A model generated the notes under the pieces. That model was given only the letters and a program-made list of their open reading frames with translations, did no database searches and was not told the origin of the DNA. 64,000 nucleotides of DNA, from positions 1,612,001-1,676,000 of the forward strand of contig NC_019964.1 in NCBI RefSeq assembly GCF_000328525.1. The letters run 5' to 3'. Made by a program: the position numbers and the translations under genes. Positions 1 to 64,000 of this stretch are shown piece after piece. Position 1 is the first letter of the stretch, and every line of letters begins with the position of its first letter. This DNA comes from Halovivax ruber XH-70 (GTDB lineage: Archaea; Halobacteriota; Halobacteria; Halobacteriales; Natrialbaceae).

Positions 1-756
1 CGGGTCCGGCCGTTCGTGAACGACGTGCGTGTCCGTCGCGCCGTCGACGCCGGCCACCACGACGTACTCGTCCGTGTACTCCCGAGCGACTGATTCCGGA
101 CAGAAAAGCAGCGCTGCAGAGCCGTCGGTGATCGGACAGAAATCGTACAGGCGGAGGGGATCGGCGACGATCGGTGACTCGAGAATCGTCTCTTTCGACA
201 CCGCCTTCTGAAACTGGGCCTTCGGATTGTCGACGCCGTTTCGATGGTTCTTGGCGGCGACCGACGCCAGTGATTCCCGCGGCGCCTCGTACCGGTCCAG
301 GTAGCGTCTGGCGGTGAGCCCTGCGAACGACGGAAGCGTCAATCCGTGCTTGTACTCGACGGGATGCGTGAGCGAGGCGATGACGTCGGTCGCCTCTGAC
401 GTCGATCGATGGGTCATCTTCTCGCCGCCGACGAGCAGCGTCATGTCGCTCGCCCCGCTCGCGATCGACCGCCAGGCGGCGTAGATGCCAGCACCACCGC
501 TCGCACTCGTCTGATCGACGCGTTCCGTATAGGCCGGAAGGGCACCCAGATCGTGAGCGAGGGCGTTCGATACCCCGGTCTGGCCCTCGAACTCGCCAGC
601 AGCCATGTTCGACACGTAGAGGTGGTCGAGGGCGTTCGGATCGACGCCGGCCGACGCCAGGCACGAGTGTCCCGCCTCGGCCAGTAACTCCCTGATCCAG
701 GCCGACCGGTTTCCGAACTGCGTCATGGACGTACCGATGATCGCCACGCGTTCCAT
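1..756 (-). CDS. Thiolase-family protein (acetyl-CoA acetyltransferase-like), C-terminus cut by window edge
   Basis: The first 252 codons are visible, read leftward from ATG at 756-754 off the window edge. The N-terminus MERVAIIGTSMTQFG and a later GGEKMTH segment are typical of archaeal SCP-x/thiolase-like proteins, which condense or cleave acyl-CoA. The position that carries the nucleophilic cysteine in classical thiolases (E-A-C-A-S-G) reads Q-T-S-A-S-G here, with Ser84 in its place. The protein may therefore be a non-classical thiolase; such archaeal proteins often act with a small DUF35 OB-fold partner, which would lie outside the window. The family is secure and the exact reaction is not. 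Confidence 0.85.
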   Translation of the reverse strand, partial: MERVAIIGTSMTQFGNRSAWIRELLAEAGHSCLASAGVDPNALDHLYVSNMAAGEFEGQTGVSNALAHDLGALPAYTERVDQTSASGGAGIYAAWRSIASGASDMTLLVGGEKMTHRSTSEATDVIASLTHPVEYKHGLTLPSFAGLTARRYLDRYEAPRESLASVAAKNHRNGVDNPKAQFQKAVSKETILESPIVADPLRLYDFCPITDGSAALLFCPESVAREYTDEYVVVAGVDGATDTHVVHERPDP

Positions 757-859
757 GCTCGACCGGTCGGCCACAGAGAGGTTAAACGGTGGGGATGCTG
801 GCCAGCGTGGCGGATGGACAGTGTAACCGATAGGGATGCCAGCCGATGTCGGAAAGGGG

Positions 860-1840
860 TCAGTACGCAGGAAGTACGTCCGCCGCGGCAACGTCCTCGT
901 CGAGCAATCGATACTCCCCGTCCGACCGATCGACCACACCAGCTCGTTCCAGATGATCGAGGTGGGCGAACGCTTCACCTGGCCCGTGGAGGATGTGAAT
1001 CGCCTCGAGCGACCCGAACAGGGTTGCACTCACTTCCCAGGCAGTCGCCGGCCCCTCGGATCGAAGCGCTTCCAGGACGTTGTCCGTTCGCTCGTGGTGG
1101 TGTTCGAGGATCGTCCGAGCCCGGTCTGCGGGGTCCTCGATGACGTCACGATGACCGGGCCAGACGCGATCGTAGTCGGCGTCGATGATGGCCGTGATGG
1201 ACTCGACGTAGTGGGCGAGCGGGTTTTCGAGGCGAAGGTCCGCACCGCCGACGTTCGGGGTATACACAGGGAGAAGAACGTCGCCGACGAAGGCCTCACG
1301 GTCGCCATTGTGCTCGAACGCGAACGTACAGTGGCCGGCCGAGTGGCCCGGGGCGTGGGTGACGGTGAGCGAGACGTCGCCAACCTGTATCTCGTCGCCA
1401 TCCGCGATCGTGGTCATCTCGTCGGGGCCGTCGATCGGAGGCACGGCGTCGAAGAAGGATCGTAGTTCCTCGCGTTTCGACACGGGCATTCCCCACTCCT
1501 CGAATCGTCGCTCCTGTAACTCGTCGTACGCTGCGTGGGCGTCCGGGTCGCGGGCGACCATCGGTGCGGCGTCGGCGTGGACGTAGATCGTCGCGCCGCT
1601 CTCGTCCGCGATGGGGCCGGCCAGGGCCGCGTGATCGATGTGATGGTGTGTGAGCAACACCGCATCGATATCCGCCACCGACCGCCCGTGCTCGGCGAGG
1701 CCCGACTCGAGCTGATCGCGGATGTCCGGCCGGTGAATGCCGGTGTCGATCAACACCGTCTCTCCGGCCGATTCGAGGAGGTAGGCGTTGTTCTTGCCCT
1801 CGAATTCGTGGTTTCCGAGCGAGATAGACTCCAGGTTCAC
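860..1840 (-). CDS. MBL-fold metallo-hydrolase
   Basis: A 326-residue metallo-beta-lactamase superfamily protein. The zinc-binding signature H65-H-H67-I-D69-H70 (THHHIDH) is present, followed by APGHSAGH, a GDVLL aspartate block and WPGHRD, which supply the other metal ligands. The C-terminal 60 residues look like a small winged-helix cap (TAWEVSATLFG), as in LACTB2-type hydrolases. The GTG start at 1840 is chosen because homology begins at VNLESISLGN; the open frame continues upstream without conserved sequence. The substrate is unknown: thioesters, hydrolase substrates of the glyoxalase II type and RNA are all known for this fold. Monocistronic, with MsrA 170 bp upstream on the same strand. 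Confidence 0.85.
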   Translation of the reverse strand: MNLESISLGNHEFEGKNNAYLLESAGETVLIDTGIHRPDIRDQLESGLAEHGRSVADIDAVLLTHHHIDHAALAGPIADESGATIYVHADAAPMVARDPDAHAAYDELQERRFEEWGMPVSKREELRSFFDAVPPIDGPDEMTTIADGDEIQVGDVSLTVTHAPGHSAGHCTFAFEHNGDREAFVGDVLLPVYTPNVGGADLRLENPLAHYVESITAIIDADYDRVWPGHRDVIEDPADRARTILEHHHERTDNVLEALRSEGPATAWEVSATLFGSLEAIHILHGPGEAFAHLDHLERAGVVDRSDGEYRLLDEDVAAADVLPAY

Positions 1841-2010
1841 GGGTAAAGAGACGGAACAGTCGTACGTATCCTTGTTGGATCCGGCACGGAAGGCAGTGAG
1901 AGCCGGAATGGGGGAATTCGAGAGACGAACGCTGAGCAGACGGCCGCAGCTGTCCCGAGAGACGAATGGAGTGGCTACGGACACAACCAGTCCAGGCGAC
2001 GAACGTGGGT

Positions 2011-2553
2011 CTACGGACGTAGTTCGGGTTCGACGCGATCGGCGAACTGCTCGCGGACTTTCTCGAGTTTCGGCGCCGCGTGCATCTGGCAGTACGCGTC
2101 GTTCGGGTTCTTCTCGAAGTAGTTCTGGTGGTGCGCCTCGGCCTCGTAGAAGGTATCCAGTTGCTCGATTTCGGTGACGATCTCGTCGTCGTAGAGCTCT
2201 TGCTCCTCGAGTTCTGCGACGAACGCCCGCACGAACGAGTCCTGTCGGTCGTCGTGAGTCAGGACGATCGATCGGTACTGCGTGCCCACGTCGGGACCCT
2301 GTCGGTTCAGTTGTGTGGGGTCGTGCACCGTGAAGAAGACTTCCAGCAGGTCCTCGTAGCCGACGACGTCCGGGTCGTAGGCGACCTGGATCACTTCGGC
2401 GTGGCCAGTCTCGCCGGAGCAGACTTCCTGGTACGTCGGCTCCTCCGTGTGACCGCCGGCGTAGCCGGAGGTAACCGAGTCCACACCCGCGAGTTGCTCG
2501 AAGGCGCCCTCGATACACCAGAAACACCCGCCGCCGAAGGTTGCGCGTTCCAT
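2011..2553 (-). CDS. msrA: Peptide-methionine (S)-S-oxide reductase MsrA
   Basis: 180 residues, the normal MsrA length. The active-site motif G-C10-F-W-C13 sits at the extreme N-terminus, followed by the family blocks SGYAGG, EVCSGETGHAEVI and HDPTQLNRQGPDVGTQYRS. It reduces the S-epimer of methionine sulfoxide in proteins, with a thioredoxin-like donor, in the cytoplasm. The ATG at 2553 is chosen because it leaves the canonical short N-terminus before GGCFWC; the in-frame extension upstream is not conserved-looking. No MsrB partner is visible nearby. Confidence 0.95.
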   Translation of the reverse strand: MERATFGGGCFWCIEGAFEQLAGVDSVTSGYAGGHTEEPTYQEVCSGETGHAEVIQVAYDPDVVGYEDLLEVFFTVHDPTQLNRQGPDVGTQYRSIVLTHDDRQDSFVRAFVAELEEQELYDDEIVTEIEQLDTFYEAEAHHQNYFEKNPNDAYCQMHAAPKLEKVREQFADRVEPELRP

Positions 2554-2684
2554 ACTCACGCTAGTCGCCGAACGTGTATAGGGATGACGGGACCGGAAGG
2601 ACGAGAGAGCTGGTCCCAAGAAAGACGGACAGAAGCGCCCCAGCCTAGCCGGGCCAGGCCGCGAAAGCGTGATCCCACGTTCGG

Positions 2685-3350
2685 TCAGACGATCGCCACG
2701 GCCCGCACCGGTGCGCCATCGGGAGCATCGACCGACAGCGGATAGGCATACACCTCGAACGTGTCGTCGGTCGGCAGTCGGTCGAGTCCGCGCAGGTTCT
2801 CGAGGATCACTCGATCCTGTTCGAACAATACGTGGTGAGCCGGGTAGCCGTCAGGTTCGTCATTGCCGCCTCGTTGGGGTGGCGTCGGGTCGATGTTTGG
2901 CGTATCGAGACCGAGGTGAACGCCCTCGTCCGCAAGTATCCTCGCCGCCTCGTCGGTCAGGTAGGGATGGTCGTGGTACGTCTCGGTTCCCCAGTGGCTG
3001 TCCCACCCCGTCCGAAGTAAGGCGAGGTCGATTGCGTCGAGTGTCCACGTTTCGGATGCTTTCTGCACCTGTGTCGTCTCTATCGGTGTTCGTGGATCGA
3101 TCCCCGTACAGTCGATAACGGCCGCGGTGAATCGGAACGTTTCGAGGTCGTAGTCGTCGATCGATCGACCGTCCTCTAGCAAGTGTGCTGGCGCGTCGAC
3201 GTGCGTTCCGGCGTGCGTCGACAGCGTCAGTTCGGTCGTCCGGTAGCCGTCCGCGGCGACCGTCGCCAGCGGGTGGCACTCGACGGCTGGATCGCCGGGG
3301 TACACCGGCATGGAGTCGTGAATTCGGTGGGAGAGGTCGTACGTGGGCAT
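2685..3350 (-). CDS. Cyclase-family metal-dependent hydrolase (kynurenine formamidase-like)
   Basis: 221 residues. The family signature H46-A-G-T-H50-V-D52-A-P-A-H56 is intact and supplies the metal ligands of the cyclase/arylformamidase fold. N-terminal YDLSHRIHDSMPVYPGDP is the typical opening of this family. Members hydrolyse formylkynurenine or isatin, or act in polyketide cyclisation; nothing in the neighbourhood points to tryptophan breakdown, so the substrate stays open. Single gene, ATG start. Confidence 0.85.
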   Translation of the reverse strand: MPTYDLSHRIHDSMPVYPGDPAVECHPLATVAADGYRTTELTLSTHAGTHVDAPAHLLEDGRSIDDYDLETFRFTAAVIDCTGIDPRTPIETTQVQKASETWTLDAIDLALLRTGWDSHWGTETYHDHPYLTDEAARILADEGVHLGLDTPNIDPTPPQRGGNDEPDGYPAHHVLFEQDRVILENLRGLDRLPTDDTFEVYAYPLSVDAPDGAPVRAVAIV

Positions 3351-3438
3351 CGGTAGATAGTCGAGTGGAGGCGAGACGGACCAAAGGCCATTGCGTTCGC
3401 TCCCTGAACGCTCGTCGCCGAGACGGGGTATGCACTGT

Positions 3439-3750
3439 TCACAGCAGCGCTCTGAATCCGACGACGGCGACGAGACCCGCGAGGAGGGCGACGAGTAACC
3501 GATTCGTGCGCCAGGCCACGAACGCGACGACGCCGGCGGCCGCCCACTCGGCCGGGCCGCCGTCGACCAGCTCCGGGCCGAGGATCGAGACGACGATCGC
3601 CCCCGGGAGGACCGAGAGGCCGGCCTCGACGCGGTCGCTCACCTCGACTCGACTGAGTACCCAGAGCCCGCCGACTTTGGTCGCGAACGTGGCGACGGCC
3701 ATCGCGAGGATGACTGCGGCGACGAACGGATCCAGCCCGAGATCAGCCAT
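3439..3750 (-). CDS. azlD: AzlD family small membrane subunit of branched-chain amino acid exporter
   Basis: 103 residues with four hydrophobic segments covering nearly the whole protein. Its start (ATG at 3750) lies inside the end of the AzlC gene, overlapping it by 8 bp, which indicates translational coupling. AzlD-type proteins are the small partner of AzlC in exporting branched-chain amino acids or their analogues. Identification rests on length, topology and the adjacent azlC. Confidence 0.88.
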   Translation of the reverse strand: MADLGLDPFVAAVILAMAVATFATKVGGLWVLSRVEVSDRVEAGLSVLPGAIVVSILGPELVDGGPAEWAAAGVVAFVAWRTNRLLVALLAGLVAVVGFRALL

Positions 3751-4606
3751 CGTGACGGAGCACCTCCACGATCGCGGCGGCTCCCCCGCCGGCGATAATG
3801 TACCACTGGCCGGACAGGGTTTCGGCGGCGACGACAGCGACGCCCAGCGCGACGGCCCACGGCAGGAGACTCGACCGTCCGTCCCAGAGGTCGACGGCGA
3901 GCGCGACGAACACGGCCGCGAGGACGAAATCGAGTCCATAGCGCTCGGGAGCCCCGATGGCTCCCCCGGCGACCACCCCCAGAATCGTCGCAGCGACCCA
4001 CCAGAGCCACAGGACGACCCCGCTGCCGATCAGGAACGCACCCCGCCCGCTGCCAGACGTCAGGTCGCCCATCGTCAGCGCCCAGTTCTCGTCCGCCATG
4101 AAGAACAGGCTCCCGTAGGCCTGGCCTGGCGAGAGCGACCGGAACCACGGTTCCAGCGCGGCACCCATGATCGAATACCGGAGATTGATCGCGACCGTTG
4201 CGAGCATGATTGTCGCGACGGGGATCGGCTCCGCCCACAGTTCGACGGCCACCATCTGGGAGGCCCCGGCGAGCACCGTCGCACTCATCAGCGCCGCCTC
4301 ACCGACGCTCAATCCCGCGCGATCGGCGAGCATCCCGAAGGCGACGCCGTACCCTGCGACACCGATCGCGACGGGGAGTCCTGTCGTGAATCCCCGACGG
4401 AAGCCAGCCCAGCCGAACGAGACAGGGCCGACCGATTCTGCCGGCGTCGGTTCCGATGGCGGGGTCGTATCGACCCCTGCTGAATCGGCCTCCGCACCCG
4501 TACCGGCTTCGTCCGACCACGTCGGCTTCGCTTCGTTTGATCCCGTAGCGTGGCTACTGGCTGGGTCCGACGAATCGACGTCCGCTTCGGTGTGCTCGCG
4601 TGTCAT
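3743..4606 (-). CDS. azlC: AzlC family branched-chain amino acid exporter large subunit
   Basis: 287 residues. About 60 N-terminal residues are an acidic, Ser/Thr/Glu-rich extension, which is unusual for AzlC and typical of haloarchaeal surface extensions. The AzlC core then starts at FRRGFTTGLPVAIG and includes the family blocks AGASQMVAVELW, ATVAINLRYSIMG and FFMADENWAL, with several transmembrane helices. Together with the overlapping AzlD gene it forms a two-component efflux permease in the cytoplasmic membrane. Confidence 0.92.
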   Translation of the reverse strand: MTREHTEADVDSSDPASSHATGSNEAKPTWSDEAGTGAEADSAGVDTTPPSEPTPAESVGPVSFGWAGFRRGFTTGLPVAIGVAGYGVAFGMLADRAGLSVGEAALMSATVLAGASQMVAVELWAEPIPVATIMLATVAINLRYSIMGAALEPWFRSLSPGQAYGSLFFMADENWALTMGDLTSGSGRGAFLIGSGVVLWLWWVAATILGVVAGGAIGAPERYGLDFVLAAVFVALAVDLWDGRSSLLPWAVALGVAVVAAETLSGQWYIIAGGGAAAIVEVLRHDG

Positions 4607-4751
4607 TCTTTCGAGTCTCCCACATCAGCCCCTCTCAGCGTACAGCGGTTTGCAGTGGATCGGGCTCCTGTCGCCAAAGCGCTCTCGGTCGCGGTGAAGC
4701 GTGCCGAGGAGACCAAGCGGTCGAGAGCCACGACGACTGTTACAATCGCTC

Positions 4752-5381
4752 CTACGCGTCACCCGAGCGTTCCTGTTCGAGGCGTTCGAGGAAGGTCTCG
4801 ACGAACTCGTGGCGCTCGGCGGCGATAGCCCGACCAGCGTCGGTGTACATCCGCTCACGAAGCGTGAGGATCTTCTTCGAGATATGGTTTACCGACGTCG
4901 CTCCGCCGGACGTCTCGTCGGCCGCGAGTGGGTGGTCGGGGTCGTGCATGGGAAAGTCGTTCGTCCCACCGTGAGAGAACACCCGGGCGATACCCACCGC
5001 GCCGAGCGCGTCGAGATTGTCCGCATCGCAGAGCACCGTCGCTTCCGGAGATTCCGGCTCGACGTCGTTCGAGTACCGATGGGCGCGAATACAGTGACCG
5101 ACCGCGTCGATCGTCTCCGGATCGACGCCAACCGATTCGAGGATCGTCGCGGCCTCCGACGCACCCCACTCGGCGTGATCGTCGATCACACCGTCGTCTT
5201 CGCGCTGGCGACCGATGTCGTGGAACCAGACGGCATACCGGAGGACTGTCTCGTCTACATCTGCTCGGTCCTGTGAGAGACGGGTGGCGAGCTGATGGAC
5301 CCGTCGCACATGTTGCCAGTCGTGTGCCGGGGCTGCGTCCTCGAAGTACGAACGGGCTATGGCACGAAGGTCCGCTTCCAT
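4752..5381 (-). CDS. HD domain phosphohydrolase
   Basis: 209 residues. The HD-superfamily metal ligands are visible: H24 in HDWQH, the H54-D55 pair in VWFHDIGRQ and a later aspartate in CDADNLDALG. The architecture, a lone HD domain with an HDWQHVxRV start, matches the YedJ/YpgQ-like class of predicted metal-dependent phosphohydrolases acting on nucleotides or other phosphoesters. No fused domain indicates the substrate. Starts with ATG at 5381; it lies 145 bp downstream of azlC's start region on the same strand and appears independent. Confidence 0.88.
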   Translation of the reverse strand: MEADLRAIARSYFEDAAPAHDWQHVRRVHQLATRLSQDRADVDETVLRYAVWFHDIGRQREDDGVIDDHAEWGASEAATILESVGVDPETIDAVGHCIRAHRYSNDVEPESPEATVLCDADNLDALGAVGIARVFSHGGTNDFPMHDPDHPLAADETSGGATSVNHISKKILTLRERMYTDAGRAIAAERHEFVETFLERLEQERSGDA

Positions 5382-5532
5382 CGAGCCGAACGTGTCGGGT
5401 CGGCGTATTCAGTCGTTCGGAAATCGGTCACCACATCGGAACGGATGGGTGAACGACCCGGGGTGCCTTCGACAGGTCGATCGGCTCCGGTGACTGCCCT
5501 CCGTGATGAAATTGCTCCGTACTGAATACAGG

Positions 5533-6198
5533 TCACCGATCGACAGTCCAGGTCAACACGACGCCGTCGCCCACTTGCTCGACGTCCGACAGAGAGAGGG
5601 TGGGAAACGCCTCGACGAATCCTTCGCCGTCGGCCAGCGTCGGTGCCTCCCGACCGCCGACGATCTGGGGACCGACGAACACCGAGAGTTCGTCGACGAG
5701 GCCGGTGTCGAACAGCGAGAAGATGAGTTCGCCGCCACCTTCGACCATGACTGCTTCGAGACCTTCGTCCTGAAGGGTGGCGAACGCACGCAGGAGATCG
5801 ACGCGTTCCTCGCCGGCCGTGACGAGGGTCGCCCCGCGTTCGGCGAGCGCCGATCGGCGTTCGACGGGAGCCGCCTCGCTCACGAGTACGTACGTCTCCG
5901 CCGCGTCGTCGAGGACTATGGCGTCGGCCGGCGTGCGCGCCCGGGAGTCGGCGACGATACGGGCCGGGTTCACCGCTCGTCCGGCATCGACGCGGTTGGC
6001 GCGCAGCGACGAGGACTTGACGGTGAGGCTGGGGTCGTCGGCAAGGACCGTCCCGACGCCGACGGCGACTGCGTCACTCTCCGCTCGCAGCCGGTCGACC
6101 CGCTCGAAATCCGGTTCGCCACTGATCGCCAGTTGCGTTCGCTCACGCGTCGAAAGTTTGCCGTCCGCACTCATCGCTGCATTGACGACGACGTGCAT
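5533..6198 (-). CDS. 2,5-diamino-6-(ribosylamino)-4(3H)-pyrimidinone 5'-phosphate reductase
   Basis: 221 residues, the archaeal stand-alone RibD reductase-domain length. N-terminal MHVVVNAAMSADGKLS is the family hallmark, followed by AVGVGTVLADDPSLTV (NADPH and substrate site) and MVEGGGELIFSLF near the C-terminus. It reduces the ribose of the GTP-derived pyrimidine intermediate on the way to riboflavin and coenzyme F420. The ATG at 6198 is preferred over the longer open frame because the motif begins there. It diverges from the rpa operon, with a 227-bp spacer between them. Confidence 0.92.
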   Translation of the reverse strand: MHVVVNAAMSADGKLSTRERTQLAISGEPDFERVDRLRAESDAVAVGVGTVLADDPSLTVKSSSLRANRVDAGRAVNPARIVADSRARTPADAIVLDDAAETYVLVSEAAPVERRSALAERGATLVTAGEERVDLLRAFATLQDEGLEAVMVEGGGELIFSLFDTGLVDELSVFVGPQIVGGREAPTLADGEGFVEAFPTLSLSDVEQVGDGVVLTWTVDR

Positions 6199-6425
6199 TG
6201 TCGATGCGGATATTCGGGGGACCTGGGTTAATCGTTGTCGACCTCGACCGCCGGGGAGTACCGGACCGTCTGGCCGCTGCATCGAGCAGTCACGATCGGC
6301 CGATGGGGAACGGGTCGTGATCCTTCGAATCCGGGGACGAGTCACGATCGGCGGAATCCGGGGACGGGTTCACTTTCACTCCGCGCTACGAACCCTTTTG
6401 TCGGGCGCGCGCTTACGCACCCGTG

Positions 6426-7697
6426 ATGGAACTCGACAGCCACGCCGAGGAGCTCGCCTCCGACCTCGGTGTCGACAACGAGGAGGTCAAAGCGGACCTG
6501 CAGAACCTGGTGGAGTACAGCGTCCCCATCGACGAGGCCAAACAGAGCCTGCGCCGCAAATACGGCGACGGTTCGACCGGTTCGTCGGGACCGACCACCA
6601 AATCGATCGGGGAGATCACGCCGGAGGGGAGTAACGTCAGCGTCACCGCAGTCGTCCTCTCGGCAGGCGAACGGTCGATCAGGTACCAGGGCGACGATCA
6701 CGTCATCGTGGAAGGCGAACTCGCCGACGAGACCGGGCGAATCGACTACACCGCTTGGGAGGACTTCGGGCTCGAACCGGGTGAGACGCTCACCATCGGC
6801 AACGCTGGCGTCCGTGAGTGGGACGGGCAACCGGAACTCAACCTCGGCGAGCACTCCGCGATCTCGGTCACGGACGACTCGCTCGACGTTCCATACGAGG
6901 TCGGCGGCGAGTCGACGCTCGCGGCCCTCGAAACGGGCGATCGAGCCAGGTCGGTGGAGGTGACCGTCCTCGAGTGCGAGACCCGAACGATCGACGGCCG
7001 CGACGGCGAGACCGAGATCCTGAGTGGCGTGTTCGGCGACGAGAGCGGTCGATTGCCTTTCACCTGCTGGGATCCCAGATCCGAGATCGAAACCGACGCC
7101 TCCGTTCGGCTGGAGAACGTCTACGTCCGCGAGTTCCGCGGCGTCCCGGAGGTCAACGTCTCCGAGTACTCGAGCGTCGAGACGCTCGACCGAGAGATCG
7201 ACGTCGGGACCGACGCGCCCTCGCTCGGCATCGGCGAGGCGGTCGACAGCGGCGGCATCTACGACGTCGAACTGACCGGCACCGTCATCGAGGTACGCGA
7301 TGGGTCCGGACTCATCCAGCGCTGTCCCGAGTGTCGCCGCGTGATTCAGAAAGGACAGTGTCGCACGCACGGCGAGGTCGACGGTGAGGACGACCTCCGC
7401 GTGAAGGCCATCCTCGACGACGGTACGGGTACCGTCACCGCCGTCCTCGACGACGAACTCACCGAAGCGGTCTACGGCGGCGATCTGGACGACGCGCGAG
7501 ACGCTGCCCGGGAGGCGATGGACCAGTCCGTCGTCGCCGATACGATCCGGGAGCGCATCGTCGGACGGACCTACCGCGTTCGCGGCCACCTGTCCGTCGA
7601 CGAGTACGGCGCCAATCTGGACGCCACCACGTTCGAAGAGGTGAGCGAGGATCCCACAGACCGTGCGTCCGCGTTCCTCGAGGAGGTGGACGCATGA
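6426..7697 (+). CDS. rpa1: Replication protein A (single-stranded DNA-binding protein, RPA1-type)
   Basis: 423 residues. An N-terminal helical region is followed by at least three OB-fold repeats (roughly 60-150, 165-255 and 270-390). The last carries a zinc-binding knuckle C300-P-E-C303 ... C312-R-T-H315. It coats single-stranded DNA in replication and repair. It is the first gene of a three-gene operon with the RPA-associated protein (4-bp ATGA overlap) and a phosphoesterase, the arrangement described for rpa1-rpap1-rpe in Haloferax volcanii; the symbol is assigned by that analogy. A GTG lies directly before the chosen ATG. Confidence 0.92.
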   Translation: MELDSHAEELASDLGVDNEEVKADLQNLVEYSVPIDEAKQSLRRKYGDGSTGSSGPTTKSIGEITPEGSNVSVTAVVLSAGERSIRYQGDDHVIVEGELADETGRIDYTAWEDFGLEPGETLTIGNAGVREWDGQPELNLGEHSAISVTDDSLDVPYEVGGESTLAALETGDRARSVEVTVLECETRTIDGRDGETEILSGVFGDESGRLPFTCWDPRSEIETDASVRLENVYVREFRGVPEVNVSEYSSVETLDREIDVGTDAPSLGIGEAVDSGGIYDVELTGTVIEVRDGSGLIQRCPECRRVIQKGQCRTHGEVDGEDDLRVKAILDDGTGTVTAVLDDELTEAVYGGDLDDARDAAREAMDQSVVADTIRERIVGRTYRVRGHLSVDEYGANLDATTFEEVSEDPTDRASAFLEEVDA

Positions 7698-9454
7698 GCA
7701 CAAACGGATCCGACGACGAGAACCGGCCAGGACGCGAAGTCGCGTACCGACTCTTCGCGACGGAGTTCGACGACTCCGTCGTCTCCTACGCCGAGAGCGA
7801 CGAAGAACGGGCGCCCAACTACGTCATTTCACCGACCGGCGCTCGACTCAATCGAATCTTCGTCGTCGGCACGCTCACCGAAGTGACCGACGTCAACGAC
7901 GAGATGGTCCGGGCACGAGTGGTGGACCCGACCGGAGCGTTCGTCGTCTACGCCGGACAGTACCAGCCCGACGCCCTGGCGTTTCTCGAACGGGCCGAGC
8001 CACCGGCGTTCGTCGCCGTCTCGGGCAAGGCACGAACGTTCGAACCCGACGACGGCGACCAGGTCTACACCTCGATCAGACCCGAGAGCCTGGCGATCGT
8101 CGACGCCCCGACCCGCGACCGCTGGGTCGTCGACACGGCCGAGCACACGATCGATCGAATCGAGACGTACGCGGCCGCTGCCGACCTCGACGTCGACGAC
8201 TCGACACTGTCCGAGGTCCTCCGCGCCAACGGACTCCCGGATGGCCCCGCCGAGGGCATCCCCCTCGCGACGCACCACTACGGGACGACGCCTGCGTACC
8301 TCGACGACCTACGGGAGGTCGCCATCGACGCCGTTCGCGTCGTCGCCGAAGACAAATCACAGGTCGAGGCGACAGCCGGCTCGCCGACGGAGACGGCGTC
8401 GGATGCCCCATCGTACGCGACACTGGCCGACGGCCGATCGCTTTCGATTCCGGACGACCTGACTACGGACGAAATCGGCGACGACACAGCTGTCGACGAC
8501 GTCGCGACGTCGACCGACGCGTCGGCCGGTTCGGCAGTCGGCACGGCGTCGGCGAGCCCCACCGACTCGACAGACGACACGACCGCTTCGGACGCAGTCA
8601 CGGACGACGTTTCGGATTCGTCCGAGACGGCAGCCGCCGCCGAGCCAACCGAGACCGAACCGGAAGCCGACGAGTCCGAGGGTGAATCAGCCAACACCCG
8701 CTCCGAAGACGAGGGAGAAGCGTCTGACAGTACCGAAGACGACGAAGAAACGACGGACAGTACCGGAGACGAACTCGGTGACTTCGAGACGGAACCGTCG
8801 ACCGATGCAGACGACCCCATCGACGAGTCTGTCGACGAAGCTAGTGCGGACGATTCGACGGACGGTGAAGACGAAGAATTAGCGGCTGACGAAGCTGCGG
8901 AGCAAGCGAGCGATGGAGACGAGGACTCTCCGACGGACGAAGACGTCGGGCCGACCGACGACGAACCGGTCGTGGAACTCGACACGGATGCGGACGATCT
9001 CGATCCCGACGACTTCGAAGACGGGATGTACGAGCTCGACGAGGACGAACGGGCGGCCGTCGAGGAAGAGTACGGGACGGACTTCACCACCGGGACCGAC
9101 GTCGGCGAACCCGGGGAAGCCGACATCGACGTTCCCGACGCAGCCGACGTCGCACCGGAGGGGGACGGACCGGCTGAGGACGCCGAGACTTCCACGTCGG
9201 GTCCGGAGACCGACTCCGCCGCGTCCGACGCGACCGACGAGGACGCGACCGGTGAGGACCTCGACTTGCAGACGCGCGTCGTCGAAGCCATGGGCGAACT
9301 CGACGACGGTGAGGGTGCCGAACGATCGGCGGTCGTGGAACTGGTCGCCGACGAGACGGACGCCGACGAAGCCGCCATCGACGACGCGATACAGGACGCG
9401 TTGATGGGCGGTGAGTGCTTCGAACCCGCCGAGGATCGACTGCAGGCCATCTGA
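7694..9454 (+). CDS. rpap1: RPA-associated protein (COG3390 family) with long acidic linker
   Basis: 586 residues. The first 230 residues hold the conserved RPA-associated domain with an OB-fold-like segment (RIFVVGTLTEVTDVND). Residues of about 230-505 are an extreme Asp/Glu/Ser/Thr low-complexity linker. The last 65 residues (from about 523) form a predicted winged-helix domain. The domain order recalls eukaryotic RPA32, which ends in a winged helix. It overlaps rpa by 4 bp and probably forms a complex with that gene's product. The linker length is at the high end even for a haloarchaeal protein. Confidence 0.85.
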   Translation: MSTNGSDDENRPGREVAYRLFATEFDDSVVSYAESDEERAPNYVISPTGARLNRIFVVGTLTEVTDVNDEMVRARVVDPTGAFVVYAGQYQPDALAFLERAEPPAFVAVSGKARTFEPDDGDQVYTSIRPESLAIVDAPTRDRWVVDTAEHTIDRIETYAAAADLDVDDSTLSEVLRANGLPDGPAEGIPLATHHYGTTPAYLDDLREVAIDAVRVVAEDKSQVEATAGSPTETASDAPSYATLADGRSLSIPDDLTTDEIGDDTAVDDVATSTDASAGSAVGTASASPTDSTDDTTASDAVTDDVSDSSETAAAAEPTETEPEADESEGESANTRSEDEGEASDSTEDDEETTDSTGDELGDFETEPSTDADDPIDESVDEASADDSTDGEDEELAADEAAEQASDGDEDSPTDEDVGPTDDEPVVELDTDADDLDPDDFEDGMYELDEDERAAVEEEYGTDFTTGTDVGEPGEADIDVPDAADVAPEGDGPAEDAETSTSGPETDSAASDATDEDATGEDLDLQTRVVEAMGELDDGEGAERSAVVELVADETDADEAAIDDAIQDALMGGECFEPAEDRLQAI

Positions 9455-9456
9455 GC

Positions 9457-10320
9457 ATGAGTCACGTCGAACCGATCCCCGGGGAACCCGCTGCGGTCGG
9501 TTCGATCGACGGCGACCGGGCGCTGTTCGTCGCCGATTACCACGCCGGTATCGAGGCCGCGCTCCGGTACGAACGTGGCGTACAGGTACCGAGCCAGGCC
9601 GAGGACCGTCGCGAGCGGCTCTGTGCTCTCCTCGATCGTATCGATGCCGACCGATTGGTCGTTCTCGGCGATCTGATGCACTCGATCGGCGATCCCGGTG
9701 GGGCCGAACGTGGGGAGATCGAGGTGCTGTTCGAGTCGTTGCCGCCGATCCCCGTCACGCTCGTCAAGGGCAATCACGACGGCGCGATCGAAACGTGGCT
9801 GCAGGAGGCGATCGACGACGCGGGTCGCGGGCGACCTGGGTCGGCCACCGGCGCGACCGAGTTGACGGTGCTCGATGGCGATGGGGGCCGGCTCGGCGCT
9901 ATCGGCGTCTGTCACGGTCATAGCTGGCCCGCACCAGCCGCCATCGAGGCCGACGTCCTCTGTTTCGGCCACGAACACCCGTGTGTCCGCCTCGAAGACG
10001 AAGTCGGCGGTAGTCGTGTCGAGTCCGTCTGGTTCCGCGGCGAACTCGAGCGGGCGAAACTGGGTCCTGGGGGACCGGCGGCTCAGGACGGCGACGATGC
10101 GACCGACGGGGCCGACCACGTCGATACCGACACGGAATCAGTCACTCCCAACGACGGACTCGAGTTCGTCGTGTTCCCGGCGTTCAACGAGCTCGCCGGT
10201 GGCACGTGGATCAACGTCGAGGGGCAATCGTTTCTCTCACCGATGCTTCCGGATGGGCTCCGGACGGGTGAAGCGTACCTGCTCGACGGAACGCGACTCG
10301 GTCCCTACGAGTCCATCTGA
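9457..10320 (+). CDS. rpe: Calcineurin-like metallophosphoesterase of the rpa operon
   Basis: 287 residues. Metallophosphoesterase motifs appear in order: A-D-Y-H (about 25-28), GDLMHSIGD (from 71), GNHD (105-108), CHGHSW (from 152) and GHEH (171-174). These bind the dinuclear metal centre. It starts 3 bp after the rpap stop, so it belongs to the same transcript. The role proposed for such genes is nucleotidyl phosphoester processing in RPA-linked repair, but no substrate is established from sequence. Confidence 0.9.
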   Translation: MSHVEPIPGEPAAVGSIDGDRALFVADYHAGIEAALRYERGVQVPSQAEDRRERLCALLDRIDADRLVVLGDLMHSIGDPGGAERGEIEVLFESLPPIPVTLVKGNHDGAIETWLQEAIDDAGRGRPGSATGATELTVLDGDGGRLGAIGVCHGHSWPAPAAIEADVLCFGHEHPCVRLEDEVGGSRVESVWFRGELERAKLGPGGPAAQDGDDATDGADHVDTDTESVTPNDGLEFVVFPAFNELAGGTWINVEGQSFLSPMLPDGLRTGEAYLLDGTRLGPYESI

Positions 10321-10400
10321 GAGACCCGTTCGGACGCGGTGACCGTGGGGCGCGGGCCGAGAACAACGGGCTTATGGAGCGTTCGTCCCTACGGACGGCG

Positions 10401-13295
10401 ATGACTGACGGGGACGCGGCGGCGTTTACCCACCTGGGTCCGACCGTCCGCGAGGCCCTCTCCGATCGCGGCTTCTCGACGCCCACCGCGCCACAGCGAC
10501 TGGCGATTCCACCGCTCGCCGACGGGGAAAACACGCTGGTGATCGCCCCGACCGGGAGCGGAAAGACCGAGACGGCGATGTTACCCGTCTTCGACGACAT
10601 CGTCTCGGCGCGACGCGAAGCCCGACGAACTGGGGAACTGGGGGGTGACGACGGCGATTCCGGAACGTCGAGCGACGAGGAGACCGACGGCTTTCGCGCG
10701 CTATACGTGACGCCCCTTCGGGCACTCAACCGGGACATGCTCGACCGACTGGAGTGGTGGGGCGACGAACTCGACGTGTCCGTCGACGTCCGCCACGGCG
10801 ATACCACACAGTACCAGCGGAGCAAGCAGGCCGAGAATCCCCCGGACGTCTTGATAACGACGCCCGAGACCATCCAGGCGATGCTCACCGGCGAGCGGCT
10901 GCGCGACGCGCTGGCCGATCTCTCGCACATCGTGGTCGACGAAGTGCACGAACTCGCGGCGTCGAAACGAGGCGCGCAGCTCTCGATCGCGATGGAGCGG
11001 CTGGTCGAACTAGCTGGCCCCGTCCAGCGAATCGGTCTCTCCGCGACGGTGGGAGATCCGGCGGCGGTTGGGCAGTTCCTCACCGGCGGACGACCCTGCG
11101 AGATTCGGGAGATCGACGTCGGAAGTAATGTCGACGTCACCGTTCGCGAACCGACCGTCACCGACGAGGATCGCGACCTCGCGGGGAAACTGATGACGGA
11201 GGTAACCACGGCGAGTCACGTCCGGCTCATCCGCGACATCGTCGCCGAGAACGAATCGACGCTCGTCTTCGTCAACACGCGCCAGACTGCGGAGGCCCTC
11301 GGCTCGCGGTTTCGCGAACTCGACCTCCCCATCGGCGTTCACCACGGTTCGCTGTCGAAGTCCGCCCGAATCGAGGTGGAAGACGACTTCAAGGCGGGCG
11401 AACTGGACGCGCTTTTGTGTACCTCCTCGATGGAACTCGGCATCGACGTGGGTCGCGTCGATCACGTCGTTCAGTACCAGAGTCCACGGCAGGTCGCCCG
11501 ACTCCTCCAGCGCATCGGCCGGGCGGGCCACCGCATGGACGAGGTCTCCTCGGGGACGATCGTCACGACGCGGGCCGACGATACGTTCGAGGCGATCGCC
11601 ATCGCCCGGCGAGCCCGTCAGGGGCAAGTCGAGGACGCCGGCATCCACGAGGGGAGTCTGGACGTCGTCGCGAACCAGGTCCCCGCGATCGTCCACAGCG
11701 CCGGCGATACGTTCGTCGACGACGCCTACGAGATCGTCTCCCGAGCGTACCCCTTCCGTGACCTGACCGAGGAGACGTTCCGCGATGTACTCTCGGAGCT
11801 TCACCGGAATCGGATCGTCTGGTTCGACGAAGCCGAGGATCGAATCGAGACCAGCGGCAGTACCTGGCAGTACGTCTACGCCAACCTCTCGATGATCCCG
11901 GACGAGGAGACCTACGAAGTTCACGACATCGCCTCCGGCGGCCAGATCGGGACGCTCGACGAACGGTTCGTCGTCAACTTCGCATCGCCGGGCGAAATCT
12001 TCATCCAGCGCGGCGAGATGTGGCGCATCGCCGAGGTGGACGACGACGAGGGTGTCGTGAAGGTGAGCCCCATCGAGGACCCCGCGGGTGAGGTACCCTC
12101 CTGGATCGGTCAGGAGATCCCAGTCCCCTACGACGTTGCCCAGGAGGTCGGTGAGATTCGGACCGTCGCCGAACCGCAATTCGCAGGCGGTGCGGACGAG
12201 GACGCGGTCGCTCGCGAACTCGAGACGCGATACCCGAGCGATCGGGAGACGCTTTCGTCGGCCCTTTCACAGCTCGAACGACAGATCGACGCCGAACATG
12301 CGATGCCGACGACGGATCGGATCGTGCTCGAACGACAGGGCCGAGACGTCGTCGTCAACGCCTGTCTCGGGCACAAGACCAACGAGACGCTCGGGCGCGT
12401 CCTCTCTGCCCTCCTCGGTCAGAAGTCCGGGTCGTCGATCGGGCTCGAGACCGACCCGTACCGGATCGAACTCGAAGTGCCGACGAGCATCGCGACCAGT
12501 GACGTCGTGGCGATTCTCGAGGAGACCGATCCCGGCCACGTCGAGACGATCGTCGAACTCGGGCTCAAAAACTCCGACGCGCTCGCCTTCCGCCTCGCGC
12601 AGGTCTCCGGCAAGTTCGGCGCGCTCAAGCGCTGGGACGGCTCGGCCAGACTGTCCAACGATCGGTTGTTGGCCGCACTCGAAGACACGCCCATGTACGC
12701 GGAGGCAGTCCGCGAAGTGTTCCACGAGGATCTCGATCCGGACGCGGCCGCAGGCGTCCTCGAATCGATTCAATCGGACGTGATTACTGTCGAGACCGTC
12801 CGTGGGCGGACGTCGATCGGTACCGGCGGCCACTCCTCCGGCAAGGAGTTGCTCGCCCCCGACAACGCAGACGCGAGTATTATTCAAACCGTGAGAGATC
12901 GGATCCGTGACGACCGCGTGATTCTATTGTGTACCCACTGCACCGAGTGGCTCTCGCGAACGAAGGTTCGCCGCGTCCCCGAGCAACCGGAGTGTCCGGA
13001 GTGTGGATCCACTCGCATCGCCTCGCTCAACCCGTGGGCCGACGAGGTGGTCGACGCGGTTCGGGCCGAAGAGAAATCCGACGAACAGCGCGAGCAGACC
13101 GAACGCGCGTTCCACGCGGCGAGTCTCGTGCAGAGCCACGGCAAACAGGCCGTGATCGCCATGGCCGCCCGCGGCGTCGGGCCGCACAACGCCGCCCGAA
13201 TCATCAACAAGCTTCGCGAGGACGAAGACGAGTTCTACCGCGACATTCTCAGACAGGAACGGCAGTACGCACGTACCCAGTCGTTCTGGGATTAG
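10401..13295 (+). CDS. lhr: Lhr-type large superfamily 2 DNA helicase
   Basis: 964 residues from ATG at 10401; a longer start at 10374 is possible. Motifs in order are Q-motif region FSTPTAPQ, Walker A APTGSGKT (about 49-56), DEVH (about 180), SAT (about 213), motif IV/V region TLVFVNTRQTAE and LLCTSSMELGIDVG, and motif VI LLQRIGRAGHR. The Lhr winged-helix/beta-barrel region follows. Near the C-terminus four cysteines (CTHC at about 845, CPEC at about 865) look like a zinc ribbon. Lhr proteins are 3'-5' helicases that remodel forks and repair intermediates, which fits the adjacent rpa operon on the same strand. Confidence 0.93.
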   Translation: MTDGDAAAFTHLGPTVREALSDRGFSTPTAPQRLAIPPLADGENTLVIAPTGSGKTETAMLPVFDDIVSARREARRTGELGGDDGDSGTSSDEETDGFRALYVTPLRALNRDMLDRLEWWGDELDVSVDVRHGDTTQYQRSKQAENPPDVLITTPETIQAMLTGERLRDALADLSHIVVDEVHELAASKRGAQLSIAMERLVELAGPVQRIGLSATVGDPAAVGQFLTGGRPCEIREIDVGSNVDVTVREPTVTDEDRDLAGKLMTEVTTASHVRLIRDIVAENESTLVFVNTRQTAEALGSRFRELDLPIGVHHGSLSKSARIEVEDDFKAGELDALLCTSSMELGIDVGRVDHVVQYQSPRQVARLLQRIGRAGHRMDEVSSGTIVTTRADDTFEAIAIARRARQGQVEDAGIHEGSLDVVANQVPAIVHSAGDTFVDDAYEIVSRAYPFRDLTEETFRDVLSELHRNRIVWFDEAEDRIETSGSTWQYVYANLSMIPDEETYEVHDIASGGQIGTLDERFVVNFASPGEIFIQRGEMWRIAEVDDDEGVVKVSPIEDPAGEVPSWIGQEIPVPYDVAQEVGEIRTVAEPQFAGGADEDAVARELETRYPSDRETLSSALSQLERQIDAEHAMPTTDRIVLERQGRDVVVNACLGHKTNETLGRVLSALLGQKSGSSIGLETDPYRIELEVPTSIATSDVVAILEETDPGHVETIVELGLKNSDALAFRLAQVSGKFGALKRWDGSARLSNDRLLAALEDTPMYAEAVREVFHEDLDPDAAAGVLESIQSDVITVETVRGRTSIGTGGHSSGKELLAPDNADASIIQTVRDRIRDDRVILLCTHCTEWLSRTKVRRVPEQPECPECGSTRIASLNPWADEVVDAVRAEEKSDEQREQTERAFHAASLVQSHGKQAVIAMAARGVGPHNAARIINKLREDEDEFYRDILRQERQYARTQSFWD

Positions 13296-13398
13296 CGTTC
13301 GAAGGTCGAGTCAGCCGCTACGACCGATGCAGTCACCCTCCCCATCCACCACCGCCGAGTGACGAAACGATCAAACGAGCCCGTGGCCTACGACCCGT

Positions 13399-14037
13399 AT
13401 GAACGTCGCACCGGGGGCGTGGCGCTACGCGGCCGGACCGCTACTCGCCGCCCCGTTCGGCTTCTTCGTCCACCCCCTCGCCGGACTCGGCCTGCTCGCC
13501 CTGGGCGGGTTCGTGCTCTGGTTCTTCCGCGATCCGGAGCGCTCACCGCCGCCGTCAGGTGTCGTCGCGCCGGCGCACGGGAAGGTCTCTGTGCTCAGAG
13601 AGGAAGGCGAGACCGTCCGGCTCGGTATCTTCATGAACGTCTGGGACGTCCACGTCATCCGCTCACCCGTCGACGGACAGGTGACGGACGTAGAGCACAC
13701 ACCTGGTGCCCACCGCCCGGCGTTCTCGAAGGACTCGGACCGCAACGAGCGTGTGCACGTGCGGGTCACCGCCGATGTCGACGACCGCGCTCCGCCCATC
13801 CAGGAGGTGACCTTGATCGCCGGTGCCTTCGCCAGGCGAATCACGCCGTACACCGAGGCAAGCGACACGGTCTCTCGGGGCGAACGTATCGGCCACATCG
13901 CCTTCGGCAGTCGGGTGGACGTCATGTTCGCCCCGTCGGTATCGCTCGACGAGGTGCAGGTGTCGCCCGGAGACAAAACCACAGCCGGAGAGACGATTAT
14001 CCTCGACGAAGCAAAACCCGACAGCCACGACGTGTAG
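13399..14037 (+). CDS. asd: Phosphatidylserine decarboxylase, archaeal type
   Basis: 212 residues. One or two N-terminal hydrophobic segments anchor it in the membrane. Signature blocks are WFFRDPER, VVAPAHGKV and IFMNVWDVHV. The proenzyme self-cleavage site G170-S171 in FGSRVDVMF is where the pyruvoyl prosthetic group forms. It decarboxylates the serine head group of archaetidylserine to archaetidylethanolamine. The short length is normal for this subclass. No archaetidylserine synthase is adjacent. Confidence 0.92.
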   Translation: MNVAPGAWRYAAGPLLAAPFGFFVHPLAGLGLLALGGFVLWFFRDPERSPPPSGVVAPAHGKVSVLREEGETVRLGIFMNVWDVHVIRSPVDGQVTDVEHTPGAHRPAFSKDSDRNERVHVRVTADVDDRAPPIQEVTLIAGAFARRITPYTEASDTVSRGERIGHIAFGSRVDVMFAPSVSLDEVQVSPGDKTTAGETIILDEAKPDSHDV

Positions 14038-14114
14038 GAGTGGCCGTGTGTGGATGTCTGGGACCCATTCAGGTCCACTCGACGATGCTCAGGGAGAAAG
14101 GCCCCCAACTCGTG

Positions 14115-16298
14115 TTACTCGACCGTCTCGCGGGCGCGCTCGATGTGTTCGCGTTGGATGACGACCTGGTCGGCCCGCTCGTTCGCCTCGTCGGGATCGT
14201 CGTAGCGATCGGCGACGTCGCGGATCGCATGCATCGACGCATCGCGGACGATGGCCTCGATGTCGGCGCCAGTCGTGCCCTCGAGTTCCGCCGCGAGTTC
14301 GCCAAGGTCTACGTCCTCGGCCAGCGGTTTGTCGTTCGCGTGGACCGCGAGAATCTTCTCGCGCGCCTTGCGGTCCGGCTCCGGGACCAGGACGTGTGTG
14401 TCGAGGCGCCCGGGGCGGAGTAGGGCTGGATCCAGATCGTCCATCCGGTTCGTCGCGGCCAGGACGACGAGATTGGGGTTCTCGCGCATGCCGTCGAGTT
14501 CCGTGAGCAGTTGCGAGACCACGCGCTCGGTGACCTCGTGGCTCTCGCCACGTCGGCCGACGAGGGCGTCGATCTCGTCGATGAAGATGATCGAGGGTGC
14601 CGACTGCCGGGCGCGCTCGAAGAGCTTTCGAATCGCCTTCTCGCTCTCGCCGACGTACCGGTCGAGCACCTCCGGACCGTCGACCTGAACGAAGTTGACG
14701 TCCGTCTCGCCGGCGAGCGCCCGGGCGAGGAGCGTCTTCCCGGTCCCGGGCGGCCCGTAGAGGAGAACGCCGGCTGGCGGATCGGTGTTCGTCTGTTCGA
14801 AGAGCTTGTCGTACGTGAGGGGCCACTCGACCGATTCGGTGAGCGTGCGTTTCGCCGAGTCGAGTCCGCCGACGTCGTCGAAGTCCGTGTCCGGCGACTC
14901 GGCGACGTACTCGCGCATCGCCGACGGTTCGACCGAGGCGAGTGCAGTGTCGAAGTCGGCCCGCGTGACGACCGGGTCAGCGTTCCACTCGGTGCGCGCA
15001 GCTTCGTCTGCGGGTCGGCGACGAATCGCTGCCATCGCCGCTTCGCTGGCGACCGAATCGAGATCTGCCCCGACGAACCCGTGCGTGCGTGAGGCGAGCG
15101 TCTCGATCGAGACGTCGTCCGAGAGCGGCATACCGCGCGTGTGAACTTCGAGGATTTCGTGACGACCGGCCTCGTCCGGCACGCCGATCTGTATCTCACG
15201 ATCGAAGCGCCCGCCCCGACGGAGTGCCTGATCCAGGGCGTCCACCCGATTGGTCGCGCCGATCACGATGACGTCACCACGGCCGTCGAGACCGTCCATC
15301 AACGAGAGAAGTTGACCGACGATGCGGCTCTCGGCGTCGGCGTCGCCGTCGCGCGCGCTCGCAATGGAGTCGATCTCGTCGAAGAAGATGATCGTCGGCG
15401 ACTCCTCGCGAGCGTGTTCGAACGCCTCCCGCAGTTTCTCCTCGGACTCGCCCTTGTACTTCGACATAATCTCTGGGCCGGAGATGGAGATGAAGTGGGC
15501 GTCCACCTCGTTCGCGACGGCCCGTGCGATCAGGGTCTTGCCCGTGCCGGGTGGTCCGTACAGGAGGACGCCGGATGGGGGCTCCACGCCAAGACGCTGG
15601 AAGAGTGCCGGCTCCGATAGCGGAAGCTCGATCATCTCGCGGACGAGTTCGAGTTCCTCGTCGAGCCCGCCGATGTCCTCGTACGTGGCTCCCGAAGCGG
15701 GCCGTGATCGGGCACCTGTCGCGGCCGGTTGGGCGGGTTGCTCGGCGCTCGCGTCTCCCCGGTCGCGAACGTCCGTCGCGTCCTGTCCATTGCTCACGAC
15801 GATGTCCGTGTCGGTCGTGATGCGAACGTCACCGTCGGGAACGGTCGCGACGACCCGGAACGGTTCCCCGGCGACCCCCTCGATTCTGATCTGCTCGCCG
15901 GCCCGAACGGGTCGGTTTCTGAGTTTCTGGTTCGCGACCCGTTCGGTAAGGTTGGTCTCGGCTTCGTTGGCGACGGTGGGTGCGGCCAGAACGACTTCGT
16001 CTGCCGGCGAAATCGACGAGCCATCGAGCGGACGCACCGTGACGCTATCTCCGACGTGCACCCCTGCATTGGCGCGCGCGTCGGCATCGATCTGAACCAC
16101 GGTGTCGTCCACCGTCGGATCGGCCGGCCACATCTTCGCGACGGTCGAGTCCGTCCCCTCGATAACCACCGAATCCCCGCTCAGCACACCGAGTGCGCGG
16201 CGGGCTGGTTCCGGTATTCTGGCCACGCCTCGCCCGGCATCTCGCTTCTCGGCTGCACGCACCGAGAGGCGTACTCCGTCAGTGTCCGACTCGCTCAT
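14115..16298 (-). CDS. cdc48: CDC48/VAT-like AAA ATPase
   Basis: 727 residues. The N-terminal double-psi-barrel substrate domain (about 1-185) is followed by D1 with Walker A GPPGTGKT (about 247-254) and IIFFDEIDS, and D2 with a second GPPGTGKT (about 514-521) and IIFIDEIDA. Both domains have sensor and arginine-finger blocks (ATNRVDALD, ATNRMDDLDP). A Ser/Ala/Pro-rich linker joins the N domain and D1. It is a hexameric protein unfoldase feeding substrates to the proteasome. Haloarchaea carry several paralogues; which one this is cannot be told here. Confidence 0.96.
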   Translation of the reverse strand: MSESDTDGVRLSVRAAEKRDAGRGVARIPEPARRALGVLSGDSVVIEGTDSTVAKMWPADPTVDDTVVQIDADARANAGVHVGDSVTVRPLDGSSISPADEVVLAAPTVANEAETNLTERVANQKLRNRPVRAGEQIRIEGVAGEPFRVVATVPDGDVRITTDTDIVVSNGQDATDVRDRGDASAEQPAQPAATGARSRPASGATYEDIGGLDEELELVREMIELPLSEPALFQRLGVEPPSGVLLYGPPGTGKTLIARAVANEVDAHFISISGPEIMSKYKGESEEKLREAFEHAREESPTIIFFDEIDSIASARDGDADAESRIVGQLLSLMDGLDGRGDVIVIGATNRVDALDQALRRGGRFDREIQIGVPDEAGRHEILEVHTRGMPLSDDVSIETLASRTHGFVGADLDSVASEAAMAAIRRRPADEAARTEWNADPVVTRADFDTALASVEPSAMREYVAESPDTDFDDVGGLDSAKRTLTESVEWPLTYDKLFEQTNTDPPAGVLLYGPPGTGKTLLARALAGETDVNFVQVDGPEVLDRYVGESEKAIRKLFERARQSAPSIIFIDEIDALVGRRGESHEVTERVVSQLLTELDGMRENPNLVVLAATNRMDDLDPALLRPGRLDTHVLVPEPDRKAREKILAVHANDKPLAEDVDLGELAAELEGTTGADIEAIVRDASMHAIRDVADRYDDPDEANERADQVVIQREHIERARETVE

Positions 16299-16450
16299 GT
16301 GAGGTCTTACGTGGCTGTCACCTTGAGAATTATCCTCGTCGGCCGTGTGGTCAGGGGCCAGGAATCAGTGACTGGCTGTCCCCCATGTACCCCCAAGATG
16401 TATGGTGACACGACACAATGCCTTTCCGATCACGGCCCGTTGTCGCCGAC

Positions 16451-16585
16451 ATGGTCGCCGAAACCGAGCGGGACGGTGAGACGTGGTACGAGTGCGACAG
16501 TTGCGGCATGCTGTTCGACGACCGGGACGATGCGAAGACGCACGAAGCCAATTGCGACGAGGAAGATCCGACATACATCCAGTGA
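16451..16585 (+). CDS. Small zinc-finger protein (DUF7128-like)
   Basis: 44 residues from ATG at 16451. An in-frame ATG at 16418 would add 11 residues without acidic character. The protein shows one Cys2-His-Cys finger: C15-x2-C18 ... H31-x3-C35, framed by WYECDSCGMLF and ending DPTYIQ. This resembles a very short, widely conserved haloarchaeal family that I recall as DUF7128; the name is from memory. The function is unknown; the single finger suggests nucleic acid or protein binding. Confidence 0.8.
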   Translation: MVAETERDGETWYECDSCGMLFDDRDDAKTHEANCDEEDPTYIQ

Positions 16586-16720
16586 GAGCCTGATTCGGTA
16601 GCAGACAGAGTTACCGAGAGACGAGACTCGTCGGGACGCTATGGTGGCGACTCACGACCGTACTCGTTCGTCTCCGGTGTCGGGAGAGGCCGATCGACGT
16701 TCCGGGAGGAGTTCGATCGA

Positions 16721-17149
16721 CTACGTCTCGGTGACGAGTTCGTACGCACGCTCGCTGAACTCGTCTTCGGCGAAGACGAAAACTCGGCCATCGACGACCG
16801 CCGGTTCGACGCTGACCGTGACGGAGTGGCCCTCGGCCGCTGCCGAGACGCCGGGGAAGAGCACGGATCGTTCTCCTTGCTCGATCAGCACCCGACCGAC
16901 GCCGGTCGATTCGAGGATCTCTGCGTCCGTCTTCAGGTCGTTCACGTACGTCATCACACCCTCGACGCCGTCCTCGTCGGTGACGAGTACGTGCACCGTC
17001 TTGCCTGGTGGTGTCGTGAGCGACGACTCGATCGGCTCCGGCGGCCCGTGGTAAAACACCTCTCGCCCGTCCAGGTACCTGACGACGATCCCGCCGTCGA
17101 CGAGATCCACTTCGAGCGTACTGGGGGCGACTTCCGAACGCGTGCTCAT
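16721..17149 (-). CDS. Conserved haloarchaeal protein, DUF5796-like
   Basis: 142 residues, soluble and acidic. Blocks such as IVVRYLDGREVFYHG, TPPGKTVHVLVTD and RVFVFAEDEFSERAYE are ones I associate with the DUF5796 family, found across haloarchaea. No catalytic motif is visible. It is divergently arranged from the shikimate kinase gene (113 bp between starts). The function is unknown. Confidence 0.75.
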   Translation of the reverse strand: MSTRSEVAPSTLEVDLVDGGIVVRYLDGREVFYHGPPEPIESSLTTPPGKTVHVLVTDEDGVEGVMTYVNDLKTDAEILESTGVGRVLIEQGERSVLFPGVSAAAEGHSVTVSVEPAVVDGRVFVFAEDEFSERAYELVTET

Positions 17150-17262
17150 AGCCGTTCGTACGGCTGGGCGCGCCTAAAGACTGTGTTTCTCCCCGTCGAC
17201 CGCCCCCTGGCAATCACTCCCGTCACCGTCAGCGGTAAGTAGCCCCTCGGCTCAGTGGCGAT

Positions 17263-18135
17263 ATGGACGGACGGGCCGTCGCCCCCGCTGCAGGCACCGT
17301 GGTCAACGCCATCGCGACCGGTCACGGCGCCGCGTTCGCGATCGATCTTGAGACCACCGCAACGGTCGAGCTCACGAGCGACGGCGACATCCGAGGTACG
17401 GTCGCCGACGCCCCGGACGCCGATACGGAACTCGTCGAGCAGTGCGTTCGACACGTCTTCGACGCAGTCGGAGACGAAGCCGGACTCGATCGATCAATCG
17501 CCGGTGCCCGGATCCGAACGGAGAGTGCCGTGCCGATGGCCGCCGGTCTGAAAAGTTCGAGCGCCGCCGCAAACGCGACGGTACTGGCGACGCTCGACGC
17601 ACTCGACTGTGCCGACGCGATGGACCCGATCGACGCCTGCCGACTCGGCGTCGAGGCAGCGCGAGCGGCCGGGGTCACGATCACCGGTGCGTTCGACGAC
17701 GCGTCGGCGAGCATGCTCGGCGGCGTCACCGTGACGAACAACACGACCGACGAACTGGGGAAACAGGAGACGGTCGACTGGGACGTCCTCGTCTACACGC
17801 CACCGGACCGGGCGTTCAGCGCGGCCGTCGATGTCACGGCCTGCGAACGCGTCGCGCCGATGGCCGAACTCGCGATCGAACTCGCGAGTGAGGGCCGATT
17901 CGTCGAGGCGATGACCGTCAACGGCTTCGTCTTCAGTGCGACGCTGGGGTACGATCCCGACCCGTTACTCGCGGCCCTCCCGGACGCAGCCGGCGCGTCG
18001 CTGTCCGGTACGGGCCCGAGTTTCGTCGCGGTCGGGGACGCCGAAGCACTCGACGCCGTCGAACGCGACTGGACCGAGCGGCCGGGGACGACGATTCGAA
18101 CGACGACCAGAACGAAGGGAGCCACTATCGTATGA
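17263..18135 (+). CDS. aroK: Shikimate kinase, GHMP (archaeal) type
   Basis: 290 residues. The GHMP-kinase ATP-binding loop VPMAAGLKSSSAAANA lies at about residues 89-104 and the C-terminal GHMP motif SLSGTGPSF at about 245. N-terminal APAAGTVVNAIATGHGAAFA is characteristic of the archaeal shikimate kinases, which are unrelated to bacterial AroK. It phosphorylates shikimate in aromatic amino acid synthesis. The stop overlaps the chorismate mutase start by 4 bp, so the two pathway enzymes are translationally coupled. Confidence 0.95.
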   Translation: MDGRAVAPAAGTVVNAIATGHGAAFAIDLETTATVELTSDGDIRGTVADAPDADTELVEQCVRHVFDAVGDEAGLDRSIAGARIRTESAVPMAAGLKSSSAAANATVLATLDALDCADAMDPIDACRLGVEAARAAGVTITGAFDDASASMLGGVTVTNNTTDELGKQETVDWDVLVYTPPDRAFSAAVDVTACERVAPMAELAIELASEGRFVEAMTVNGFVFSATLGYDPDPLLAALPDAAGASLSGTGPSFVAVGDAEALDAVERDWTERPGTTIRTTTRTKGATIV

Positions 18136-18452
18136 CCGACACCGATCCAGACCACGACACCGGGGACGAACCGACACCGGACGAGATGACTCTCGACGAA
18201 CTCAGATCGGAGATTCGAGAGATCGACTCCGAACTCGTCCGACTCATCGCGCGACGGACCTACGTCGCCGACTCCATCGCCCGCGTCAAAGACGCCGAGG
18301 GGTTGCCGACCGTCGACGAAACGCAAGAACAGCGCGTGATGGACCGCGCCGGCGAGAACGCAGACCGGTTCGACGTCGATTCGAACCTCGTCAAGGCCAT
18401 CTTCCGCTTGCTCATCGAGTTGAACAAGGTCGAACAGCGCGAGCGCAGGTAA
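18132..18452 (+). CDS. aroQ: Chorismate mutase, AroQ class
   Basis: 106 residues. An acidic N-terminal tail of about 18 residues precedes the all-helical AroQ core: ELRSEIREIDSELVRLIARR, VADSIARVKDAEGLP and a C-terminal helix. Arg and Lys residues at the usual active-site positions are present. It converts chorismate to prephenate for Phe/Tyr synthesis. The last 32 bp of this gene and about 23 bp beyond it recur 819 bp downstream, on the far side of the toxin-antitoxin module. Confidence 0.93.
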   Translation: MTDTDPDHDTGDEPTPDEMTLDELRSEIREIDSELVRLIARRTYVADSIARVKDAEGLPTVDETQEQRVMDRAGENADRFDVDSNLVKAIFRLLIELNKVEQRERR

Positions 18453-18475
18453 GCGGTCTCGAACCGACGCGATTC
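18421..18475 (+). repeat. Direct repeat copy A (aroQ tail)
   Basis: Covers the last codons of chorismate mutase plus the sequence just after its stop. The first 45 bp match 19240-19284 at 41 positions, and the match resumes at GATTCG after a 3-bp length difference. The two copies bracket the mazF-type toxin-antitoxin pair. Confidence 0.85.
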
Positions 18476-18558
18476 GAGCCAGCAGACAATTGCGTCGATG
18501 TCGATTCACATCGACTGAGGCGATCGTTGTAATCCGCTTTCGGAACCGACTGCACAAC

Positions 18559-18912
18559 TCAGTCCAGCCCAAGACTCAGTCTCAACGTGTCGTCTACCGC
18601 TTCCATCGTCTTGGTGTCGAGAGCTCCAACAACAGAGTGAATCCGCTTTTCGATGGAGACGACTCGAATCTGATCGAGGCGGATCGAGGAATCTTTCTCG
18701 AACGGTGACTCCGCTGCGTCGACGAAAACCTCGAACGGATAGCCTCGATGCGTCCCCGTCGTAGGCGCAACGATAGTCGTACTGGCGTTTTCGTTCCCCA
18801 CGTCGTTCTGGACGACGACTGCGGGACGAGTCTTTTTCATCTCGTGGCCTTCCGCAGGATCGAGTCGAACGATAACGACGTCACCGCGACGAACCGTTGA
18901 CCCCTCGCTCAT
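18559..18912 (-). CDS. MazF/PemK-type toxin (endoribonuclease family)
   Basis: 117 residues, the usual MazF length. N-terminal RRGDVVIVRLDPAEGHEMKK, then TRPAVVVQNDVGNE (the central catalytic Arg-Pro loop), TIVAPTT and SSIRLDQIRVVS near the C-terminus are the family blocks. MazF proteins cleave mRNA at short sequences and are held inactive by a cognate antitoxin. The ATG at 18912 overlaps the antitoxin stop by 4 bp. The pair reads opposite to aroQ and is bracketed by duplicated aroQ-tail sequence. Confidence 0.88.
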   Translation of the reverse strand: MSEGSTVRRGDVVIVRLDPAEGHEMKKTRPAVVVQNDVGNENASTTIVAPTTGTHRGYPFEVFVDAAESPFEKDSSIRLDQIRVVSIEKRIHSVVGALDTKTMEAVDDTLRLSLGLD

Positions 18913-19148
18913 GTATCTAATCCGTCCCACGCCTCGTCCGACACGTCGGTCCACCCTTCTGCCAATTCTTCAGCACTCCCAGACGCCTCACGGTACGCGG
19001 CGGCCAGCTCGTCGGTATCCGGCTGATCGTTTTCTACCTCGACGACTGCGACGGTTACACGCTTGTTCGCGTACTCCGTCCCGAGATAGATCCGCCCTCG
19101 ATCGTCGGTTTCGTTGGTTTGTAGATCCTGGGCATCCACTTTCGTCAT
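18909..19148 (-). CDS. Probable cognate antitoxin (AbrB-like N-terminus)
   Basis: 79 residues, acidic. N-terminal DDRGRIYLGTEYANKRVTV resembles the swapped-hairpin AbrB/MazE DNA-binding fold, and the C-terminal half (ELAAAYREASGSAEELAEGW) is a flexible toxin-binding type tail. It precedes the toxin gene and overlaps it by 4 bp, the standard antitoxin-first order. Expected role: neutralise the toxin and repress the operon promoter, which should lie in 19149-19240. Confidence 0.75.
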   Translation of the reverse strand: MTKVDAQDLQTNETDDRGRIYLGTEYANKRVTVAVVEVENDQPDTDELAAAYREASGSAEELAEGWTDVSDEAWDGLDT

Positions 19149-19239
19149 ACCTCCTGCTACGGTCCGCCGATTGATAAATGCTACCCACTATTACCCACGT
19201 TTACTCTCCGGGAAGCCTTTCAACAGGTTCAAACGACCT

Positions 19240-19297
19240 GAACAGGGTCGCACAGCGCGAGCACAGGTGAGCGGTCTCGAACCCAGAGACGATTCGG
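19240..19297 (+). repeat. Direct repeat copy B (orphan aroQ tail)
   Basis: A second copy of the chorismate-mutase 3' end, no longer attached to a coding sequence. It has four mismatches in the first 45 bp relative to 18421-18465, then a 3-bp insertion. Immediately upstream lies a short inverted repeat, CAGGT-N7-ACCTG. It probably marks the far boundary of the inserted toxin-antitoxin segment. Confidence 0.8.
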
Positions 19298-19517
19298 GGC
19301 GATCGATTGGGGCTTCTCGATACCCCACTCACGCATCCGCGTTGATCGAGGTTCGAAAAGCCGGGCAGAACAAACGAGTAACAAAATTCGAATCCGGTAT
19401 GTGCCTCCGTCCGACCTCCCTGTGAACTACCACCGTGTGTTTCGAATCGATAACCGGTCGGCGCTGCCGGGTCGGGAACTACTTTTACCCCCCACGGGCT
19501 AGTGCCGGGAGATTCCA

Positions 19518-20966
19518 GTGTTGTCGTGGCTTCCGAACCCGATGCGGCTCACGATCCTGTGGATCGGTCTCGGCCTCGCTCGGTTGGGACTGATCGACCG
19601 TGAGCGTGCGGTTCGGACGGCCGATCTCGCCTGGCCACGCATCGTGACCGGCCTTGCGCGGATGTCGAAGAGCGCGGTCGACGTCGCGATGGTCGGCATC
19701 GCGGTCGGTGAGGCGGCGATCGCCGGCGTCGGGTTCGCGACGCCGTTCTGGGGACTCGCGTTCACCATCGGCGGCGGGGTCGCCGGCGGGACGATCGCGC
19801 TCGTCTCCCAGCGCTACGGTGCCGAACAGTTCGACGAACTCGGACAGGCGATTCGCTCGTCCGTCCTGCTCGTCCTGCTCATCAGCCTTCCGGTCACCGC
19901 CTTCTTCGCGGTGTTTTCGACCGAGCTCGTCTCGATCATCACGACGAAACCCGAGCCCCTGTCGCTGGGGGCGTCCTACCTCGCGGTCGTGGCGTTCGGC
20001 GTCCCGTTCGCCGGACTCAACCTGATCGGGAGTCGCACGTTCGTCGGCATGGACGACGCCTGGACACCGATGATCATCAGAGCGGGCGGTGCCATCGCCA
20101 ACATCGGTTTCAGCGCGTTCTTCATCTTCGTGGCCGACCTCGGGGTGGCCGGGGCGGCCCTCGGGACCGTGCTGGCCAACGTCGTCGTCTCGGCCGGCTT
20201 CGCGACGCTCCTGATCCGCGGGTCGTTCCCCGGCGTCCCCGACATGGTCGTCACGATCGATCCGTTCGGGTCGTACGTCAATCGAGAGATCATCCGATCG
20301 CTCGTCGAGATCGGGACCCCGGTCTTCCTGCGGAACATGGTCTGGACCGTCGCCGAACTCCCGCTACTCGGGATCGTCGACATCTTCGGCACTGACACCG
20401 CGTCGGCGTTCGTCATCACGCGACGGATCTGGGGCCTGATGAACACGCCAGGCTGGGGATTCAGCCTCGCAGCCTCCAGTCTCGTCGGGCAGGAACTCGG
20501 GACCGGTGCAGAGGACACCGCCGCCGAGTACGGGAACGAGATCATCCGATACTCCGTTGCCGTCTACGCCGTGTCGGCGACGATCGTGTTCGTCTTCGCC
20601 GAGCCGATCGTCCAGGGGTTCGTCGACGAACCCGGCTCGCAGGTCGTCCCGATCGCCATCTCTCTCGTGTACGCAGCCTGTGTCGCGATCCTCTTCCGCG
20701 GCATCGTCGGCTCCGCCGAGGGCGCGTTGAACGCTGCGGGCGACACCCGCTGGCCGTTCTACGCCCAGTTGCTCGGTATGTTCGGCGGGGCGATTCCCCT
20801 CGCATACCTCGGCGCGACGACGTCGCTCGGTATCTGGGGGCTCTACCTCGCGTTCGTCGCCGAGACGGCCGTCCCGGCTGTCGTCAACTACTACCGGTTC
20901 GGTACCGGTCGGTGGCGCGCCATCAGCCGGAGCTACCGTCCCGGCGGCACAACCAGTGACGATTAG
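19518..20966 (+). CDS. MATE family multidrug/organic cation efflux transporter
   Basis: 482 residues with about 12 transmembrane helices in two repeats. The MATE signature region is seen in MSKSAVDVAMVGIAVGEAAIAG and GVGFATPFWGLAF, with a matching second-half segment RIWGLMNTPGWGFSLAASSLVGQELG. It exports drugs or metabolites in exchange for Na+ or H+. The GTG start at 19518 is used; ATG at 19542 is an alternative. A TAACAAA element occurs at 19379-19385 upstream. Confidence 0.92.
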   Translation: MLSWLPNPMRLTILWIGLGLARLGLIDRERAVRTADLAWPRIVTGLARMSKSAVDVAMVGIAVGEAAIAGVGFATPFWGLAFTIGGGVAGGTIALVSQRYGAEQFDELGQAIRSSVLLVLLISLPVTAFFAVFSTELVSIITTKPEPLSLGASYLAVVAFGVPFAGLNLIGSRTFVGMDDAWTPMIIRAGGAIANIGFSAFFIFVADLGVAGAALGTVLANVVVSAGFATLLIRGSFPGVPDMVVTIDPFGSYVNREIIRSLVEIGTPVFLRNMVWTVAELPLLGIVDIFGTDTASAFVITRRIWGLMNTPGWGFSLAASSLVGQELGTGAEDTAAEYGNEIIRYSVAVYAVSATIVFVFAEPIVQGFVDEPGSQVVPIAISLVYAACVAILFRGIVGSAEGALNAAGDTRWPFYAQLLGMFGGAIPLAYLGATTSLGIWGLYLAFVAETAVPAVVNYYRFGTGRWRAISRSYRPGGTTSDD

Positions 20967-21042
20967 TCCGGACCCAGTGACTGACCGAGGAATCGCCGAT
21001 CCAGGAGTCAGATTTACGGATGCGGACACGGAGTTTCGAACA

Positions 21043-21123
21043 ATGGATGCATCGGACGTGAGCAACCGGCGACGACGGAGCCACGAGCGGATCGAAACGG
21101 TCAGTGGAGTGCCCATGCGATGA
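21043..21123 (+). CDS. Possible 26-residue leader ORF upstream of recombinase
   Basis: ATG at 21043 opens a basic 26-residue frame (it contains RRRRSHER) whose TGA overlaps the recombinase ATG as ATGA. A TATA-like ATTTACG at 21011-21017 lies 25 bp before this ATG, the spacing of leaderless haloarchaeal transcripts. That would make the small ORF the first translated frame of the mRNA. It could equally be chance or a decayed gene fragment. Confidence 0.3.
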   Translation: MDASDVSNRRRRSHERIETVSGVPMR

Positions 21124-22241
21124 TCCCGATCGCGGCCGGTGTCGACCGCTACCTCGATCGCAAGTCCGTCGGCGAGGGGGCTGGAACGTACGCGGCGAAC
21201 GCGTCGTCGATCCTCACCCGGTGGACGGAGTGGCTCGAGGCGGAATACGACGTAGAGACGTTCGCTGACCTGGAGCGCGCTCACCTCGAAGCATACGCCA
21301 GATACCTCTCGCGGCGGACGACACGGGACGAGTACGCTGCATCGACGGCACGAACCTACTTCGCCGTCGTCAGGGCCTTCCTCTCCTGGTGTGTCGAGGA
21401 ATCGATCCTGTCGGCGAATCCCGCGGAAGCGAGTCGGGCCACTGCAGCGCTCCCCACACCAGTCGAGTCCGAAGCAGGTGGCCGATCGGTCGAACGCGCG
21501 ACGTACGAACTCGAGGCCGAGGTACGACGGCTGGCTAACGAGGCACCCGATGGCTCGACCGAACGACTGAATCGGTTACGTGAGTACGCGATGATCGCGT
21601 TGTTGGCTCACGCCGGGCTGCGTGGTGGAGAACTCTTTCGAGTCCCGGAAGACGACCGACGCGACGGTGCGACGTGGGACGACGTTGACTTCTACGCAGG
21701 AACCATCAGAGTCCTCGGGACGTCACAGGAACTGGAAGACGTCTCACTGCCGGCCGGCGCCAGGACCCCGCTTCGGCGATATCGCGTCGCACTCGAACCG
21801 CCGACGACCGACTGGCCGCTCTTTCCAACCCGCCACGCACCCTCCATCGCCGCGACTGTCAGAGAGGGACTCGCCGATCGCGGATTCGACCCCGACGAGA
21901 TCGACGCCGCGTTCGAATCGGCGACCGCGAGCGACCTGGCTCGCGAGTATGGAATCAGTCCCCCGGCGATCACCACCGAAGGGGCACGGACCATCCTCAA
22001 GCGCCTGAGTCAGCGCGTCGAGATCGCCGTCGACGGCGACTACCTCACGCCGGGCGATGCGAGGCGGGCCCACGACGATCGCGGCGAACGAACGGCGGCG
22101 ACGGGGCCCCAGGGTGGGATTCGAACCCGGGCGCTCGAAGAATCACTCGTCGCCGTCGACGAGTCGGCGGATCAGCGTCCCGACGATCCCAGCACATCCC
22201 ACGACGCCGATCCGGAGGCTCACCGCGACGACGAGGAGTAA
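21120..22241 (+). CDS. Tyrosine recombinase/integrase-like protein, catalytic C-terminus degenerate
   Basis: 373 residues. The N-terminal SAM-like core-binding domain (about 1-100, with VDRYLDRKSV and TARTYFAVVRAFLSWCVEE) and the first catalytic arginine block AHAGLRGGELF (about 165) are clear. The expected H-x-x-R box is reduced to YLTPGDARRA, without histidine, and no LGH-type block or nucleophile tyrosine follows. Instead the frame runs through sequence resembling a tRNA T-arm and ends in a low-complexity acidic tail. It overlaps the convergent DUF354 gene by 22 bp. Probably an inactive relic of an integrated element. Confidence 0.7.
   Translation: MIPIAAGVDRYLDRKSVGEGAGTYAANASSILTRWTEWLEAEYDVETFADLERAHLEAYARYLSRRTTRDEYAASTARTYFAVVRAFLSWCVEESILSANPAEASRATAALPTPVESEAGGRSVERATYELEAEVRRLANEAPDGSTERLNRLREYAMIALLAHAGLRGGELFRVPEDDRRDGATWDDVDFYAGTIRVLGTSQELEDVSLPAGARTPLRRYRVALEPPTTDWPLFPTRHAPSIAATVREGLADRGFDPDEIDAAFESATASDLAREYGISPPAITTEGARTILKRLSQRVEIAVDGDYLTPGDARRAHDDRGERTAATGPQGGIRTRALEESLVAVDESADQRPDDPSTSHDADPEAHRDDEE
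22104..22132 (-). other. tRNA T-arm-like sequence (possible att remnant)
   Basis: On the minus strand this reads GGGTTCGAATCCC followed by ACCCTGGGG, the form of a tRNA T-loop (TTCGAAT) and 3' acceptor strand. On the plus strand it encodes the GPQGGIRTRA stretch in the recombinase tail. The T-stem pairs at only three of five positions and no D- or anticodon arm is found beside it, so it is not a working tRNA gene. Archaeal integrases commonly use tRNA 3' ends as attachment sites, so this may be a decayed att core. Confidence 0.5.
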
Positions 22242-23308
22242 GCGACGTCGGCAGTTTGTGTCGGTCGAGTTCGGGCTTGTCGGGTGAGCAAGTCGACGAT
22301 CAGGGTCGTTCCATCCTGCAAGTCGCCAACCACCGCGTCGCGTCGTCGTTTCCACCGGGCCGGTGTTTCCGGATCCGCACTCAGCTCGTCGGCGAGCGCG
22401 AGCGCGACCGATTCGTCGGCCGTCGAGCGGAGGAGATCGTACTCGGTCTCGAGGACGACGAAGTTACTCATGTCCGCGTCGAAGTCGGTCGCGAACGATT
22501 GGATTCGCACCGCTGGCGTCCCGAGGAGGGCGGCTTCGGTCGCCATCGTCGCCGAATCGCCGGCGTAACAGTCGGCGTAGTAGAGCAGATCGTGGACGGC
22601 CGTCGGCGGGATCGGCTGTCGATACGGTTCGAGATCCGGGGGAAGCGGATCCGAACTGGAGATGTAGACGGTGCCGCGGTCGTCGAAGCGTGAGACGAGG
22701 TCGCGCTTTCCGGCCGGTGAGAGCCCCCCTTCGCCGACGTCGTGAAACGCGTCCCACGTTCGGAACCGGCAGAAGAAGTACCGATCCGACGGGTCGACAC
22801 CCGCCGCACGGAGTCGGTCCGGATCGGGTTCGAACCGGTTCGGATGGAGGTACGCGAGTTCCTGAAACCCTTGGTAGCGAACGTGACCGTCCCCGAAGTC
22901 GTCCTCGAACGACGCCGGCGTGGCGATCACGTCCGCAAACGGTGCCATCAGTCGATGAGACCAGACGCCCTCGTTATCGACGAACACTACACTACGAGCG
23001 TCGACCAGGGGCGCCACGTGGGAGACGGCCACGCCACCGATCGCGGTCATCACGTCCGGGTCGATCCGACGCGCCCGGGTGAACAGCCGCCACTCGTAGG
23101 TCGCCTGTACCCGTGCGAGCGACGCGAGAGAGCGCTGGGGCCCTGCGAGGACCTCGTGGTCGATACCGTAGGCCTCCAGCAGCGGGACGGCGAGATCGTT
23201 CTCGCGGGCGTACACGAAGACGTCGTGACCCTGCTCGTCTAGTTCATCGATCGCGTGTCGGTAGAAGTGGACGTGCGCCGGATGCTGGATCGTCACGACG
23301 ATCTTCAT
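22220..23308 (-). CDS. DUF354 family protein (GT-B-like glycan biosynthesis protein)
   Basis: 362 residues. N-terminal MKIVVTIQHPAHVHFYRHAI, central FVDNEGVWSHRLMAPFAD and C-terminal YYADCYAGDSATMATEAALLGTP are typical of the DUF354 family, whose fold resembles GT-B glycosyltransferases and UDP-GlcNAc 2-epimerases. Its ATG overlaps the stop of the upstream family 2 glycosyltransferase by 4 bp, so both belong to one operon, probably making or modifying a lipid-linked or surface glycan. The activity is not established. Confidence 0.82.
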   Translation of the reverse strand: MKIVVTIQHPAHVHFYRHAIDELDEQGHDVFVYARENDLAVPLLEAYGIDHEVLAGPQRSLASLARVQATYEWRLFTRARRIDPDVMTAIGGVAVSHVAPLVDARSVVFVDNEGVWSHRLMAPFADVIATPASFEDDFGDGHVRYQGFQELAYLHPNRFEPDPDRLRAAGVDPSDRYFFCRFRTWDAFHDVGEGGLSPAGKRDLVSRFDDRGTVYISSSDPLPPDLEPYRQPIPPTAVHDLLYYADCYAGDSATMATEAALLGTPAVRIQSFATDFDADMSNFVVLETEYDLLRSTADESVALALADELSADPETPARWKRRRDAVVGDLQDGTTLIVDLLTRQARTRPTQTADVAYSSSSR

Positions 23309-24561
23309 TCTTCGACCACCACCGAGCCTTCGTTCGCGTCGTGATCGAACGCCATCGCGAGACAGAGGGCGATGGCCGAACACAGCGTCCACACCCCTGC
23401 GAGCCACCACCGGATCGAACGCGTCTCGTGACCGGTTTCGGGATCCGCAGCCGTGTGTCCGTCGTCACCGTCTCTCGTCGGTGTGCCTGCATCGGGCCCT
23501 GGAGACGACGGACGGGTCGGCCGCCTGTCCACGCGACTCGAAACGAGTGACCAGATTCCCACGGCGAGCCCACCGATCCCCAGCGCGTAGAGGGCGACGA
23601 GCGGGTGGAAATCTTGCACGACGAACCGGATCCCGAGCCGGTGGAGGAACCGACGCCAGAGCAACCACGACAGTCGCGGGACGAACGTCCGGTAACTGAT
23701 GTGGCTGCGTTCGTCGCCGTAGACGGCCGGCATCGCCACGTCGGCGATGGCGAATCCCTCGGCGTTCAGCACGACGAGCAAATCGTTCGCGAAGCCGTAC
23801 TCCGTGTACAGCGAGTCCAGGTCGATCGCCTCCAGTGCCTCCCCGGAGATCGCGGTATAGCCGTTCTGCGGATCGACCATTCCCCAGTACCCGCTCGCGA
23901 TTTTGGTCAACAGCGAGAGCAAGACGTTTCCGCCGAATCGAAACGTCGACATCGAATTCCTCTGGGCCCGCCCACGCAGTCGATTCCCCTTCGCATACGC
24001 CGCCCGTCCCTCGACGATGGGATCTATGAGTCGTGGGAGCTGATCGGGATCCATCTGCCCATCGCCGGCCATCACGGCGGTGACGTCGATGCCCTCCCTC
24101 CGTGCACACCGATATCCAGTCGTGATCGCCGCCCCGACGCCGCGATTTTCCTCGAGGCGGATCGGCACGATCGTCGGCCCTGCAGGCGATCGCTGGTTCG
24201 ATACGTCAGCTCCTGGCCCGCGTGACGGGTCCGTTCCGTCTCTGGTGGCGTTCCTCGAACCAGAATTGGCGGAGGGTGCAACGCCAGTTCGATCCCCGCC
24301 ATCTGACCGGGCCGATGGTGTCGGTGACGTCGCGTGATCGGTTTCGTTCGTATCGATCCGGTCTGACACGAGCTCGGCTGCGTCGTCGATCGGGTCACAC
24401 GTTGCGAATCGGCAGATTTCCGCCCACGTCCCGTCGGTCGAACAGTCGTCGACCGCGTAGACCCGATCGACGTATTCCGGCATCGACGTCAGTACGTCGC
24501 CGACGAACCCTGCCTCGTTGTACGCCGGAACCACGACGGCGACACTGTGGTCGCGATACAT
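23305..24561 (-). CDS. Family 2 glycosyltransferase with C-terminal membrane segment
   Basis: 418 residues. The GT-A core opens with VAVVVPAYNEAGFVGDVL, then AVDDCSTDGT. The acceptor and metal region is in VTAVMAGDGQMDPDQL and YAKGNRLRGR. An insertion of about 85 residues, hydrophilic and Ser/Thr/Arg/Asp-rich, separates the first two blocks from IPIRLEENRGVGAAI. Two C-terminal hydrophobic segments are joined by another hydrophilic linker. This type usually transfers sugars to dolichol phosphate on the cytoplasmic face. ATG at 24561; operon with the DUF354 gene. Confidence 0.85.
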   Translation of the reverse strand: MYRDHSVAVVVPAYNEAGFVGDVLTSMPEYVDRVYAVDDCSTDGTWAEICRFATCDPIDDAAELVSDRIDTNETDHATSPTPSARSDGGDRTGVAPSANSGSRNATRDGTDPSRGPGADVSNQRSPAGPTIVPIRLEENRGVGAAITTGYRCARREGIDVTAVMAGDGQMDPDQLPRLIDPIVEGRAAYAKGNRLRGRAQRNSMSTFRFGGNVLLSLLTKIASGYWGMVDPQNGYTAISGEALEAIDLDSLYTEYGFANDLLVVLNAEGFAIADVAMPAVYGDERSHISYRTFVPRLSWLLWRRFLHRLGIRFVVQDFHPLVALYALGIGGLAVGIWSLVSSRVDRRPTRPSSPGPDAGTPTRDGDDGHTAADPETGHETRSIRWWLAGVWTLCSAIALCLAMAFDHDANEGSVVVEE

Positions 24562-24927
24562 CTCAGACCCTCGCGTCCACACCGGTCGGTCGTTCAGGTT
24601 CGGCCGCCCAACGTCCGGTCTCTATCATCCAGTCATCGCTTTCGTCCTGGCGCCAATTGTTATTCGTCGCATTTGCGCCGCTATGGGCGACGTATCCCCG
24701 TAGCCGCTCAGTAACACCACACTGGAACAGAGAAATACTTCCAGCTCGCAGGATACCGTCGATACGGTGGGCTGGTCGCCGTGAAATCAGCACTTCGAAC
24801 GAGCGTATCGCCGTTCGGGTCACCAGATGCAGTGTCCAGAAACGGACCCCGCAGTGTACGGGCGACGTTACGAACTGTTCGACGTCGATACTCCCCTAGT
24901 CGGTCGAGAAATTCGGAGCGGCGATTC
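24562..24927. other. 366-bp intergenic region between glycosyltransferase and mnh operon
   Basis: No convincing gene. It contains the upstream region of the glycosyltransferase, with a minus-strand TAACAAT element (24656-24662) 95 bp before its ATG, and the 3' end of the antiporter operon. No RNA gene or clear terminator is seen. Confidence 0.6.
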
Positions 24928-26718
24928 TTACACGAACCCGAGCGCGAGGAGCAGGGTCGTCGCCAACAGGACGAGAATCACGGCGGCCCCAATTCCAGCC
25001 CGTCGGGTGAACGCCAGAGTGAGGCCACGTTCGACGAGGGTGAGCCCATCCCGGTGCGTTCGATCGGCTTCGGGTGACGACCGACTCGTGGCGACTGCTC
25101 CCAGTGAAATCGTCCCTAGCGCAGCACTCGTCGACGCTCGATCGAGCGTCCCGATAGCTCGGTTGACCGCCCGGAGCGAGCCACGACCGAGCCCGACCGA
25201 GAGCGGGTTGTACGCGAGGTCGATGTCCGGGATGCGACCGACACGGCTGAGCGGTCCCTTCACCAGCACGAACCCGAATAGGCCCGTCGCCGCCAAGACG
25301 AAGGATTCCAGGACCTGGAAGCTATCGAAGACGTGATAGTGGGCCGCCGCGCTCGCACGTGGCAGGATGGAGACGAGGGCGTCCGGATAGACGCCGTAGA
25401 AGACACACAGCGCTGCGACGGAGAGCATCGCGACCGACTGCCCGACGGAAGCGCGCTCCACGTCGTGGGTCTGTTCGCCGTAGAAGAACACGTAGTAGCC
25501 GAGCTTGATGAACGACATGAACGTCCCGACGCCGCCGAGCAGGAGGAGGTACCACAGCGCCTCGTACTCGGGATAGTGGTGGGCCTCGTAGAGCACCATC
25601 CCCTTGCTCACGAAGCCGTTGAAGCCGGGGAAGCCGGCGATCGAGAGCGCGGCGATCGTAAAGGCGAGGAACGTGATCGGCATCGCTCGACGCATGCCGT
25701 GAATCCTGTCGAGACTCTCCGCACCGGTCCGATAGATCACCACGCCGACGGTCATGAACAGCAGCGCCTTGTAGAGGATGTGGTTGAAGACGTGCCCGAA
25801 CGCGCCGGCGGTCGCGAGCGCGGATCCGATACCGACACCGGCGACCATGTAGCCGACCTGCGACTGGATGTGATAGGAGAGGAGTCGGCGCATATCGCTC
25901 TGCAGGAGTGCGAACGTGGCGCCGAAGACGGCCATCGCCCCGCCCATGTAGGCGATGGCGAGGTTGCCCTCGGGGAACGCCCGAAAGAGCGCGTAGACGC
26001 CGGTCTTGGTCGTGTAGACACAGAGGAAGACGCTCGCGGCGATGTGCGGGCGCGGGTAGGTGTCGGGAAGCCACGCGTGGAATCCGACGAACGCGACGTT
26101 GATCCCGATGCCGAGTGCGGCCAGCACCTGTGGGATGCCGGTCGCGATACCGTCACCGGTCATGACGAACGTTCCAACGCCGGGGCTCTGATAGTGCCAG
26201 ATGACGGCGGCCATCAACAGGCTGCCGCCGATGCCGTGCCAGACGGCGTACCTGAAGCCAGCCCTGACAGCGGCGCCGCCGTGGTGCCAGACGAGCAGCG
26301 TCGACGTAATCGCCATCACCTCCCAGAAGAACAACAGGAGGAGCCAGTCGCCGGCGAAGACCGCCCCCAGACTAGAGGCGACGTACGTCAACGCGTACGC
26401 CGTCTGGGTCGGCGGGGCGTCGGTCGACCAGGAGTAGAGCACGGCGACGAAGCCGATGAAGGCAAAGATCAGGCCCATCAATCGGCTGAACGGATCGACG
26501 GAGACGAACACGACGTCGAATCCGGCGAATCCGAACGTCCCACTGCCGAAGAGGGTGCCCGAAAGCTCGTAGTCGGCGGGGACGAGTGCGGCGTACGCGA
26601 GCGCGCCGGCGGTCACGACCAGCCCGGCGGGGTGGATCAGTCTCGGTCGCACCACGTAGGCGAGCAGTGCGAACAGGACGAGCAATACTGGCGGAACGAC
26701 GTACGGTTCGAGTGCCAT
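24928..26718 (-). CDS. Mnh/Mrp Na+/H+ antiporter, third D-type (NuoL/M-like) subunit
   Basis: 596 residues, about 14 transmembrane helices of the proton-conducting NuoL/M/N family. The conserved glutamate and lysine blocks are seen in LLLLFFWEVMAITSTLL, GINVAFVGFHAWLPDTYP and VSKGMVLYEAH. A soluble C-terminal extension (about 500-570) and a terminal helix follow. It is the last gene of the mnh operon and shares its ATG with the stop of the preceding gene. Having three D-type subunits is the haloarchaeal operon pattern. Confidence 0.88.
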   Translation of the reverse strand: MALEPYVVPPVLLVLFALLAYVVRPRLIHPAGLVVTAGALAYAALVPADYELSGTLFGSGTFGFAGFDVVFVSVDPFSRLMGLIFAFIGFVAVLYSWSTDAPPTQTAYALTYVASSLGAVFAGDWLLLLFFWEVMAITSTLLVWHHGGAAVRAGFRYAVWHGIGGSLLMAAVIWHYQSPGVGTFVMTGDGIATGIPQVLAALGIGINVAFVGFHAWLPDTYPRPHIAASVFLCVYTTKTGVYALFRAFPEGNLAIAYMGGAMAVFGATFALLQSDMRRLLSYHIQSQVGYMVAGVGIGSALATAGAFGHVFNHILYKALLFMTVGVVIYRTGAESLDRIHGMRRAMPITFLAFTIAALSIAGFPGFNGFVSKGMVLYEAHHYPEYEALWYLLLLGGVGTFMSFIKLGYYVFFYGEQTHDVERASVGQSVAMLSVAALCVFYGVYPDALVSILPRASAAAHYHVFDSFQVLESFVLAATGLFGFVLVKGPLSRVGRIPDIDLAYNPLSVGLGRGSLRAVNRAIGTLDRASTSAALGTISLGAVATSRSSPEADRTHRDGLTLVERGLTLAFTRRAGIGAAVILVLLATTLLLALGFV

Positions 26719-28493
26719 CAGTGCGTCACCTCCGTCGCAACATCGACGATGTGTTCGATGAGTTCCAGAAAGACCACGTGGCCCGGAACGAGCCCGAGGA
26801 CGACCGCACCGACGGCCGCGAGCACGATCGGTCCGAGCATGAACCAGGTGCTCTCGGTGCGCCAGCTCCGGCGCTCCCAGCCCGAATCCGCCGTGTGGCC
26901 CCCACCGTGCGACGACGCGTGATCGTCGGCCACGTCGGTGTCGGCGACCGATTCCTCGTGATCGTGACCGGCGCCGTCGGACTGAACCGAGGCAGACTCG
27001 TCAGCGTCAGTGTCGACAGCGGCCCCGGTGGGTTCTACCGTGGCGGCCAGGTGTCGACCGCCGTTGGTCCGCGCCGCGCTCGCCTCCACGCCCGTCTCGG
27101 AACTCGTGAGTCCACCGGGCGGGAACTCGAGCAGCGGTTTCGGGTCCGGGTGGTGTTCGTCTTCGAAGAACGCCTGGTAGACGATCGGCCAGTAGTAGGC
27201 GACGTTGAGCACGCCCGAGACGAGCAGGACGACGGCGAAGATCGCCAGGTCGAGCTCGACTGCACCGACGAGCAGGTACCACTTACTCACGAACCCGGCG
27301 AGCAAGGGCATCCCCGCCATTCCAGCCGCCGCGACCGCGAACGCGGACATCGTCAACGGCATCCGCTTGCCGATGCCGGCCATGTCGCTGATGTCGTCGG
27401 TGTGCGTCTCGACGTGGATCGCCCCGGCACAGAAGAACAGGGTGATCTTCATGAACGCGTGGGCAGGGATGTGCAACAACGCCCCGACGAGCGCGGCCGG
27501 ACTCGCGAGCCCGAGTCCGAGGACGATGTACGACAGCTGTGACACGGTCGAGTAGGCGAGCCGGCGCTTCAGGTTGTCCTGTTTCAACGCGATGATACTG
27601 GCCGTGACGAGTGTGATGGCAGCGACCGTGGCGAGCGCGATTCCGACGCCGAGATCCTGGATGGCGCCGGGGCCGTAGACTTCCAGGACGACCCGGGCGA
27701 TCCCGAACACCCCGCTCTTGACGACCGCGACCGCGTGCAACAGCGCCGAGACGGGCGTCGGCGCGACCATCGCGTCCGGCAGCCACGAGTGAAACGGCAT
27801 CAGCGCGGCCTTGACGCCGAACCCGCCCACGAGCAGGGCGAACGCGACACGTGCCATCATCGGATCTTCGGTGAGGGCAGCGATGCCGCCGGCCTGGAAC
27901 GTCGTCGTGCCCGTCAACGCGTACACCATCACCGTGCCGGCCAGCACGGCGACACCGCCACCAAGCGTGTAGAGCAGGTACTTCCGGCCGGCCCAGATCG
28001 CCTCCTCGGACTCGTCGTGGGCCACGAGCGGATACGTCGCGATCGAGAGCACTTCGTAGAAGACGAACAGTGTGACGAGGTTCGCCCCGAACGCGACGCC
28101 CATCGCCGACGCGATACTCGCCGCGAACGCTGCGAAGAACCGCGTCTGATCGTGCTCGTCGAGCCCCCGCATGTAGCCGATCGAGTAGAAGCTCGTCGCG
28201 ATCCAGAGGAAGGACGCGAGCAAGGCGAACAGCACGCCCAGGCGGTCTGCCTGGAGCGTGAACCCGATCGGGTCACCGAGCCCCGTCGAGAGGAAAGTCC
28301 CGAGATCGGTCTCGTAGGCCGCACCATCGAGCACGTCGGGGACCATACTGGCCACCGTCGCGAAGGTAGCGAAGGCAGCGGTCAGCGTGACGCCCTCGCG
28401 GACGTTCGGTCGTCGACCGAGCGCGAGGATCAACGGAATCGCGATCGCCGGAATCGCCACCGCGAGCAGCGGCAGAATCGAGTCGACCGGCAT
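26718..28493 (-). CDS. Mnh/Mrp Na+/H+ antiporter, second D-type subunit
   Basis: 591 residues. NuoM/MrpD-like core with FVFYEVLSIATYPLVAHDE, LMPFHSWLPDAMVAPTPVSA and MKITLFFCAGAIHV. Between the last two helices is a long hydrophilic, His/Asp/Ser-rich loop (about 455-545, with GHDHEES and SSHGGGH). Loops of this kind occur in haloarchaeal homologues and might bind metal, but that is untested. It overlaps the neighbours on both sides by 1 bp. Confidence 0.88.
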   Translation of the reverse strand: MPVDSILPLLAVAIPAIAIPLILALGRRPNVREGVTLTAAFATFATVASMVPDVLDGAAYETDLGTFLSTGLGDPIGFTLQADRLGVLFALLASFLWIATSFYSIGYMRGLDEHDQTRFFAAFAASIASAMGVAFGANLVTLFVFYEVLSIATYPLVAHDESEEAIWAGRKYLLYTLGGGVAVLAGTVMVYALTGTTTFQAGGIAALTEDPMMARVAFALLVGGFGVKAALMPFHSWLPDAMVAPTPVSALLHAVAVVKSGVFGIARVVLEVYGPGAIQDLGVGIALATVAAITLVTASIIALKQDNLKRRLAYSTVSQLSYIVLGLGLASPAALVGALLHIPAHAFMKITLFFCAGAIHVETHTDDISDMAGIGKRMPLTMSAFAVAAAGMAGMPLLAGFVSKWYLLVGAVELDLAIFAVVLLVSGVLNVAYYWPIVYQAFFEDEHHPDPKPLLEFPPGGLTSSETGVEASAARTNGGRHLAATVEPTGAAVDTDADESASVQSDGAGHDHEESVADTDVADDHASSHGGGHTADSGWERRSWRTESTWFMLGPIVLAAVGAVVLGLVPGHVVFLELIEHIVDVATEVTH

Positions 28494-30097
28494 TAGACGA
28501 GCACCTCCACGGTGGCGGCGAGCGCCCCCTCGATGGCGCCACCGAGCACGCCAAGGACGAGCGTCGCGAGCGCTGCGACGATCACGACCGCAAGCAGTGG
28601 TCGGGAGATTCGCCCGGCCGCCGCGGTATCCGTCCGCGACACGTCATTCGAAGGCCCATCGTTCGAAGGCTCGTCGACAGTGTGGTCCCCGTCGGTCGCT
28701 GATTCATCGATTGGGTCCCCGCCGTCGGTCGATAGGTCGGCTGCAGGCGGCGAAGCTGGTGAGCTGTCGGGCGGATCGGCGAAGTACATCCGTTCGAGCA
28801 GGCGCATCACGTATCCCAGCGTGAGTACAGTACTGGCGACGATGACCGCCAGCAGCGTCCACGCCTCGGCCTCGAACGCGCCGATGGCGATGTAGAACTT
28901 GCCGACGAATCCGACCGTGGGCGGCATCCCGACGAGCGCCAGTGCGAGGACGGCGACGGCCGCGCTGGCGTACGGCGCTCGCTCGGCGAGGCCATCGTAC
29001 TCCGAAACGGTCCGAACGCCGTAGGCAGTAGCGAACGCGGCGACACCGAGGAAGAGTCCCGCCTTGATGAGTGCGTGCCCGAGCAGGTGGATCACGGTTC
29101 CGGTGAGCGCCGTCCCGTTCAGCAGGTAGATCCCGAGGACGACGAGACCGAACTGGGCGACGGAGGAGTACGCGAGCATCCGTTTGACCTCCCGTTGCAT
29201 CACGGCGAGGACACTCCCGGCGACGACACTCGCCCCGGCGAGGGCGAGCAGGAGGGTGTGGATCAACGCGTTCGCCTCGAAGAACGCCGGCGTGAACACG
29301 CCGAGCGAGACTCGGACGAGCGCGTAGGCAGCCGTCGTCGAGACGAGTGCGGCGACGAGCGCTGTGACCCGGTCGGGCGCCTCCGTGTAGGCGTCGGGCT
29401 GCCAGGTGTGCACCGGAAACAGCGCGATCTTGATCACGAGACCGGCCGCGATCAGCGCGAAGGCCGTCTGCACCAGTGGGTCCTGATGCCCGATCTCCGC
29501 GAACGCCCCCTCGAGCTGGACCATATTGAGGTAGCCCGTCGCAACGAAGGCGTAGCCGACTCCGAGCAAGTACAGCGAAGCCCCGACCGTCCCGACGAGG
29601 AGGTACTTGAGCGAAGCCAGCGCGGATCGACCGGTCCCGTCACTCGCGATCAGCGCATAGGTGGCCAGCCCGCTGATCTCGAGGAAGACGTAGAGGTTGA
29701 ACAGGTCGTTGGTCACCACCATGCCGGACAGCCCGGCCATCAACAGCACGTACAGGGCGTAGAAGCTGTCCTGCCGGCGTCGGTCGAAGCTGGCGACGAG
29801 CACGCCGAGACTGACGAGGGCGATCAGGCCGAGGACGACGGCCGAGATGCCGTCGACGAAGAGTTCGATCCCCCCTTCTGCGGCCGGGAAGCCGGCGATT
29901 TCGGTCCGGATCGGGCGGCCGTCCTGGCCGAGCGCTTCCCCGGCGAGGACGAACGCGATCGCCGTGTTCGCGAGCGTGGCGACCAGTGCGAGTACCCGTC
30001 CAGCACCACCGACGAAACGCCCGACTGCGAGCAGGAAAGCCGCGGTGACGAGCGGGACGACGACGAGCAAGATCGGGAAGAGTGTGAGGTCACTCAT
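28493..30097 (-). CDS. mnhD: Mnh/Mrp Na+/H+ antiporter subunit D
   Basis: 534 residues with about 14 helices. The D-subunit blocks are LYVFLEISGLATYALIA, IALFPVHTWQPDAYTEAPD and LGHALIKAGLFL. Close to the C-terminus a Ser/Asp/Thr-rich loop of about 55 residues precedes a final helix. It is the D-type subunit directly after MnhC, the position of the authentic MrpD. The start overlaps the mnhC end by 8 bp. Confidence 0.9.
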   Translation of the reverse strand: MSDLTLFPILLVVVPLVTAAFLLAVGRFVGGAGRVLALVATLANTAIAFVLAGEALGQDGRPIRTEIAGFPAAEGGIELFVDGISAVVLGLIALVSLGVLVASFDRRRQDSFYALYVLLMAGLSGMVVTNDLFNLYVFLEISGLATYALIASDGTGRSALASLKYLLVGTVGASLYLLGVGYAFVATGYLNMVQLEGAFAEIGHQDPLVQTAFALIAAGLVIKIALFPVHTWQPDAYTEAPDRVTALVAALVSTTAAYALVRVSLGVFTPAFFEANALIHTLLLALAGASVVAGSVLAVMQREVKRMLAYSSVAQFGLVVLGIYLLNGTALTGTVIHLLGHALIKAGLFLGVAAFATAYGVRTVSEYDGLAERAPYASAAVAVLALALVGMPPTVGFVGKFYIAIGAFEAEAWTLLAVIVASTVLTLGYVMRLLERMYFADPPDSSPASPPAADLSTDGGDPIDESATDGDHTVDEPSNDGPSNDVSRTDTAAAGRISRPLLAVVIVAALATLVLGVLGGAIEGALAATVEVLV

Positions 30098-30449
30098 CTT
30101 CTAACACCTCCACGACGACGTCTTCACGAATCGAGCCGTATTCCTCGTGAATGCGGACGACGAGCGCGAGTGCGAGCGCTGTCAGGCTCACCCCCACCAC
30201 GATGGCGGTGAGGATGAGCACGTGTGGAAGCGGGTTGACGTACGCCGATTCCGACCCTTTTCCGACCGCTGGGAGGCCCCCATCGCGGACGGAGAGCGTG
30301 ATGAAGAACAGGAAGATACCTGTCTGGAAGACGTTGAGACCGATCACTTTCTTCACCAGATTCTCGTCGTCGATGATCATGTACAGGCCGATCCCGAGCA
30401 GTACCGCGAAGACGACGTAGTTGTAGTGGGTCGTGAGTAGCTCCATCAT
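30090..30449 (-). CDS. mnhC: Mnh/Mrp Na+/H+ antiporter subunit C (NuoK-like)
   Basis: 119 residues with three transmembrane helices. VVFAVLLGIGLYMIIDDENL, KKVIGLNVFQTGIFLFFI and PLPHVLILTAIVVGVSLTAL are diagnostic of MrpC/NuoK. It begins within the stop of mnhB (ATGATGG) and overlaps mnhD. Confidence 0.93.
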   Translation of the reverse strand: MMELLTTHYNYVVFAVLLGIGLYMIIDDENLVKKVIGLNVFQTGIFLFFITLSVRDGGLPAVGKGSESAYVNPLPHVLILTAIVVGVSLTALALALVVRIHEEYGSIREDVVVEVLEDE

Positions 30450-31189
30450 CGTCGATCACCTCCTTCGTCAGCTGGTGACGACCGATCCGATCCGTCGTCG
30501 ACTGATGTCGATGGATCCGAGTCCGTCTCTACCGAATCGGCGTCGGTCGGCGTATCGGTTCGATCCGCGGGATCGTTGGTCGCTTCGTATCCGGTCCCGT
30601 TCGCAGGTTCGTCGGTCGACTCGTGTCCGGTCTGGTCCGCTGTTTCCTCACCGGATTGATCCGCTGATGCAGTGCCGGTCTGTGCCGCTTCGTCACGCCG
30701 CCGATTGGGAACACGCTGTGCTGACGGTTTCGCGTACGGAGAGCCACCCGGTGGCATCGCGCCGCGGGCCAGCTGGAAGAACAGCACGATGACGACACCG
30801 GCGACGGTCATCGCGATCCCGACCTCGACGAGTTCGATGCCGTACTTCCAGGGGTGTGGAATCGCCGGGTACACTCCGAGTTCGAGGAAGTCGCTACGGG
30901 TTCCGAAAAGTACCGCCCCTAGCGCGATCGCCGCGAAGACGAGGATCCCGCCGCTCGTAATCCCGACGAGCACGCGCTTGTCGAGCCACTCCCACGTCGG
31001 GTCGATCCCGTAGGCGAACGAGAGCATGACGATCACGGAGGCGACGATGACGCCGCCCTGGAAGCCACCGCCAGGAGAACTGGCGCCGTGAAGCGTGATG
31101 AACAGCCCGTAGGTCAGGACGAACGGGGCGACGAGTCTGACTGTCGCCATGATGATCGGACTCTCGACGTAGGTACGTCCGTCGCTCAT
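30446..31189 (-). CDS. mnhB: Mnh/Mrp antiporter subunit B with long acidic tail
   Basis: 247 residues. The first 150 carry the MrpB core with four helices (RLVAPFVLTYGLFITLHGAS, PGGGFQGGVIVASVIV). The last 95 residues are a Ser/Thr/Asp/Glu-rich hydrophilic tail, absent from bacterial MrpB and likely facing the cytoplasm. It overlaps the gene on each side by 4 bp. Confidence 0.9.
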   Translation of the reverse strand: MSDGRTYVESPIIMATVRLVAPFVLTYGLFITLHGASSPGGGFQGGVIVASVIVMLSFAYGIDPTWEWLDKRVLVGITSGGILVFAAIALGAVLFGTRSDFLELGVYPAIPHPWKYGIELVEVGIAMTVAGVVIVLFFQLARGAMPPGGSPYAKPSAQRVPNRRRDEAAQTGTASADQSGEETADQTGHESTDEPANGTGYEATNDPADRTDTPTDADSVETDSDPSTSVDDGSDRSSPADEGGDRR

Positions 31190-31725
31190 GCGTCCACCTC
31201 CCGTCTGAGGACGGTGAGGACGGCGACGCCGGCCGTAAAGACGACCGTTGCCTCGCCGAGCGTGTCGAACCCACGATAGGCGACGAGGATCGCCGTCACG
31301 ACGTTCTCGACGTGGGTCTGTTCGTACGCCATGGTGACGTAGTGGTCGTAGATCTCACCGAAGACCGGATTACCCGCCGTTTCACCGATTTCGGGGAGTG
31401 CGGGAACCGTCGCGAGGATCGCGAGGACGAAGAGGCCACAGAGGGCGGCGACTCCCCAGTTGATCTCGACCGGTCTGAGTTCGATCCCGGTCAACCGGGT
31501 CGTCCGTGCGATCGAGACGAGCAGGAGGACCGTCATGATGCCGGCACCGACCGCGGCCTCCGTCAGGCCGACGTCGGGAGCACGAAGGACGATCCACAGA
31601 ACGGCCATTCCGAGGCTGTACGCACCGAAGACGATGATCGCCGCGAGCACGTCTCGAAGGATGGCCGTCATCAGCGCCGAGAGGACGATGAAGACGAGCA
31701 GGCCAGCCTCGAGGAGCGTCATCAT
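31186..31725 (-). CDS. DUF4040 protein (MrpA C-terminal/MbhD-E-like subunit)
   Basis: 179 residues, about five helices. The DUF4040 segment DVLAAIIVFGAYSLGMAVLW ... APDVGLTEAAVGAGIMTVLL corresponds to the C-terminal part of bacterial MrpA, which is a separate gene here as in archaeal Mbh/Mnh operons. The second half (YRGFDTLGEATVVFTAGVAV) matches the MbhE-like part. Overlaps both neighbours. Confidence 0.88.
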   Translation of the reverse strand: MMTLLEAGLLVFIVLSALMTAILRDVLAAIIVFGAYSLGMAVLWIVLRAPDVGLTEAAVGAGIMTVLLLVSIARTTRLTGIELRPVEINWGVAALCGLFVLAILATVPALPEIGETAGNPVFGEIYDHYVTMAYEQTHVENVVTAILVAYRGFDTLGEATVVFTAGVAVLTVLRREVDA

Positions 31726-32030
31726 CGATCGTCACCTCGCGTCCAGGGTTCGATTCCTTGCTCGTGGGCCGCACGGGCGATAGCGTGAGCGGCGGTGGGC
31801 GACGTGATCAGCATGAGCGCGACCAGCATGGCTACCTTGATCGTGGCTACGTCGGCACCGAACGCGAGTGCGACCGCCGAAAGCGACAGGATCGAACCCA
31901 GGGTATCGCTCTTCGAAGCGGCGTGCGCTCGCGTGTAGAGGTCCGGAAGTCGGTAGAGCCCAACAGCCGAGACGAACGCGAAGAAGAGGCCACCGACGAC
32001 CAGGACCGCGATGAGTCCCTGAATCACCAT
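31722..32030 (-). CDS. mnhG: Mnh/Mrp Na+/H+ antiporter subunit G
   Basis: 102 residues with three helices. VGLYRLPDLYTRAHAASKSDTLG is the MrpG signature. The ATG at 32030 shares one base with the mnhF stop, so the long open frame upstream is not used. The C-terminus overlaps the DUF4040 gene by 4 bp. Confidence 0.9.
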   Translation of the reverse strand: MVIQGLIAVLVVGGLFFAFVSAVGLYRLPDLYTRAHAASKSDTLGSILSLSAVALAFGADVATIKVAMLVALMLITSPTAAHAIARAAHEQGIEPWTRGDDR

Positions 32031-32311
32031 CAGAGGACACCTCCCTGTTCGACCGTAAACTTCGAGATGGCGATGCTCATGAGGAAGTTCAACAGTGCGT
32101 AGACGAGTGCGACGTCGAGAAACGCCGGGAGCTCCATCGCTGCGGCCAGTAAGGCGATGACGACCACGACGTTCGAGCCGACGACGTTGAGCGCGATGAC
32201 ACGATCTTGCATCGTTGGCCCGACGAGTATCCGTCCGAGAAGGACGACCGAAATCGTGACGAACCCGAGCGCACCGGCGAACAGGATCGTCGAGACGGGG
32301 CCCTCGATCAC
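32030..32311 (-). CDS. mnhF: Mnh/Mrp Na+/H+ antiporter subunit F
   Basis: 93 residues with three helices. RILVGPTMQDRVIALNVVGSN is the MrpF hallmark. The start is GTG at 32311, overlapping the mnhE stop by 4 bp (GTGA). Confidence 0.9.
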   Translation of the reverse strand: MIEGPVSTILFAGALGFVTISVVLLGRILVGPTMQDRVIALNVVGSNVVVVIALLAAAMELPAFLDVALVYALLNFLMSIAISKFTVEQGGVL

Positions 32312-33372
32312 GAGGACTCACCCTCCGATTCGGCGCGGTCACGGGGCGACGGATACGGGAGTGCACTCCGCCCGTAGAAGACGAACCGAACCGCTCGTTC
32401 CAGGACCCCGTCCAACAGATCCTCTCGCGCACCTGCTGTCAGCGAGTGGACGACGAACGCCCGATCCTCGACGTCGACCGTCAGCGTCCCCGGTGTGAGC
32501 GTGATGCTGTTTGCCAGCGTCGCCATCGGGAGGCCGCCCCAGACGCCGGGTTCGAACCGCTCCATCGAGGGGTCGATCGGCAACGACGGATGCAAGACCA
32601 CGTACGCGATCTGGAAGTTCGCAACCAGAATCTTGTAGCCGAGATACGGCACGTAGACCAGCCACCTGAACACGCTCGAGACCATTCGTGTCGGCCGTGG
32701 CGTGCGTTCGAACGTAACCCGCGACAGTACCCCGGCGACGAGAAGCGCGGAGATCGTCCCGGTCACCAGATCGAACGTGACGTCGGCGAAGCCACCGACG
32801 AGTACGTAAAAGCCGAGAGACATGCCGAATACCGACAGAAACTGGGCGAGACCACCTCGAATGACGATGGATGACGGTCGAGTCTGGCGGTCGACAGGCG
32901 CGACGTCGACGTCGAGGGTCGTCTGGTCGGCGAGTCGGTCGGCGAGAGACCCGGTCATCGGCCGCGTTCCCGGCGTCGCGTGGGATGGGTCGACGATGAC
33001 AGAATCGATGTCGTGCTCGGTCGCGTAGGACTGGACCACGTCGGCGTACTCGTAGGGATCGAACGGATACCGATAGCGATAGATTCGCTCGGTTTCCACG
33101 TCGACTGCCCCTTCGGGATCGGTCAACGTCGTCGCTCGTTCGGCGACCTCGGTCGCCGTCTCGAGGAGTGCATCGAAATCCGGTGTCTCGGTCTGGGGGA
33201 CGTCCTCGACGACCGGCGTTCCGATGGTGAGCGTGAGCCGACTGTCGGTCTCGGCCGCCAGTTCGCGGACCTTTCGCGCGGCGTACTCCACAGTCTCCTC
33301 GACTGTTGACGAGTCGGTGACGAGTACGAGGACGGAACCCGCAGTCGTCTCACCGCCGGCTTCGTCGGTCAT
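32308..33372 (-). CDS. mnhE: Mnh/Mrp antiporter subunit E fused to an N-terminal USP-like domain
   Basis: 354 residues, about twice the length of bacterial MrpE. Residues of about 1-165 form a soluble alpha/beta domain resembling universal stress proteins (SVLVLVTDSSTVEETVEYAA; later SVIVDPSHATPGTRPM). The MrpE membrane core with two helices then follows, with GYKILVANFQIAYVVL and LANSITLTPGTLTVDVED. First gene of the nine-gene minus-strand operon. The N-terminal domain could sense nucleotides, but the classical G-2x-G-9x-G ATP motif is not evident. Confidence 0.9.
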   Translation of the reverse strand: MTDEAGGETTAGSVLVLVTDSSTVEETVEYAARKVRELAAETDSRLTLTIGTPVVEDVPQTETPDFDALLETATEVAERATTLTDPEGAVDVETERIYRYRYPFDPYEYADVVQSYATEHDIDSVIVDPSHATPGTRPMTGSLADRLADQTTLDVDVAPVDRQTRPSSIVIRGGLAQFLSVFGMSLGFYVLVGGFADVTFDLVTGTISALLVAGVLSRVTFERTPRPTRMVSSVFRWLVYVPYLGYKILVANFQIAYVVLHPSLPIDPSMERFEPGVWGGLPMATLANSITLTPGTLTVDVEDRAFVVHSLTAGAREDLLDGVLERAVRFVFYGRSALPYPSPRDRAESEGESS

Positions 33373-33689
33373 TTTCCGGAGATTGCTATCGTACGGCCTT
33401 CAATGTTCTCGTTTGGCACGACGCGGGGGAGATACTTCCAATGATCAACCATATGCGACCCATATTTCCTACTATCTGCCCACAATGGGTGGAAAAACAC
33501 TACGAACGTTGTGCCAGGTTGGGATTCGCCAGTGACTCGACTTCGATCGGCGGCGGACTTGGTCCTATCGTTCGGTTTTCGAACCCAGCGACAGACGGCT
33601 GGCGGCCGAGAGGGAGTGGGTGATGTGTGGTGGCACCCGCTGGTCGGGACCCGAGTCACTTACGTAGGTCCCCGGGCCACACGAGGACG
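33373..33689. other. 317-bp divergent promoter region, mnhE / pyrD
   Basis: It separates the minus-strand mnh operon from plus-strand pyrD. An AT-rich patch at about 33430-33490 contains several TATA-like stretches (CATATG, CATATTTCC) that could serve mnhE on the minus strand. No ORF or RNA gene is supported. Confidence 0.55.
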
Positions 33690-34751
33690 ATGGATCCGTA
33701 CTCGCTACTCCGGCCGCTGTTTTTCAAGCTTCCTGCGGAGACGGCTCACGAGTACGTGACTGGTGGATTACGAGCGATCCAGTCGATCGGGCCCGCTCGA
33801 CGCGCACTCCGGTCGCGGTACACGTACGAACACCCCGCGCTGGCGGTGGAGTGTTTCGATACGACGTTCGCGAACCCGATCGGTGTCGCGGCCGGGTTCG
33901 ACAAGAACGCGCGGGTGTTTCCCGCCCTCTCCGATCTCGGCTTTGGATTCGTCGAGATCGGCACTGTCACACCGAACTCCCAGGCTGGCAACCCGCGGCC
34001 ACGACTCTTCAGACTCCCCGGCGACAGGGCGCTCATCAACCGGATGGGGTTCAACGGAGACGGCGCCGACGCCGTTCACTCCCGTCTCGCAGCGAACACA
34101 GACGCCGCCGGTCCACTTGGCATCAACGTCGGAAAGATGAACGATTCCGACGCTGAGACGGCGATCGACGACTACCGTCGGGTCTTCGAGCGCCTGTACC
34201 CCTTCGGCGACTACTTCGTGGTCAACGTCTCCTGTCCCAACACGCCCGACGAGTTCGACGAAGCCGACCCCGACCACCTGCGACGAATCTTCGAGACGTT
34301 GCAGGCGGCGAACGAGGACGACGTTCCGCTCCTCGTCAAAATCGGCCCGGAGTCACCGCGAGAGTCGTTATACGAACTCGTCGACATCGTCGAAGCCTAC
34401 GAGCTAGACGGGATCGTCGCGACGAACACGACGACGAGTCGGGACGGTGTCACCGACCCACCCGACGAACGCGGCGGGTTGAGTGGCAAGCCACTCGAAA
34501 CACGCTCCACGGCGGTCATCGAAACGCTCGCCGGCTACACTGAGCTCCCAATCGTCGGCGTCGGTGGCGTCGACTCAGCTGAGAGTGCCTACGCGAAGAT
34601 CCGCGCCGGGGCGTCGCTCGTTCAGCTCTACACCGGTTTCGTCTACAACGGCCCCTCGACAGCCCGGGAGATCAACCGGGGACTCGTCGAATTGCTCCAC
34701 GAAGACGGCTACGATTCCATCGAAGAAGCAGTGGGTGCCGATATCGATTGA
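33690..34751 (+). CDS. pyrD: Dihydroorotate dehydrogenase, class 2 (quinone)
   Basis: 353 residues. An N-terminal amphipathic part (YSLLRPLFFKLPAETAHEY) typical of membrane-associated class 2 enzymes is followed by NPIGVAAGFDKNARV, EIGTVTPNSQAGNPRPRLFR, the catalytic-serine block YFVVNVSCPNTP, LVKIGPE and FMN-phosphate loops VGVGGVDSAE and GASLVQLYTGFVY. It oxidises dihydroorotate to orotate in pyrimidine synthesis, passing electrons to quinone. ATG at 33690 matches the family start. Convergent with the amidohydrolase gene. Confidence 0.95.
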   Translation: MDPYSLLRPLFFKLPAETAHEYVTGGLRAIQSIGPARRALRSRYTYEHPALAVECFDTTFANPIGVAAGFDKNARVFPALSDLGFGFVEIGTVTPNSQAGNPRPRLFRLPGDRALINRMGFNGDGADAVHSRLAANTDAAGPLGINVGKMNDSDAETAIDDYRRVFERLYPFGDYFVVNVSCPNTPDEFDEADPDHLRRIFETLQAANEDDVPLLVKIGPESPRESLYELVDIVEAYELDGIVATNTTTSRDGVTDPPDERGGLSGKPLETRSTAVIETLAGYTELPIVGVGGVDSAESAYAKIRAGASLVQLYTGFVYNGPSTAREINRGLVELLHEDGYDSIEEAVGADID

Positions 34752-34821
34752 GCAATCCAGTCGGACGAGTTCGAATAGCCCGCAACCGAACGAGCCCGGC
34801 CAAAAATCTCGTCGAACCCGC

Positions 34822-36195
34822 TCACTCGATCTCGTCGACGTCGACGCGCGTCCCGTAGCCCGGCTCACCGGTCACCGTTCCGTCCTGGTAGACGACCTCG
34901 CCCCGAACGATCGTCGCCGTCGCTCGGCCGACGAACGATTCCCCTTCGAATGGGGTGACGGTGTTCTTCGAGTGGAGTGTCTCTCGATCGGTGAGGGTCC
35001 ACTCGCGGTCGGGATCGACGATCGTGAGGTCGGCGTCCGTCCCGACTCGGAGCGATCCCTTCTGTGGGTACATTCCCCAGACCTGTGCCGGACGGGTCGA
35101 GTGCCGGTAGGCCCACTCGGTCAGTGAGAGGCGCCCGTCGTCGACGAACGAGAGCATCACTGGGACCTCGGTCTCCAGCCCGACGAACCCGGAGATGGCG
35201 TCCCACGTGTTGGCGAACGGATCGTCGACGAGCTTCTCCTCGTCAGTATGGGGTGCGTGATCGGTCGCGACACAGTCGATCACACCGGCGTCGAACGCCC
35301 GCCACAGTCGGTCTCGTTGCTCGGCGTCGCGAATCGGCGGCTGAATCCTGGCGACGTTGCCCTGTTCTCGAAGAACGTCCTCGGTGAACCAGAGATAATG
35401 TGGCGTCGTCTCGGCAGTGACGTCGACCCCTCGTTCACGGCCGCGAGCGACGGCTTCGGCACCCGACCCGGAGGAGACGTGGAACATGTGAATAGACGCG
35501 CCAGTCTCATCGGCGAACGTGATCATCCGTTCGATCGCTTCCTGCTCGGCGATGACGGGGCGAGAGTGAGCGTGATGGATCGGGTCGTTCTTGCCCGCCT
35601 CTCGATAGGCCGCCTCGTAGTGGTCGATTATCTCCCCGTTTTCCTCGTGGAAGCCGAGTCGTTTACCAGTCGATCGGATCCGCTCCATCGCGGCCAGAAT
35701 CTCACCGTCCGTCGGGGCGGGGACGTCACCGACCGTCGACCCGAGAAAGATCTTGAACCCGATCGCACCCGCCTCGTCGAGCCCCGAAATTTGGTCGAGG
35801 TTCTCGGACGTGACGACGGCGTAACTCTGAAAGTCGACGTGGGCACCCCGCTCACCCGTCTCGAACTTCCGTTCGAGGTGGGCGGGCCGGTCGATGATCG
35901 GTTCCGTGTTCGGCATCCCAACGACCGTGGTAACGCCACCGGCTGCTGCTGCCCGGGTCGCCGATTCCCAGTCCTCCTTGTACTCGAGCCCCGGCTCTCG
36001 GTTGTGAATGTGACAGTCGACGACGCCGGGAGCGATCACGTCTCCATCGACGTCGAACGTGCGATCCCCCGTCGGGAGCTGGGCCGTTCGACCGGTGGCG
36101 ACGATCGTCCCGTCGTCGATGGCGACACCCGCATCGGCGACGAGACCGTCGGGCGTGAGCAGTCGTCCGTTCCTGACGACGAGATCGACAGACAT
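34822..36195 (-). CDS. Dihydroorotase-like cyclic amidohydrolase (dihydroorotase/allantoinase family)
   Basis: 457 residues. Metal-site residues are visible: H62-I-H64 in CHIHNREPG, the carboxylated lysine K148 in GFKIFLGS, H183, H239 in HMFHVSSG and the aspartate in TDHAPH. GGVTTVVGMPNTEP is shared by dihydroorotases and allantoinases. Proximity to pyrD favours dihydroorotase (PyrC), but the genes are convergent, not co-transcribed, and the length fits allantoinase or hydantoinase as well. ATG at 36195 is chosen because family sequence starts there. Confidence 0.85.
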   Translation of the reverse strand: MSVDLVVRNGRLLTPDGLVADAGVAIDDGTIVATGRTAQLPTGDRTFDVDGDVIAPGVVDCHIHNREPGLEYKEDWESATRAAAAGGVTTVVGMPNTEPIIDRPAHLERKFETGERGAHVDFQSYAVVTSENLDQISGLDEAGAIGFKIFLGSTVGDVPAPTDGEILAAMERIRSTGKRLGFHEENGEIIDHYEAAYREAGKNDPIHHAHSRPVIAEQEAIERMITFADETGASIHMFHVSSGSGAEAVARGRERGVDVTAETTPHYLWFTEDVLREQGNVARIQPPIRDAEQRDRLWRAFDAGVIDCVATDHAPHTDEEKLVDDPFANTWDAISGFVGLETEVPVMLSFVDDGRLSLTEWAYRHSTRPAQVWGMYPQKGSLRVGTDADLTIVDPDREWTLTDRETLHSKNTVTPFEGESFVGRATATIVRGEVVYQDGTVTGEPGYGTRVDVDEIE

Positions 36196-36474
36196 GGGTA
36201 TCGCTTCCCGCCGATCCACAAAGTACCTTCTGAAGCAGGGACTCCGCCAGCCGACTGCGCGAGCGTCAAGCTGTCCGTTTCGGTGGGATTCTGTCACAAA
36301 CCAGCACTGTGCTCATTCTGTTCGGCCCAGTGTCCCGTTGGGTGAAGTATCTCGTTCTTGCCTGAACGGTGTTAGCCACCGACGTATCGTGAAATTTCGT
36401 TACGGCGTGAGGCGTCGAAACCAGTATCGTGTACGTGATCGATAACTAACGACGGTGGTCGCGTCGTCGGTCCC

Positions 36475-36846
36475 ATGACAGAATCACTCGTCGCCATCGA
36501 TTCACTCATCGTCTTTGCCGTCAGCCTGTTGATCGGTGCGCTCGGGATCTACCTGGGTGCGAAAGTCGTCGTCGACGTCGAGGACTACACCTACGCGATC
36601 GTCACCGCATTGATCGGCGCGATCATCTGGGGCGTCGTTGGACTGTTCCTCGGTTGGATTCCCCTCCTCGGACCAGCCCTAGTCCTCCTGTCGTACCTGG
36701 CCGTGGTCAACTGGCGGTATCCCGGTGGCTGGATACAGGCGGCGGCGATCACGCTGCTGGCCTGGGTCTCCGTGCTCGTCGTGCTCTACGTCCTCGCCGT
36801 CATCGGCGTGACCGGTTTCGACGCCGTGGGCGTCCCAGGCGTGTAG
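36475..36846 (+). CDS. Small four-helix membrane protein, unknown function
   Basis: 123 residues. Four hydrophobic segments, at about 9-35, 41-62, 65-80 and 88-113, fill most of the protein. The acidic residues are between them (VDVEDYTYA). No known motif is recognised. It looks genuine because of the consistent GC-rich third codon positions and a clean ATG. No partner gene is adjacent. Confidence 0.7.
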   Translation: MTESLVAIDSLIVFAVSLLIGALGIYLGAKVVVDVEDYTYAIVTALIGAIIWGVVGLFLGWIPLLGPALVLLSYLAVVNWRYPGGWIQAAAITLLAWVSVLVVLYVLAVIGVTGFDAVGVPGV

Positions 36847-37072
36847 CGAAGATGGACGACGCCGCACTCCGAACGCGGGCTCTCCCACGATCCGAGGCGA
36901 TGCACAGGGTCGTACTCGTCGATAGGACCGGGGACACCAGCGGTACCGTGGCCATCGATCGTCTATCCGGTTCGAAACGAAAGCGATCGGATAACACACG
37001 ACTCGCTGAACAAAGGCTTAGTGACCTGCTGGCGACTGACTATACCGTCGTCCCCTCGACACGTCGCTAGCC

Positions 37073-37561
37073 ATGCTCGCTGGAACCGCACCCCCGCGTA
37101 CGTGGGCGTTCACCGCCGGCCCCGATAGACTACTCACTCCCACCGAGGTCACCTGGGTCCGGGCGAACGCACCGATCGTCGACGAACTCGCCGTGGGCCC
37201 GCTCACCGGCGATCGTGTCGTCGTACTCATCGGCCTCGCGCTGGGCGTGGTCGGTCTCGCCCTGCTCGGTTCCGTCGTCCGGACACGCCTCACAGCATCC
37301 GGCAGCGATCAGCAGTCACCACCAGAACCAGAGCCGCCGCTGACTGACCACGAGTACGTCCTCAAACTCCTCGCCGAAAACGGCGGTCGGATCAAGCAGG
37401 CCGAGATTGTCGAATCGGTCGACTGGTCGAAGGCAAAAGTCAGCCGCGTCGTGGCAGACCTCGAAGCGGAACGTGAGATAACCAAGCTCCGACTTGGTCG
37501 CGAGAACCTGATCTGCCGACCGGGGTCAGAACCTGCCGCCTCGCGCTCGAAGGACGAGTGA
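37073..37561 (+). CDS. Membrane-anchored winged-helix regulator (DUF7343-like)
   Basis: 162 residues. A short N-terminal segment, one transmembrane helix (VVVLIGLALGVVGLALLGSV, about 46-65) and a Pro/Glu linker precede a C-terminal winged-helix domain: YVLKLLAENGGRIKQAEIVE, VDWSKAKVSRVVADLEAERE and a wing IRKLRLGREN-like strand pair. Haloarchaea have many such anchored regulators. The DNA-binding domain should face the cytoplasm. It is convergent, with an 8-bp gap, with the DUF7344 gene. Confidence 0.8.
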   Translation: MLAGTAPPRTWAFTAGPDRLLTPTEVTWVRANAPIVDELAVGPLTGDRVVVLIGLALGVVGLALLGSVVRTRLTASGSDQQSPPEPEPPLTDHEYVLKLLAENGGRIKQAEIVESVDWSKAKVSRVVADLEAEREITKLRLGRENLICRPGSEPAASRSKDE

Positions 37562-37569
37562 TCGTCGCC

Positions 37570-38130
37570 TCACCGCTCACGGAACGGGAGAGCTGGGAGC
37601 GAGCCGTCCGCCGCGACGGCGACGCCACCACCTACGGCGACGAGCGCCAGCGCAAGCGATGCCAGAGAGATCGGGGGAACGCGCGTAACGAGTGGTGCGC
37701 CGAGTACGCTCAACGTGACCAGCGCGAGACCACCCAGCGAGAGCGCGATCGTCGCGTGCAACGCCGTCGTTGCGAGCGCGTTCGATTCGTCGATGTGCAT
37801 CCGAACGCGATCGAAGTGCGGGCCCGGCTGGATCGTCTTCGCGTCCGTGTCGTAGACGACGATACCGTCCGCTTCGAGTTGTGGGAGGTGGGTCTGCTGT
37901 AACGAGACGTAGACACTCTTGTAGAGATTGTTCGGAACGGAGTCGTCGGTTGCCGCCTCGCGGGCCGCGACTGTTTGCGCGATATCGGAGACGGCTAGCC
38001 GCCCCTCCTCCGCGGCGAGTACGGAGAGGATCTCGCGTCGACGATCGTTCCCCAGGATGTGAAAGATATCACTCTCGGCGAGGCCACCGTCCGGGTCAGC
38101 GTGCGTCGACACGTTCGACCCTCCCGACAC
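37570..38130 (-). CDS. DUF7344-type winged-helix protein with two C-terminal helices
   Basis: 186 residues. N-terminal wHTH (FHILGNDRRREILSVLAAEE ... NNLYKSVYVSLQQTHLPQLE ... GIVVYD) is followed by two transmembrane helices near the C-terminus. The block Y(V/I)SLYQTHLP is shared by three proteins in this window (here, 41619-42137 and 62692-63288). This suggests a membrane-tethered transcription regulator. The start is GTG at 38130, or a GTG six codons later. A repeated CSGTCCCTTTARCG element lies directly upstream. Confidence 0.8.
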   Translation of the reverse strand: MSGGSNVSTHADPDGGLAESDIFHILGNDRRREILSVLAAEEGRLAVSDIAQTVAAREAATDDSVPNNLYKSVYVSLQQTHLPQLEADGIVVYDTDAKTIQPGPHFDRVRMHIDESNALATTALHATIALSLGGLALVTLSVLGAPLVTRVPPISLASLALALVAVGGGVAVAADGSLPALPFRER

Positions 38131-38142
38131 CGTCTGTCGTCA

Positions 38143-38200
38143 CCGTCCCTTTAGCGGCGGTCATTGATACTGATACCTACGGGAAACGGTCCCTTTAACG
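38143..38200. promoter_or_regulatory. Two-copy direct repeat, possible operator of the DUF7344 gene
   Basis: CCGTCCCTTTAGCG at 38143-38156 and CGGTCCCTTTAACG at 38187-38200 differ at 2 of 14 positions and are spaced 44 bp apart, about four helical turns. They lie 13-70 bp upstream of the GTG. A palindromic AT-rich ATTATATAAT (38221-38230) farther upstream may be the TATA region. Confidence 0.45.
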
Positions 38201-38320
38201 TAGTGAAATGTGTTTACCCCATTATATAATTCGATGAAACGGGGTTTGCTGCGGCGATAATCGCGCTTGGACGGGCGACAGACGGCCACCTGCTCCCGGT
38301 ATCGAGATCGGGAGCCAACT

Positions 38321-38406
38321 CGATCAGCCCGATCTGCTACTCGGATCAGTCCGATCTGCTACTCGGATCAGTCCGAGCTGCTACTCGAACCAGTCCGCCG
38401 GGCTAC
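38321..38406. repeat. 22-bp tandem repeat, about four copies
   Basis: Units start at 38321, 38342, 38364 and 38386. The consensus is CGGATCAGTCCGATCTGCTACT; unit 1 has lost one base and unit 4 is diverged. The period is not a multiple of three and no gene covers it. It lies in the 353-bp spacer 38131-38483, which is otherwise empty apart from the upstream elements of the DUF7344 gene. Confidence 0.85.
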
Positions 38407-38483
38407 GAGACCTAGCCTGCTCGGGTCGCAGAAACAGCCGTCATCGGTGTCGGAATGCAGTGATTGACCAGCTTCGAGCGAAG

Positions 38484-38684
38484 TCAGCGACGCTCACTTC
38501 CCGGGAGGTGGTGACCGGATTGCATCTCGCGGTAGGTAGTACAGGCCGGGCACCCGTGAACGACGTCACCGTTGTCGCCGAACACCCGGGCGAACTGTTG
38601 GGTGACGTGCGTTCCGCACTTTCGGCAGCGCGTTCCCGTTCCCGACGATTCCATCGGCGTCCAGTCTTGTTCCATTGAGTCCAT
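38484..38684 (-). CDS. Small zinc-ribbon protein (DUF7563-like)
   Basis: 66 residues from ATG at 38684. Two Cys pairs, C20-R-K-C23 and C45-P-A-C48, form a predicted zinc ribbon around FARVFGDNGDVVHG. It resembles a small haloarchaeal family I recall as DUF7563. The function is unknown. It is isolated between long non-coding stretches. Confidence 0.75.
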   Translation of the reverse strand: MDSMEQDWTPMESSGTGTRCRKCGTHVTQQFARVFGDNGDVVHGCPACTTYREMQSGHHLPGSERR

Positions 38685-39212
38685 GATGATCACCGTGAGA
38701 CGGCGGCGAAGCCCCGTCTGGCCCTTTCGAAACGAGCGTGACCCGATGGACGCTCGCTCCGACGGTATCCTCACTCAGGAGACGGGACCTGATTAAAGTC
38801 GCCAGTCCGTTCACCCGATAATTCGGTCACTTGAGGGGTAAACCAGTCATTTACCCCCCAGGCCGGTCGAAATCGAGTCGCTTCGAGCGTGAGCGATGAT
38901 CGCGACAGTCCACATAGTGAGACAGTTTGACCGACTTTATCGGGGTTTCGCACAGAAAGTTTCACCCATCCCTCGCGTAACCAATTGTTGCTCGCTCCGC
39001 TCTCGCTGATACCCGGTGATACGTCGTCGTAACGTGAGATTACCGGAACGAACGTTGATATTTATTGGTGTAACGTCGTCAGTTATCAAATACATCGATC
39101 CCGACAGTGTCTCGTAGATGGTCCGTCACCGACGCGACCCGTTCGGTAACCGTTCGGTCACGCCCCTATCGGCGTCGAAACGTCCCCGTTCCACACGAAG
39201 TGTCCGCTAACC
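38685..39212. other. 528-bp non-coding region with inverted repeat and AT-rich promoter
   Basis: No gene is supported. A perfect 8-bp inverted repeat, GGGGTAAA-N7-TTTACCCC (38835-38857), could be an operator. An AT-rich stretch GATATTTATTGG at about 39056-39067 is the best TATA candidate for the plus-strand regulator at 39213, though it lies 145 bp upstream. The rest shows nothing recognisable. Confidence 0.55.
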
Positions 39213-39557
39213 ATGTCGAGCGAAACGACTCGCCACAGCCAACAGACCGAGACCGACCACGTCACGCACGATGCCGAAACACAGCTCGAAGTGCTCGGTA
39301 ATCAGTGCTCACGAACGATCCTCCTGGCCGTCCAGGAGGGACCGAAGACGGCAAAGGAGTTGACAGACCGAACCGATTGTTCCTCAGCGACCGTCTACCG
39401 ACGGATCAATGACCTGCTAGAGAACGATCTGGTCGAGGAGTGTATTCGTTTCGAACGCGGCGGCTCACACACGACGGCCTACCGTGCACTGGTCGAAGGA
39501 CTCGATATTCGTTTCGGCCCCGACGACATTCGGCTCGAACGCGTCGAGTCGGAGTGA
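39213..39557 (+). CDS. Winged-helix transcription regulator (ArsR/TrmB-like)
   Basis: 114 residues. After an acidic, Thr/Gln-rich N-terminus the wHTH reads LEVLGNQCSRTILLAVQEGP, KTAKELTDRTDCSSATVYRR and INDLLENDLVEECIRFE, with a beta-wing ending in GLDIRFGP. A soluble cytoplasmic DNA-binding protein; no sensor domain. Target unknown; the neighbouring DUF1616 gene and glycan locus are candidates. Confidence 0.85.
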   Translation: MSSETTRHSQQTETDHVTHDAETQLEVLGNQCSRTILLAVQEGPKTAKELTDRTDCSSATVYRRINDLLENDLVEECIRFERGGSHTTAYRALVEGLDIRFGPDDIRLERVESE

Positions 39558-39818
39558 CGGGCTCCCCGTGTGCGGACGTGACGTGGCCTTTTGCACCCTC
39601 AGCGTTCACGTCCCGGGACAGATACGGTCGATAGGGACGGTTACAAATGCTACTTCCAGGCCGTTCGAAGGGCGACGTACAAGTGCTGATTCCTGCAGGG
39701 GGTATCCCAGGCATAACAAACCACGGACGAAGCGTTGGATCGGACAGACAATGGACCGAAGGGTTCGTACACGCCGGCAGTCGGTGGCGAGGAAAACGGA
39801 TCATCACGGCCGCCGTGA

Positions 39819-40856
39819 GTGGGTCCAGTGAGCTCGCACACCGAAACGCCCGGGAGCGGAGTAAGCTTCGCTCGCCGGTATCCGATCGATCTGCTCGTCT
39901 GTACGGGACTCGTGATCTGCTGCTGGTACGTCGTGACGACCCTCCCGGCCGGGAGTCGGCTCAGGATGATCGTCTCACTTCCATTGCTCACCGTCCTGCC
40001 CGGGTACGCGCTCGGGGCCGTACTGTTTCCGGCCACTGCGAGGCCGGTCGGTGAGACGGGCACTGGTCGCGGTCGGGCCCGTGGGATCACCACCGCCGAA
40101 CGACTCGGCCTCGCACTCGGGCTGTCAATCGTCGTGGTCGCGCTCACGATGCTCGGTCTCGGGATTCGCCCGGGTCCCTTCACCACCGTGCCGACGGCCA
40201 CCGCCATCGCCACGATCACCGGTGTGAGTGCGATCGTCGGCATGTGGCGCCGGTTCAGGATTCCAGTATCGCAACGATTCGCACTTAGACCACACTACTG
40301 GATGGGACAGCTGCTCGATAGTGGGGACAGCAGGTACGTAACCGCCTCCGCCCTCGTGCTCGTCGCGGCGGTCGCGCTCGCGGGCGGCGCACTGACGTAC
40401 GCCATCGTCACACCGGTCGCTGGTGGCTCGTACACCGAAATCGCGCTCTACGGCGAAGACGAGAACGGCTCGACGGAGATCGGGGCGGTTCCCGAGGCGG
40501 TCGAACCAGATAGTTCGATCCCGATCACCATCGAACTATCCAACGAACACCGCCAAGCACAGGAGTACACCGTCGTCGTCCAGGAACAGACGGTCACGAC
40601 TGGGGAGCCGACGAATCGAACCGAGATCTCGCGATTGCAGTACGACGTCGGAGCAGGGGAACGCGAACGACGCACCACGACACTCGTACCAGGCGTCGGT
40701 CTCGACGAGACTGTCCGCGTTGTCGCGCTCCTGTACGAGACGGAGGACGGGACCGTTCCGGCGACCCCGACGATGGAGAACGCCGACGACTACGTGTACT
40801 TCCACACGCACGTCACCGACGATCCGGACGGCGACGACACCATCGTCGTCGGCTGA
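39819..40856 (+). CDS. DUF1616 family membrane protein
   Basis: 345 residues. Two N-terminal helices (LLVCTGLVICCWYVV; IVSLPLLTVLPGYALGAVLF), two more after a charged loop and another near residue 180 precede a C-terminal domain of about 130 residues. This domain is rich in beta strands and resembles an Ig-like fold outside the membrane (SSIPITIELSNEHRQAQEYT). This layout matches DUF1616 proteins, often found in archaeal glycosylation loci. GTG at 39819 or 39828. A TAACAAA element lies at 39714-39720. Confidence 0.82.
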   Translation: MGPVSSHTETPGSGVSFARRYPIDLLVCTGLVICCWYVVTTLPAGSRLRMIVSLPLLTVLPGYALGAVLFPATARPVGETGTGRGRARGITTAERLGLALGLSIVVVALTMLGLGIRPGPFTTVPTATAIATITGVSAIVGMWRRFRIPVSQRFALRPHYWMGQLLDSGDSRYVTASALVLVAAVALAGGALTYAIVTPVAGGSYTEIALYGEDENGSTEIGAVPEAVEPDSSIPITIELSNEHRQAQEYTVVVQEQTVTTGEPTNRTEISRLQYDVGAGERERRTTTLVPGVGLDETVRVVALLYETEDGTVPATPTMENADDYVYFHTHVTDDPDGDDTIVVG

Positions 40857-41618
40857 GACGACTCGTCCCAGTAGCGCGGTTGGGCCGAGACGAGAGACGA
40901 TTCGTCGGGGGCTATCCACTGGGTGGGCCACGCAGACTGGACCGGTGAGTGGGTCAGTCGAACTGATTCGATGAGTCTACCTAACCTGTCGAACCCGGCC
41001 CTCGATCGGCAGCACAGCTCACTCACCAAGACGAATCTCGAGAAGACAGTGGCTCAGTAACGACGGGCCACTCGACGGCATACGTCCTGTCGCATCTGCA
41101 CACCGTCCACAACCGGACGAGGCCGCATACCCGCCGTCGAGCGATGGTCCGGTAGGGAAGGTTGGATCAAACCTGTGGAGCCATAGCGACGGACAGAACG
41201 GCCGCTACGATGATTCTCGGGCTCGTTCCAGGCGATACGCGGATGGAGCGGTCTATCCAACAGCGCGCAGACAGGACGGGCCTGAGAACACAATCCGACA
41301 GTTCGGAAGCAGGTCGACGAGTCGCAGGCTCAGCACGAGCGCAGACGCCGTCCACCCACTGCTGATCGAGCGTGAACAGGGGCCTTCAAAAGATCCACCG
41401 CCGCGTTCATAGGACACGAACAGCCGCCAGCGACGCTTTCAGAAAAGTTCTGTCGAGCCGGGAGCCGTGCCTCATTCGGGCCGACTCGTTCCCGAAAGGG
41501 GGCGGCTGTCCCGTATTTTTTCAGCACTCGTCAGTGGAGTAGATGCTGAGTGAACACCAGTCGGACGACGTGTGAGGAAGGGGCGCCGGCGAGGGACCGT
41601 CGATCGAGTCGTCTGGAG
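40857..41618. other. 762-bp stretch without a supported gene
   Basis: Only short open frames with poor, non-acidic composition occur on either strand. No tRNA-like, repeat or transposase signature was recognised. A T6 run at 41516-41521 is followed by a weak TCAGCA/TGCTGA inverted repeat. It may be decayed sequence, or may hold an RNA that cannot be recognised by eye. Confidence 0.5.
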
Positions 41619-42137
41619 TTACCGGCCAGTCGACGAGACAGCAATCGGGGAGCGACGACGAACGAGTGCGACGGCGAGGAACAGGACGCAGGTGACCATC
41701 GCGACGAGTGGGGCGATCCCGGTCGTCACGGGCCCGACAGACAACACGGCCAGGGAAAGTGCGGCTGCAGCACCGACGGCCACGAGCGCGTAGGGCCGTT
41801 GCCACGACGACCCGTCCGGTCGGCGTCCCAGGTACGGTGTAAACACGCGCCCGTCGTGACGGAGCGTGATACGATGCGCGTCGGGGTCCCAGTCGACGAT
41901 GCCGTGGTCCTCGAGCATCGGCAAGTGCGTTTGATACAGGGAGATGTACACCCGCCGACGCTGAGCTCGGTCGACCTCTGTCCGGGAGAGCCCGTTCTCC
42001 CAGGCGGCGACCTGCTCGACGAGCGGTGTGAGGTCACACGAACCGTTACACTCCGTGAGGTACCTGACAGCCATCCGTCGGCGAGCGTTGCTGAACACGT
42101 CGAAGAGTTCCGCTTGCGTGAGTTCGTTCGTACTCAT
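41619..42137 (-). CDS. DUF7344-type winged-helix protein with two C-terminal helices
   Basis: 172 residues. wHTH blocks ELFDVFSNARRRMAVRYLTE, LVEQVAAWENGLSRTEVDRA and RRVYISLYQTHLPMLEDHG, followed by two transmembrane helices (residues of about 125-165). It is much closer to the protein at 62692-63288 than to the one at 37570-38130, sharing the AAWEN segment. It diverges from the diacetamido-sugar operon, so it may regulate that operon. ATG at 42137. Confidence 0.85.
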   Translation of the reverse strand: MSTNELTQAELFDVFSNARRRMAVRYLTECNGSCDLTPLVEQVAAWENGLSRTEVDRAQRRRVYISLYQTHLPMLEDHGIVDWDPDAHRITLRHDGRVFTPYLGRRPDGSSWQRPYALVAVGAAAALSLAVLSVGPVTTGIAPLVAMVTCVLFLAVALVRRRSPIAVSSTGR

Positions 42138-42256
42138 CCGTGACCTCCCTCGTCCGTCCCGGCAGCAGCCCTGACAGCGGGTATCGGATAGCTCACGGCC
42201 AGTAATGGGGCAGAAACGGGCTTTACTATCTCCCGGCTACCCCGTCGAAAGCCGAT

Positions 42257-42301
42257 TGTACCGTTCGGGACCCGTGACGGACCGCGAATCCGAACGGTAC
42301 A
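42257..42301. promoter_or_regulatory. Perfect 12-bp inverted repeat upstream of the sugar operon
   Basis: TGTACCGTTCGG (42257-42268) is mirrored exactly by CCGAACGGTACA (42290-42301), with 21 bp between them. It sits 120 bp upstream of the divergent DUF7344 gene and 240 bp upstream of the acetyltransferase gene. The form suits a dimeric regulator site or a stable mRNA hairpin. No T-run follows, so a terminator is less likely. Confidence 0.6.
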
Positions 42302-42438
42302 GCGCATGTGAGTGGAGATTACGCCAAAGACGACGGATTCACCGCTCCTGCGTGGAGTCGACAGCGAGTCGGCGAGGCAGGGGAATTCGACCGATGATCT
42401 TTCTGTAGATCTGGGCTACGTCGTGTGCAGGTTGGAGT

Positions 42439-42445
42439 TAACAAA
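42439..42445 (+). promoter_or_regulatory. TAACAAA element upstream of sugar operon
   Basis: One of several TAACAAA elements pointing toward glycan genes. Here it lies 95 bp before the GTG of the first Wbp-like gene, within the 403-bp spacer 42138-42540 that also holds the 12-bp inverted repeat. No further feature is seen in that spacer. Confidence 0.4.
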
Positions 42446-42540
42446 GCCTCGATACCGGGTTCGTTCGGTCGATTGCAACCGAGTCGAGCAGTCGAGATAC
42501 CCATGGAAGCACGACCATACCAGACTCGAGGTGACCAGAC

Positions 42541-43116
42541 GTGACGCAGCGTATCCACGGCGAAAACTGTCGCATACACGACGACGCATCGATCGGCACC
42601 GGCGACGGCGAGCCACCGACGATCGGCGACGAGGCCACGATCAGAGCCGGAGCGATCGTCTACGACGACGTCTCGATCGGTGATCGGTTCGCGACCGGAC
42701 ACCACGTCCTGATCCGGGAGGAGACGTCGATCGGTGACGACGTTCTCGTTGGGACGCACACGACGATCGACGGCCGGACGGAGATCGGCTCCGACGTGAG
42801 CATTCAATCGGCGGTCTACGTGCCCACGGAGACGACGATCGGCTCGAACGTCTTCGTCGGTCCCGGGGCCGTGATGACCAACGACGAGTACCCCATCCGG
42901 CAGGACACCGACCTCGTCGGCCCGACGATCGGTGACGGCGCGTCGATCGGGGCGAACGCGACGATCCTCCCCGGTGTGACGATCGGCGAGGGTGCGTTCG
43001 TCGCCGCGGGTTCGGTCGTGACCGAAGACGTCCCTCCCGAGACACTCGCCATCGGCACGCCAGCGCGGACGGAACCGCTTCCTGAGCAGCTCGATCGGCC
43101 AAACCAGCTCGCCTGA
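42541..43116 (+). CDS. Left-handed beta-helix N-acetyltransferase (WbpD-like)
   Basis: 191 residues built almost entirely from hexapeptide repeats (for example IGDEATIRAGAIVYDDVSIG and IGANATILPGVTIGEGAFVA), ending PPETLAIGTPA. Members of this family (WbpD) acetylate the 3-amino group of UDP-2-acetamido-3-amino-3-deoxy-glucuronic acid. The next three genes encode the other steps of that pathway, which supports the assignment. The start is GTG at 42541; the aminotransferase begins 5 bp after the stop. Confidence 0.85.
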   Translation: MTQRIHGENCRIHDDASIGTGDGEPPTIGDEATIRAGAIVYDDVSIGDRFATGHHVLIREETSIGDDVLVGTHTTIDGRTEIGSDVSIQSAVYVPTETTIGSNVFVGPGAVMTNDEYPIRQDTDLVGPTIGDGASIGANATILPGVTIGEGAFVAAGSVVTEDVPPETLAIGTPARTEPLPEQLDRPNQLA

Positions 43117-43121
43117 TCCAC

Positions 43122-44228
43122 ATGGCCGACATCCCACTCGCAGATCCCGATATCGGACCGGCCGCGTTCGATCGCGTCGAGACACTGCTCTCACGCGGAG
43201 AGCTAGCTGACGGTCCCGAAGTCCGACAGTTCGAAGACGAGTTCGCCGACTTCTGTGACGTCTCACACGGTGTGGCGACGTCGAACGGAACGACGGCGTT
43301 GTGTGCGACGCTCAGAGCGTTCGGGGTCGAACGCGGTGATGCGGTCGTCACGAGCCCGTTCTCGTTCGTCGCCAGCGCGAACGCAGTCCGGCTCGCAGGG
43401 GGCCAACCAGTGTTCGCCGACATCGACCCCGAGACTTACACGCTGGACCCTGACGCCGTCCGCCGATGCTGTGACGAACGCGACGACGTAGTCGGCATCC
43501 TCCCGGTTCACCTCTACGGCTGTCCCGCCCCGATGGACGAGTTGACCACGATCGCGGACGAGTACGACCTGTTCGTCGTCGAAGACGCCTGTCAGGCTCA
43601 CGGCGCCTCACTGAACGGGGAGCCCGTCGGCTCGCTCGGCGACGCCGCGTGCTTCTCGTTCTACCCGACGAAGAACATGACGACCGGTGAAGGGGGCATG
43701 GTGACGACGGATTCGACCGCCGTGGCCGACCGGATCGCGCGCTACTGTAATCACGGTCGAGCAACCGGCGACCGTGCGTACGGTCACGTCGAACTCGGAC
43801 ACAACTTCCGAATGACGTCGATCGCGGCGGCGATCGGCCGGCGACAACTGGACCGCTTGCCGGCGCTCAACGACGCCCGTCGGTCACACGCTGCGTACTA
43901 CGACGAACACCTGCCACGCGGTCCGATCGAACGTCCGATCGAACCTGCCGGGGCTCGCCACGTCTACCACCAGTACACGATTCGGACACCGGATCGAGAC
44001 GCACTCGCCGAGTCCCTCGCAGCCGAGGGCATCGATACCGGGGTCTACTACGACACACCCATTCACGAACAACCGGCCTACGACGACGTTCACACGGCCG
44101 CTGGGACCTTCCCGCAGACGGAACTGGCTGCCGACGAAGTCCTGTCGATACCGGTCCACCCGTCACTCGACGACGACGCACGACGGGCCGTCGTCTCTGC
44201 CATCGCGACGCACTTCGAAGAGAGATGA
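43122..44228 (+). CDS. DegT/DnrJ/EryC1 PLP-dependent sugar aminotransferase (WbpE-like)
   Basis: 368 residues. SNGTTALCATLRAFGVERGD, FVVEDACQAHGA and the Schiff-base lysine K184 in FYPTKNMTTGEGG are diagnostic. C-terminal YHQYTIRTPDRDAL and HEQPAY are typical substrate-binding blocks. In context it would transfer an amino group from glutamate to the 3-keto-UDP-sugar acid. Second gene of the four-gene pathway set. Confidence 0.92.
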   Translation: MADIPLADPDIGPAAFDRVETLLSRGELADGPEVRQFEDEFADFCDVSHGVATSNGTTALCATLRAFGVERGDAVVTSPFSFVASANAVRLAGGQPVFADIDPETYTLDPDAVRRCCDERDDVVGILPVHLYGCPAPMDELTTIADEYDLFVVEDACQAHGASLNGEPVGSLGDAACFSFYPTKNMTTGEGGMVTTDSTAVADRIARYCNHGRATGDRAYGHVELGHNFRMTSIAAAIGRRQLDRLPALNDARRSHAAYYDEHLPRGPIERPIEPAGARHVYHQYTIRTPDRDALAESLAAEGIDTGVYYDTPIHEQPAYDDVHTAAGTFPQTELAADEVLSIPVHPSLDDDARRAVVSAIATHFEER

Positions 44229-44336
44229 CCAATCAATTCACTCGCGCTCGCGCCCGCGGGCCGATCGGCGACGGCACGGCACGTGACGGACACGACGATA
44301 CGACCGGCGACGAGCACCCAGACCATTCAACTCCCA

Positions 44337-45335
44337 ATGACAACCACTGAACCGACGACGCCCGTTACGGAACCGCCACGAGCCGGCGTCATCGGCGTCG
44401 GCGCGATGGGCGAGAACCACGTGCGCGTCTACAGCGAATCGAGAGGTGTCGAACTCGCCGGTATCACCGACCTCGACGACGAACTGGCCACCTGCGTCGC
44501 AGACGAATACGGGACGACGGCCCGATCACTGTCGACACTCCTCGAAACGTGTGACCTCGTCTCGATCGCCGTGCCCACCGCGGCGCATTACGAGACCGTG
44601 CGTCGCTGCCTCGACGAAGACGTCCACGTACTCGTCGAGAAACCCCTCACTGCCAGAATCGATCGAGGTCGCGAACTGGCCCAGTTGGCCGACGAACGGG
44701 GGTTGATCCTCCAGGTCGGACACGTCGAACGGTTCAACCCGGCCGTTCGAACCGCAGCTTCGCTCGTCGAGGACCTCGACATCATCGCCATCGAGGCCCA
44801 GCGGCTCGGCCCGCCGATCGACCGCACGGCGACCGATCGGGTCACGCTCGACCTGATGATCCACGACGTCGACGTCGTCCAGTCCCTCCTCGACGACGAG
44901 CCGACGACGATCTCCGCGACGGGGACCGCCGATGGGCAACACGCCACGGCCACGCTCGAGTACGGCGACGTCGTCGCGACGATGACCGCGAGTCGAGTGA
45001 GCCAGCGCAAGGTGCGACGGCTGACGATCACGGCCGCCGACTGTCTGGTCGAAATCGACTACCTCGATCAATCGGTCCTCCTGTATCGCGACTCGTTCCC
45101 CGAATTCGTCAGCGGCGAGGTCGGGACACGCTATCGCCACGAGAGCGTGATCGAACGACCCGAGGTCAACAATCGGGAGCCGTTGCGCGTCGAACTCGAG
45201 TCGTTCGTCGAGGCGGCGACGACCGGCTCGCCACCAGACGTGACTGCCGCCGACGGATTGCGCGCCCTCGAGACGGTCCGCGAGATCGACCGACTCGTCA
45301 CGGGCGAGGCAGACCTGGAGGTGACCACCCAGTGA
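44337..45335 (+). CDS. Gfo/Idh/MocA-family NAD-dependent oxidoreductase (WbpB-like)
   Basis: 332 residues from ATG at 44337; a GTG at 44283 would add 18. The Rossmann start RAGVIGVGAMGENHVRVY, the VEKPLT block (catalytic lysine) and GHVERFNP identify the family. Next to the aminotransferase and acetyltransferase it is the predicted 3-dehydrogenase that makes the 3-keto-UDP-GlcNAcA. It overlaps the following dehydrogenase gene by 4 bp (GTGA). Confidence 0.9.
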   Translation: MTTTEPTTPVTEPPRAGVIGVGAMGENHVRVYSESRGVELAGITDLDDELATCVADEYGTTARSLSTLLETCDLVSIAVPTAAHYETVRRCLDEDVHVLVEKPLTARIDRGRELAQLADERGLILQVGHVERFNPAVRTAASLVEDLDIIAIEAQRLGPPIDRTATDRVTLDLMIHDVDVVQSLLDDEPTTISATGTADGQHATATLEYGDVVATMTASRVSQRKVRRLTITAADCLVEIDYLDQSVLLYRDSFPEFVSGEVGTRYRHESVIERPEVNNREPLRVELESFVEAATTGSPPDVTAADGLRALETVREIDRLVTGEADLEVTTQ

Positions 45336-46768
45336 GCGATTCGATGGTCTCGGGCCTCTACGACGACGCTTCAGAGGCGGACCGACGCAACGACAGTACG
45401 AAAGCGGACCGACGCGACGCACTCACCAGCGGCCGCCTCCCGGTCGCCGTCTACGGCCTTGGCAAGATGGGGCTCCCCCTCGCCGCCGTGTTCGCAGACA
45501 CTGGGATGCGAGTGCTCGGCGTCGACGTCGACCCCGACGTGGTCGATTGCGTCGCGAATGGTGATTGTCACGTCGAGGAACCCGGCCTGGCCCCGCTGGT
45601 GGCCGAACTGGTCGAGACCGGCCGCTTGGACGCGACGACGGACGGGCCAGCCGCCGCTGCCGAGGCCGCGGTCCACGTCATCATCGTGCCGACACTCGTC
45701 CGCGATGGGGGTGAACCCGACCTGTCGACCGTCGAGGCCGTCGTGGCCGATATCTCGACTGGCCTGGCTCCCGGTGATCTCGTCGTCCTGGAATCGACAG
45801 TCCCGCCCCGGACGGCTCGCGACGTCGTGACGCCAACACTCGAGGCGGAGACGGGACTGGACCGGGGGGAATTCGGCGTCGCCGTCTGCCCGGAGCGAAC
45901 GGCGTCGGGGAGAGCCCTCCGGGACATCCGCGGCTCCTACCCGAAGGTCGTCGGCGGGATCGACGCCGAAAGCACCAGGGCGGCCTTGCTCCTGTACGCG
46001 GACGTGACGTCCAATCGGGTCACGCCGGTCGCCGACGCCACCACCGCGGAAGCCGTCAAAGTCTTCGAGGGTATCTACCGCGACGTCAACATCGCGCTCG
46101 CGAACGAACTCGCGACGACGTGTGACGACCTCGGCATCTCCGTCAGGGAAGCGATCGAGACCGCGAATCAGTTACCGGTCTGTGACATTCACGACCCCGG
46201 CCCCGGCGTCGGGGGTCACTGCATTCCCAACTATCCGCACTTCCTCATGGACCGCGTGGAGACCGAAACGCCGCTCACGGCGACCGCACGAGCGGTCAAC
46301 GAGAGGATGCCGATCGTGACTGTCGATCGGCTCGAACACGAACTCGAACGGACGGGCGGCGAGCTTCGGGACGCCTCGGTCGCCGTCCTCGGACTCACGT
46401 ACCGTGCCGGCGTCCCCGAACTTCGCAACGCACCGGCGCTCGACGTGATTGCGGAGCTCGATCGGCGGGGTGCTTCGGTCGTCGCCGTCGATCCGTTCGT
46501 CGATCCGGAGTCGGTCGACATTCCTGGACTGCCGATCGACGACCTTCCTGAAACATCACTGGATGCGGTCGTCCTGACGACACCGCACACGGCGTTCGAC
46601 CGGATCGACTGGGAGACGATCGACCCGCTCGTTCTCGTCGACGCGCGAGACGCACTCTCACTCGAGAATACCCACCATCGTGTCGTTACGCTCGGAGTGG
46701 GAACGCCACCGGACGAGTCCACAACCGCACAGGATCGCTCGATTCTCGGCCAGGTCGACGCACAGTAA
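45332..46768 (+). CDS. UDP-N-acetyl-sugar 6-dehydrogenase (WbpA/WecC-like)
   Basis: 478 residues. An acidic N-terminal extension of about 35 residues precedes the NAD-binding VAVYGLGKMGLPLAAVFAD. The catalytic cysteine C297 lies in GPGVGGHCIPN. The C-terminal UDP-binding domain has VLGLTYRAGVPELRNAPA. It oxidises C6 of UDP-GlcNAc twice to give UDP-GlcNAcA, the first step of the route for which the three upstream genes supply the remaining enzymes. GTG start, translationally coupled to the oxidoreductase. Confidence 0.92.
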   Translation: MSDSMVSGLYDDASEADRRNDSTKADRRDALTSGRLPVAVYGLGKMGLPLAAVFADTGMRVLGVDVDPDVVDCVANGDCHVEEPGLAPLVAELVETGRLDATTDGPAAAAEAAVHVIIVPTLVRDGGEPDLSTVEAVVADISTGLAPGDLVVLESTVPPRTARDVVTPTLEAETGLDRGEFGVAVCPERTASGRALRDIRGSYPKVVGGIDAESTRAALLLYADVTSNRVTPVADATTAEAVKVFEGIYRDVNIALANELATTCDDLGISVREAIETANQLPVCDIHDPGPGVGGHCIPNYPHFLMDRVETETPLTATARAVNERMPIVTVDRLEHELERTGGELRDASVAVLGLTYRAGVPELRNAPALDVIAELDRRGASVVAVDPFVDPESVDIPGLPIDDLPETSLDAVVLTTPHTAFDRIDWETIDPLVLVDARDALSLENTHHRVVTLGVGTPPDESTTAQDRSILGQVDAQ

Positions 46769-46781
46769 GCCGCCACGCTGG

Positions 46782-46930
46782 AGCGCCCGAAAGACCCGTT
46801 CCGCCCGAAACACCCGGTCCGTCCAGAACACCCGGAACGCGCGGAACATCCGGAACACTCGAAAGCCGCGGGCACCCGGAACGCGCAGGACGCCCGGAAC
46901 ACCTGAACCCGCGGGCACGCGGAACGCGAG
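46782..46930. repeat. Degenerate 9-bp tandem repeat array
   Basis: About 15 imperfect units related to GGAACACCC, such as CCCGAAACA, CCCGGAACG, CGCGGAACA and TCCGGAACA. The phase slips by a base or two in places. All frames are open through it because of composition, but none resembles a protein. It occupies most of the 367-bp spacer 46769-47135 after the sugar dehydrogenase; the remaining 205 bp show nothing else. Confidence 0.75.
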
Positions 46931-47135
46931 ATGGCCTGGTTTTCACTTTTCGCGTAATCGCGTACAGACACTCGTACGCACAGCCAACGAGCATTCATTC
47001 GGAATCGCGTACGGACGTCCATCCGCCACTCACGCACCGGTACGTGGTCACGGCTCGACGGATGTCAGGTTCTCGTGGCGCTGTGCTCGCCGCGAAAGGG
47101 CGACCGTCGACGCCGCGGGGCGAGGAAGCCGATCG

Positions 47136-47381
47136 TCAGGAGACGGGGTACTCGGCGATCGTCCGGCGATCGCAGGACGGACAGCGAGTCGCCTCCGCAC
47201 CGACGGTCGTTCCGCAGCGACGACACTCGTAGACGACTGGATCCCGGGGCTCGTCGTCGGCGGTCTCGGGCTGGCGGTGGGGTGAAACCGGCGCCGATCC
47301 ACTGCCGATCGACGCATCGCCGTTGTGCGGGCCGCCCGGCGGGCCGGTGAGGAGGCCGGTGATGTATTCGACGAGTGTCAT
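47136..47381 (-). CDS. Small zinc-ribbon protein
   Basis: 81 residues from ATG at 47381; an upstream ATG at 47438 would add 19. A short N-terminal hydrophobic segment (MTLVEYITGLLTG) and a Gly/Ser/Pro linker lead to a C-terminal zinc ribbon: CRRC ... CPSC framed by VVYECRRCGTTVGAE. Haloarchaea have many proteins of this plan; the function is unknown. It lies between the sugar operon and a glycosyltransferase on the opposite strand. Confidence 0.75.
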   Translation of the reverse strand: MTLVEYITGLLTGPPGGPHNGDASIGSGSAPVSPHRQPETADDEPRDPVVYECRRCGTTVGAEATRCPSCDRRTIAEYPVS

Positions 47382-47555
47382 ACCAGCGTCAAACGGCGCT
47401 TCACCGAACGGTGAAATAAGTGTTTCTTGGGTTGGCATCAAATGATAGGTGAATCGGACCCGCATTCGCCCCCGCCCGCCGCGGACTACGCAGTATCGTT
47501 CACAGGATGGCCGTTCAGAACGACTGGCCGCCCCCTGCTCACAACAAGTGCTCGC

Positions 47556-47562
47556 TAACAAA
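47556..47562 (+). promoter_or_regulatory. TAACAAA promoter-like element, 26 bp before the glycosyltransferase ATG
   Basis: The element ends 26 bp upstream of the ATG at 47589. This is the spacing expected between an archaeal TATA box and the start of a leaderless transcript, so here the motif may act as, or overlap, the TATA box. Confidence 0.5.
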
Positions 47563-47588
47563 CCGTCTCGAACGCGACGCTCCACCCG

Positions 47589-48560
47589 ATGCGCGTATTG
47601 ACGCTGACGACGAACGCGGAGGCGCCGTTTTTGACCCAGCAGATCGACGCCCTCCGCGACCGTGGCGTCGAATCCGTCGTGCGGTCGGTCCCGGGGGATC
47701 CGACCGGCGCGGACGGACGATCCCCGGTCGACTATCTGCGATTCGTCCCCATCGTTCGGGCAGCGATCGATCCCTCGATCGACCTGATTCACGCACACTA
47801 CGGGTTGCTGGGTCCGATCGCGCTCGCCCAGCGTCGCTGTCCCGTCGTCCTCTCGCTGTGGGGATCGGACCTCAACGGATCCGTCGCGCCGATCAGCCGC
47901 CTCTCCGCCCGCTTCGCTGACGAAGTGATCGTCATGTCGGCGGCGATGGAATCAGCGCTCGCCACCGACGCACACGTGATTCCCGACGGAATCGACCTGT
48001 CGACGTTTCGGCCTGTGGATCAGGATCGGGCACGCCAGCGCGTCGGCTGGACGGACCCCGGGTCGAACGTCCTCTTTCCATACGCGAAGTCACGGTCGGT
48101 GAAGAACTACCCGCGTGCGAAACGCATCGTCGAGCGCGCGAATCGACTCGCCGACGAGCCGGTCCGCCTCCGAACGATCTCTGGCGTTCCCCACGACCGA
48201 ATGCCGCAGTACATGGCCGCTGCAGACGCCCTGCTCCTCACCTCCGACAGTGAGGGATCGCCGAACGTCGTCAAGGAAGCCATGGCCTGTTCGCTCCCGG
48301 TCGTATCGACGCCAGTCGGTGACGTCCCACAGCGACTCGCCGACGTCGAGCCCACAGTCGTCAGCGATGACGATGACACGCTGGTCCATGGACTCGTCGA
48401 CGTCCTGCGGTCGGGAGCTCGATCGAACGGACGCGAAGCCGTCTCGTCACTGTCCATCGACCGAACGACAGACGCTGTGGTCCAGGTCTACGAACGGGCG
48501 CTGGGCCGATCCGAACGTGCGATTGCGAGCGCGGAATCGCCGGTGCAACGAACCCGATAA
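47589..48560 (+). CDS. GT-B fold glycosyltransferase (family 4-like)
   Basis: 323 residues, short for this family (usual about 360-400). It has LIHAHYGLLGPIAL, LSLWGSDLN, IPDGIDLSTFRPVD and the nucleotide-sugar binding block LLTSDSEGSPNVVKEAMAC with the EX7E-type glutamates. It transfers an activated sugar in the cytoplasm. Single gene with its own TAACAAA element. The C-terminal tail is Arg/Ser-rich and not conserved-looking. Confidence 0.88.
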   Translation: MRVLTLTTNAEAPFLTQQIDALRDRGVESVVRSVPGDPTGADGRSPVDYLRFVPIVRAAIDPSIDLIHAHYGLLGPIALAQRRCPVVLSLWGSDLNGSVAPISRLSARFADEVIVMSAAMESALATDAHVIPDGIDLSTFRPVDQDRARQRVGWTDPGSNVLFPYAKSRSVKNYPRAKRIVERANRLADEPVRLRTISGVPHDRMPQYMAAADALLLTSDSEGSPNVVKEAMACSLPVVSTPVGDVPQRLADVEPTVVSDDDDTLVHGLVDVLRSGARSNGREAVSSLSIDRTTDAVVQVYERALGRSERAIASAESPVQRTR

Positions 48561-48629
48561 CATTACTGCAGCGTTACCAACGTCGACACCTCAGTATCGC
48601 TTCGTAACCCTCGTCGACTCTCAGTACCG

Positions 48630-48681
48630 TTGGGTGACGGACGCCGACGCTCCGTTACAGTTGGGTGACGGACGCCGACGC
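48630..48681. repeat. Two perfect 21-bp direct repeats
   Basis: TTGGGTGACGGACGCCGACG plus one C occurs at 48630-48650 and again at 48661-48681, a period of 31 bp. The second copy is the 3' end of the deacetylase gene, including its stop codon; the first lies just outside it. Confidence 0.85.
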
Positions 48682-49605
48682 CTCAGTGGCGTCCGGCACG
48701 ACAGGCGTATCCGCCGAGCGTGCCCGATCACCGACCTGCCGCATCGTCTCGACCTGGAGGTCCGAAGTCGATCGGCGACGGTCGACGTGCTCGACGATGC
48801 GCTCGAGCCGGTCGGCGTCCGCCGGTGTCGTTAGGTTGTTCGGGTGGAGCCACAGGTGAAAGAGGCCGTCCGACTCGGCCGCCTGATCGATTCCCCGCCG
48901 TGCGAGTTCGACCATCGGATCGTTCCAGAGGCGTTCCGCGGCGCGTCGAAGCGTCCCCTCGAAGCCGAAACAGAACACCGACGCCGGTACGTCGACCAGG
49001 CCGTGGGAATCGATCCGGGGTTCGACGAGGAGCGATTCGTTGCGCGCGAGCGTCGCCAGCACGGACGAGGCACCTTCGGGAAGCGACGTCCGCCCCCGAT
49101 AGACGGAGAATCCCGTCTCTGCGAGCACTTCGAGGTGACCGACTTCGTTACGCGGGAAGACGAACGAATCGAGGGAGAGTCCCCACTCGGCAGCGACCGC
49201 TTTCGCTCGTCGACACTCCTCACGCGCGATCTCTGCAGACGTGTCGGGAGCACCGAACAACACGTGCGAGAACGAGTGCGACGCGATTTCGTGATCGACC
49301 GGCGAGTCGACCAGCCGTTCGACGAGTTCAGGCGCGAACCTGAGGTCGTCCCGATCCGCCCACCCATTGCGTTCGCGCTCAAACCAGTCGGGTGGTGTCG
49401 GGTGGTCGTCGTGACGGCCGTCACACTCCGACAACAGCAGGTGGCCGACGATCGCCCAGGTAGCCGGAACCTCGTACCGATCCAGGATCGTATGGGTCGA
49501 CTCCCAGCCCCAGCGGGCGTTCTCGACCCGGTGACGTGGCAGACGGTCGAGGTCGTGGAACCCCCAGCCGAGCTCCGCATCGATGGAGATGACGACGCTA
49601 CCCAC
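48655..49605 (-). CDS. Polysaccharide deacetylase (NodB-like)
   Basis: 316 residues. NodB motifs are ISIDAELGWGF (catalytic Asp), SHSFSH with the metal-binding H-x3-H (about 108-114), FVFPRNEVGH and a C-terminal LWLHPNNL. It removes N- or O-acetyl groups from a saccharide. No signal peptide, so it would act on a cytoplasmic intermediate such as a lipid-linked sugar. The start is GTG at 49605 with a minus-strand TAACAAA (49658-49664) 52 bp upstream. Confidence 0.88.
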   Translation of the reverse strand: MGSVVISIDAELGWGFHDLDRLPRHRVENARWGWESTHTILDRYEVPATWAIVGHLLLSECDGRHDDHPTPPDWFERERNGWADRDDLRFAPELVERLVDSPVDHEIASHSFSHVLFGAPDTSAEIAREECRRAKAVAAEWGLSLDSFVFPRNEVGHLEVLAETGFSVYRGRTSLPEGASSVLATLARNESLLVEPRIDSHGLVDVPASVFCFGFEGTLRRAAERLWNDPMVELARRGIDQAAESDGLFHLWLHPNNLTTPADADRLERIVEHVDRRRSTSDLQVETMRQVGDRARSADTPVVPDATEASASVTQL

Positions 49606-49881
49606 GTCCGATCACCTCGAACCGAGTGAGCATACCTACCCACCGACGGGGAGTCGGTTTGTTATGGCCGTCGTGTGAACGGTAGGCCCGCCGAACGGGA
49701 AGCGGAGACCGGTTCAGGACAGTATCGAAGGCGAACGTCCTCGAGATCACTTGCAGGCCCGGTACGATGCCAGGTATCGGACCGACCGCCACGCTCGCCT
49801 CACGGTGGGCGTCTGCAGATACTCCTTAACAAAGCCGACCGGGTGCCAACGCAGGCGGTAGCAGGTGTCTCGAGGAACCAT

Positions 49882-51474
49882 ATGTCAGGATCGACAACAG
49901 GGGCCGAGCGCGCGTTCGTGCTCGGCCTCGACGGCGTCCCGTGGCGGTTTATCGAGCGATGGAGCGAGGACGGCACGCTCCCGAATTTCGCCAGACTCCG
50001 CGAGGAAGGTGCGTCGGGACCACTCGACAGTACCCGACCGCCGACGACGCCGCTGGCGTGGCCGTCGATCGCGACCGGCGTCTGGCCGGACAAACACGGC
50101 GTGTACGGGTTTCAAAAGCTCTCGTCCGAGTACACGCATCGGATGTACACGAGCCAGGACATCACGCAGCCCCGGCTCTGGCACCAGCTCTCTCCGTCGA
50201 TCGTCGGCAACGTCCCGCTGACCTATCCGCCGGATGAACTCGACGGTAGCGTCGTCGGCGGCATGATGACGCCGTCGACCGAAACCGACTACACGCACCC
50301 CGACTCACTGGCCGACGAAATCGAGGACGCGATTCCCTCCTATCGGATCAGCCTCGAGTATCCGGAGTACGCAGACGACCTCGAGGCGTTCGAATCCGCC
50401 ATCGACGATCTGCTCGCGGACAGGCGCGCGTTGCTCGATCTCTTGCTCGACCGAACACCGGACTGGCGGTTGTGCTTTTTCGTCTTCACGGCGCCGGACC
50501 GCTTTCAGCACCTCGTCTGGGACGAGGATCGCCTACGCGAGCACTACCGAAAACTCGACTCGATTCTCGGTGACGTGATGGCGTACACGGACGAACGCGA
50601 CGCGAACCTCTTCGTCGTCTCGGATCACGGCTTCGGCGAGATCGAGACGCTCGTCTACGTCAACTATCTGTTAGAGGAGGCCGGGTACCTCACGCGACGC
50701 GACGACGAGGGAACCAGAGGGGCCCTCTCGAAACTCGGCATCACGCGCGATCGCGTGACGAACGTGCTCGCACGAGTCGGCCTCTCCGAGGAACGCCTCG
50801 CGACGACCCTTCCAAGGGGAATCGTCGACTCGGTCGCCGAGTCGATCCCCGGCGACCACGCGCTCTACGACGTCTCCTACCCCGAGACGACCGCGTTCGT
50901 CCACGACGCCGGGAACCTCTACGTCAACGACACCGAACGATTCGCCCACGGGACCGTCGATCCTCGCGACGTCCCCGGCCTCAAATCGGAGGTAACCGAG
51001 CTGTTCGAGTCCGTCACCGATCCAGTGACCGACGAGCGGGTCCTGTCCGTGTTCGACGGTGACGAGTTGTTTCCGACCGACGATCACTCCCCAGACCTCG
51101 TGGTCAACGGGAAGCCCGGATACGAGACCCGCAACGCCATCGTCGACGAACCGTTCGGCGACACCGGCTCGACGGCGGCCAGCCACGAACGCACCGGCAT
51201 CATGTGCTGTCGCGGGCCGGACATCGAGGCTGGCGCGACGCTACGGGGCGCTCGTGTGGTCGACGTCGCCCCGACACTCTTGCACGGACTCGGGGAACCG
51301 GTCCCGGCGAGTGCCGACGGGCGTGTCCTCTTCGACGCGTTCGAGACCGATTCTCCGCCGGCGACCACGAAGGTGCGGCGACGTACCGTGAGCGTACGCG
51401 AACACGACGGCTCGGTCGACGACGATTTCTCGGACGTCGAGACCCGGCTCAAAGGGCTCGGGTACATGGAGTAA
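49882..51474 (+). CDS. Alkaline phosphatase superfamily protein (type I phosphodiesterase/nucleotide pyrophosphatase-like)
   Basis: 530 residues. The metal and nucleophile sites of the fold are visible: FVLGLDGVPW (Asp), RPPTTPLAWPS (Thr nucleophile region), VVSDHGFGE and ASHERTG near the C-terminus. There is no signal peptide or membrane helix. Homologues occur often in haloarchaeal glycan loci and may transfer or remove phosphate-linked head groups on lipid-linked saccharides; the substrate is unknown. ATG at 49882, with a TAACAAA 48 bp upstream. Confidence 0.88.
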   Translation: MSGSTTGAERAFVLGLDGVPWRFIERWSEDGTLPNFARLREEGASGPLDSTRPPTTPLAWPSIATGVWPDKHGVYGFQKLSSEYTHRMYTSQDITQPRLWHQLSPSIVGNVPLTYPPDELDGSVVGGMMTPSTETDYTHPDSLADEIEDAIPSYRISLEYPEYADDLEAFESAIDDLLADRRALLDLLLDRTPDWRLCFFVFTAPDRFQHLVWDEDRLREHYRKLDSILGDVMAYTDERDANLFVVSDHGFGEIETLVYVNYLLEEAGYLTRRDDEGTRGALSKLGITRDRVTNVLARVGLSEERLATTLPRGIVDSVAESIPGDHALYDVSYPETTAFVHDAGNLYVNDTERFAHGTVDPRDVPGLKSEVTELFESVTDPVTDERVLSVFDGDELFPTDDHSPDLVVNGKPGYETRNAIVDEPFGDTGSTAASHERTGIMCCRGPDIEAGATLRGARVVDVAPTLLHGLGEPVPASADGRVLFDAFETDSPPATTKVRRRTVSVREHDGSVDDDFSDVETRLKGLGYME

Positions 51475-51567
51475 CGAGGCCCGAACAGGGGTTGGACCGT
51501 CGAGTCGATCACACTGCCAACTGACCGTCTAGTGCGAGTGGTCTACAGAGAGGCGACCAGTGCCCGG

Positions 51568-52878
51568 TCAATTCCGTCCCTGCGCCAGCCGACGCCGAAT
51601 CGTCGACGCCTCGCTCCAGAGTGGATACAGTCGACGGTAGACACCCGTCGGCATGGTTCTGGCGCCGGCCCTGAGCACGCGATGAGAGAGCGGTGGCCGA
51701 GACGAGTCGACGAGCTCGTCCAGGTCCACGGAATCGAGCCACGCGAAGAACGCACGTTCGGCCCGAGAACGCGGTGTCGTCTCTCGTGCTCGATCGCGAA
51801 TGTCGGCCCACATGTGGCGCTCGTCAATCCCGAGGACCCAGTGGCCCCGCTCGAATGATTCCCTGACGGTCCGGTAATCGGCGTCGCTGAAGCGATAGCC
51901 GTGGTCGGTCGGATCGAGCCCGGCGAGTCGAAGACCGATCGCCGTTCTGTAGCACTTTTCGCAACGGCCACAGTTCCCGTCGAGTCGGTCGTTGCAAGTC
52001 TGCAGTTCGAGTTCGTGGGGCGACTCCACGGCGTACGCCGCGAGCAGATCGAGTCGCTCCTGACGCGTGAGTTCGTAGCCGTCGTGGTGGCACTCGGTCC
52101 CCGCCCAGCGAACGTGCCCGTCGATGTCGGGACGCGAACCCCAGGCGAGATCGATCCCCTCCCAGTGTGTCGCAGCGACGTAGAGGTCGCCGATCCCGCT
52201 CGCGTACGCGAGCGGTGCACACAAACCAGTGAGGCCCAGTCCGTGCCCGACCGAACTGTACCACGCACCGTCGACGTGGCGCTTGTAGTGGGCCAGTAAC
52301 ATCGGGTGATCCAGAAACCGGAGCATGTTCGACTCGACGAATGCCGTCTCCAGATCGCGCGGTTCGGCGAACGACTCGACCCGCGCGCGTAACACGTCCC
52401 ACTTGTGATCGTCCGCCGCGTCGGGGGTGATGGTCCACCCACGAATGCTCACGAGCGTCGGCGCTTCGTCGCGATGGCGGACGTACGACGCCGTCGAGTC
52501 GACGCCGCCGGTGAAGAGCAGTCCGCTTCCATCGGTCCGCGCCGGTGGATCGGTCCGCCGCCGCGGTGCGCGGAGCTGCCCGCCCGCTATGAACGAGTGC
52601 ATGTCGCCGAGTGCATCTCGAACGGCTGCGAGCGAGCGAGCGAAGCGCTGGTCGACGACGGGTGCCCGCACGTCGCCGCCGCGAGCCCACGCGACCGGAC
52701 AGAGCTGGGAGAGAACGGGGATCACCAGCACCGATCGGGGAACGTCGTCAATCGGCCGGTCGTAGGACACCTGGAAGGGGTCGCCCGAAAGAAATCGAGA
52801 GAGTCCGCCGGTGGCGCTCACCGTACACTCTAAGTCGGTTCCGTCGGCCTGGATCGCGTCGACGCTGAAAGCTGGCAT
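51568..52878 (-). CDS. PP-loop ATP-pyrophosphatase-like protein of unknown substrate
   Basis: 436 residues. The N-terminal 100 residues are a beta-rich region, then the PP-loop LLFTGGVDSTASY (about 119-131) binds ATP. Downstream is a Cys cluster C-N-D-R ... C-G-R-C-E-K-C (about 294-308) that could hold a metal. PP-loop enzymes adenylate a carbonyl oxygen for amidation or thiolation. It resembles asparagine-synthetase and QueC-like proteins only in the loop. Placement among glycan genes suggests amidation of a sugar acid, by inference only. ATG at 52878. Confidence 0.8.
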   Translation of the reverse strand: MPAFSVDAIQADGTDLECTVSATGGLSRFLSGDPFQVSYDRPIDDVPRSVLVIPVLSQLCPVAWARGGDVRAPVVDQRFARSLAAVRDALGDMHSFIAGGQLRAPRRRTDPPARTDGSGLLFTGGVDSTASYVRHRDEAPTLVSIRGWTITPDAADDHKWDVLRARVESFAEPRDLETAFVESNMLRFLDHPMLLAHYKRHVDGAWYSSVGHGLGLTGLCAPLAYASGIGDLYVAATHWEGIDLAWGSRPDIDGHVRWAGTECHHDGYELTRQERLDLLAAYAVESPHELELQTCNDRLDGNCGRCEKCYRTAIGLRLAGLDPTDHGYRFSDADYRTVRESFERGHWVLGIDERHMWADIRDRARETTPRSRAERAFFAWLDSVDLDELVDSSRPPLSHRVLRAGARTMPTGVYRRLYPLWSEASTIRRRLAQGRN

Positions 52879-53173
52879 GTCGGGGAGAGTGACACGACAG
52901 CGACGCCAAAAACTCCGCTGGCGCGTCGCACACGGCGCGAATCCACAGACTGCCCGCCGAGAGTAGCGGCTGGATAACAAACGACCGAGGAGAAATCGTG
53001 CAGACCGATGACCAAGGCTGCCGACCGATCTCGCGTCGGTGCGCGAGCGCCGACTGCGATCAGCGGCAGGGGCCGAGACGGATGTGGACCGCAGGTGACG
53101 GCCGCTGTCGTCGATGCTCGCACAGTCGCTCCGATAGCCGCCCTCGAATGGTGCCCGACGGGGGAAACGATCG

Positions 53174-54982
53174 ATGCGTAAGACGCTCGCCAACGGGTGG
53201 ATCGCCGTCGGATTCGTCGCCGTAGCCATCGCCATCGTCGCCGGCCGACTGCAACCGGCGACCGGATACGAGCCCTCCCTGTACGCGGCGACGCCGGCAC
53301 TCACCTGGCTCTGTCTCGGGCTGGCGTTCGTGGTCGCCGTCCCGACGGCGTTGACCCATCGGGGCATCCACCAGGCACTCGGGATCGGCCTCGGCGGCCT
53401 CGCGGTCACCACCATCGTCTGCCTGCCACTCATCCGCGGCTACACGTTCATCGGAATGGGTGACGGGCTGACGCATCTCGGCTGGACGCGCGACATCCAG
53501 ACGGGAGCGATGGCCCCACACGACCTGTTCTATCCGGGGTTGCACAGTCTCGCGACGGGCCTGTCCACCGTGGGCGGGTTCGACCTCTCGCACGCCCTCT
53601 TGATCGCTGTCGTCGTGTTGTTCGTCCCGTTCGTCCTGTTCGTCCCGCTAACCGTCGACGCGATTACCGACCGGCCGCAGGCCGTCGGCGTCGCAGCGAT
53701 CCTCTCGTGGTTCGTGCTCCCGGTGAACAACGTCGCGACACACATGGGCGCTCACAGCAACACGAATGCGCTCTTTCTCGTCCCCGTGTTCCTCTTCGCC
53801 GTCGTCGCGTACCTCTATCGTCGCGCACCGGTTTCCCTGCCAGTTCTCGGCTCCCCATACGGGGTGCTAGTCGTGTTCGTCGGACTCGGCCTCTTGCTCG
53901 TCCATCCACAACAGCTGGCCAGTGCGGTCGTCGTGCTCGCTTCCATCGCCGCGATTCAGCTCCTGGTCAGACGCCGTTCGAGTGACGATCAACCGATCCT
54001 CGAGCACCCGACGACGACCGCCCACACGGCCGTGCTGGTCGGCGCGTTTTCCGTCTGGGTGCTCGTGAACGAGCGGTTTCGCGACGCCGTCATCGGATTG
54101 GCGTACGGGCTCGCGACGACAGACATCGGCGGTGACGAAGCGGTCGGCCAGCGGCGAGCCTCGCTCACCGAGATCGGCGGGAGCATTCCCGAGTTGTTCG
54201 CGAAGTTGTTCCTGGTGAGTGCGCTGGTCGGCCTCGTGGTCGGGGGATACCTCCTGATCGTCTGGCTCGGTCGAAGTCACGCCAGGCCCAGAACACGCAC
54301 GGCCGCGACGTACCTCGGTGGGGCGCTCGTTCCCCTCGGTGCGATGTTCGCCGTCTATTTCCTCGGCACGCCGACCATGGCCTTCAGGCAGGTGGGCTTC
54401 ATCGCCGTCGTCCTGACGATACTCGGGGCGGTAGCGATCTCCGGGTTCGTCGGTTGGAGTGGTCAGTACGTTCCCCGTGGCCTCTCGACGGGCCTCGTCG
54501 CGATCGTTCTCGGGGCCTGTCTCGTCCTCGCGCTGGCGACGGTCTTCGCTTCACCGTTCATCTACAGTCCCACTCAGCACGTCTCCGAGGGAACCTACCA
54601 CGGCTACGAGACGGCGATCACGAACGGAACCGACCAACCATACGCCGGGTACGGCTACACGACCTACCGGTTCAATCACGCCCTCTACGGCGTCGAAGGA
54701 GTCCCACCCGAACGGGCGGGCATCGTCGGGTCGGGAACCGGCGTGATCGACGCCGACGAGTTCAACGATGAGGACTATCAGTACGCCTACGCGGACGAAG
54801 ATCCCTACTTCCTGGCCGTGAGTTCGTTCGACACCGTTCGCGAACACGACCTCTATCGTGGCCTCAACTACGACCCAGGTGCGTACGAGCGACTCGAGTC
54901 CTACGACGGGTCCTCACGGTACGTCTCGAACGGAGAGTTCGTCCTCTACGAAGTGGCGAGTGGCAGCGACCGGTTCCGGTGA
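53174..54982 (+). CDS. Large polytopic membrane protein (GT-C-like)
   Basis: 602 residues with about 12-13 transmembrane helices over residues 1-465, then an extracytoplasmic acidic, Tyr-rich domain of about 135 residues. GMGDGLTHLGWTRDIQ in the first large loop has the Asp/His arrangement seen in lipid-phosphate-sugar-dependent GT-C transferases, followed by FYPGLHSLATGL. It may be a glycosyltransferase or polymerase using lipid-linked sugars, or a transport protein. A TAACAAA at 52975 is 190 bp upstream. Not assigned to a named family. Confidence 0.75.
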   Translation: MRKTLANGWIAVGFVAVAIAIVAGRLQPATGYEPSLYAATPALTWLCLGLAFVVAVPTALTHRGIHQALGIGLGGLAVTTIVCLPLIRGYTFIGMGDGLTHLGWTRDIQTGAMAPHDLFYPGLHSLATGLSTVGGFDLSHALLIAVVVLFVPFVLFVPLTVDAITDRPQAVGVAAILSWFVLPVNNVATHMGAHSNTNALFLVPVFLFAVVAYLYRRAPVSLPVLGSPYGVLVVFVGLGLLLVHPQQLASAVVVLASIAAIQLLVRRRSSDDQPILEHPTTTAHTAVLVGAFSVWVLVNERFRDAVIGLAYGLATTDIGGDEAVGQRRASLTEIGGSIPELFAKLFLVSALVGLVVGGYLLIVWLGRSHARPRTRTAATYLGGALVPLGAMFAVYFLGTPTMAFRQVGFIAVVLTILGAVAISGFVGWSGQYVPRGLSTGLVAIVLGACLVLALATVFASPFIYSPTQHVSEGTYHGYETAITNGTDQPYAGYGYTTYRFNHALYGVEGVPPERAGIVGSGTGVIDADEFNDEDYQYAYADEDPYFLAVSSFDTVREHDLYRGLNYDPGAYERLESYDGSSRYVSNGEFVLYEVASGSDRFR

Positions 54983-55229
54983 GCTGGTCGATTTTCGCCC
55001 TCGGCAGAGTTCGGTCTCACCTCGATAGGTGACTGACCCACCAGTTGGTGACCGAACAGAGTGTCGGTCGCTCTCACTGTATCGCATCGATAGTCACGTC
55101 GTGACGGATCCCGGCCCGGTCCGCTCGCTGCTTCGGTTAGATCGGTGACTCGTCGAACGATGTGAGAACAAATCGGGAGTGAGTGAGTCGTGAGGCGGAC
55201 ACTCACCGGACCAGACATTAGTTGCATAG

Positions 55230-55266
55230 AAAAGTTTATGTATTAAACGTCCTGTTACGGGAGTGT
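55230..55266 (+). promoter_or_regulatory. Leaderless-type promoter of beta-helix gene 1
   Basis: AAAAGTTTATG at 55230-55240 precedes the ATG at 55267 by 26 bp and is followed by TGTTAC. The same element precedes the other two paralogues at nearly the same distance. TATA-to-ATG spacing fits a leaderless transcript, and no ribosome binding site is visible. Confidence 0.7.
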
Positions 55267-56196
55267 ATGACAGATTACCCCCGCTCTCACGAGTCCCCCA
55301 AACAGACCACCGACGCGAAATCACGACTTACCAGACGTAGTTTCGTGGGATCCGTCGCAGCCGGCGTAACCGCCGCCGCTACCGGTTTCGCCGGGGCAGC
55401 GGCCGCCGACGAAGGCGAGTACGAGACGGTTACCCTGGCGTCGGGAGAGCGGAAAACGGTCACTGTCGACGATGGAGAGACCCTGGAGAACGTCCTGTAC
55501 GACTGCACCGCGCCGGATACGCACGTGACGATCAGCGCGACGGGCACCGACTGGACGGTTCGAAATATTGGCGTCAAAGGCCGCGTCGACAGAAAGGAAG
55601 CCGTCTTCGGCGTCGCCGATACCGGCGGGAACACCTCCACGATCGAGAACGTCTACCTCGGCGATGGTGCCAGCGACGGTCACCGGATCGGCCTGGGTAT
55701 CTGGGTCGCGCCCGACCACTCGGGGCACCTCGACATCGACGGCGTGAACATCCAGGAGATGGGTGACAACTCGTTTTACTGCTCTGCGCCCGGGTCGAAG
55801 GGCGGCGGGACCGTCGACATTCGGAACAGTTACTCGGCGAACTCCTGGGTATCGCACTTCAGACTGGCCGAGGGGACGGTCGAGAACTGCGTCGCCGTGA
55901 ACGACGAGCAGCACAAAGACGGCCGTGGCGTCTGGGCGTGGTCGCCCGGCTCCGTCGAGGTCCGCGACTGTAACCTCGTCATGAACGGCCGCCACTACGC
56001 CGTCGCATCCGGGGCGAACGGCTCCGGGTCTACCGTCGAACTGTCGAATACGGCCTTCTCGACCGACTACCACGGCGGCCTCAACGAGGTCGACGGCGGG
56101 ACGATCGACGTCGTCGACGAAGCCGATCGGCGCCCCGAAGACGTCTGCCCCGAGTCTTGCCCCGAATCGCCGACCGAAGCCGCAGCTGGGCAGTAA
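55267..56196 (+). CDS. Tat-exported right-handed beta-helix protein, paralogue 1
   Basis: 309 residues. The Tat signal is LTRRSFVGSVAAGVTAAATG, ending AAAADE near residue 47. The rest is a parallel beta-helix, with strand repeats such as GNTSTIENVYLGDGAS, GHLDIDGVNIQEMG, TVDIRNSYSANSW and TVENCVAVNDEQH. The fold is that of pectate lyases, epimerases and related uronate-acting proteins. It is the most diverged of three paralogues here (others at 56485 and 60917). The activity is unknown; secreted folded, outside the cell. Confidence 0.85.
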   Translation: MTDYPRSHESPKQTTDAKSRLTRRSFVGSVAAGVTAAATGFAGAAAADEGEYETVTLASGERKTVTVDDGETLENVLYDCTAPDTHVTISATGTDWTVRNIGVKGRVDRKEAVFGVADTGGNTSTIENVYLGDGASDGHRIGLGIWVAPDHSGHLDIDGVNIQEMGDNSFYCSAPGSKGGGTVDIRNSYSANSWVSHFRLAEGTVENCVAVNDEQHKDGRGVWAWSPGSVEVRDCNLVMNGRHYAVASGANGSGSTVELSNTAFSTDYHGGLNEVDGGTIDVVDEADRRPEDVCPESCPESPTEAAAGQ

Positions 56197-56450
56197 TCGT
56201 CCGAACAGCGCTCCCCCAGCGTCCAGTCGGTCGCCGTATTTCGAGAAGTTCGCGTGTCTTCGCTGCTGGTACATCCTCTCCTTAGCCGACGGCACGAGGC
56301 GAATCCACGATAACAGGCGATTACTCACCACGTCCCGGCGTAATGTACATCTATTTCAGAAATAGAATCTTTCCTGGTTATCTAGCGAACATTTGCCACG
56401 GTTCACACACTATCGATTGACTTTCACGGATATTTATGGGACAGATACGG

Positions 56451-56484
56451 GAAAGTTTATGGTAGTATTGTCTCGTTACCAGCC
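56451..56484 (+). promoter_or_regulatory. Leaderless-type promoter of beta-helix gene 2
   Basis: GAAAGTTTATG at 56451-56461 ends 23 bp before the ATG, with TCGTTACC between them. The upstream ACAGATACGGG is also shared with paralogue 3, so the duplicated unit includes the promoter. Confidence 0.75.
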
Positions 56485-57498
56485 ATGGCACGTGAACGTC
56501 AGACCGAGAACGAGAAGTCGAGACGACCAGATTCCGAACCCGACCCGCTTGGCCGACGACGGTATCTGCAAGGAATCGGTGCCGCTGGCGCCGCTGTCGT
56601 CGGCATCGGTGCGACCGGTGTCGCGAGCGCGACCGAGTACGAAACGATCACCGTCGGCGCCGGTGACCACCGCGTCGTGAGTCTCGGGGCTGGCGAGACG
56701 TTCGAGAACACGGTGATCGACGTCACGGCCGACGGGGCATCGGCGACGATCGACGCACACGCATCGAACACGACGATCCGCAACGTCGGGTTCGAGGGAC
56801 GGATGGACAGCCCGCCGACGGGGATAATGGGCGTGACCGAACCCGGAAGTGGCACGTCGACGGTCGAGAACGTCTACCTCGGCGACGGTGCGAGTACTGG
56901 CCACCGGCACGGCCTCGGACTCTGGGTCGCGCCCGAGCACTCCGGCCACCTCGTCATCGACGGCGTCAATATCCAGGAGATGGGCGACAACTCGTTCTAC
57001 TGCTCCGCACCGGGTGGAAACGGGACCGTCGAACTCCGAAACTGCTACTCGGCGAACTCCTGGGTGGCTCACTACCGTCTCGCGAAGGGCACCGTCGAGA
57101 ACTGTGTCGCGCTCAACGACGAGCGCCACGAGGACGGTCGCGGTATCTGGGCCTGGGCGCCCGGCACCGTCGAAGTCCGCGACTGTGACCTCGCGATGAA
57201 CGGCCGCCACTACGCCATCGCCGCCGGCGCGAACGGGGCGTCCACGACCGTCGAGGGAACCAATGTCCGGTTCGACACCGGTTTCCACGGCGGGTTGAAG
57301 CAGGCGAACGGCTCGACGATCTCGATAGACGGCGAGACCGACGACCCCGACGGGAGTCGAATCCCAGCTGGTTGCCCGACAAGTGCCGCCGAAGCGGCGT
57401 CTGGGCAGACAGCACAGGAAAACGAATTGGTCACGAGCGATACCGACGAGTCGAACACCGACTGCTGGCTGTCCGACTGGGAGTTCTGGACCGTCTAA
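56485..57498 (+). CDS. Tat-exported right-handed beta-helix protein, paralogue 2
   Basis: 337 residues. An acidic N-terminus, then the Tat signal RRRYLQGIGAAGAAVVGIG. The beta-helix core (about 55-285) contains GRMDSPPTGIMG, STGHRHGLGLWV, NSFYCSAPGG, NSWVAHYRLAKGTVENC and MNGRHYAIAAGANG. The core is nearly identical to paralogue 3 at both protein and DNA level, which implies recent duplication or gene conversion. A short Cys-containing C-terminal tail (about 310-337) differs from the others. Conserved His, Asp and Arg residues in the loops are candidate catalytic or metal ligands. Confidence 0.87.
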   Translation: MARERQTENEKSRRPDSEPDPLGRRRYLQGIGAAGAAVVGIGATGVASATEYETITVGAGDHRVVSLGAGETFENTVIDVTADGASATIDAHASNTTIRNVGFEGRMDSPPTGIMGVTEPGSGTSTVENVYLGDGASTGHRHGLGLWVAPEHSGHLVIDGVNIQEMGDNSFYCSAPGGNGTVELRNCYSANSWVAHYRLAKGTVENCVALNDERHEDGRGIWAWAPGTVEVRDCDLAMNGRHYAIAAGANGASTTVEGTNVRFDTGFHGGLKQANGSTISIDGETDDPDGSRIPAGCPTSAAEAASGQTAQENELVTSDTDESNTDCWLSDWEFWTV

Positions 57499-57562
57499 CC
57501 CTTTCCTTCGCTGGGTCACCGGTAACCGGGTGAACGCCAGCCGGCGCTGTCGCGTCCGGCCG

Positions 57563-59029
57563 TCACCTGAGCAGACCGATCGTCTCCTGAACGTCCATCA
57601 GGCCGCTGGCGACTGCCAGCGCCATCCAGACACAAACACCGAGTCCGACGACGCCGACGAGCCCGATCACGGTGGAGATGAACGGACGCATCGACACGAC
57701 GGCGAGTCCCATCCCGACCGAAATACCACCGACGAGCACCAATCGTCGTCCGAGACGAGCGAAATCGAGCGAAAGTTCGCGGTGCATCACGTAGACGGAG
57801 ACAGCCGTGTACGCACCGAACGTGACGACCGTGGCCGCGGCAGCGCCGACGACGCCGTAAATCGGGATCAGCACCACGTTCAAGAGCACGTTCGCGATCG
57901 AAGTGGTGCCCTTCGCGATCGCCCGGTGTTTCGCGCGGCCCAGATAGTCCAGTCCGTTCGTCGTGACGCTGGTTATCGCCTGGAAGACGACGTAGATCCC
58001 GAGCACCTGCAACACGGGGACGGCGCCGAGATACGCCGAGCCGAACACCATCCTGACGGCCGGTTCGGCGATCACGATCAAGCCGACGGCCGCGGGAACG
58101 TACAGCAGTAACACGACCTCGACGGTGGACTCGTAGATTCGGGCGGCGTGATCGAGTGCGTCGTTCGCCTTTTGCTCGCCGTAGGTCGGAGAGACGGAGA
58201 AGCCGAGTGAGCCGGCGGGGACCAGGACGAACTCGGTGATTTGCTTGCTCAGGACGTAGTAACTCACCGCCAGGGGATTGAGGAGTGCGCCGACGAGTAC
58301 CGTGTCGATCCGCTTGTCCAGCACGTTCGCGCTGTGTGAGGCGGTCAGGGGAACGCTATACGCGAGAATGCTGTTCCGAAGGGCTCGACTGCCGCCAGTG
58401 TCTTCGAACGAGCGGTAGAGACGCCCGAACAGGTAACCGAGCCCGACGGCAGCGCCGAGGAAGGCGCCTGCCACGTAGCCGAGGAGCGCACCGGCGACCC
58501 CAAATCCAAGCCCCGTCAGGATCACCACCGCGACGAGGCGCGAGAGATTGTTCGTGAGTTTCACCACGGCGCTCAGTTCGAGCCGATTGAACCCCTGGAA
58601 GAGAATCTCGGCGTAGGCGGCGAGCGACTGCACTGCCAGGTAACAGGCGCCGAGACCCAGAACTCCGGCGACCGCTGGTGTGCCGAGAAGGGAAGCGACG
58701 ACGTCTGCACCGAGGACGAGTCCCCCGGCGACGACGATAATCAGGAGCAGTTTGTACCGCAACGACGAGCGAACGACGAACGGGACGGACCCCGGATCAG
58801 TCTCCTTGCGCTCTGCGACGTACCTGGCAGCCGACCGGGAGAGGCCGAGATCCGCCACCAACTGGGCGACGCCGACGACGGCGAGGACGAAGAACAGCTG
58901 TCCGTACTCCGACGGGGAAAGCAATACGCGCGCGAGTAGCACCATGAGGAGCCCGTTCGCCAACGCATCGACCACTCGTGCGGCGAGCGTCGCCTTGAAT
59001 CCCCGAACGATCCGGTCAGTGACCGACAT
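57563..59029 (-). CDS. Polysaccharide/oligosaccharide flippase (Wzx/AglR-like, MOP superfamily)
   Basis: 488 residues with about 14 transmembrane helices. The start FKATLAARVVDALANGLLMV, the motif DLGLSRSAARYVAERK and FGVAGALLGYVAG are typical of the polysaccharide transporter branch. It would move a lipid-linked glycan to the outer face of the membrane for polymerisation or transfer to protein. It lies between paralogues 2 and 3 of the beta-helix genes on the opposite strand. Confidence 0.9.
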   Translation of the reverse strand: MSVTDRIVRGFKATLAARVVDALANGLLMVLLARVLLSPSEYGQLFFVLAVVGVAQLVADLGLSRSAARYVAERKETDPGSVPFVVRSSLRYKLLLIIVVAGGLVLGADVVASLLGTPAVAGVLGLGACYLAVQSLAAYAEILFQGFNRLELSAVVKLTNNLSRLVAVVILTGLGFGVAGALLGYVAGAFLGAAVGLGYLFGRLYRSFEDTGGSRALRNSILAYSVPLTASHSANVLDKRIDTVLVGALLNPLAVSYYVLSKQITEFVLVPAGSLGFSVSPTYGEQKANDALDHAARIYESTVEVVLLLYVPAAVGLIVIAEPAVRMVFGSAYLGAVPVLQVLGIYVVFQAITSVTTNGLDYLGRAKHRAIAKGTTSIANVLLNVVLIPIYGVVGAAAATVVTFGAYTAVSVYVMHRELSLDFARLGRRLVLVGGISVGMGLAVVSMRPFISTVIGLVGVVGLGVCVWMALAVASGLMDVQETIGLLR

Positions 59030-59422
59030 CTATCGAAGCGGTGACCGACGTCGCCACGCTCGGATCGCCGGCTGTACAACGGGGGGTGACGGGAACGGAG
59101 CGATACGGCCGCCCGCAGGTCCCGTCACACCACGTCGCCGAGCGGAGCTATCTCGCCACCGATCGAAACTGGCTCTCATCGAGTAAACCGACCAGATCCG
59201 GTCCATTTGTTATCGCAGTCGTACCCGATTGCCGCAGGGATACCGGAGTGGCTGCTGGTCGCCTGGATCGCGGAATAGTCGCTGGTCGTCGGATACTGAC
59301 GCAGTTACTTGGCGCCAATATTTCGGCGGACACGGTGGAGAAACTGCCACACGCCGGAGAACTCATCGGATACAGAGACACAGGTCGCGGCTAACAATTC
59401 ACGCCCACACGGAGGCCGGTGT
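59030..59422. other. 393-bp divergent region, flippase / glycosyltransferase
   Basis: No gene is supported. A minus-strand TAACAAA (59206-59212) lies 176 bp before the flippase ATG. A plus-strand TAACAAT (59392-59398) ends 24 bp before the glycosyltransferase ATG at 59423, in the position of a TATA box for a leaderless transcript. Confidence 0.5.
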
Positions 59423-60616
59423 ATGCGTATCGGGTTCTTCCACGACGGCGCTGGAACCCGCCAGGCTGGCGGGATCGCCGTCTATACCCGCCGGATGGCA
59501 ATCGAACTTGCCAGGCTGTGTGACGTAACGGTCTGTACCACGGCCGGGCCGGCGACCGCACCGCTTTCGGACGCTGGGGTCGACATCGTCGAACTCCCAC
59601 CAGTCGACTCGACGGTGGCGTCGTCGGCCGCCGCCATCCTCCCGCTTGGCCCGCAGGACGTCTCCAAACTCCGAATGGTCGCGAGTGCACACCGCAGCGG
59701 CGTGCTCGATCGACTCGAACGCCAGGTCGACGTGCTGGTTACGTTCCAGGCGCTGGACGACGTCATCCTGTCCCGGCTCGTCGACGTGCCCACGGTTCGT
59801 GGGTTCCACAGTGACTTCACTCAGGGCATCGGGAGTGCGATCTGGGAACGGTTCACCAAGACGACGACGCACGTGGCGAACTCGGCCTTCCTCGCCGAAC
59901 GCGTCGCGACCGAGTTCGGCTGCGACGTCGACGCCATCATCCACCCGGGCGTCGACCCCGACCACTTCAATCCGGACAGACGCCCCGCATTCCGTCGCGA
60001 CAGGGCGACGCTCCTGTTCGTGGGTCGACTGGTCGAACCAAAGGGAATCTACGATCTCGTCGACGCTGTCGCGCACGTCGAACGTCCACTCGAACTCTGC
60101 GTGGTCGGGGCCGGTGAGGCGGACGCCGTTCGACGATACGCCAGACGACGTGGCGTCGACGCCGCGGTACAGCTGGAGGGGGAGTTGCCACACGATCGGC
60201 TTCCTGGCTACTACGCGGCGGCAGACGTATTCTGCCTGCCGACTCACGCCGAGAGTTTCGGCATGGCCAATCTCGAGGCGATGGCCTGTGGCACCCCCGT
60301 CGTCACGACCACCGTCGGTGGCATCGAGACGTACTTCAGAGCGGGGACCGACGGAATCGCAGTCTCCCCGGGAGCGCCCAGCGAACTCGCCGACGCGATC
60401 GACACGCTCCTCGGCGACGACGACCGGCGCCAATCCGCCGCAATCCACGGGCGACGGCGTGCTCGCGAATTCGCGTGGCGTCGACAGGCCGAGCACTTCG
60501 CAGTGTTCTGTCGTGAGCTCTGCGACGGCGACCGCGAACCTGCCGCTGCTGACGAACGGCGTCCGAAGCGAGCGGGGACCGAGCCAGTGGCGACGGTCCC
60601 TGGCTCACAGGACTGA
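59423..60616 (+). CDS. GT-B fold glycosyltransferase family 4
   Basis: 397 residues. MRIGFFHDGAGTRQAGGIAVY, IIHPGVDPDHFNPDR, LFVGRLVEPKGIYDLVDAV and the EX7E block AESFGMANLEAMACGTP identify the family. A 40-residue charged C-terminal tail is not conserved-looking. It transfers a sugar from a nucleotide donor in assembly of the glycan. The ATG at 59423 is chosen because the family N-terminus starts there and a promoter-like element lies at the right distance. Confidence 0.92.
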   Translation: MRIGFFHDGAGTRQAGGIAVYTRRMAIELARLCDVTVCTTAGPATAPLSDAGVDIVELPPVDSTVASSAAAILPLGPQDVSKLRMVASAHRSGVLDRLERQVDVLVTFQALDDVILSRLVDVPTVRGFHSDFTQGIGSAIWERFTKTTTHVANSAFLAERVATEFGCDVDAIIHPGVDPDHFNPDRRPAFRRDRATLLFVGRLVEPKGIYDLVDAVAHVERPLELCVVGAGEADAVRRYARRRGVDAAVQLEGELPHDRLPGYYAAADVFCLPTHAESFGMANLEAMACGTPVVTTTVGGIETYFRAGTDGIAVSPGAPSELADAIDTLLGDDDRRQSAAIHGRRRAREFAWRRQAEHFAVFCRELCDGDREPAAADERRPKRAGTEPVATVPGSQD

Positions 60617-60881
60617 CCGAGGCGCGTTCGATTCGCACGGCGGTGATTTCTCCACCTCCGTAACACCGCCAGTATACGGAACTGTACCGTGACGAGCCTC
60701 GCTTCGGACCGGTAGGCCTTTTCTCGAATCTGGGAGTCGAACCAGTCTCGCTCCCGATAAATACCAGCGCGTGCGCTGCAGCCAGTGGAGTCCACTCTGG
60801 CGGCGACATCGGCTCAATGCGCGGTCCGATGAACAGTCAGGATACCGTGAGACTCACGGTATTTTACAGACACAGATACGA

Positions 60882-60916
60882 GAAAGTTTATGCCGGTATC
60901 CTTTCGTTACCCGGCT
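60882..60916 (+). promoter_or_regulatory. Leaderless-type promoter of beta-helix gene 3
   Basis: GAAAGTTTATG at 60882-60892 ends 24 bp before the ATG at 60917, followed by TTCGTTACCC. Upstream ACAGATACGAG matches the paralogue 2 promoter. The rest of the 300-bp spacer 60617-60916 shows nothing. Confidence 0.75.
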
Positions 60917-62443
60917 ATGGCACGCGAACCTCCGGAATTCGACGATGAGCAAGCGAACGCTGAAGCGGAGACGGCCGAATCGCCCGCTGGTAACACCGGC
61001 TTACTCCATCGCAGATCCTATCTGCAACTCGCAGGGGCCGCCGTCGGCGGGGCTGCGATCGCCAGCGCAGCCGGTCGCGCGAACGCCGCATCGTACGATG
61101 TCGTCGAGGTCGACGCCGGCTCGCACGAGGTCCTCCGCGTCGGCGCGGGCGAGACACTGGAAAACGTCCTCATCGACGTCACGGCCGACGGGGCATCGGC
61201 GACGATCGATTGTCACGCCCCCAATACGACGGTTCGCAACGTCGGATTCGAGGGTCGGATGGACAGCCCGCCGACGGGAATTATTGGGGCGTCCGACACC
61301 GGTGGCGGAACGTCGGTTATCGAGAACGTCTACCTCGGCGACGGCGCGAGCGCGGGACACCGCCACGGGCTGGGACTGTGGGTATCGCCCGAACACTCCG
61401 GCCACCTCGTTATCGACCGGGTGAACATCCAGGAGATGGGCGACAACTCGTTCTACTGCTCCGCACCGGGCAACAGCGGCACGGTCGAACTGCGAAACTG
61501 CTACTCGGCGAACTCCTGGGTGGCTCACTACCGCCTCGCGAAGGGCACCGTCGAGAACTGCGTCGCGCTCAACGACGAGCGCCACGAGGACGGTCGTGGT
61601 ATCTGGGCCTGGGCACCCGGCACTGTCGAGGTTCGTGACTGCGATCTCGACATGAACGGTCGGCACTATGCCATCGCCGCCGGCGCGAACGGCAGCGGGA
61701 CTCACGTCGCGGTGTCCGACACGCAGTACAGTACGGCGTTCCACGGTGGGATCCGCGAGGCCAACGGGTCCACCGTCGACCTGCAGCAAGGGAACGGAAC
61801 GAATCCCGACGGGAGTCGAATTCCGGACGGGTGCCCCACTAGCGCCAGGGAAGCGGCCGCCGGTGGCCGAACGCAAGTACAGGCGACGAATCGGATCGAG
61901 TTGAGCGGCCAGTTCAGCTACCGGATCGAGGTCGACGGCGAGATCGAACCCGCCGCCGCCCACGCACAGTGGCTCACCGAAGGCGACGCCTACGGCGACG
62001 ACTGGGCGGAGTGGTGGCTCTCCGGGTCCGACGAGGCACGCACCGTCTGGGAGTACACCGGGGACATCACCTCGCTGGAGGTGACCGAGTACGACGGCAC
62101 CACGAGCGTTCGGACACTGGCGGTGAACGGCGACGAACTCGACCACGACAGGTACGTCACGCCGAGTTCACACACTCTCTCACTCGCTGGCCAGTTCAGC
62201 TACCGGATCGAGGTCGACGGCGAGATCGAACCGGCACCCGCCCACGCACAGTGGCTCACCGAGGGTGAGGCCTACGGCGACGACTGGGCGGAGTGGTGGC
62301 TCTCTGGATCCGACGAAGCACGCACCGTCTGGGAGTACACCGGTGACATCACCTCGCTGGACATCAGTCCACACCGGGACCGGACCGAAGTCCGAACGTT
62401 CGCCATCGACGGCGAATCCGTCGATCCCGAGCGCTTCGAGTAG
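60917..62443 (+). CDS. Tat-exported beta-helix protein, paralogue 3, with duplicated C-terminal domain
   Basis: 508 residues. The Tat signal begins at LLHRRSYLQLAGAAVGGAA. The beta-helix core (about 70-315) is nearly the same as paralogue 2 (GRMDSPPTGIIG, AGHRHGLGLWV, NSFYCSAPGN). Two C-terminal repeats of about 94 residues follow, each opening GQFSYRIEVDGEIEP and containing WAEWWLSGSDEARTVWEYTG. These look like small beta-sandwich modules, possibly carbohydrate-binding. ATG at 60917 by comparison with paralogue 2. A secreted polysaccharide-acting or -binding protein is the best guess. Confidence 0.87.
   Translation: MAREPPEFDDEQANAEAETAESPAGNTGLLHRRSYLQLAGAAVGGAAIASAAGRANAASYDVVEVDAGSHEVLRVGAGETLENVLIDVTADGASATIDCHAPNTTVRNVGFEGRMDSPPTGIIGASDTGGGTSVIENVYLGDGASAGHRHGLGLWVSPEHSGHLVIDRVNIQEMGDNSFYCSAPGNSGTVELRNCYSANSWVAHYRLAKGTVENCVALNDERHEDGRGIWAWAPGTVEVRDCDLDMNGRHYAIAAGANGSGTHVAVSDTQYSTAFHGGIREANGSTVDLQQGNGTNPDGSRIPDGCPTSAREAAAGGRTQVQATNRIELSGQFSYRIEVDGEIEPAAAHAQWLTEGDAYGDDWAEWWLSGSDEARTVWEYTGDITSLEVTEYDGTTSVRTLAVNGDELDHDRYVTPSSHTLSLAGQFSYRIEVDGEIEPAPAHAQWLTEGEAYGDDWAEWWLSGSDEARTVWEYTGDITSLDISPHRDRTEVRTFAIDGESVDPERFE
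61907..62361 (+). repeat. Intragenic tandem duplication of the C-terminal domain
   Basis: Copies at 61907-62079 and 62189-62361 (173 bp each, period 282 bp, that is 94 codons) are almost identical in DNA as well as protein. This points to recent duplication or homogenisation. Confidence 0.9.
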
Positions 62444-62622
62444 TCACTCGGAAAGTCCTCGACAGCGTCTTCGCTTCGGCCGAAAAATCGGCGTCACCGA
62501 TCACGAGCGGAATCGGCTCCCGCACCGGAACAGCAAGCTGGCACGCGAACTGGACCGGACCGATACCGTCGACGGGAGCCAGTTGCACGTAGGGTATCAG
62601 TGGACAAAAAGGTCCCGTCGGT

Positions 62623-62699
62623 CGGACTCGACAGATGGTAGGACCAGTCGCAAGCGGACTCGACAGGTGGAAGAGACAGTCGTGAGCGGACTCACTCGA
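62623..62699. repeat. 32-bp imperfect tandem repeat, 2.4 copies
   Basis: Units start at 62623, 62655 and 62687, each opening CGGACTC; the first two continue GACAG-R-TGG and match at about 24 of 32 positions. The third, partial unit overlaps the stop codon of the DUF7344 gene. It lies in the 248-bp spacer after beta-helix gene 3. Confidence 0.7.
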
Positions 62700-63288
62700 T
62701 GCGGGAAAGTTTGCCGTCGACGTGGCGCTGCAACCGCTGGTTGACGACGACGTGAAGTGCGGTGAGACAGCAGAACGCCCCGACGATCAGCGCAGAGAGC
62801 AGTGTCATGGAGATGGCGCCGACGAGCGGCAACTCGAGGAAGCCGGCGAGTAACACGACGAGCCCGACGACGCTCAGTACCGCGTACCACCGATCCCACC
62901 GGTCGTGTTTGTGTGACTCCGTATCGAGATACATCACCAGCAGATCCGCGTTGTCCGATAGTTCGATCAGCCCGCGATCCTGATCGTACTCGATGATACC
63001 GGCGTCGTCCATCTTCGGCAGGTGCGTCTGATAGAGGGCGACGTAAACGCGCTTTCGCTGGTCGGAGTTGAGCTGATTGACCGTCGTGTCGTTCTCCCAG
63101 GCGGCAATCTGTTCGGCCAGTTCCGAGAGCGTGACGGTCTCGTCACAGTCCAGGAGGTAGGTCAACACTTCCCGTCGGCGTCGGTTCTTCAGCAGTTCGA
63201 AAATGACGTCTTTCGAGAGGCCGTCGGCACTCGTATCTTCGGTAACCGACGTGATTTCCTCCGGCAACGATGTATCGACGGACGACAT
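62692..63288 (-). CDS. DUF7344-type winged-helix protein with two C-terminal helices
   Basis: 198 residues from ATG at 63288. wHTH: IFELLKNRRRREVLTYLLDC, LAEQIAAWENDTTVNQLNSD and KRVYVALYQTHLPKMDDAG. Two helices at about residues 137-180 precede a basic C-terminus. It closely parallels the 41619-42137 protein, and the two flank the glycan locus, suggesting local regulators. Upstream there is a near-perfect inverted repeat (63460-63484). Confidence 0.85.
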   Translation of the reverse strand: MSSVDTSLPEEITSVTEDTSADGLSKDVIFELLKNRRRREVLTYLLDCDETVTLSELAEQIAAWENDTTVNQLNSDQRKRVYVALYQTHLPKMDDAGIIEYDQDRGLIELSDNADLLVMYLDTESHKHDRWDRWYAVLSVVGLVVLLAGFLELPLVGAISMTLLSALIVGAFCCLTALHVVVNQRLQRHVDGKLSRIE

Positions 63289-63459
63289 TACCTCCGACCC
63301 TCGTCTCGATGGCGGTCGTACTCGTTCGATGCTGTCGGTCCGGGGTCGGCCGGGGCAGAATAGCTGCACGTGTTGCTCGTCGATTCCCTCGGGCTACCGA
63401 TCAGATTCACGTATGACACACCAACTGGTATCCCAACGGTGACACTCTTAAACACCCCC

Positions 63460-63484
63460 ACGTTTTGCACCGTCTGCAAACGTC
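63460..63484. promoter_or_regulatory. Inverted repeat upstream of DUF7344 gene
   Basis: CGTTTTGCA and TGCAAACG flank CCGTC, matching except for one extra base in the left arm. It lies 172 bp upstream of the ATG, next to a minus-strand TATA-like GTTTAAGA (about 63447-63454). Possible regulator site. Confidence 0.35.
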
Positions 63485-63516
63485 TATGGCCCGATTGATC
63501 GCGATCGATCGGGGTG

Positions 63517-63759
63517 TCAGGTGCCGATAACGTCGGTGGTGTCGGCGGCCGTCCCGTCCGTCCCGACGACGTCGCGAAGCCCATTCGACGCCGGAGGGAG
63601 ACGATATCCGTCGCCAGAGATGGTAACGGCCGCGTATTCGGTACCCTCCCGAACCCAGTCGTCGACGGCGTTCCAGCGAGCAGACAGTTCCGAGGGGAAG
63701 GACGCATCGCGTCGAGCGGACGGGTTGGGTCCCCAAAAGCGTGCACAGAAACCGCTCAC
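63517..63759 (-). CDS. Hypothetical protein
   Basis: 80 residues from GTG at 63759, overlapping the stop of the next ORF upstream (GTGA). The second half (ARWNAVDDWVREGTEYAAVT, then ISGDGYRLPP) looks protein-like, with good third-position GC. No family is recognised. The N-terminal 20 residues look non-conserved, so a frameshift joining it to the upstream ORF is conceivable. Confidence 0.4.
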   Translation of the reverse strand: MSGFCARFWGPNPSARRDASFPSELSARWNAVDDWVREGTEYAAVTISGDGYRLPPASNGLRDVVGTDGTAADTTDVIGT

Positions 63760-63992
63760 CGAAACCCGTCCTTACTCCAGCGCGCCGACGGACCGATCCC
63801 TCGAAACAGTTTCACAGTGGTGTTCGCTCGAGTGATGGCCAGCGAGTCGAACCCATCACAGTAGCGTTCGTCCCAGGCCGTCCCGATTTCCGGAACTGGC
63901 CAGTCGTTCGGTCGGGCTACATCCGGGCACGTTGGCCGTCGAGGGATGTTCTGCTCACCACCATGTCGATCGTCCGCTCGAGTTACATTCAC
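63756..63992 (-). CDS. Hypothetical protein, possibly continuing beyond the window
   Basis: 78 residues from GTG at 63992; the true start may lie beyond the right edge. It contains two cysteines (TCPDV and RYCDGF) and basic and hydrophobic patches; no known motif. It is linked to the downstream small ORF by a stop/start overlap, which suggests a two-gene unit. Confidence 0.35.
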   Translation of the reverse strand: MNVTRADDRHGGEQNIPRRPTCPDVARPNDWPVPEIGTAWDERYCDGFDSLAITRANTTVKLFRGIGPSARWSKDGFR

Positions 63993-64000
63993 CGCCGCCT

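Follow-up and report, generated by a model that had tools for sequence, protein, structure and literature searches.

A predicted QueC/QatC-fold PP-loop ATPase of haloarchaeal glycan loci and its co-inherited membrane protein

A PP-loop gene of Halovivax ruber and its sequence motifs

The window, the stretch of 64,000 nucleotides of Halovivax ruber XH-70 contig NC_019964.1 that was analyzed, carries on its minus strand a gene for a PP-loop ATPase designated P0001 (Table 1). The plus strand of the same interval contains stops in every frame (4, 12, and 9). The product is 96% identical to a relative from Halovivax asiaticus (L032), and the two genes differ at 11, 9, and 59 sites in codon positions 1, 2, and 3, respectively, with 55 synonymous and 17 nonsynonymous codon changes. 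These biases in codon position and toward synonymous change identify a genuine protein gene on the minus strand that is under purifying selection.

Table 1. Features of the P0001 region (positions in the window).
Feature	Position	Strand	Remarks
PP-loop ATPase gene (P0001), predicted QatC/QueC fold	51568-52878	minus	436 aa; coordinates include the stop codon
PP-loop FTGGVDST	52492-52515	minus	Residues 122-129 of P0001
Putative structural zinc site C295-x7-C303-x2-C306-x2-C309	51952-51996	minus	Cysteine conservation
WGSRP	52129-52143	minus	Residues 246-250; family signature WG[ST]xP
N-terminal domain	52543-52878	minus	Residues ~1-112; common to QatC, absent from QueC
602-aa membrane protein	53174-54982	plus	Divergent from the P0001 gene; 295-bp gap
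Type I phosphodiesterase/nucleotide pyrophosphatase family protein (PF01663)	49675-51474	plus	
Polysaccharide deacetylase family protein (PF01522)	48655-49605	minus	Relative in 22/28 loci
Beta-helix-type protein	55222-56196	plus	Twin-arginine-like start (by eye); no Pfam match
Second beta-helix-type protein	56485-57498	plus	40% identical to an annotated one; 27/28 loci
Related beta-helix-type protein	60890-62443		Twin-arginine-like start
Four diacetamido-uronate-type genes	42541-46768	plus	Neighbours outside the conserved unit

The preliminary description of this DNA had reported a PP-loop, GGVDST, and a cluster of three cysteines. The former was confirmed. The loop of P0001, FTGGVDS, differs from the strict pattern SGGxDS, which is found in 14 of the 47 sequences of the family; a relaxed PP-loop pattern matches 45 of them. 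The cysteine cluster is also present but was described too short, since it comprises four residues. All four are invariant in the 20 relatives of alignment A1 and in the 16 very diverse relatives of alignment A3. In the latter set, A63, G125, D127, and R272 are likewise invariant, and F122 and G124 are almost so. By analogy with QueC and QatC, the four cysteines probably bind zinc in a structural role.

A further signature, WG[ST][HRNC]P, was detected in 35 of the 47 family members and in none of nine QatC sequences or the single QueC sequence. This motif was placed near the substrate motif of QueC (YPDC) or QatC (TxT) by hhalign alone, and the placement is therefore approximate.

Relationship of P0001 to QueC, QatC, and other PP-loop enzymes

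Searches with the single P0001 sequence identified no family in Pfam (up to E 10), NCBIfam, or PADLOC (up to E 10), no match in PHROGs, and no chain among the PDB sequences. Comparison of the A1 profile (20 relatives) with the PDB returned a designed miniprotein first (E 0.027) and QatC second, at an insignificant E value of 0.62. For hhalign, a profile was built from 45 of 46 sequences, the Paracoccus protein (558 aa, with an extra N-terminal part) being dropped. This profile matched nine haloarchaeal QatC sequences with 95.7% probability over 255 columns that include the N-terminal domain, the alignment starting at profile column 40. The QueC of the same genome followed (87.9%, 200 columns), as did one DUF6395 protein (79.0%, 90 columns) and five further PP-loop proteins encoded by that genome (6.6-28.0%). 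Because these probabilities were obtained without a database background, the ranking alone is meaningful, and it is tilted somewhat to QatC because only the QatC target was a multi-sequence profile (nine sequences, six of them near-identical), QueC, DUF6395, and the five controls being single sequences.

Structural prediction pointed in the same direction. A first AF2 model of P0001, based on 15 sequences, was too poor (pLDDT 61.0), and Foldseek returned nothing below E 0.012 with it. A second model, based on 19 sequences including one phage sequence 32% identical to P0001, reached a pLDDT of 85.6 and a pTM of 0.87. Foldseek placed QatC (PDB 9y01) first with this model (E 5.5e-6), in a superposition that is loose over the whole chain (TMq 0.40, rmsd 13.7), and gave E 2.2e-3 for QueC (3bl5). 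VIA also ranked QatC at the top (Z 13.7, rmsd 5.0, 300 aligned residues, model residues 1-364), followed by QueC 2pg3 (Z 11.8, rmsd 4.0, 191 aligned residues, model residues 115-367). The structural alignments reach only to model residues 364-380, in a helical region spanning residues 333-432; in QatC, the C-terminal helices bind QatB. According to the profile and the AF2 model, P0001 is predicted to combine a QueC core with a QatC-type N-terminal domain. The preliminary description had recognized no QueC domain, which holds for single-sequence searches of the libraries but not at the level of profile and fold, at which the closest matches are QatC and QueC.

P0001 shares its core fold with QueC (PF06508; PDB 3bl5, 2pg3) and differs from it by the additional N-terminal domain. 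The cysteine spacing is alike within one residue, the zinc site of QueC being C(x)8CxxCxxC. The pattern C-x(5,9)-C-x2-C-x2-C was found in 45 of 47 family members and the exact x8 spacing in 19 of 47; the QueC of the same genome also deviates from exact x8. P0001 does not match PF06508, which is not among the five families matched by any of the 20 members tested (E 1). The substrate motifs of QueC, YxQxHxxE, VPxRN, and YPDC (PMC13329287), were each found in 0 of 47 family members. The QueC of the same genome has VPxRN and YPDC and is devoid of an exact YxQxHxxE; the latter motif is therefore uninformative here.

These comparisons bear on the possibility that P0001 is a housekeeping QueC or an enzyme of tRNA archaeosine synthesis, which the preliminary description had named among the outcomes that would refute its own proposal. 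Apart from the shared core fold, the evidence is against it: a separate QueC is encoded in the same genome (E 5.8e-65), no family member (0 of 47) has VPxRN or YPDC, and an orthologue is absent from 13 of 125 Natrialbaceae genomes. This role is already strongly disfavoured and hardly credible.

In the qatABCD system of phage defence, QatC is the QueC-like component. It is the best match of P0001 both by profile and by fold, and its structures (PDB 9y01, 9y02) have a PP-loop, a QueC core, a C-terminal four-cysteine site, and an N-terminal extension, as does P0001. The extension before the QueC core is aligned with that of QatC from residue 1 by VIA and within the 255 columns of hhalign. The two proteins differ in cysteine spacing, C-x7-C in P0001 and C-x19-C in QatC (numbering of PMC13279940). 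Of the published motifs (lists of PMC13329287), P(x)4TK, TxHP, and C(x)19CGxC were found in 1, 1, and 3 of 47 family members, respectively, as opposed to 9, 6, and 6 of 9 haloarchaeal QatC proteins, and all three are missing from P0001 itself. Three others, D(x)4R(x)7WxR, Dx[WY]xxxF, and RxRxxx[FY], were found in 0, 0, and 17 of 47 members (P0001 has the last); these do not separate the families, since they occur in only 0, 4, and 0 of 9 haloarchaeal QatC proteins.

The PADLOC QatC model was matched by one of 20 family members (E 8.4e-4) and by nothing in genome G000 at E 0.01. The P0001 gene stands in a context of glycan genes, unlike QatC in its qatABCD operon, and no TatD or KAP family gene was detected among the ten window neighbours scanned, qatB having no model. 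In QatC, the Tyr/Asp pair that binds the nucleobase in QueC is replaced by threonines, and the reaction is described as unresolved (PMC13279940); the P0001 family appears to differ from both enzymes at this position in the hhalign alignment, which is approximate. Membership of QatC was thus rejected on motifs, PADLOC model, and neighbours. As P0001 lacks VPxRN and YPDC of QueC as well as P(x)4TK and TxHP of QatC and coexists with a QueC in the genome, we file it under neither family. QatC homologues were detected by PADLOC in nine of 242 haloarchaeal genomes (L119-L127; E 4.4e-41 to 1.4e-21).

The preliminary description had named WbpG-type amidotransferases and asparagine synthetase, beside QueC, as enzymes to be compared with P0001, and neither proved to be its nearest relative. 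WbpG/WbuX (TIGR03573; PDB 8wex) is a PP-loop ATPase of surface-polysaccharide synthesis assigned to Cluster 5 in PMC13329287. In the Foldseek comparison with the P0001 model, 8wex ranked 18th (E 0.022, TMq 0.26), and asparagine synthetase (1ct9) obtained E 0.21; both were rejected as nearest kin in view of the E value of 5.5e-6 for QatC. The WbpG type is missing from the VIA rows, an absence that excludes nothing. P0001 matches no NCBIfam model, TIGR03573 included, and no Pfam asparagine synthase domain. TIGR03573 had no match in G000 at E 0.01, and a search for WbuX gave 0 of 59 genomes above the cut-off, with sub-threshold matches only.

The next structural matches after QueC include LarE (VIA Z 9.9), MnmA (Z 9.4), and TtuA (Foldseek E 5.0e-3). 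Together with the four cysteines of P0001, they suggest sulfur chemistry, that is formation of a thioacid or thioamide, as an alternative. QatC and QueC nevertheless score higher, and the cysteines are spaced as in the zinc site of QueC and do not appear to follow the three-cysteine iron-sulfur motif given for LarE (PMC13329287). We consider sulfur chemistry very unlikely.

DUF6395 (PF19932) resembles P0001 in the one member that was read, P0002, which combines a PP-loop with C-x9-C-x2-C-x2-C. This combination makes DUF6395 look like another QueC-like family. Similarity to A1 members was weak (3 of 20, best E 0.12, none significant), and the match in the genome of P0001 was below the cut-off (E 0.517). 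A scan of plasmids for DUF6395 gave two records, and a literature search on this family found nothing. P0002 is encoded on a Priestia megaterium plasmid (L113:17561-18877, minus strand) that also carries two tandem P0001 relatives.

Distribution and co-inherited genes

Of 125 Natrialbaceae genomes, 113 contain a relative of P0001 and 112 an orthologue, G008 being set to absent as it has a 48% paralogue alone. In a sample of the class, 103 of 391 genomes matched P0001 (92 within Natrialbaceae and 11 outside), several of them with two or three matches; in a sample of the phylum, 23 of 392 matched, two of these outside the class. The gene is carried by plasmids in at least 11 Natrialbaceae plasmid records, and relatives were detected in plasmid records of Priestia, Pseudobutyrivibrio, Azospirillum, Gloeothece, Nostoc, Gemmobacter, and Paracoccus. 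In L037, L144, and other Natrialbaceae records, the gene lies together with its locus on a large plasmid and not on the chromosome.

Twenty-eight Natrialbaceae loci of 14-21 kb were searched by tblastn with the proteins of the window (E 1e-10). Every one of them contains a P0001 relative, which is broken into two pieces in L047. The neighbours recovered most often were the phosphodiesterase-family protein (28 loci), the 602-aa membrane protein (27), and the beta-helix protein (27), followed by the polysaccharide deacetylase (22), a glycosyltransferase (17), the Gfo/Idh protein (9), a flippase (7), the nucleotide-sugar dehydrogenase (6), the aminotransferase (4), the hexapeptide transferase (4), and a second glycosyltransferase (2). 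The PP-loop gene is also split into two adjacent matches in G056, G070, and G072; G070 has an intact copy elsewhere in the genome.

The preliminary description had placed P0001 among sugar-acid genes. This is true for the window, in which a hexapeptide acyltransferase, a DegT aminotransferase, a Gfo/Idh protein resembling UDP-GlcNAc 3-dehydrogenase, and a nucleotide-sugar dehydrogenase are encoded, but it is not a rule across the family. The diacetamido-uronate genes adjoin in 4 to 6 of 28 loci (4/28, 4/28, and 6/28, as opposed to 27/28 for the membrane protein and 28/28 for the phosphodiesterase), so that they are no fixed partner of P0001, and the link proposed on their account was abandoned. 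Amidation of the carboxylate of the 2,3-diacetamido-uronate of the locus itself has accordingly little chance of being the function: the genes for this sugar lie 5-9 kb away in the window, but a P0001 relative occurs in all 28 loci.

The neighbour most tightly associated with P0001 is the membrane protein. It was matched in 114 of 125 genomes, of which G003 and G004 hold only 36-37% paralogues and were set to absent. Orthologues of both proteins are thus found in 112 of 125 genomes and neither in the same 13, never one alone; by eye, the two genes are within 10 kb of each other in 110 of the 112, and G079 and G084 have kept both far apart. Both are absent from all of genera g2 and g7, from G008 (g3), G020 (g9, 83% complete), and G094 (g19), and from G116 and G124 (66% and 53% complete). 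Incomplete genomes (53-70%) include G035, G116, G121, G123, and G124. The losses represent more than one event, and the membrane protein is strictly co-inherited with P0001 in Natrialbaceae.

In this protein, 15 hydrophobic windows were counted, which correspond to ~13 segments since some overlap, and ~140 aa make up a C-terminal part; this layout is suggestive of a GT-C-like glycosyltransferase topology. No supporting match was found in Pfam, NCBIfam, or the PDB sequences, the latter also with a profile (0 matches); one relative matched DUF6541 below the cut-off.

As a partner, the phosphodiesterase gene is weaker than that of the membrane protein: G094 and G116 have close matches in the absence of the PP-loop gene, and in G123 (70% complete) the PP-loop gene is accompanied by no close phosphodiesterase match. 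Its ORF opens with GTG, but in many relatives the match begins only around residues 57-70, and translation may therefore start some 57-70 codons further downstream.

The three beta-helix-type proteins listed in Table 1 are related (55-71% mutual identity), and each has a twin-arginine-like start. The first is 37% identical to an annotated right-handed parallel beta-helix protein, and the two tested matched 0 Pfam families. The second may belong to the P0001 unit.

The Natrialbaceae gene unit is not kept outside the family. None of 11 window neighbours was found in six distant haloarchaeal loci, and the membrane and beta-helix proteins were found in none of 16 further loci outside Natrialbaceae, of which only L106 contained related genes (two phosphodiesterase-like, 29%, and one deacetylase-like, 48%). 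Other genes near the distant relatives were an annotated ATP-grasp gene (L145), an ATP-grasp-like gene below Pfam cut-offs (L104), a GNAT (Acetyltransf_6, FemAB-like) cluster (L096, L098, L106, and L111), and an FkbM methyltransferase gene (L101).

Bacterial context was read from ten plasmid loci (L113-L118 and L140-L143), several from the same genera and with incomplete PLSDB gene tables. In eight of the ten, a gene of the polysaccharide pyruvyl transferase family is at most one listed gene away from the relative, and the six such neighbours tested all matched PF04230. Some loci are also near genes for glycosyltransferases, GalU, UDP-glucose dehydrogenase, formyltransferase, ATP-grasp, or GNAT proteins. 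The Nostoc and Paracoccus loci have no annotated pyruvyl-transferase neighbour; polysaccharide genes lie some kilobases off in Nostoc, and none is annotated in the Paracoccus stretch. Bacterial relatives are thus mostly found in polysaccharide loci. The relative on the Paracoccus yeei plasmid (L142:7449-9125) is longer by ~190 residues at its N-terminus, and its PP-loop reads SCGVDS, an altered form; the whole protein has no Pfam match.

A motif scan of viral contigs gave a single match, L157:3703-4989 (IMG/VR IMGVR_UViG_3300025735_000053), encoding a protein of 428 aa with 32% identity to P0001. The gene is on the plus strand, and the flanking endolysin (PHROG 2649, E 6.1e-66), tail, and baseplate genes are on the minus strand. 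Such a position is usual for a moron, and that it serves surface conversion is our guess. Searching 50,697 phage records with P0001 gave no match, and viral scans with the A1 profile and with QueC returned nothing useful.

Proposed function in surface-glycan assembly

QueC activates the carboxylate of CDG with ATP for attack by ammonia to form an amide; in Cap9, the place of ammonia is taken by an N-terminal amine, to which CDG becomes joined (PMC13279940). Combined with the glycan context of P0001, this chemistry suggests amide formation at a glycan acid or at an acidic substituent. Our preferred reading is that P0001 is an ATP-dependent ligase of QueC/QatC fold that would form an amide on a carboxylate of a surface glycan; we tentatively give it a probability of about 40%. 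P0001 would probably be cytoplasmic and serve surface-glycan assembly. ATP would be bound by the PP-loop. A glycan building block, or a substituent that it bears, would be adenylated at a carboxylate with release of pyrophosphate, followed by attack of an amine (ammonia or an amino compound) to give the amide. A structural zinc would be bound by the four cysteines, and binding of the substrate or a partner is the probable role of the N-terminal domain common to QatC. The product would then pass to the membrane protein of the divergent gene, probably a transferase of lipid-linked sugars, such an activity and the order of the steps being conjectural.

Of the ATP-dependent amidation of a uronic acid advanced in the preliminary description, the amidation stands as natural chemistry for a QueC-like enzyme of glycan loci; a fixed link to the diacetamido-uronate does not. 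Since VPxRN and YPDC of QueC are absent from all 47 family members and P(x)4TK and TxHP of QatC from 46 each, the chemistry of these enzymes is not transferable residue by residue. A search of open-licence papers found no activity, product, or glycan structure for this organism. Pyruvyl ketals formed by true pyruvyl transferases bear a carboxylate, which would be one candidate target of amidation in bacteria. Against a glycan substrate, co-location with a glycan locus is no proof, the Paracoccus locus has no annotated polysaccharide genes, two of the ten bacterial loci have no annotated pyruvyl-transferase neighbour, and the gene unit of Natrialbaceae is lost outside that family.

P0001 could alternatively modify a protein. 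Cap9 uses protein N-termini, and the same has been proposed for QatC (PMC13279940). The partner would here be a component of the glycan or export machinery, to which P0001 would link a small carboxylate, either N-terminally or at a side chain. QatC is indeed the closest fold, with the N-terminal domain in common, and a strictly co-inherited partner protein exists. That partner is, however, a membrane protein, the ten window neighbours include no TatD or KAP family gene, and the bacterial relatives are flanked by other gene families than the Natrialbaceae ones. Protein modification is in our opinion unlikely.

The phage copy, with endolysin and tail genes of the opposite strand on either side of it, and the defence role of QatC raise another possibility, that P0001 alters a phage receptor and was selected for phage exclusion by seroconversion. 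Against this, a relative was found in a single phage contig, and a gene that 112 of the 125 Natrialbaceae genomes possess seems to have a steady role. Selection for phage exclusion is distinctly improbable; it would be compatible with amide formation on a glycan.

More broadly, the relatives in haloarchaea, Bacillota, Cyanobacteria, Alphaproteobacteria, and a phage may form a pan-domain family of QatC type that builds amide-linked non-sugar substituents of glycans, of which the defence QatC would be a branch and which phages would carry as a moron. We regard this extension as possible but doubtful.

The reaction of QatC is presented as an open question in phage defence (PMC13279940). P0001, which no model of the four family libraries recognizes, offers a second system for the two-domain architecture of QatC, in a harmless haloarchaeon, in a glycan context, and with one gene and one strictly co-inherited partner. 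If it acts on glycans, P0001 adds QueC-fold chemistry to surface polysaccharides.
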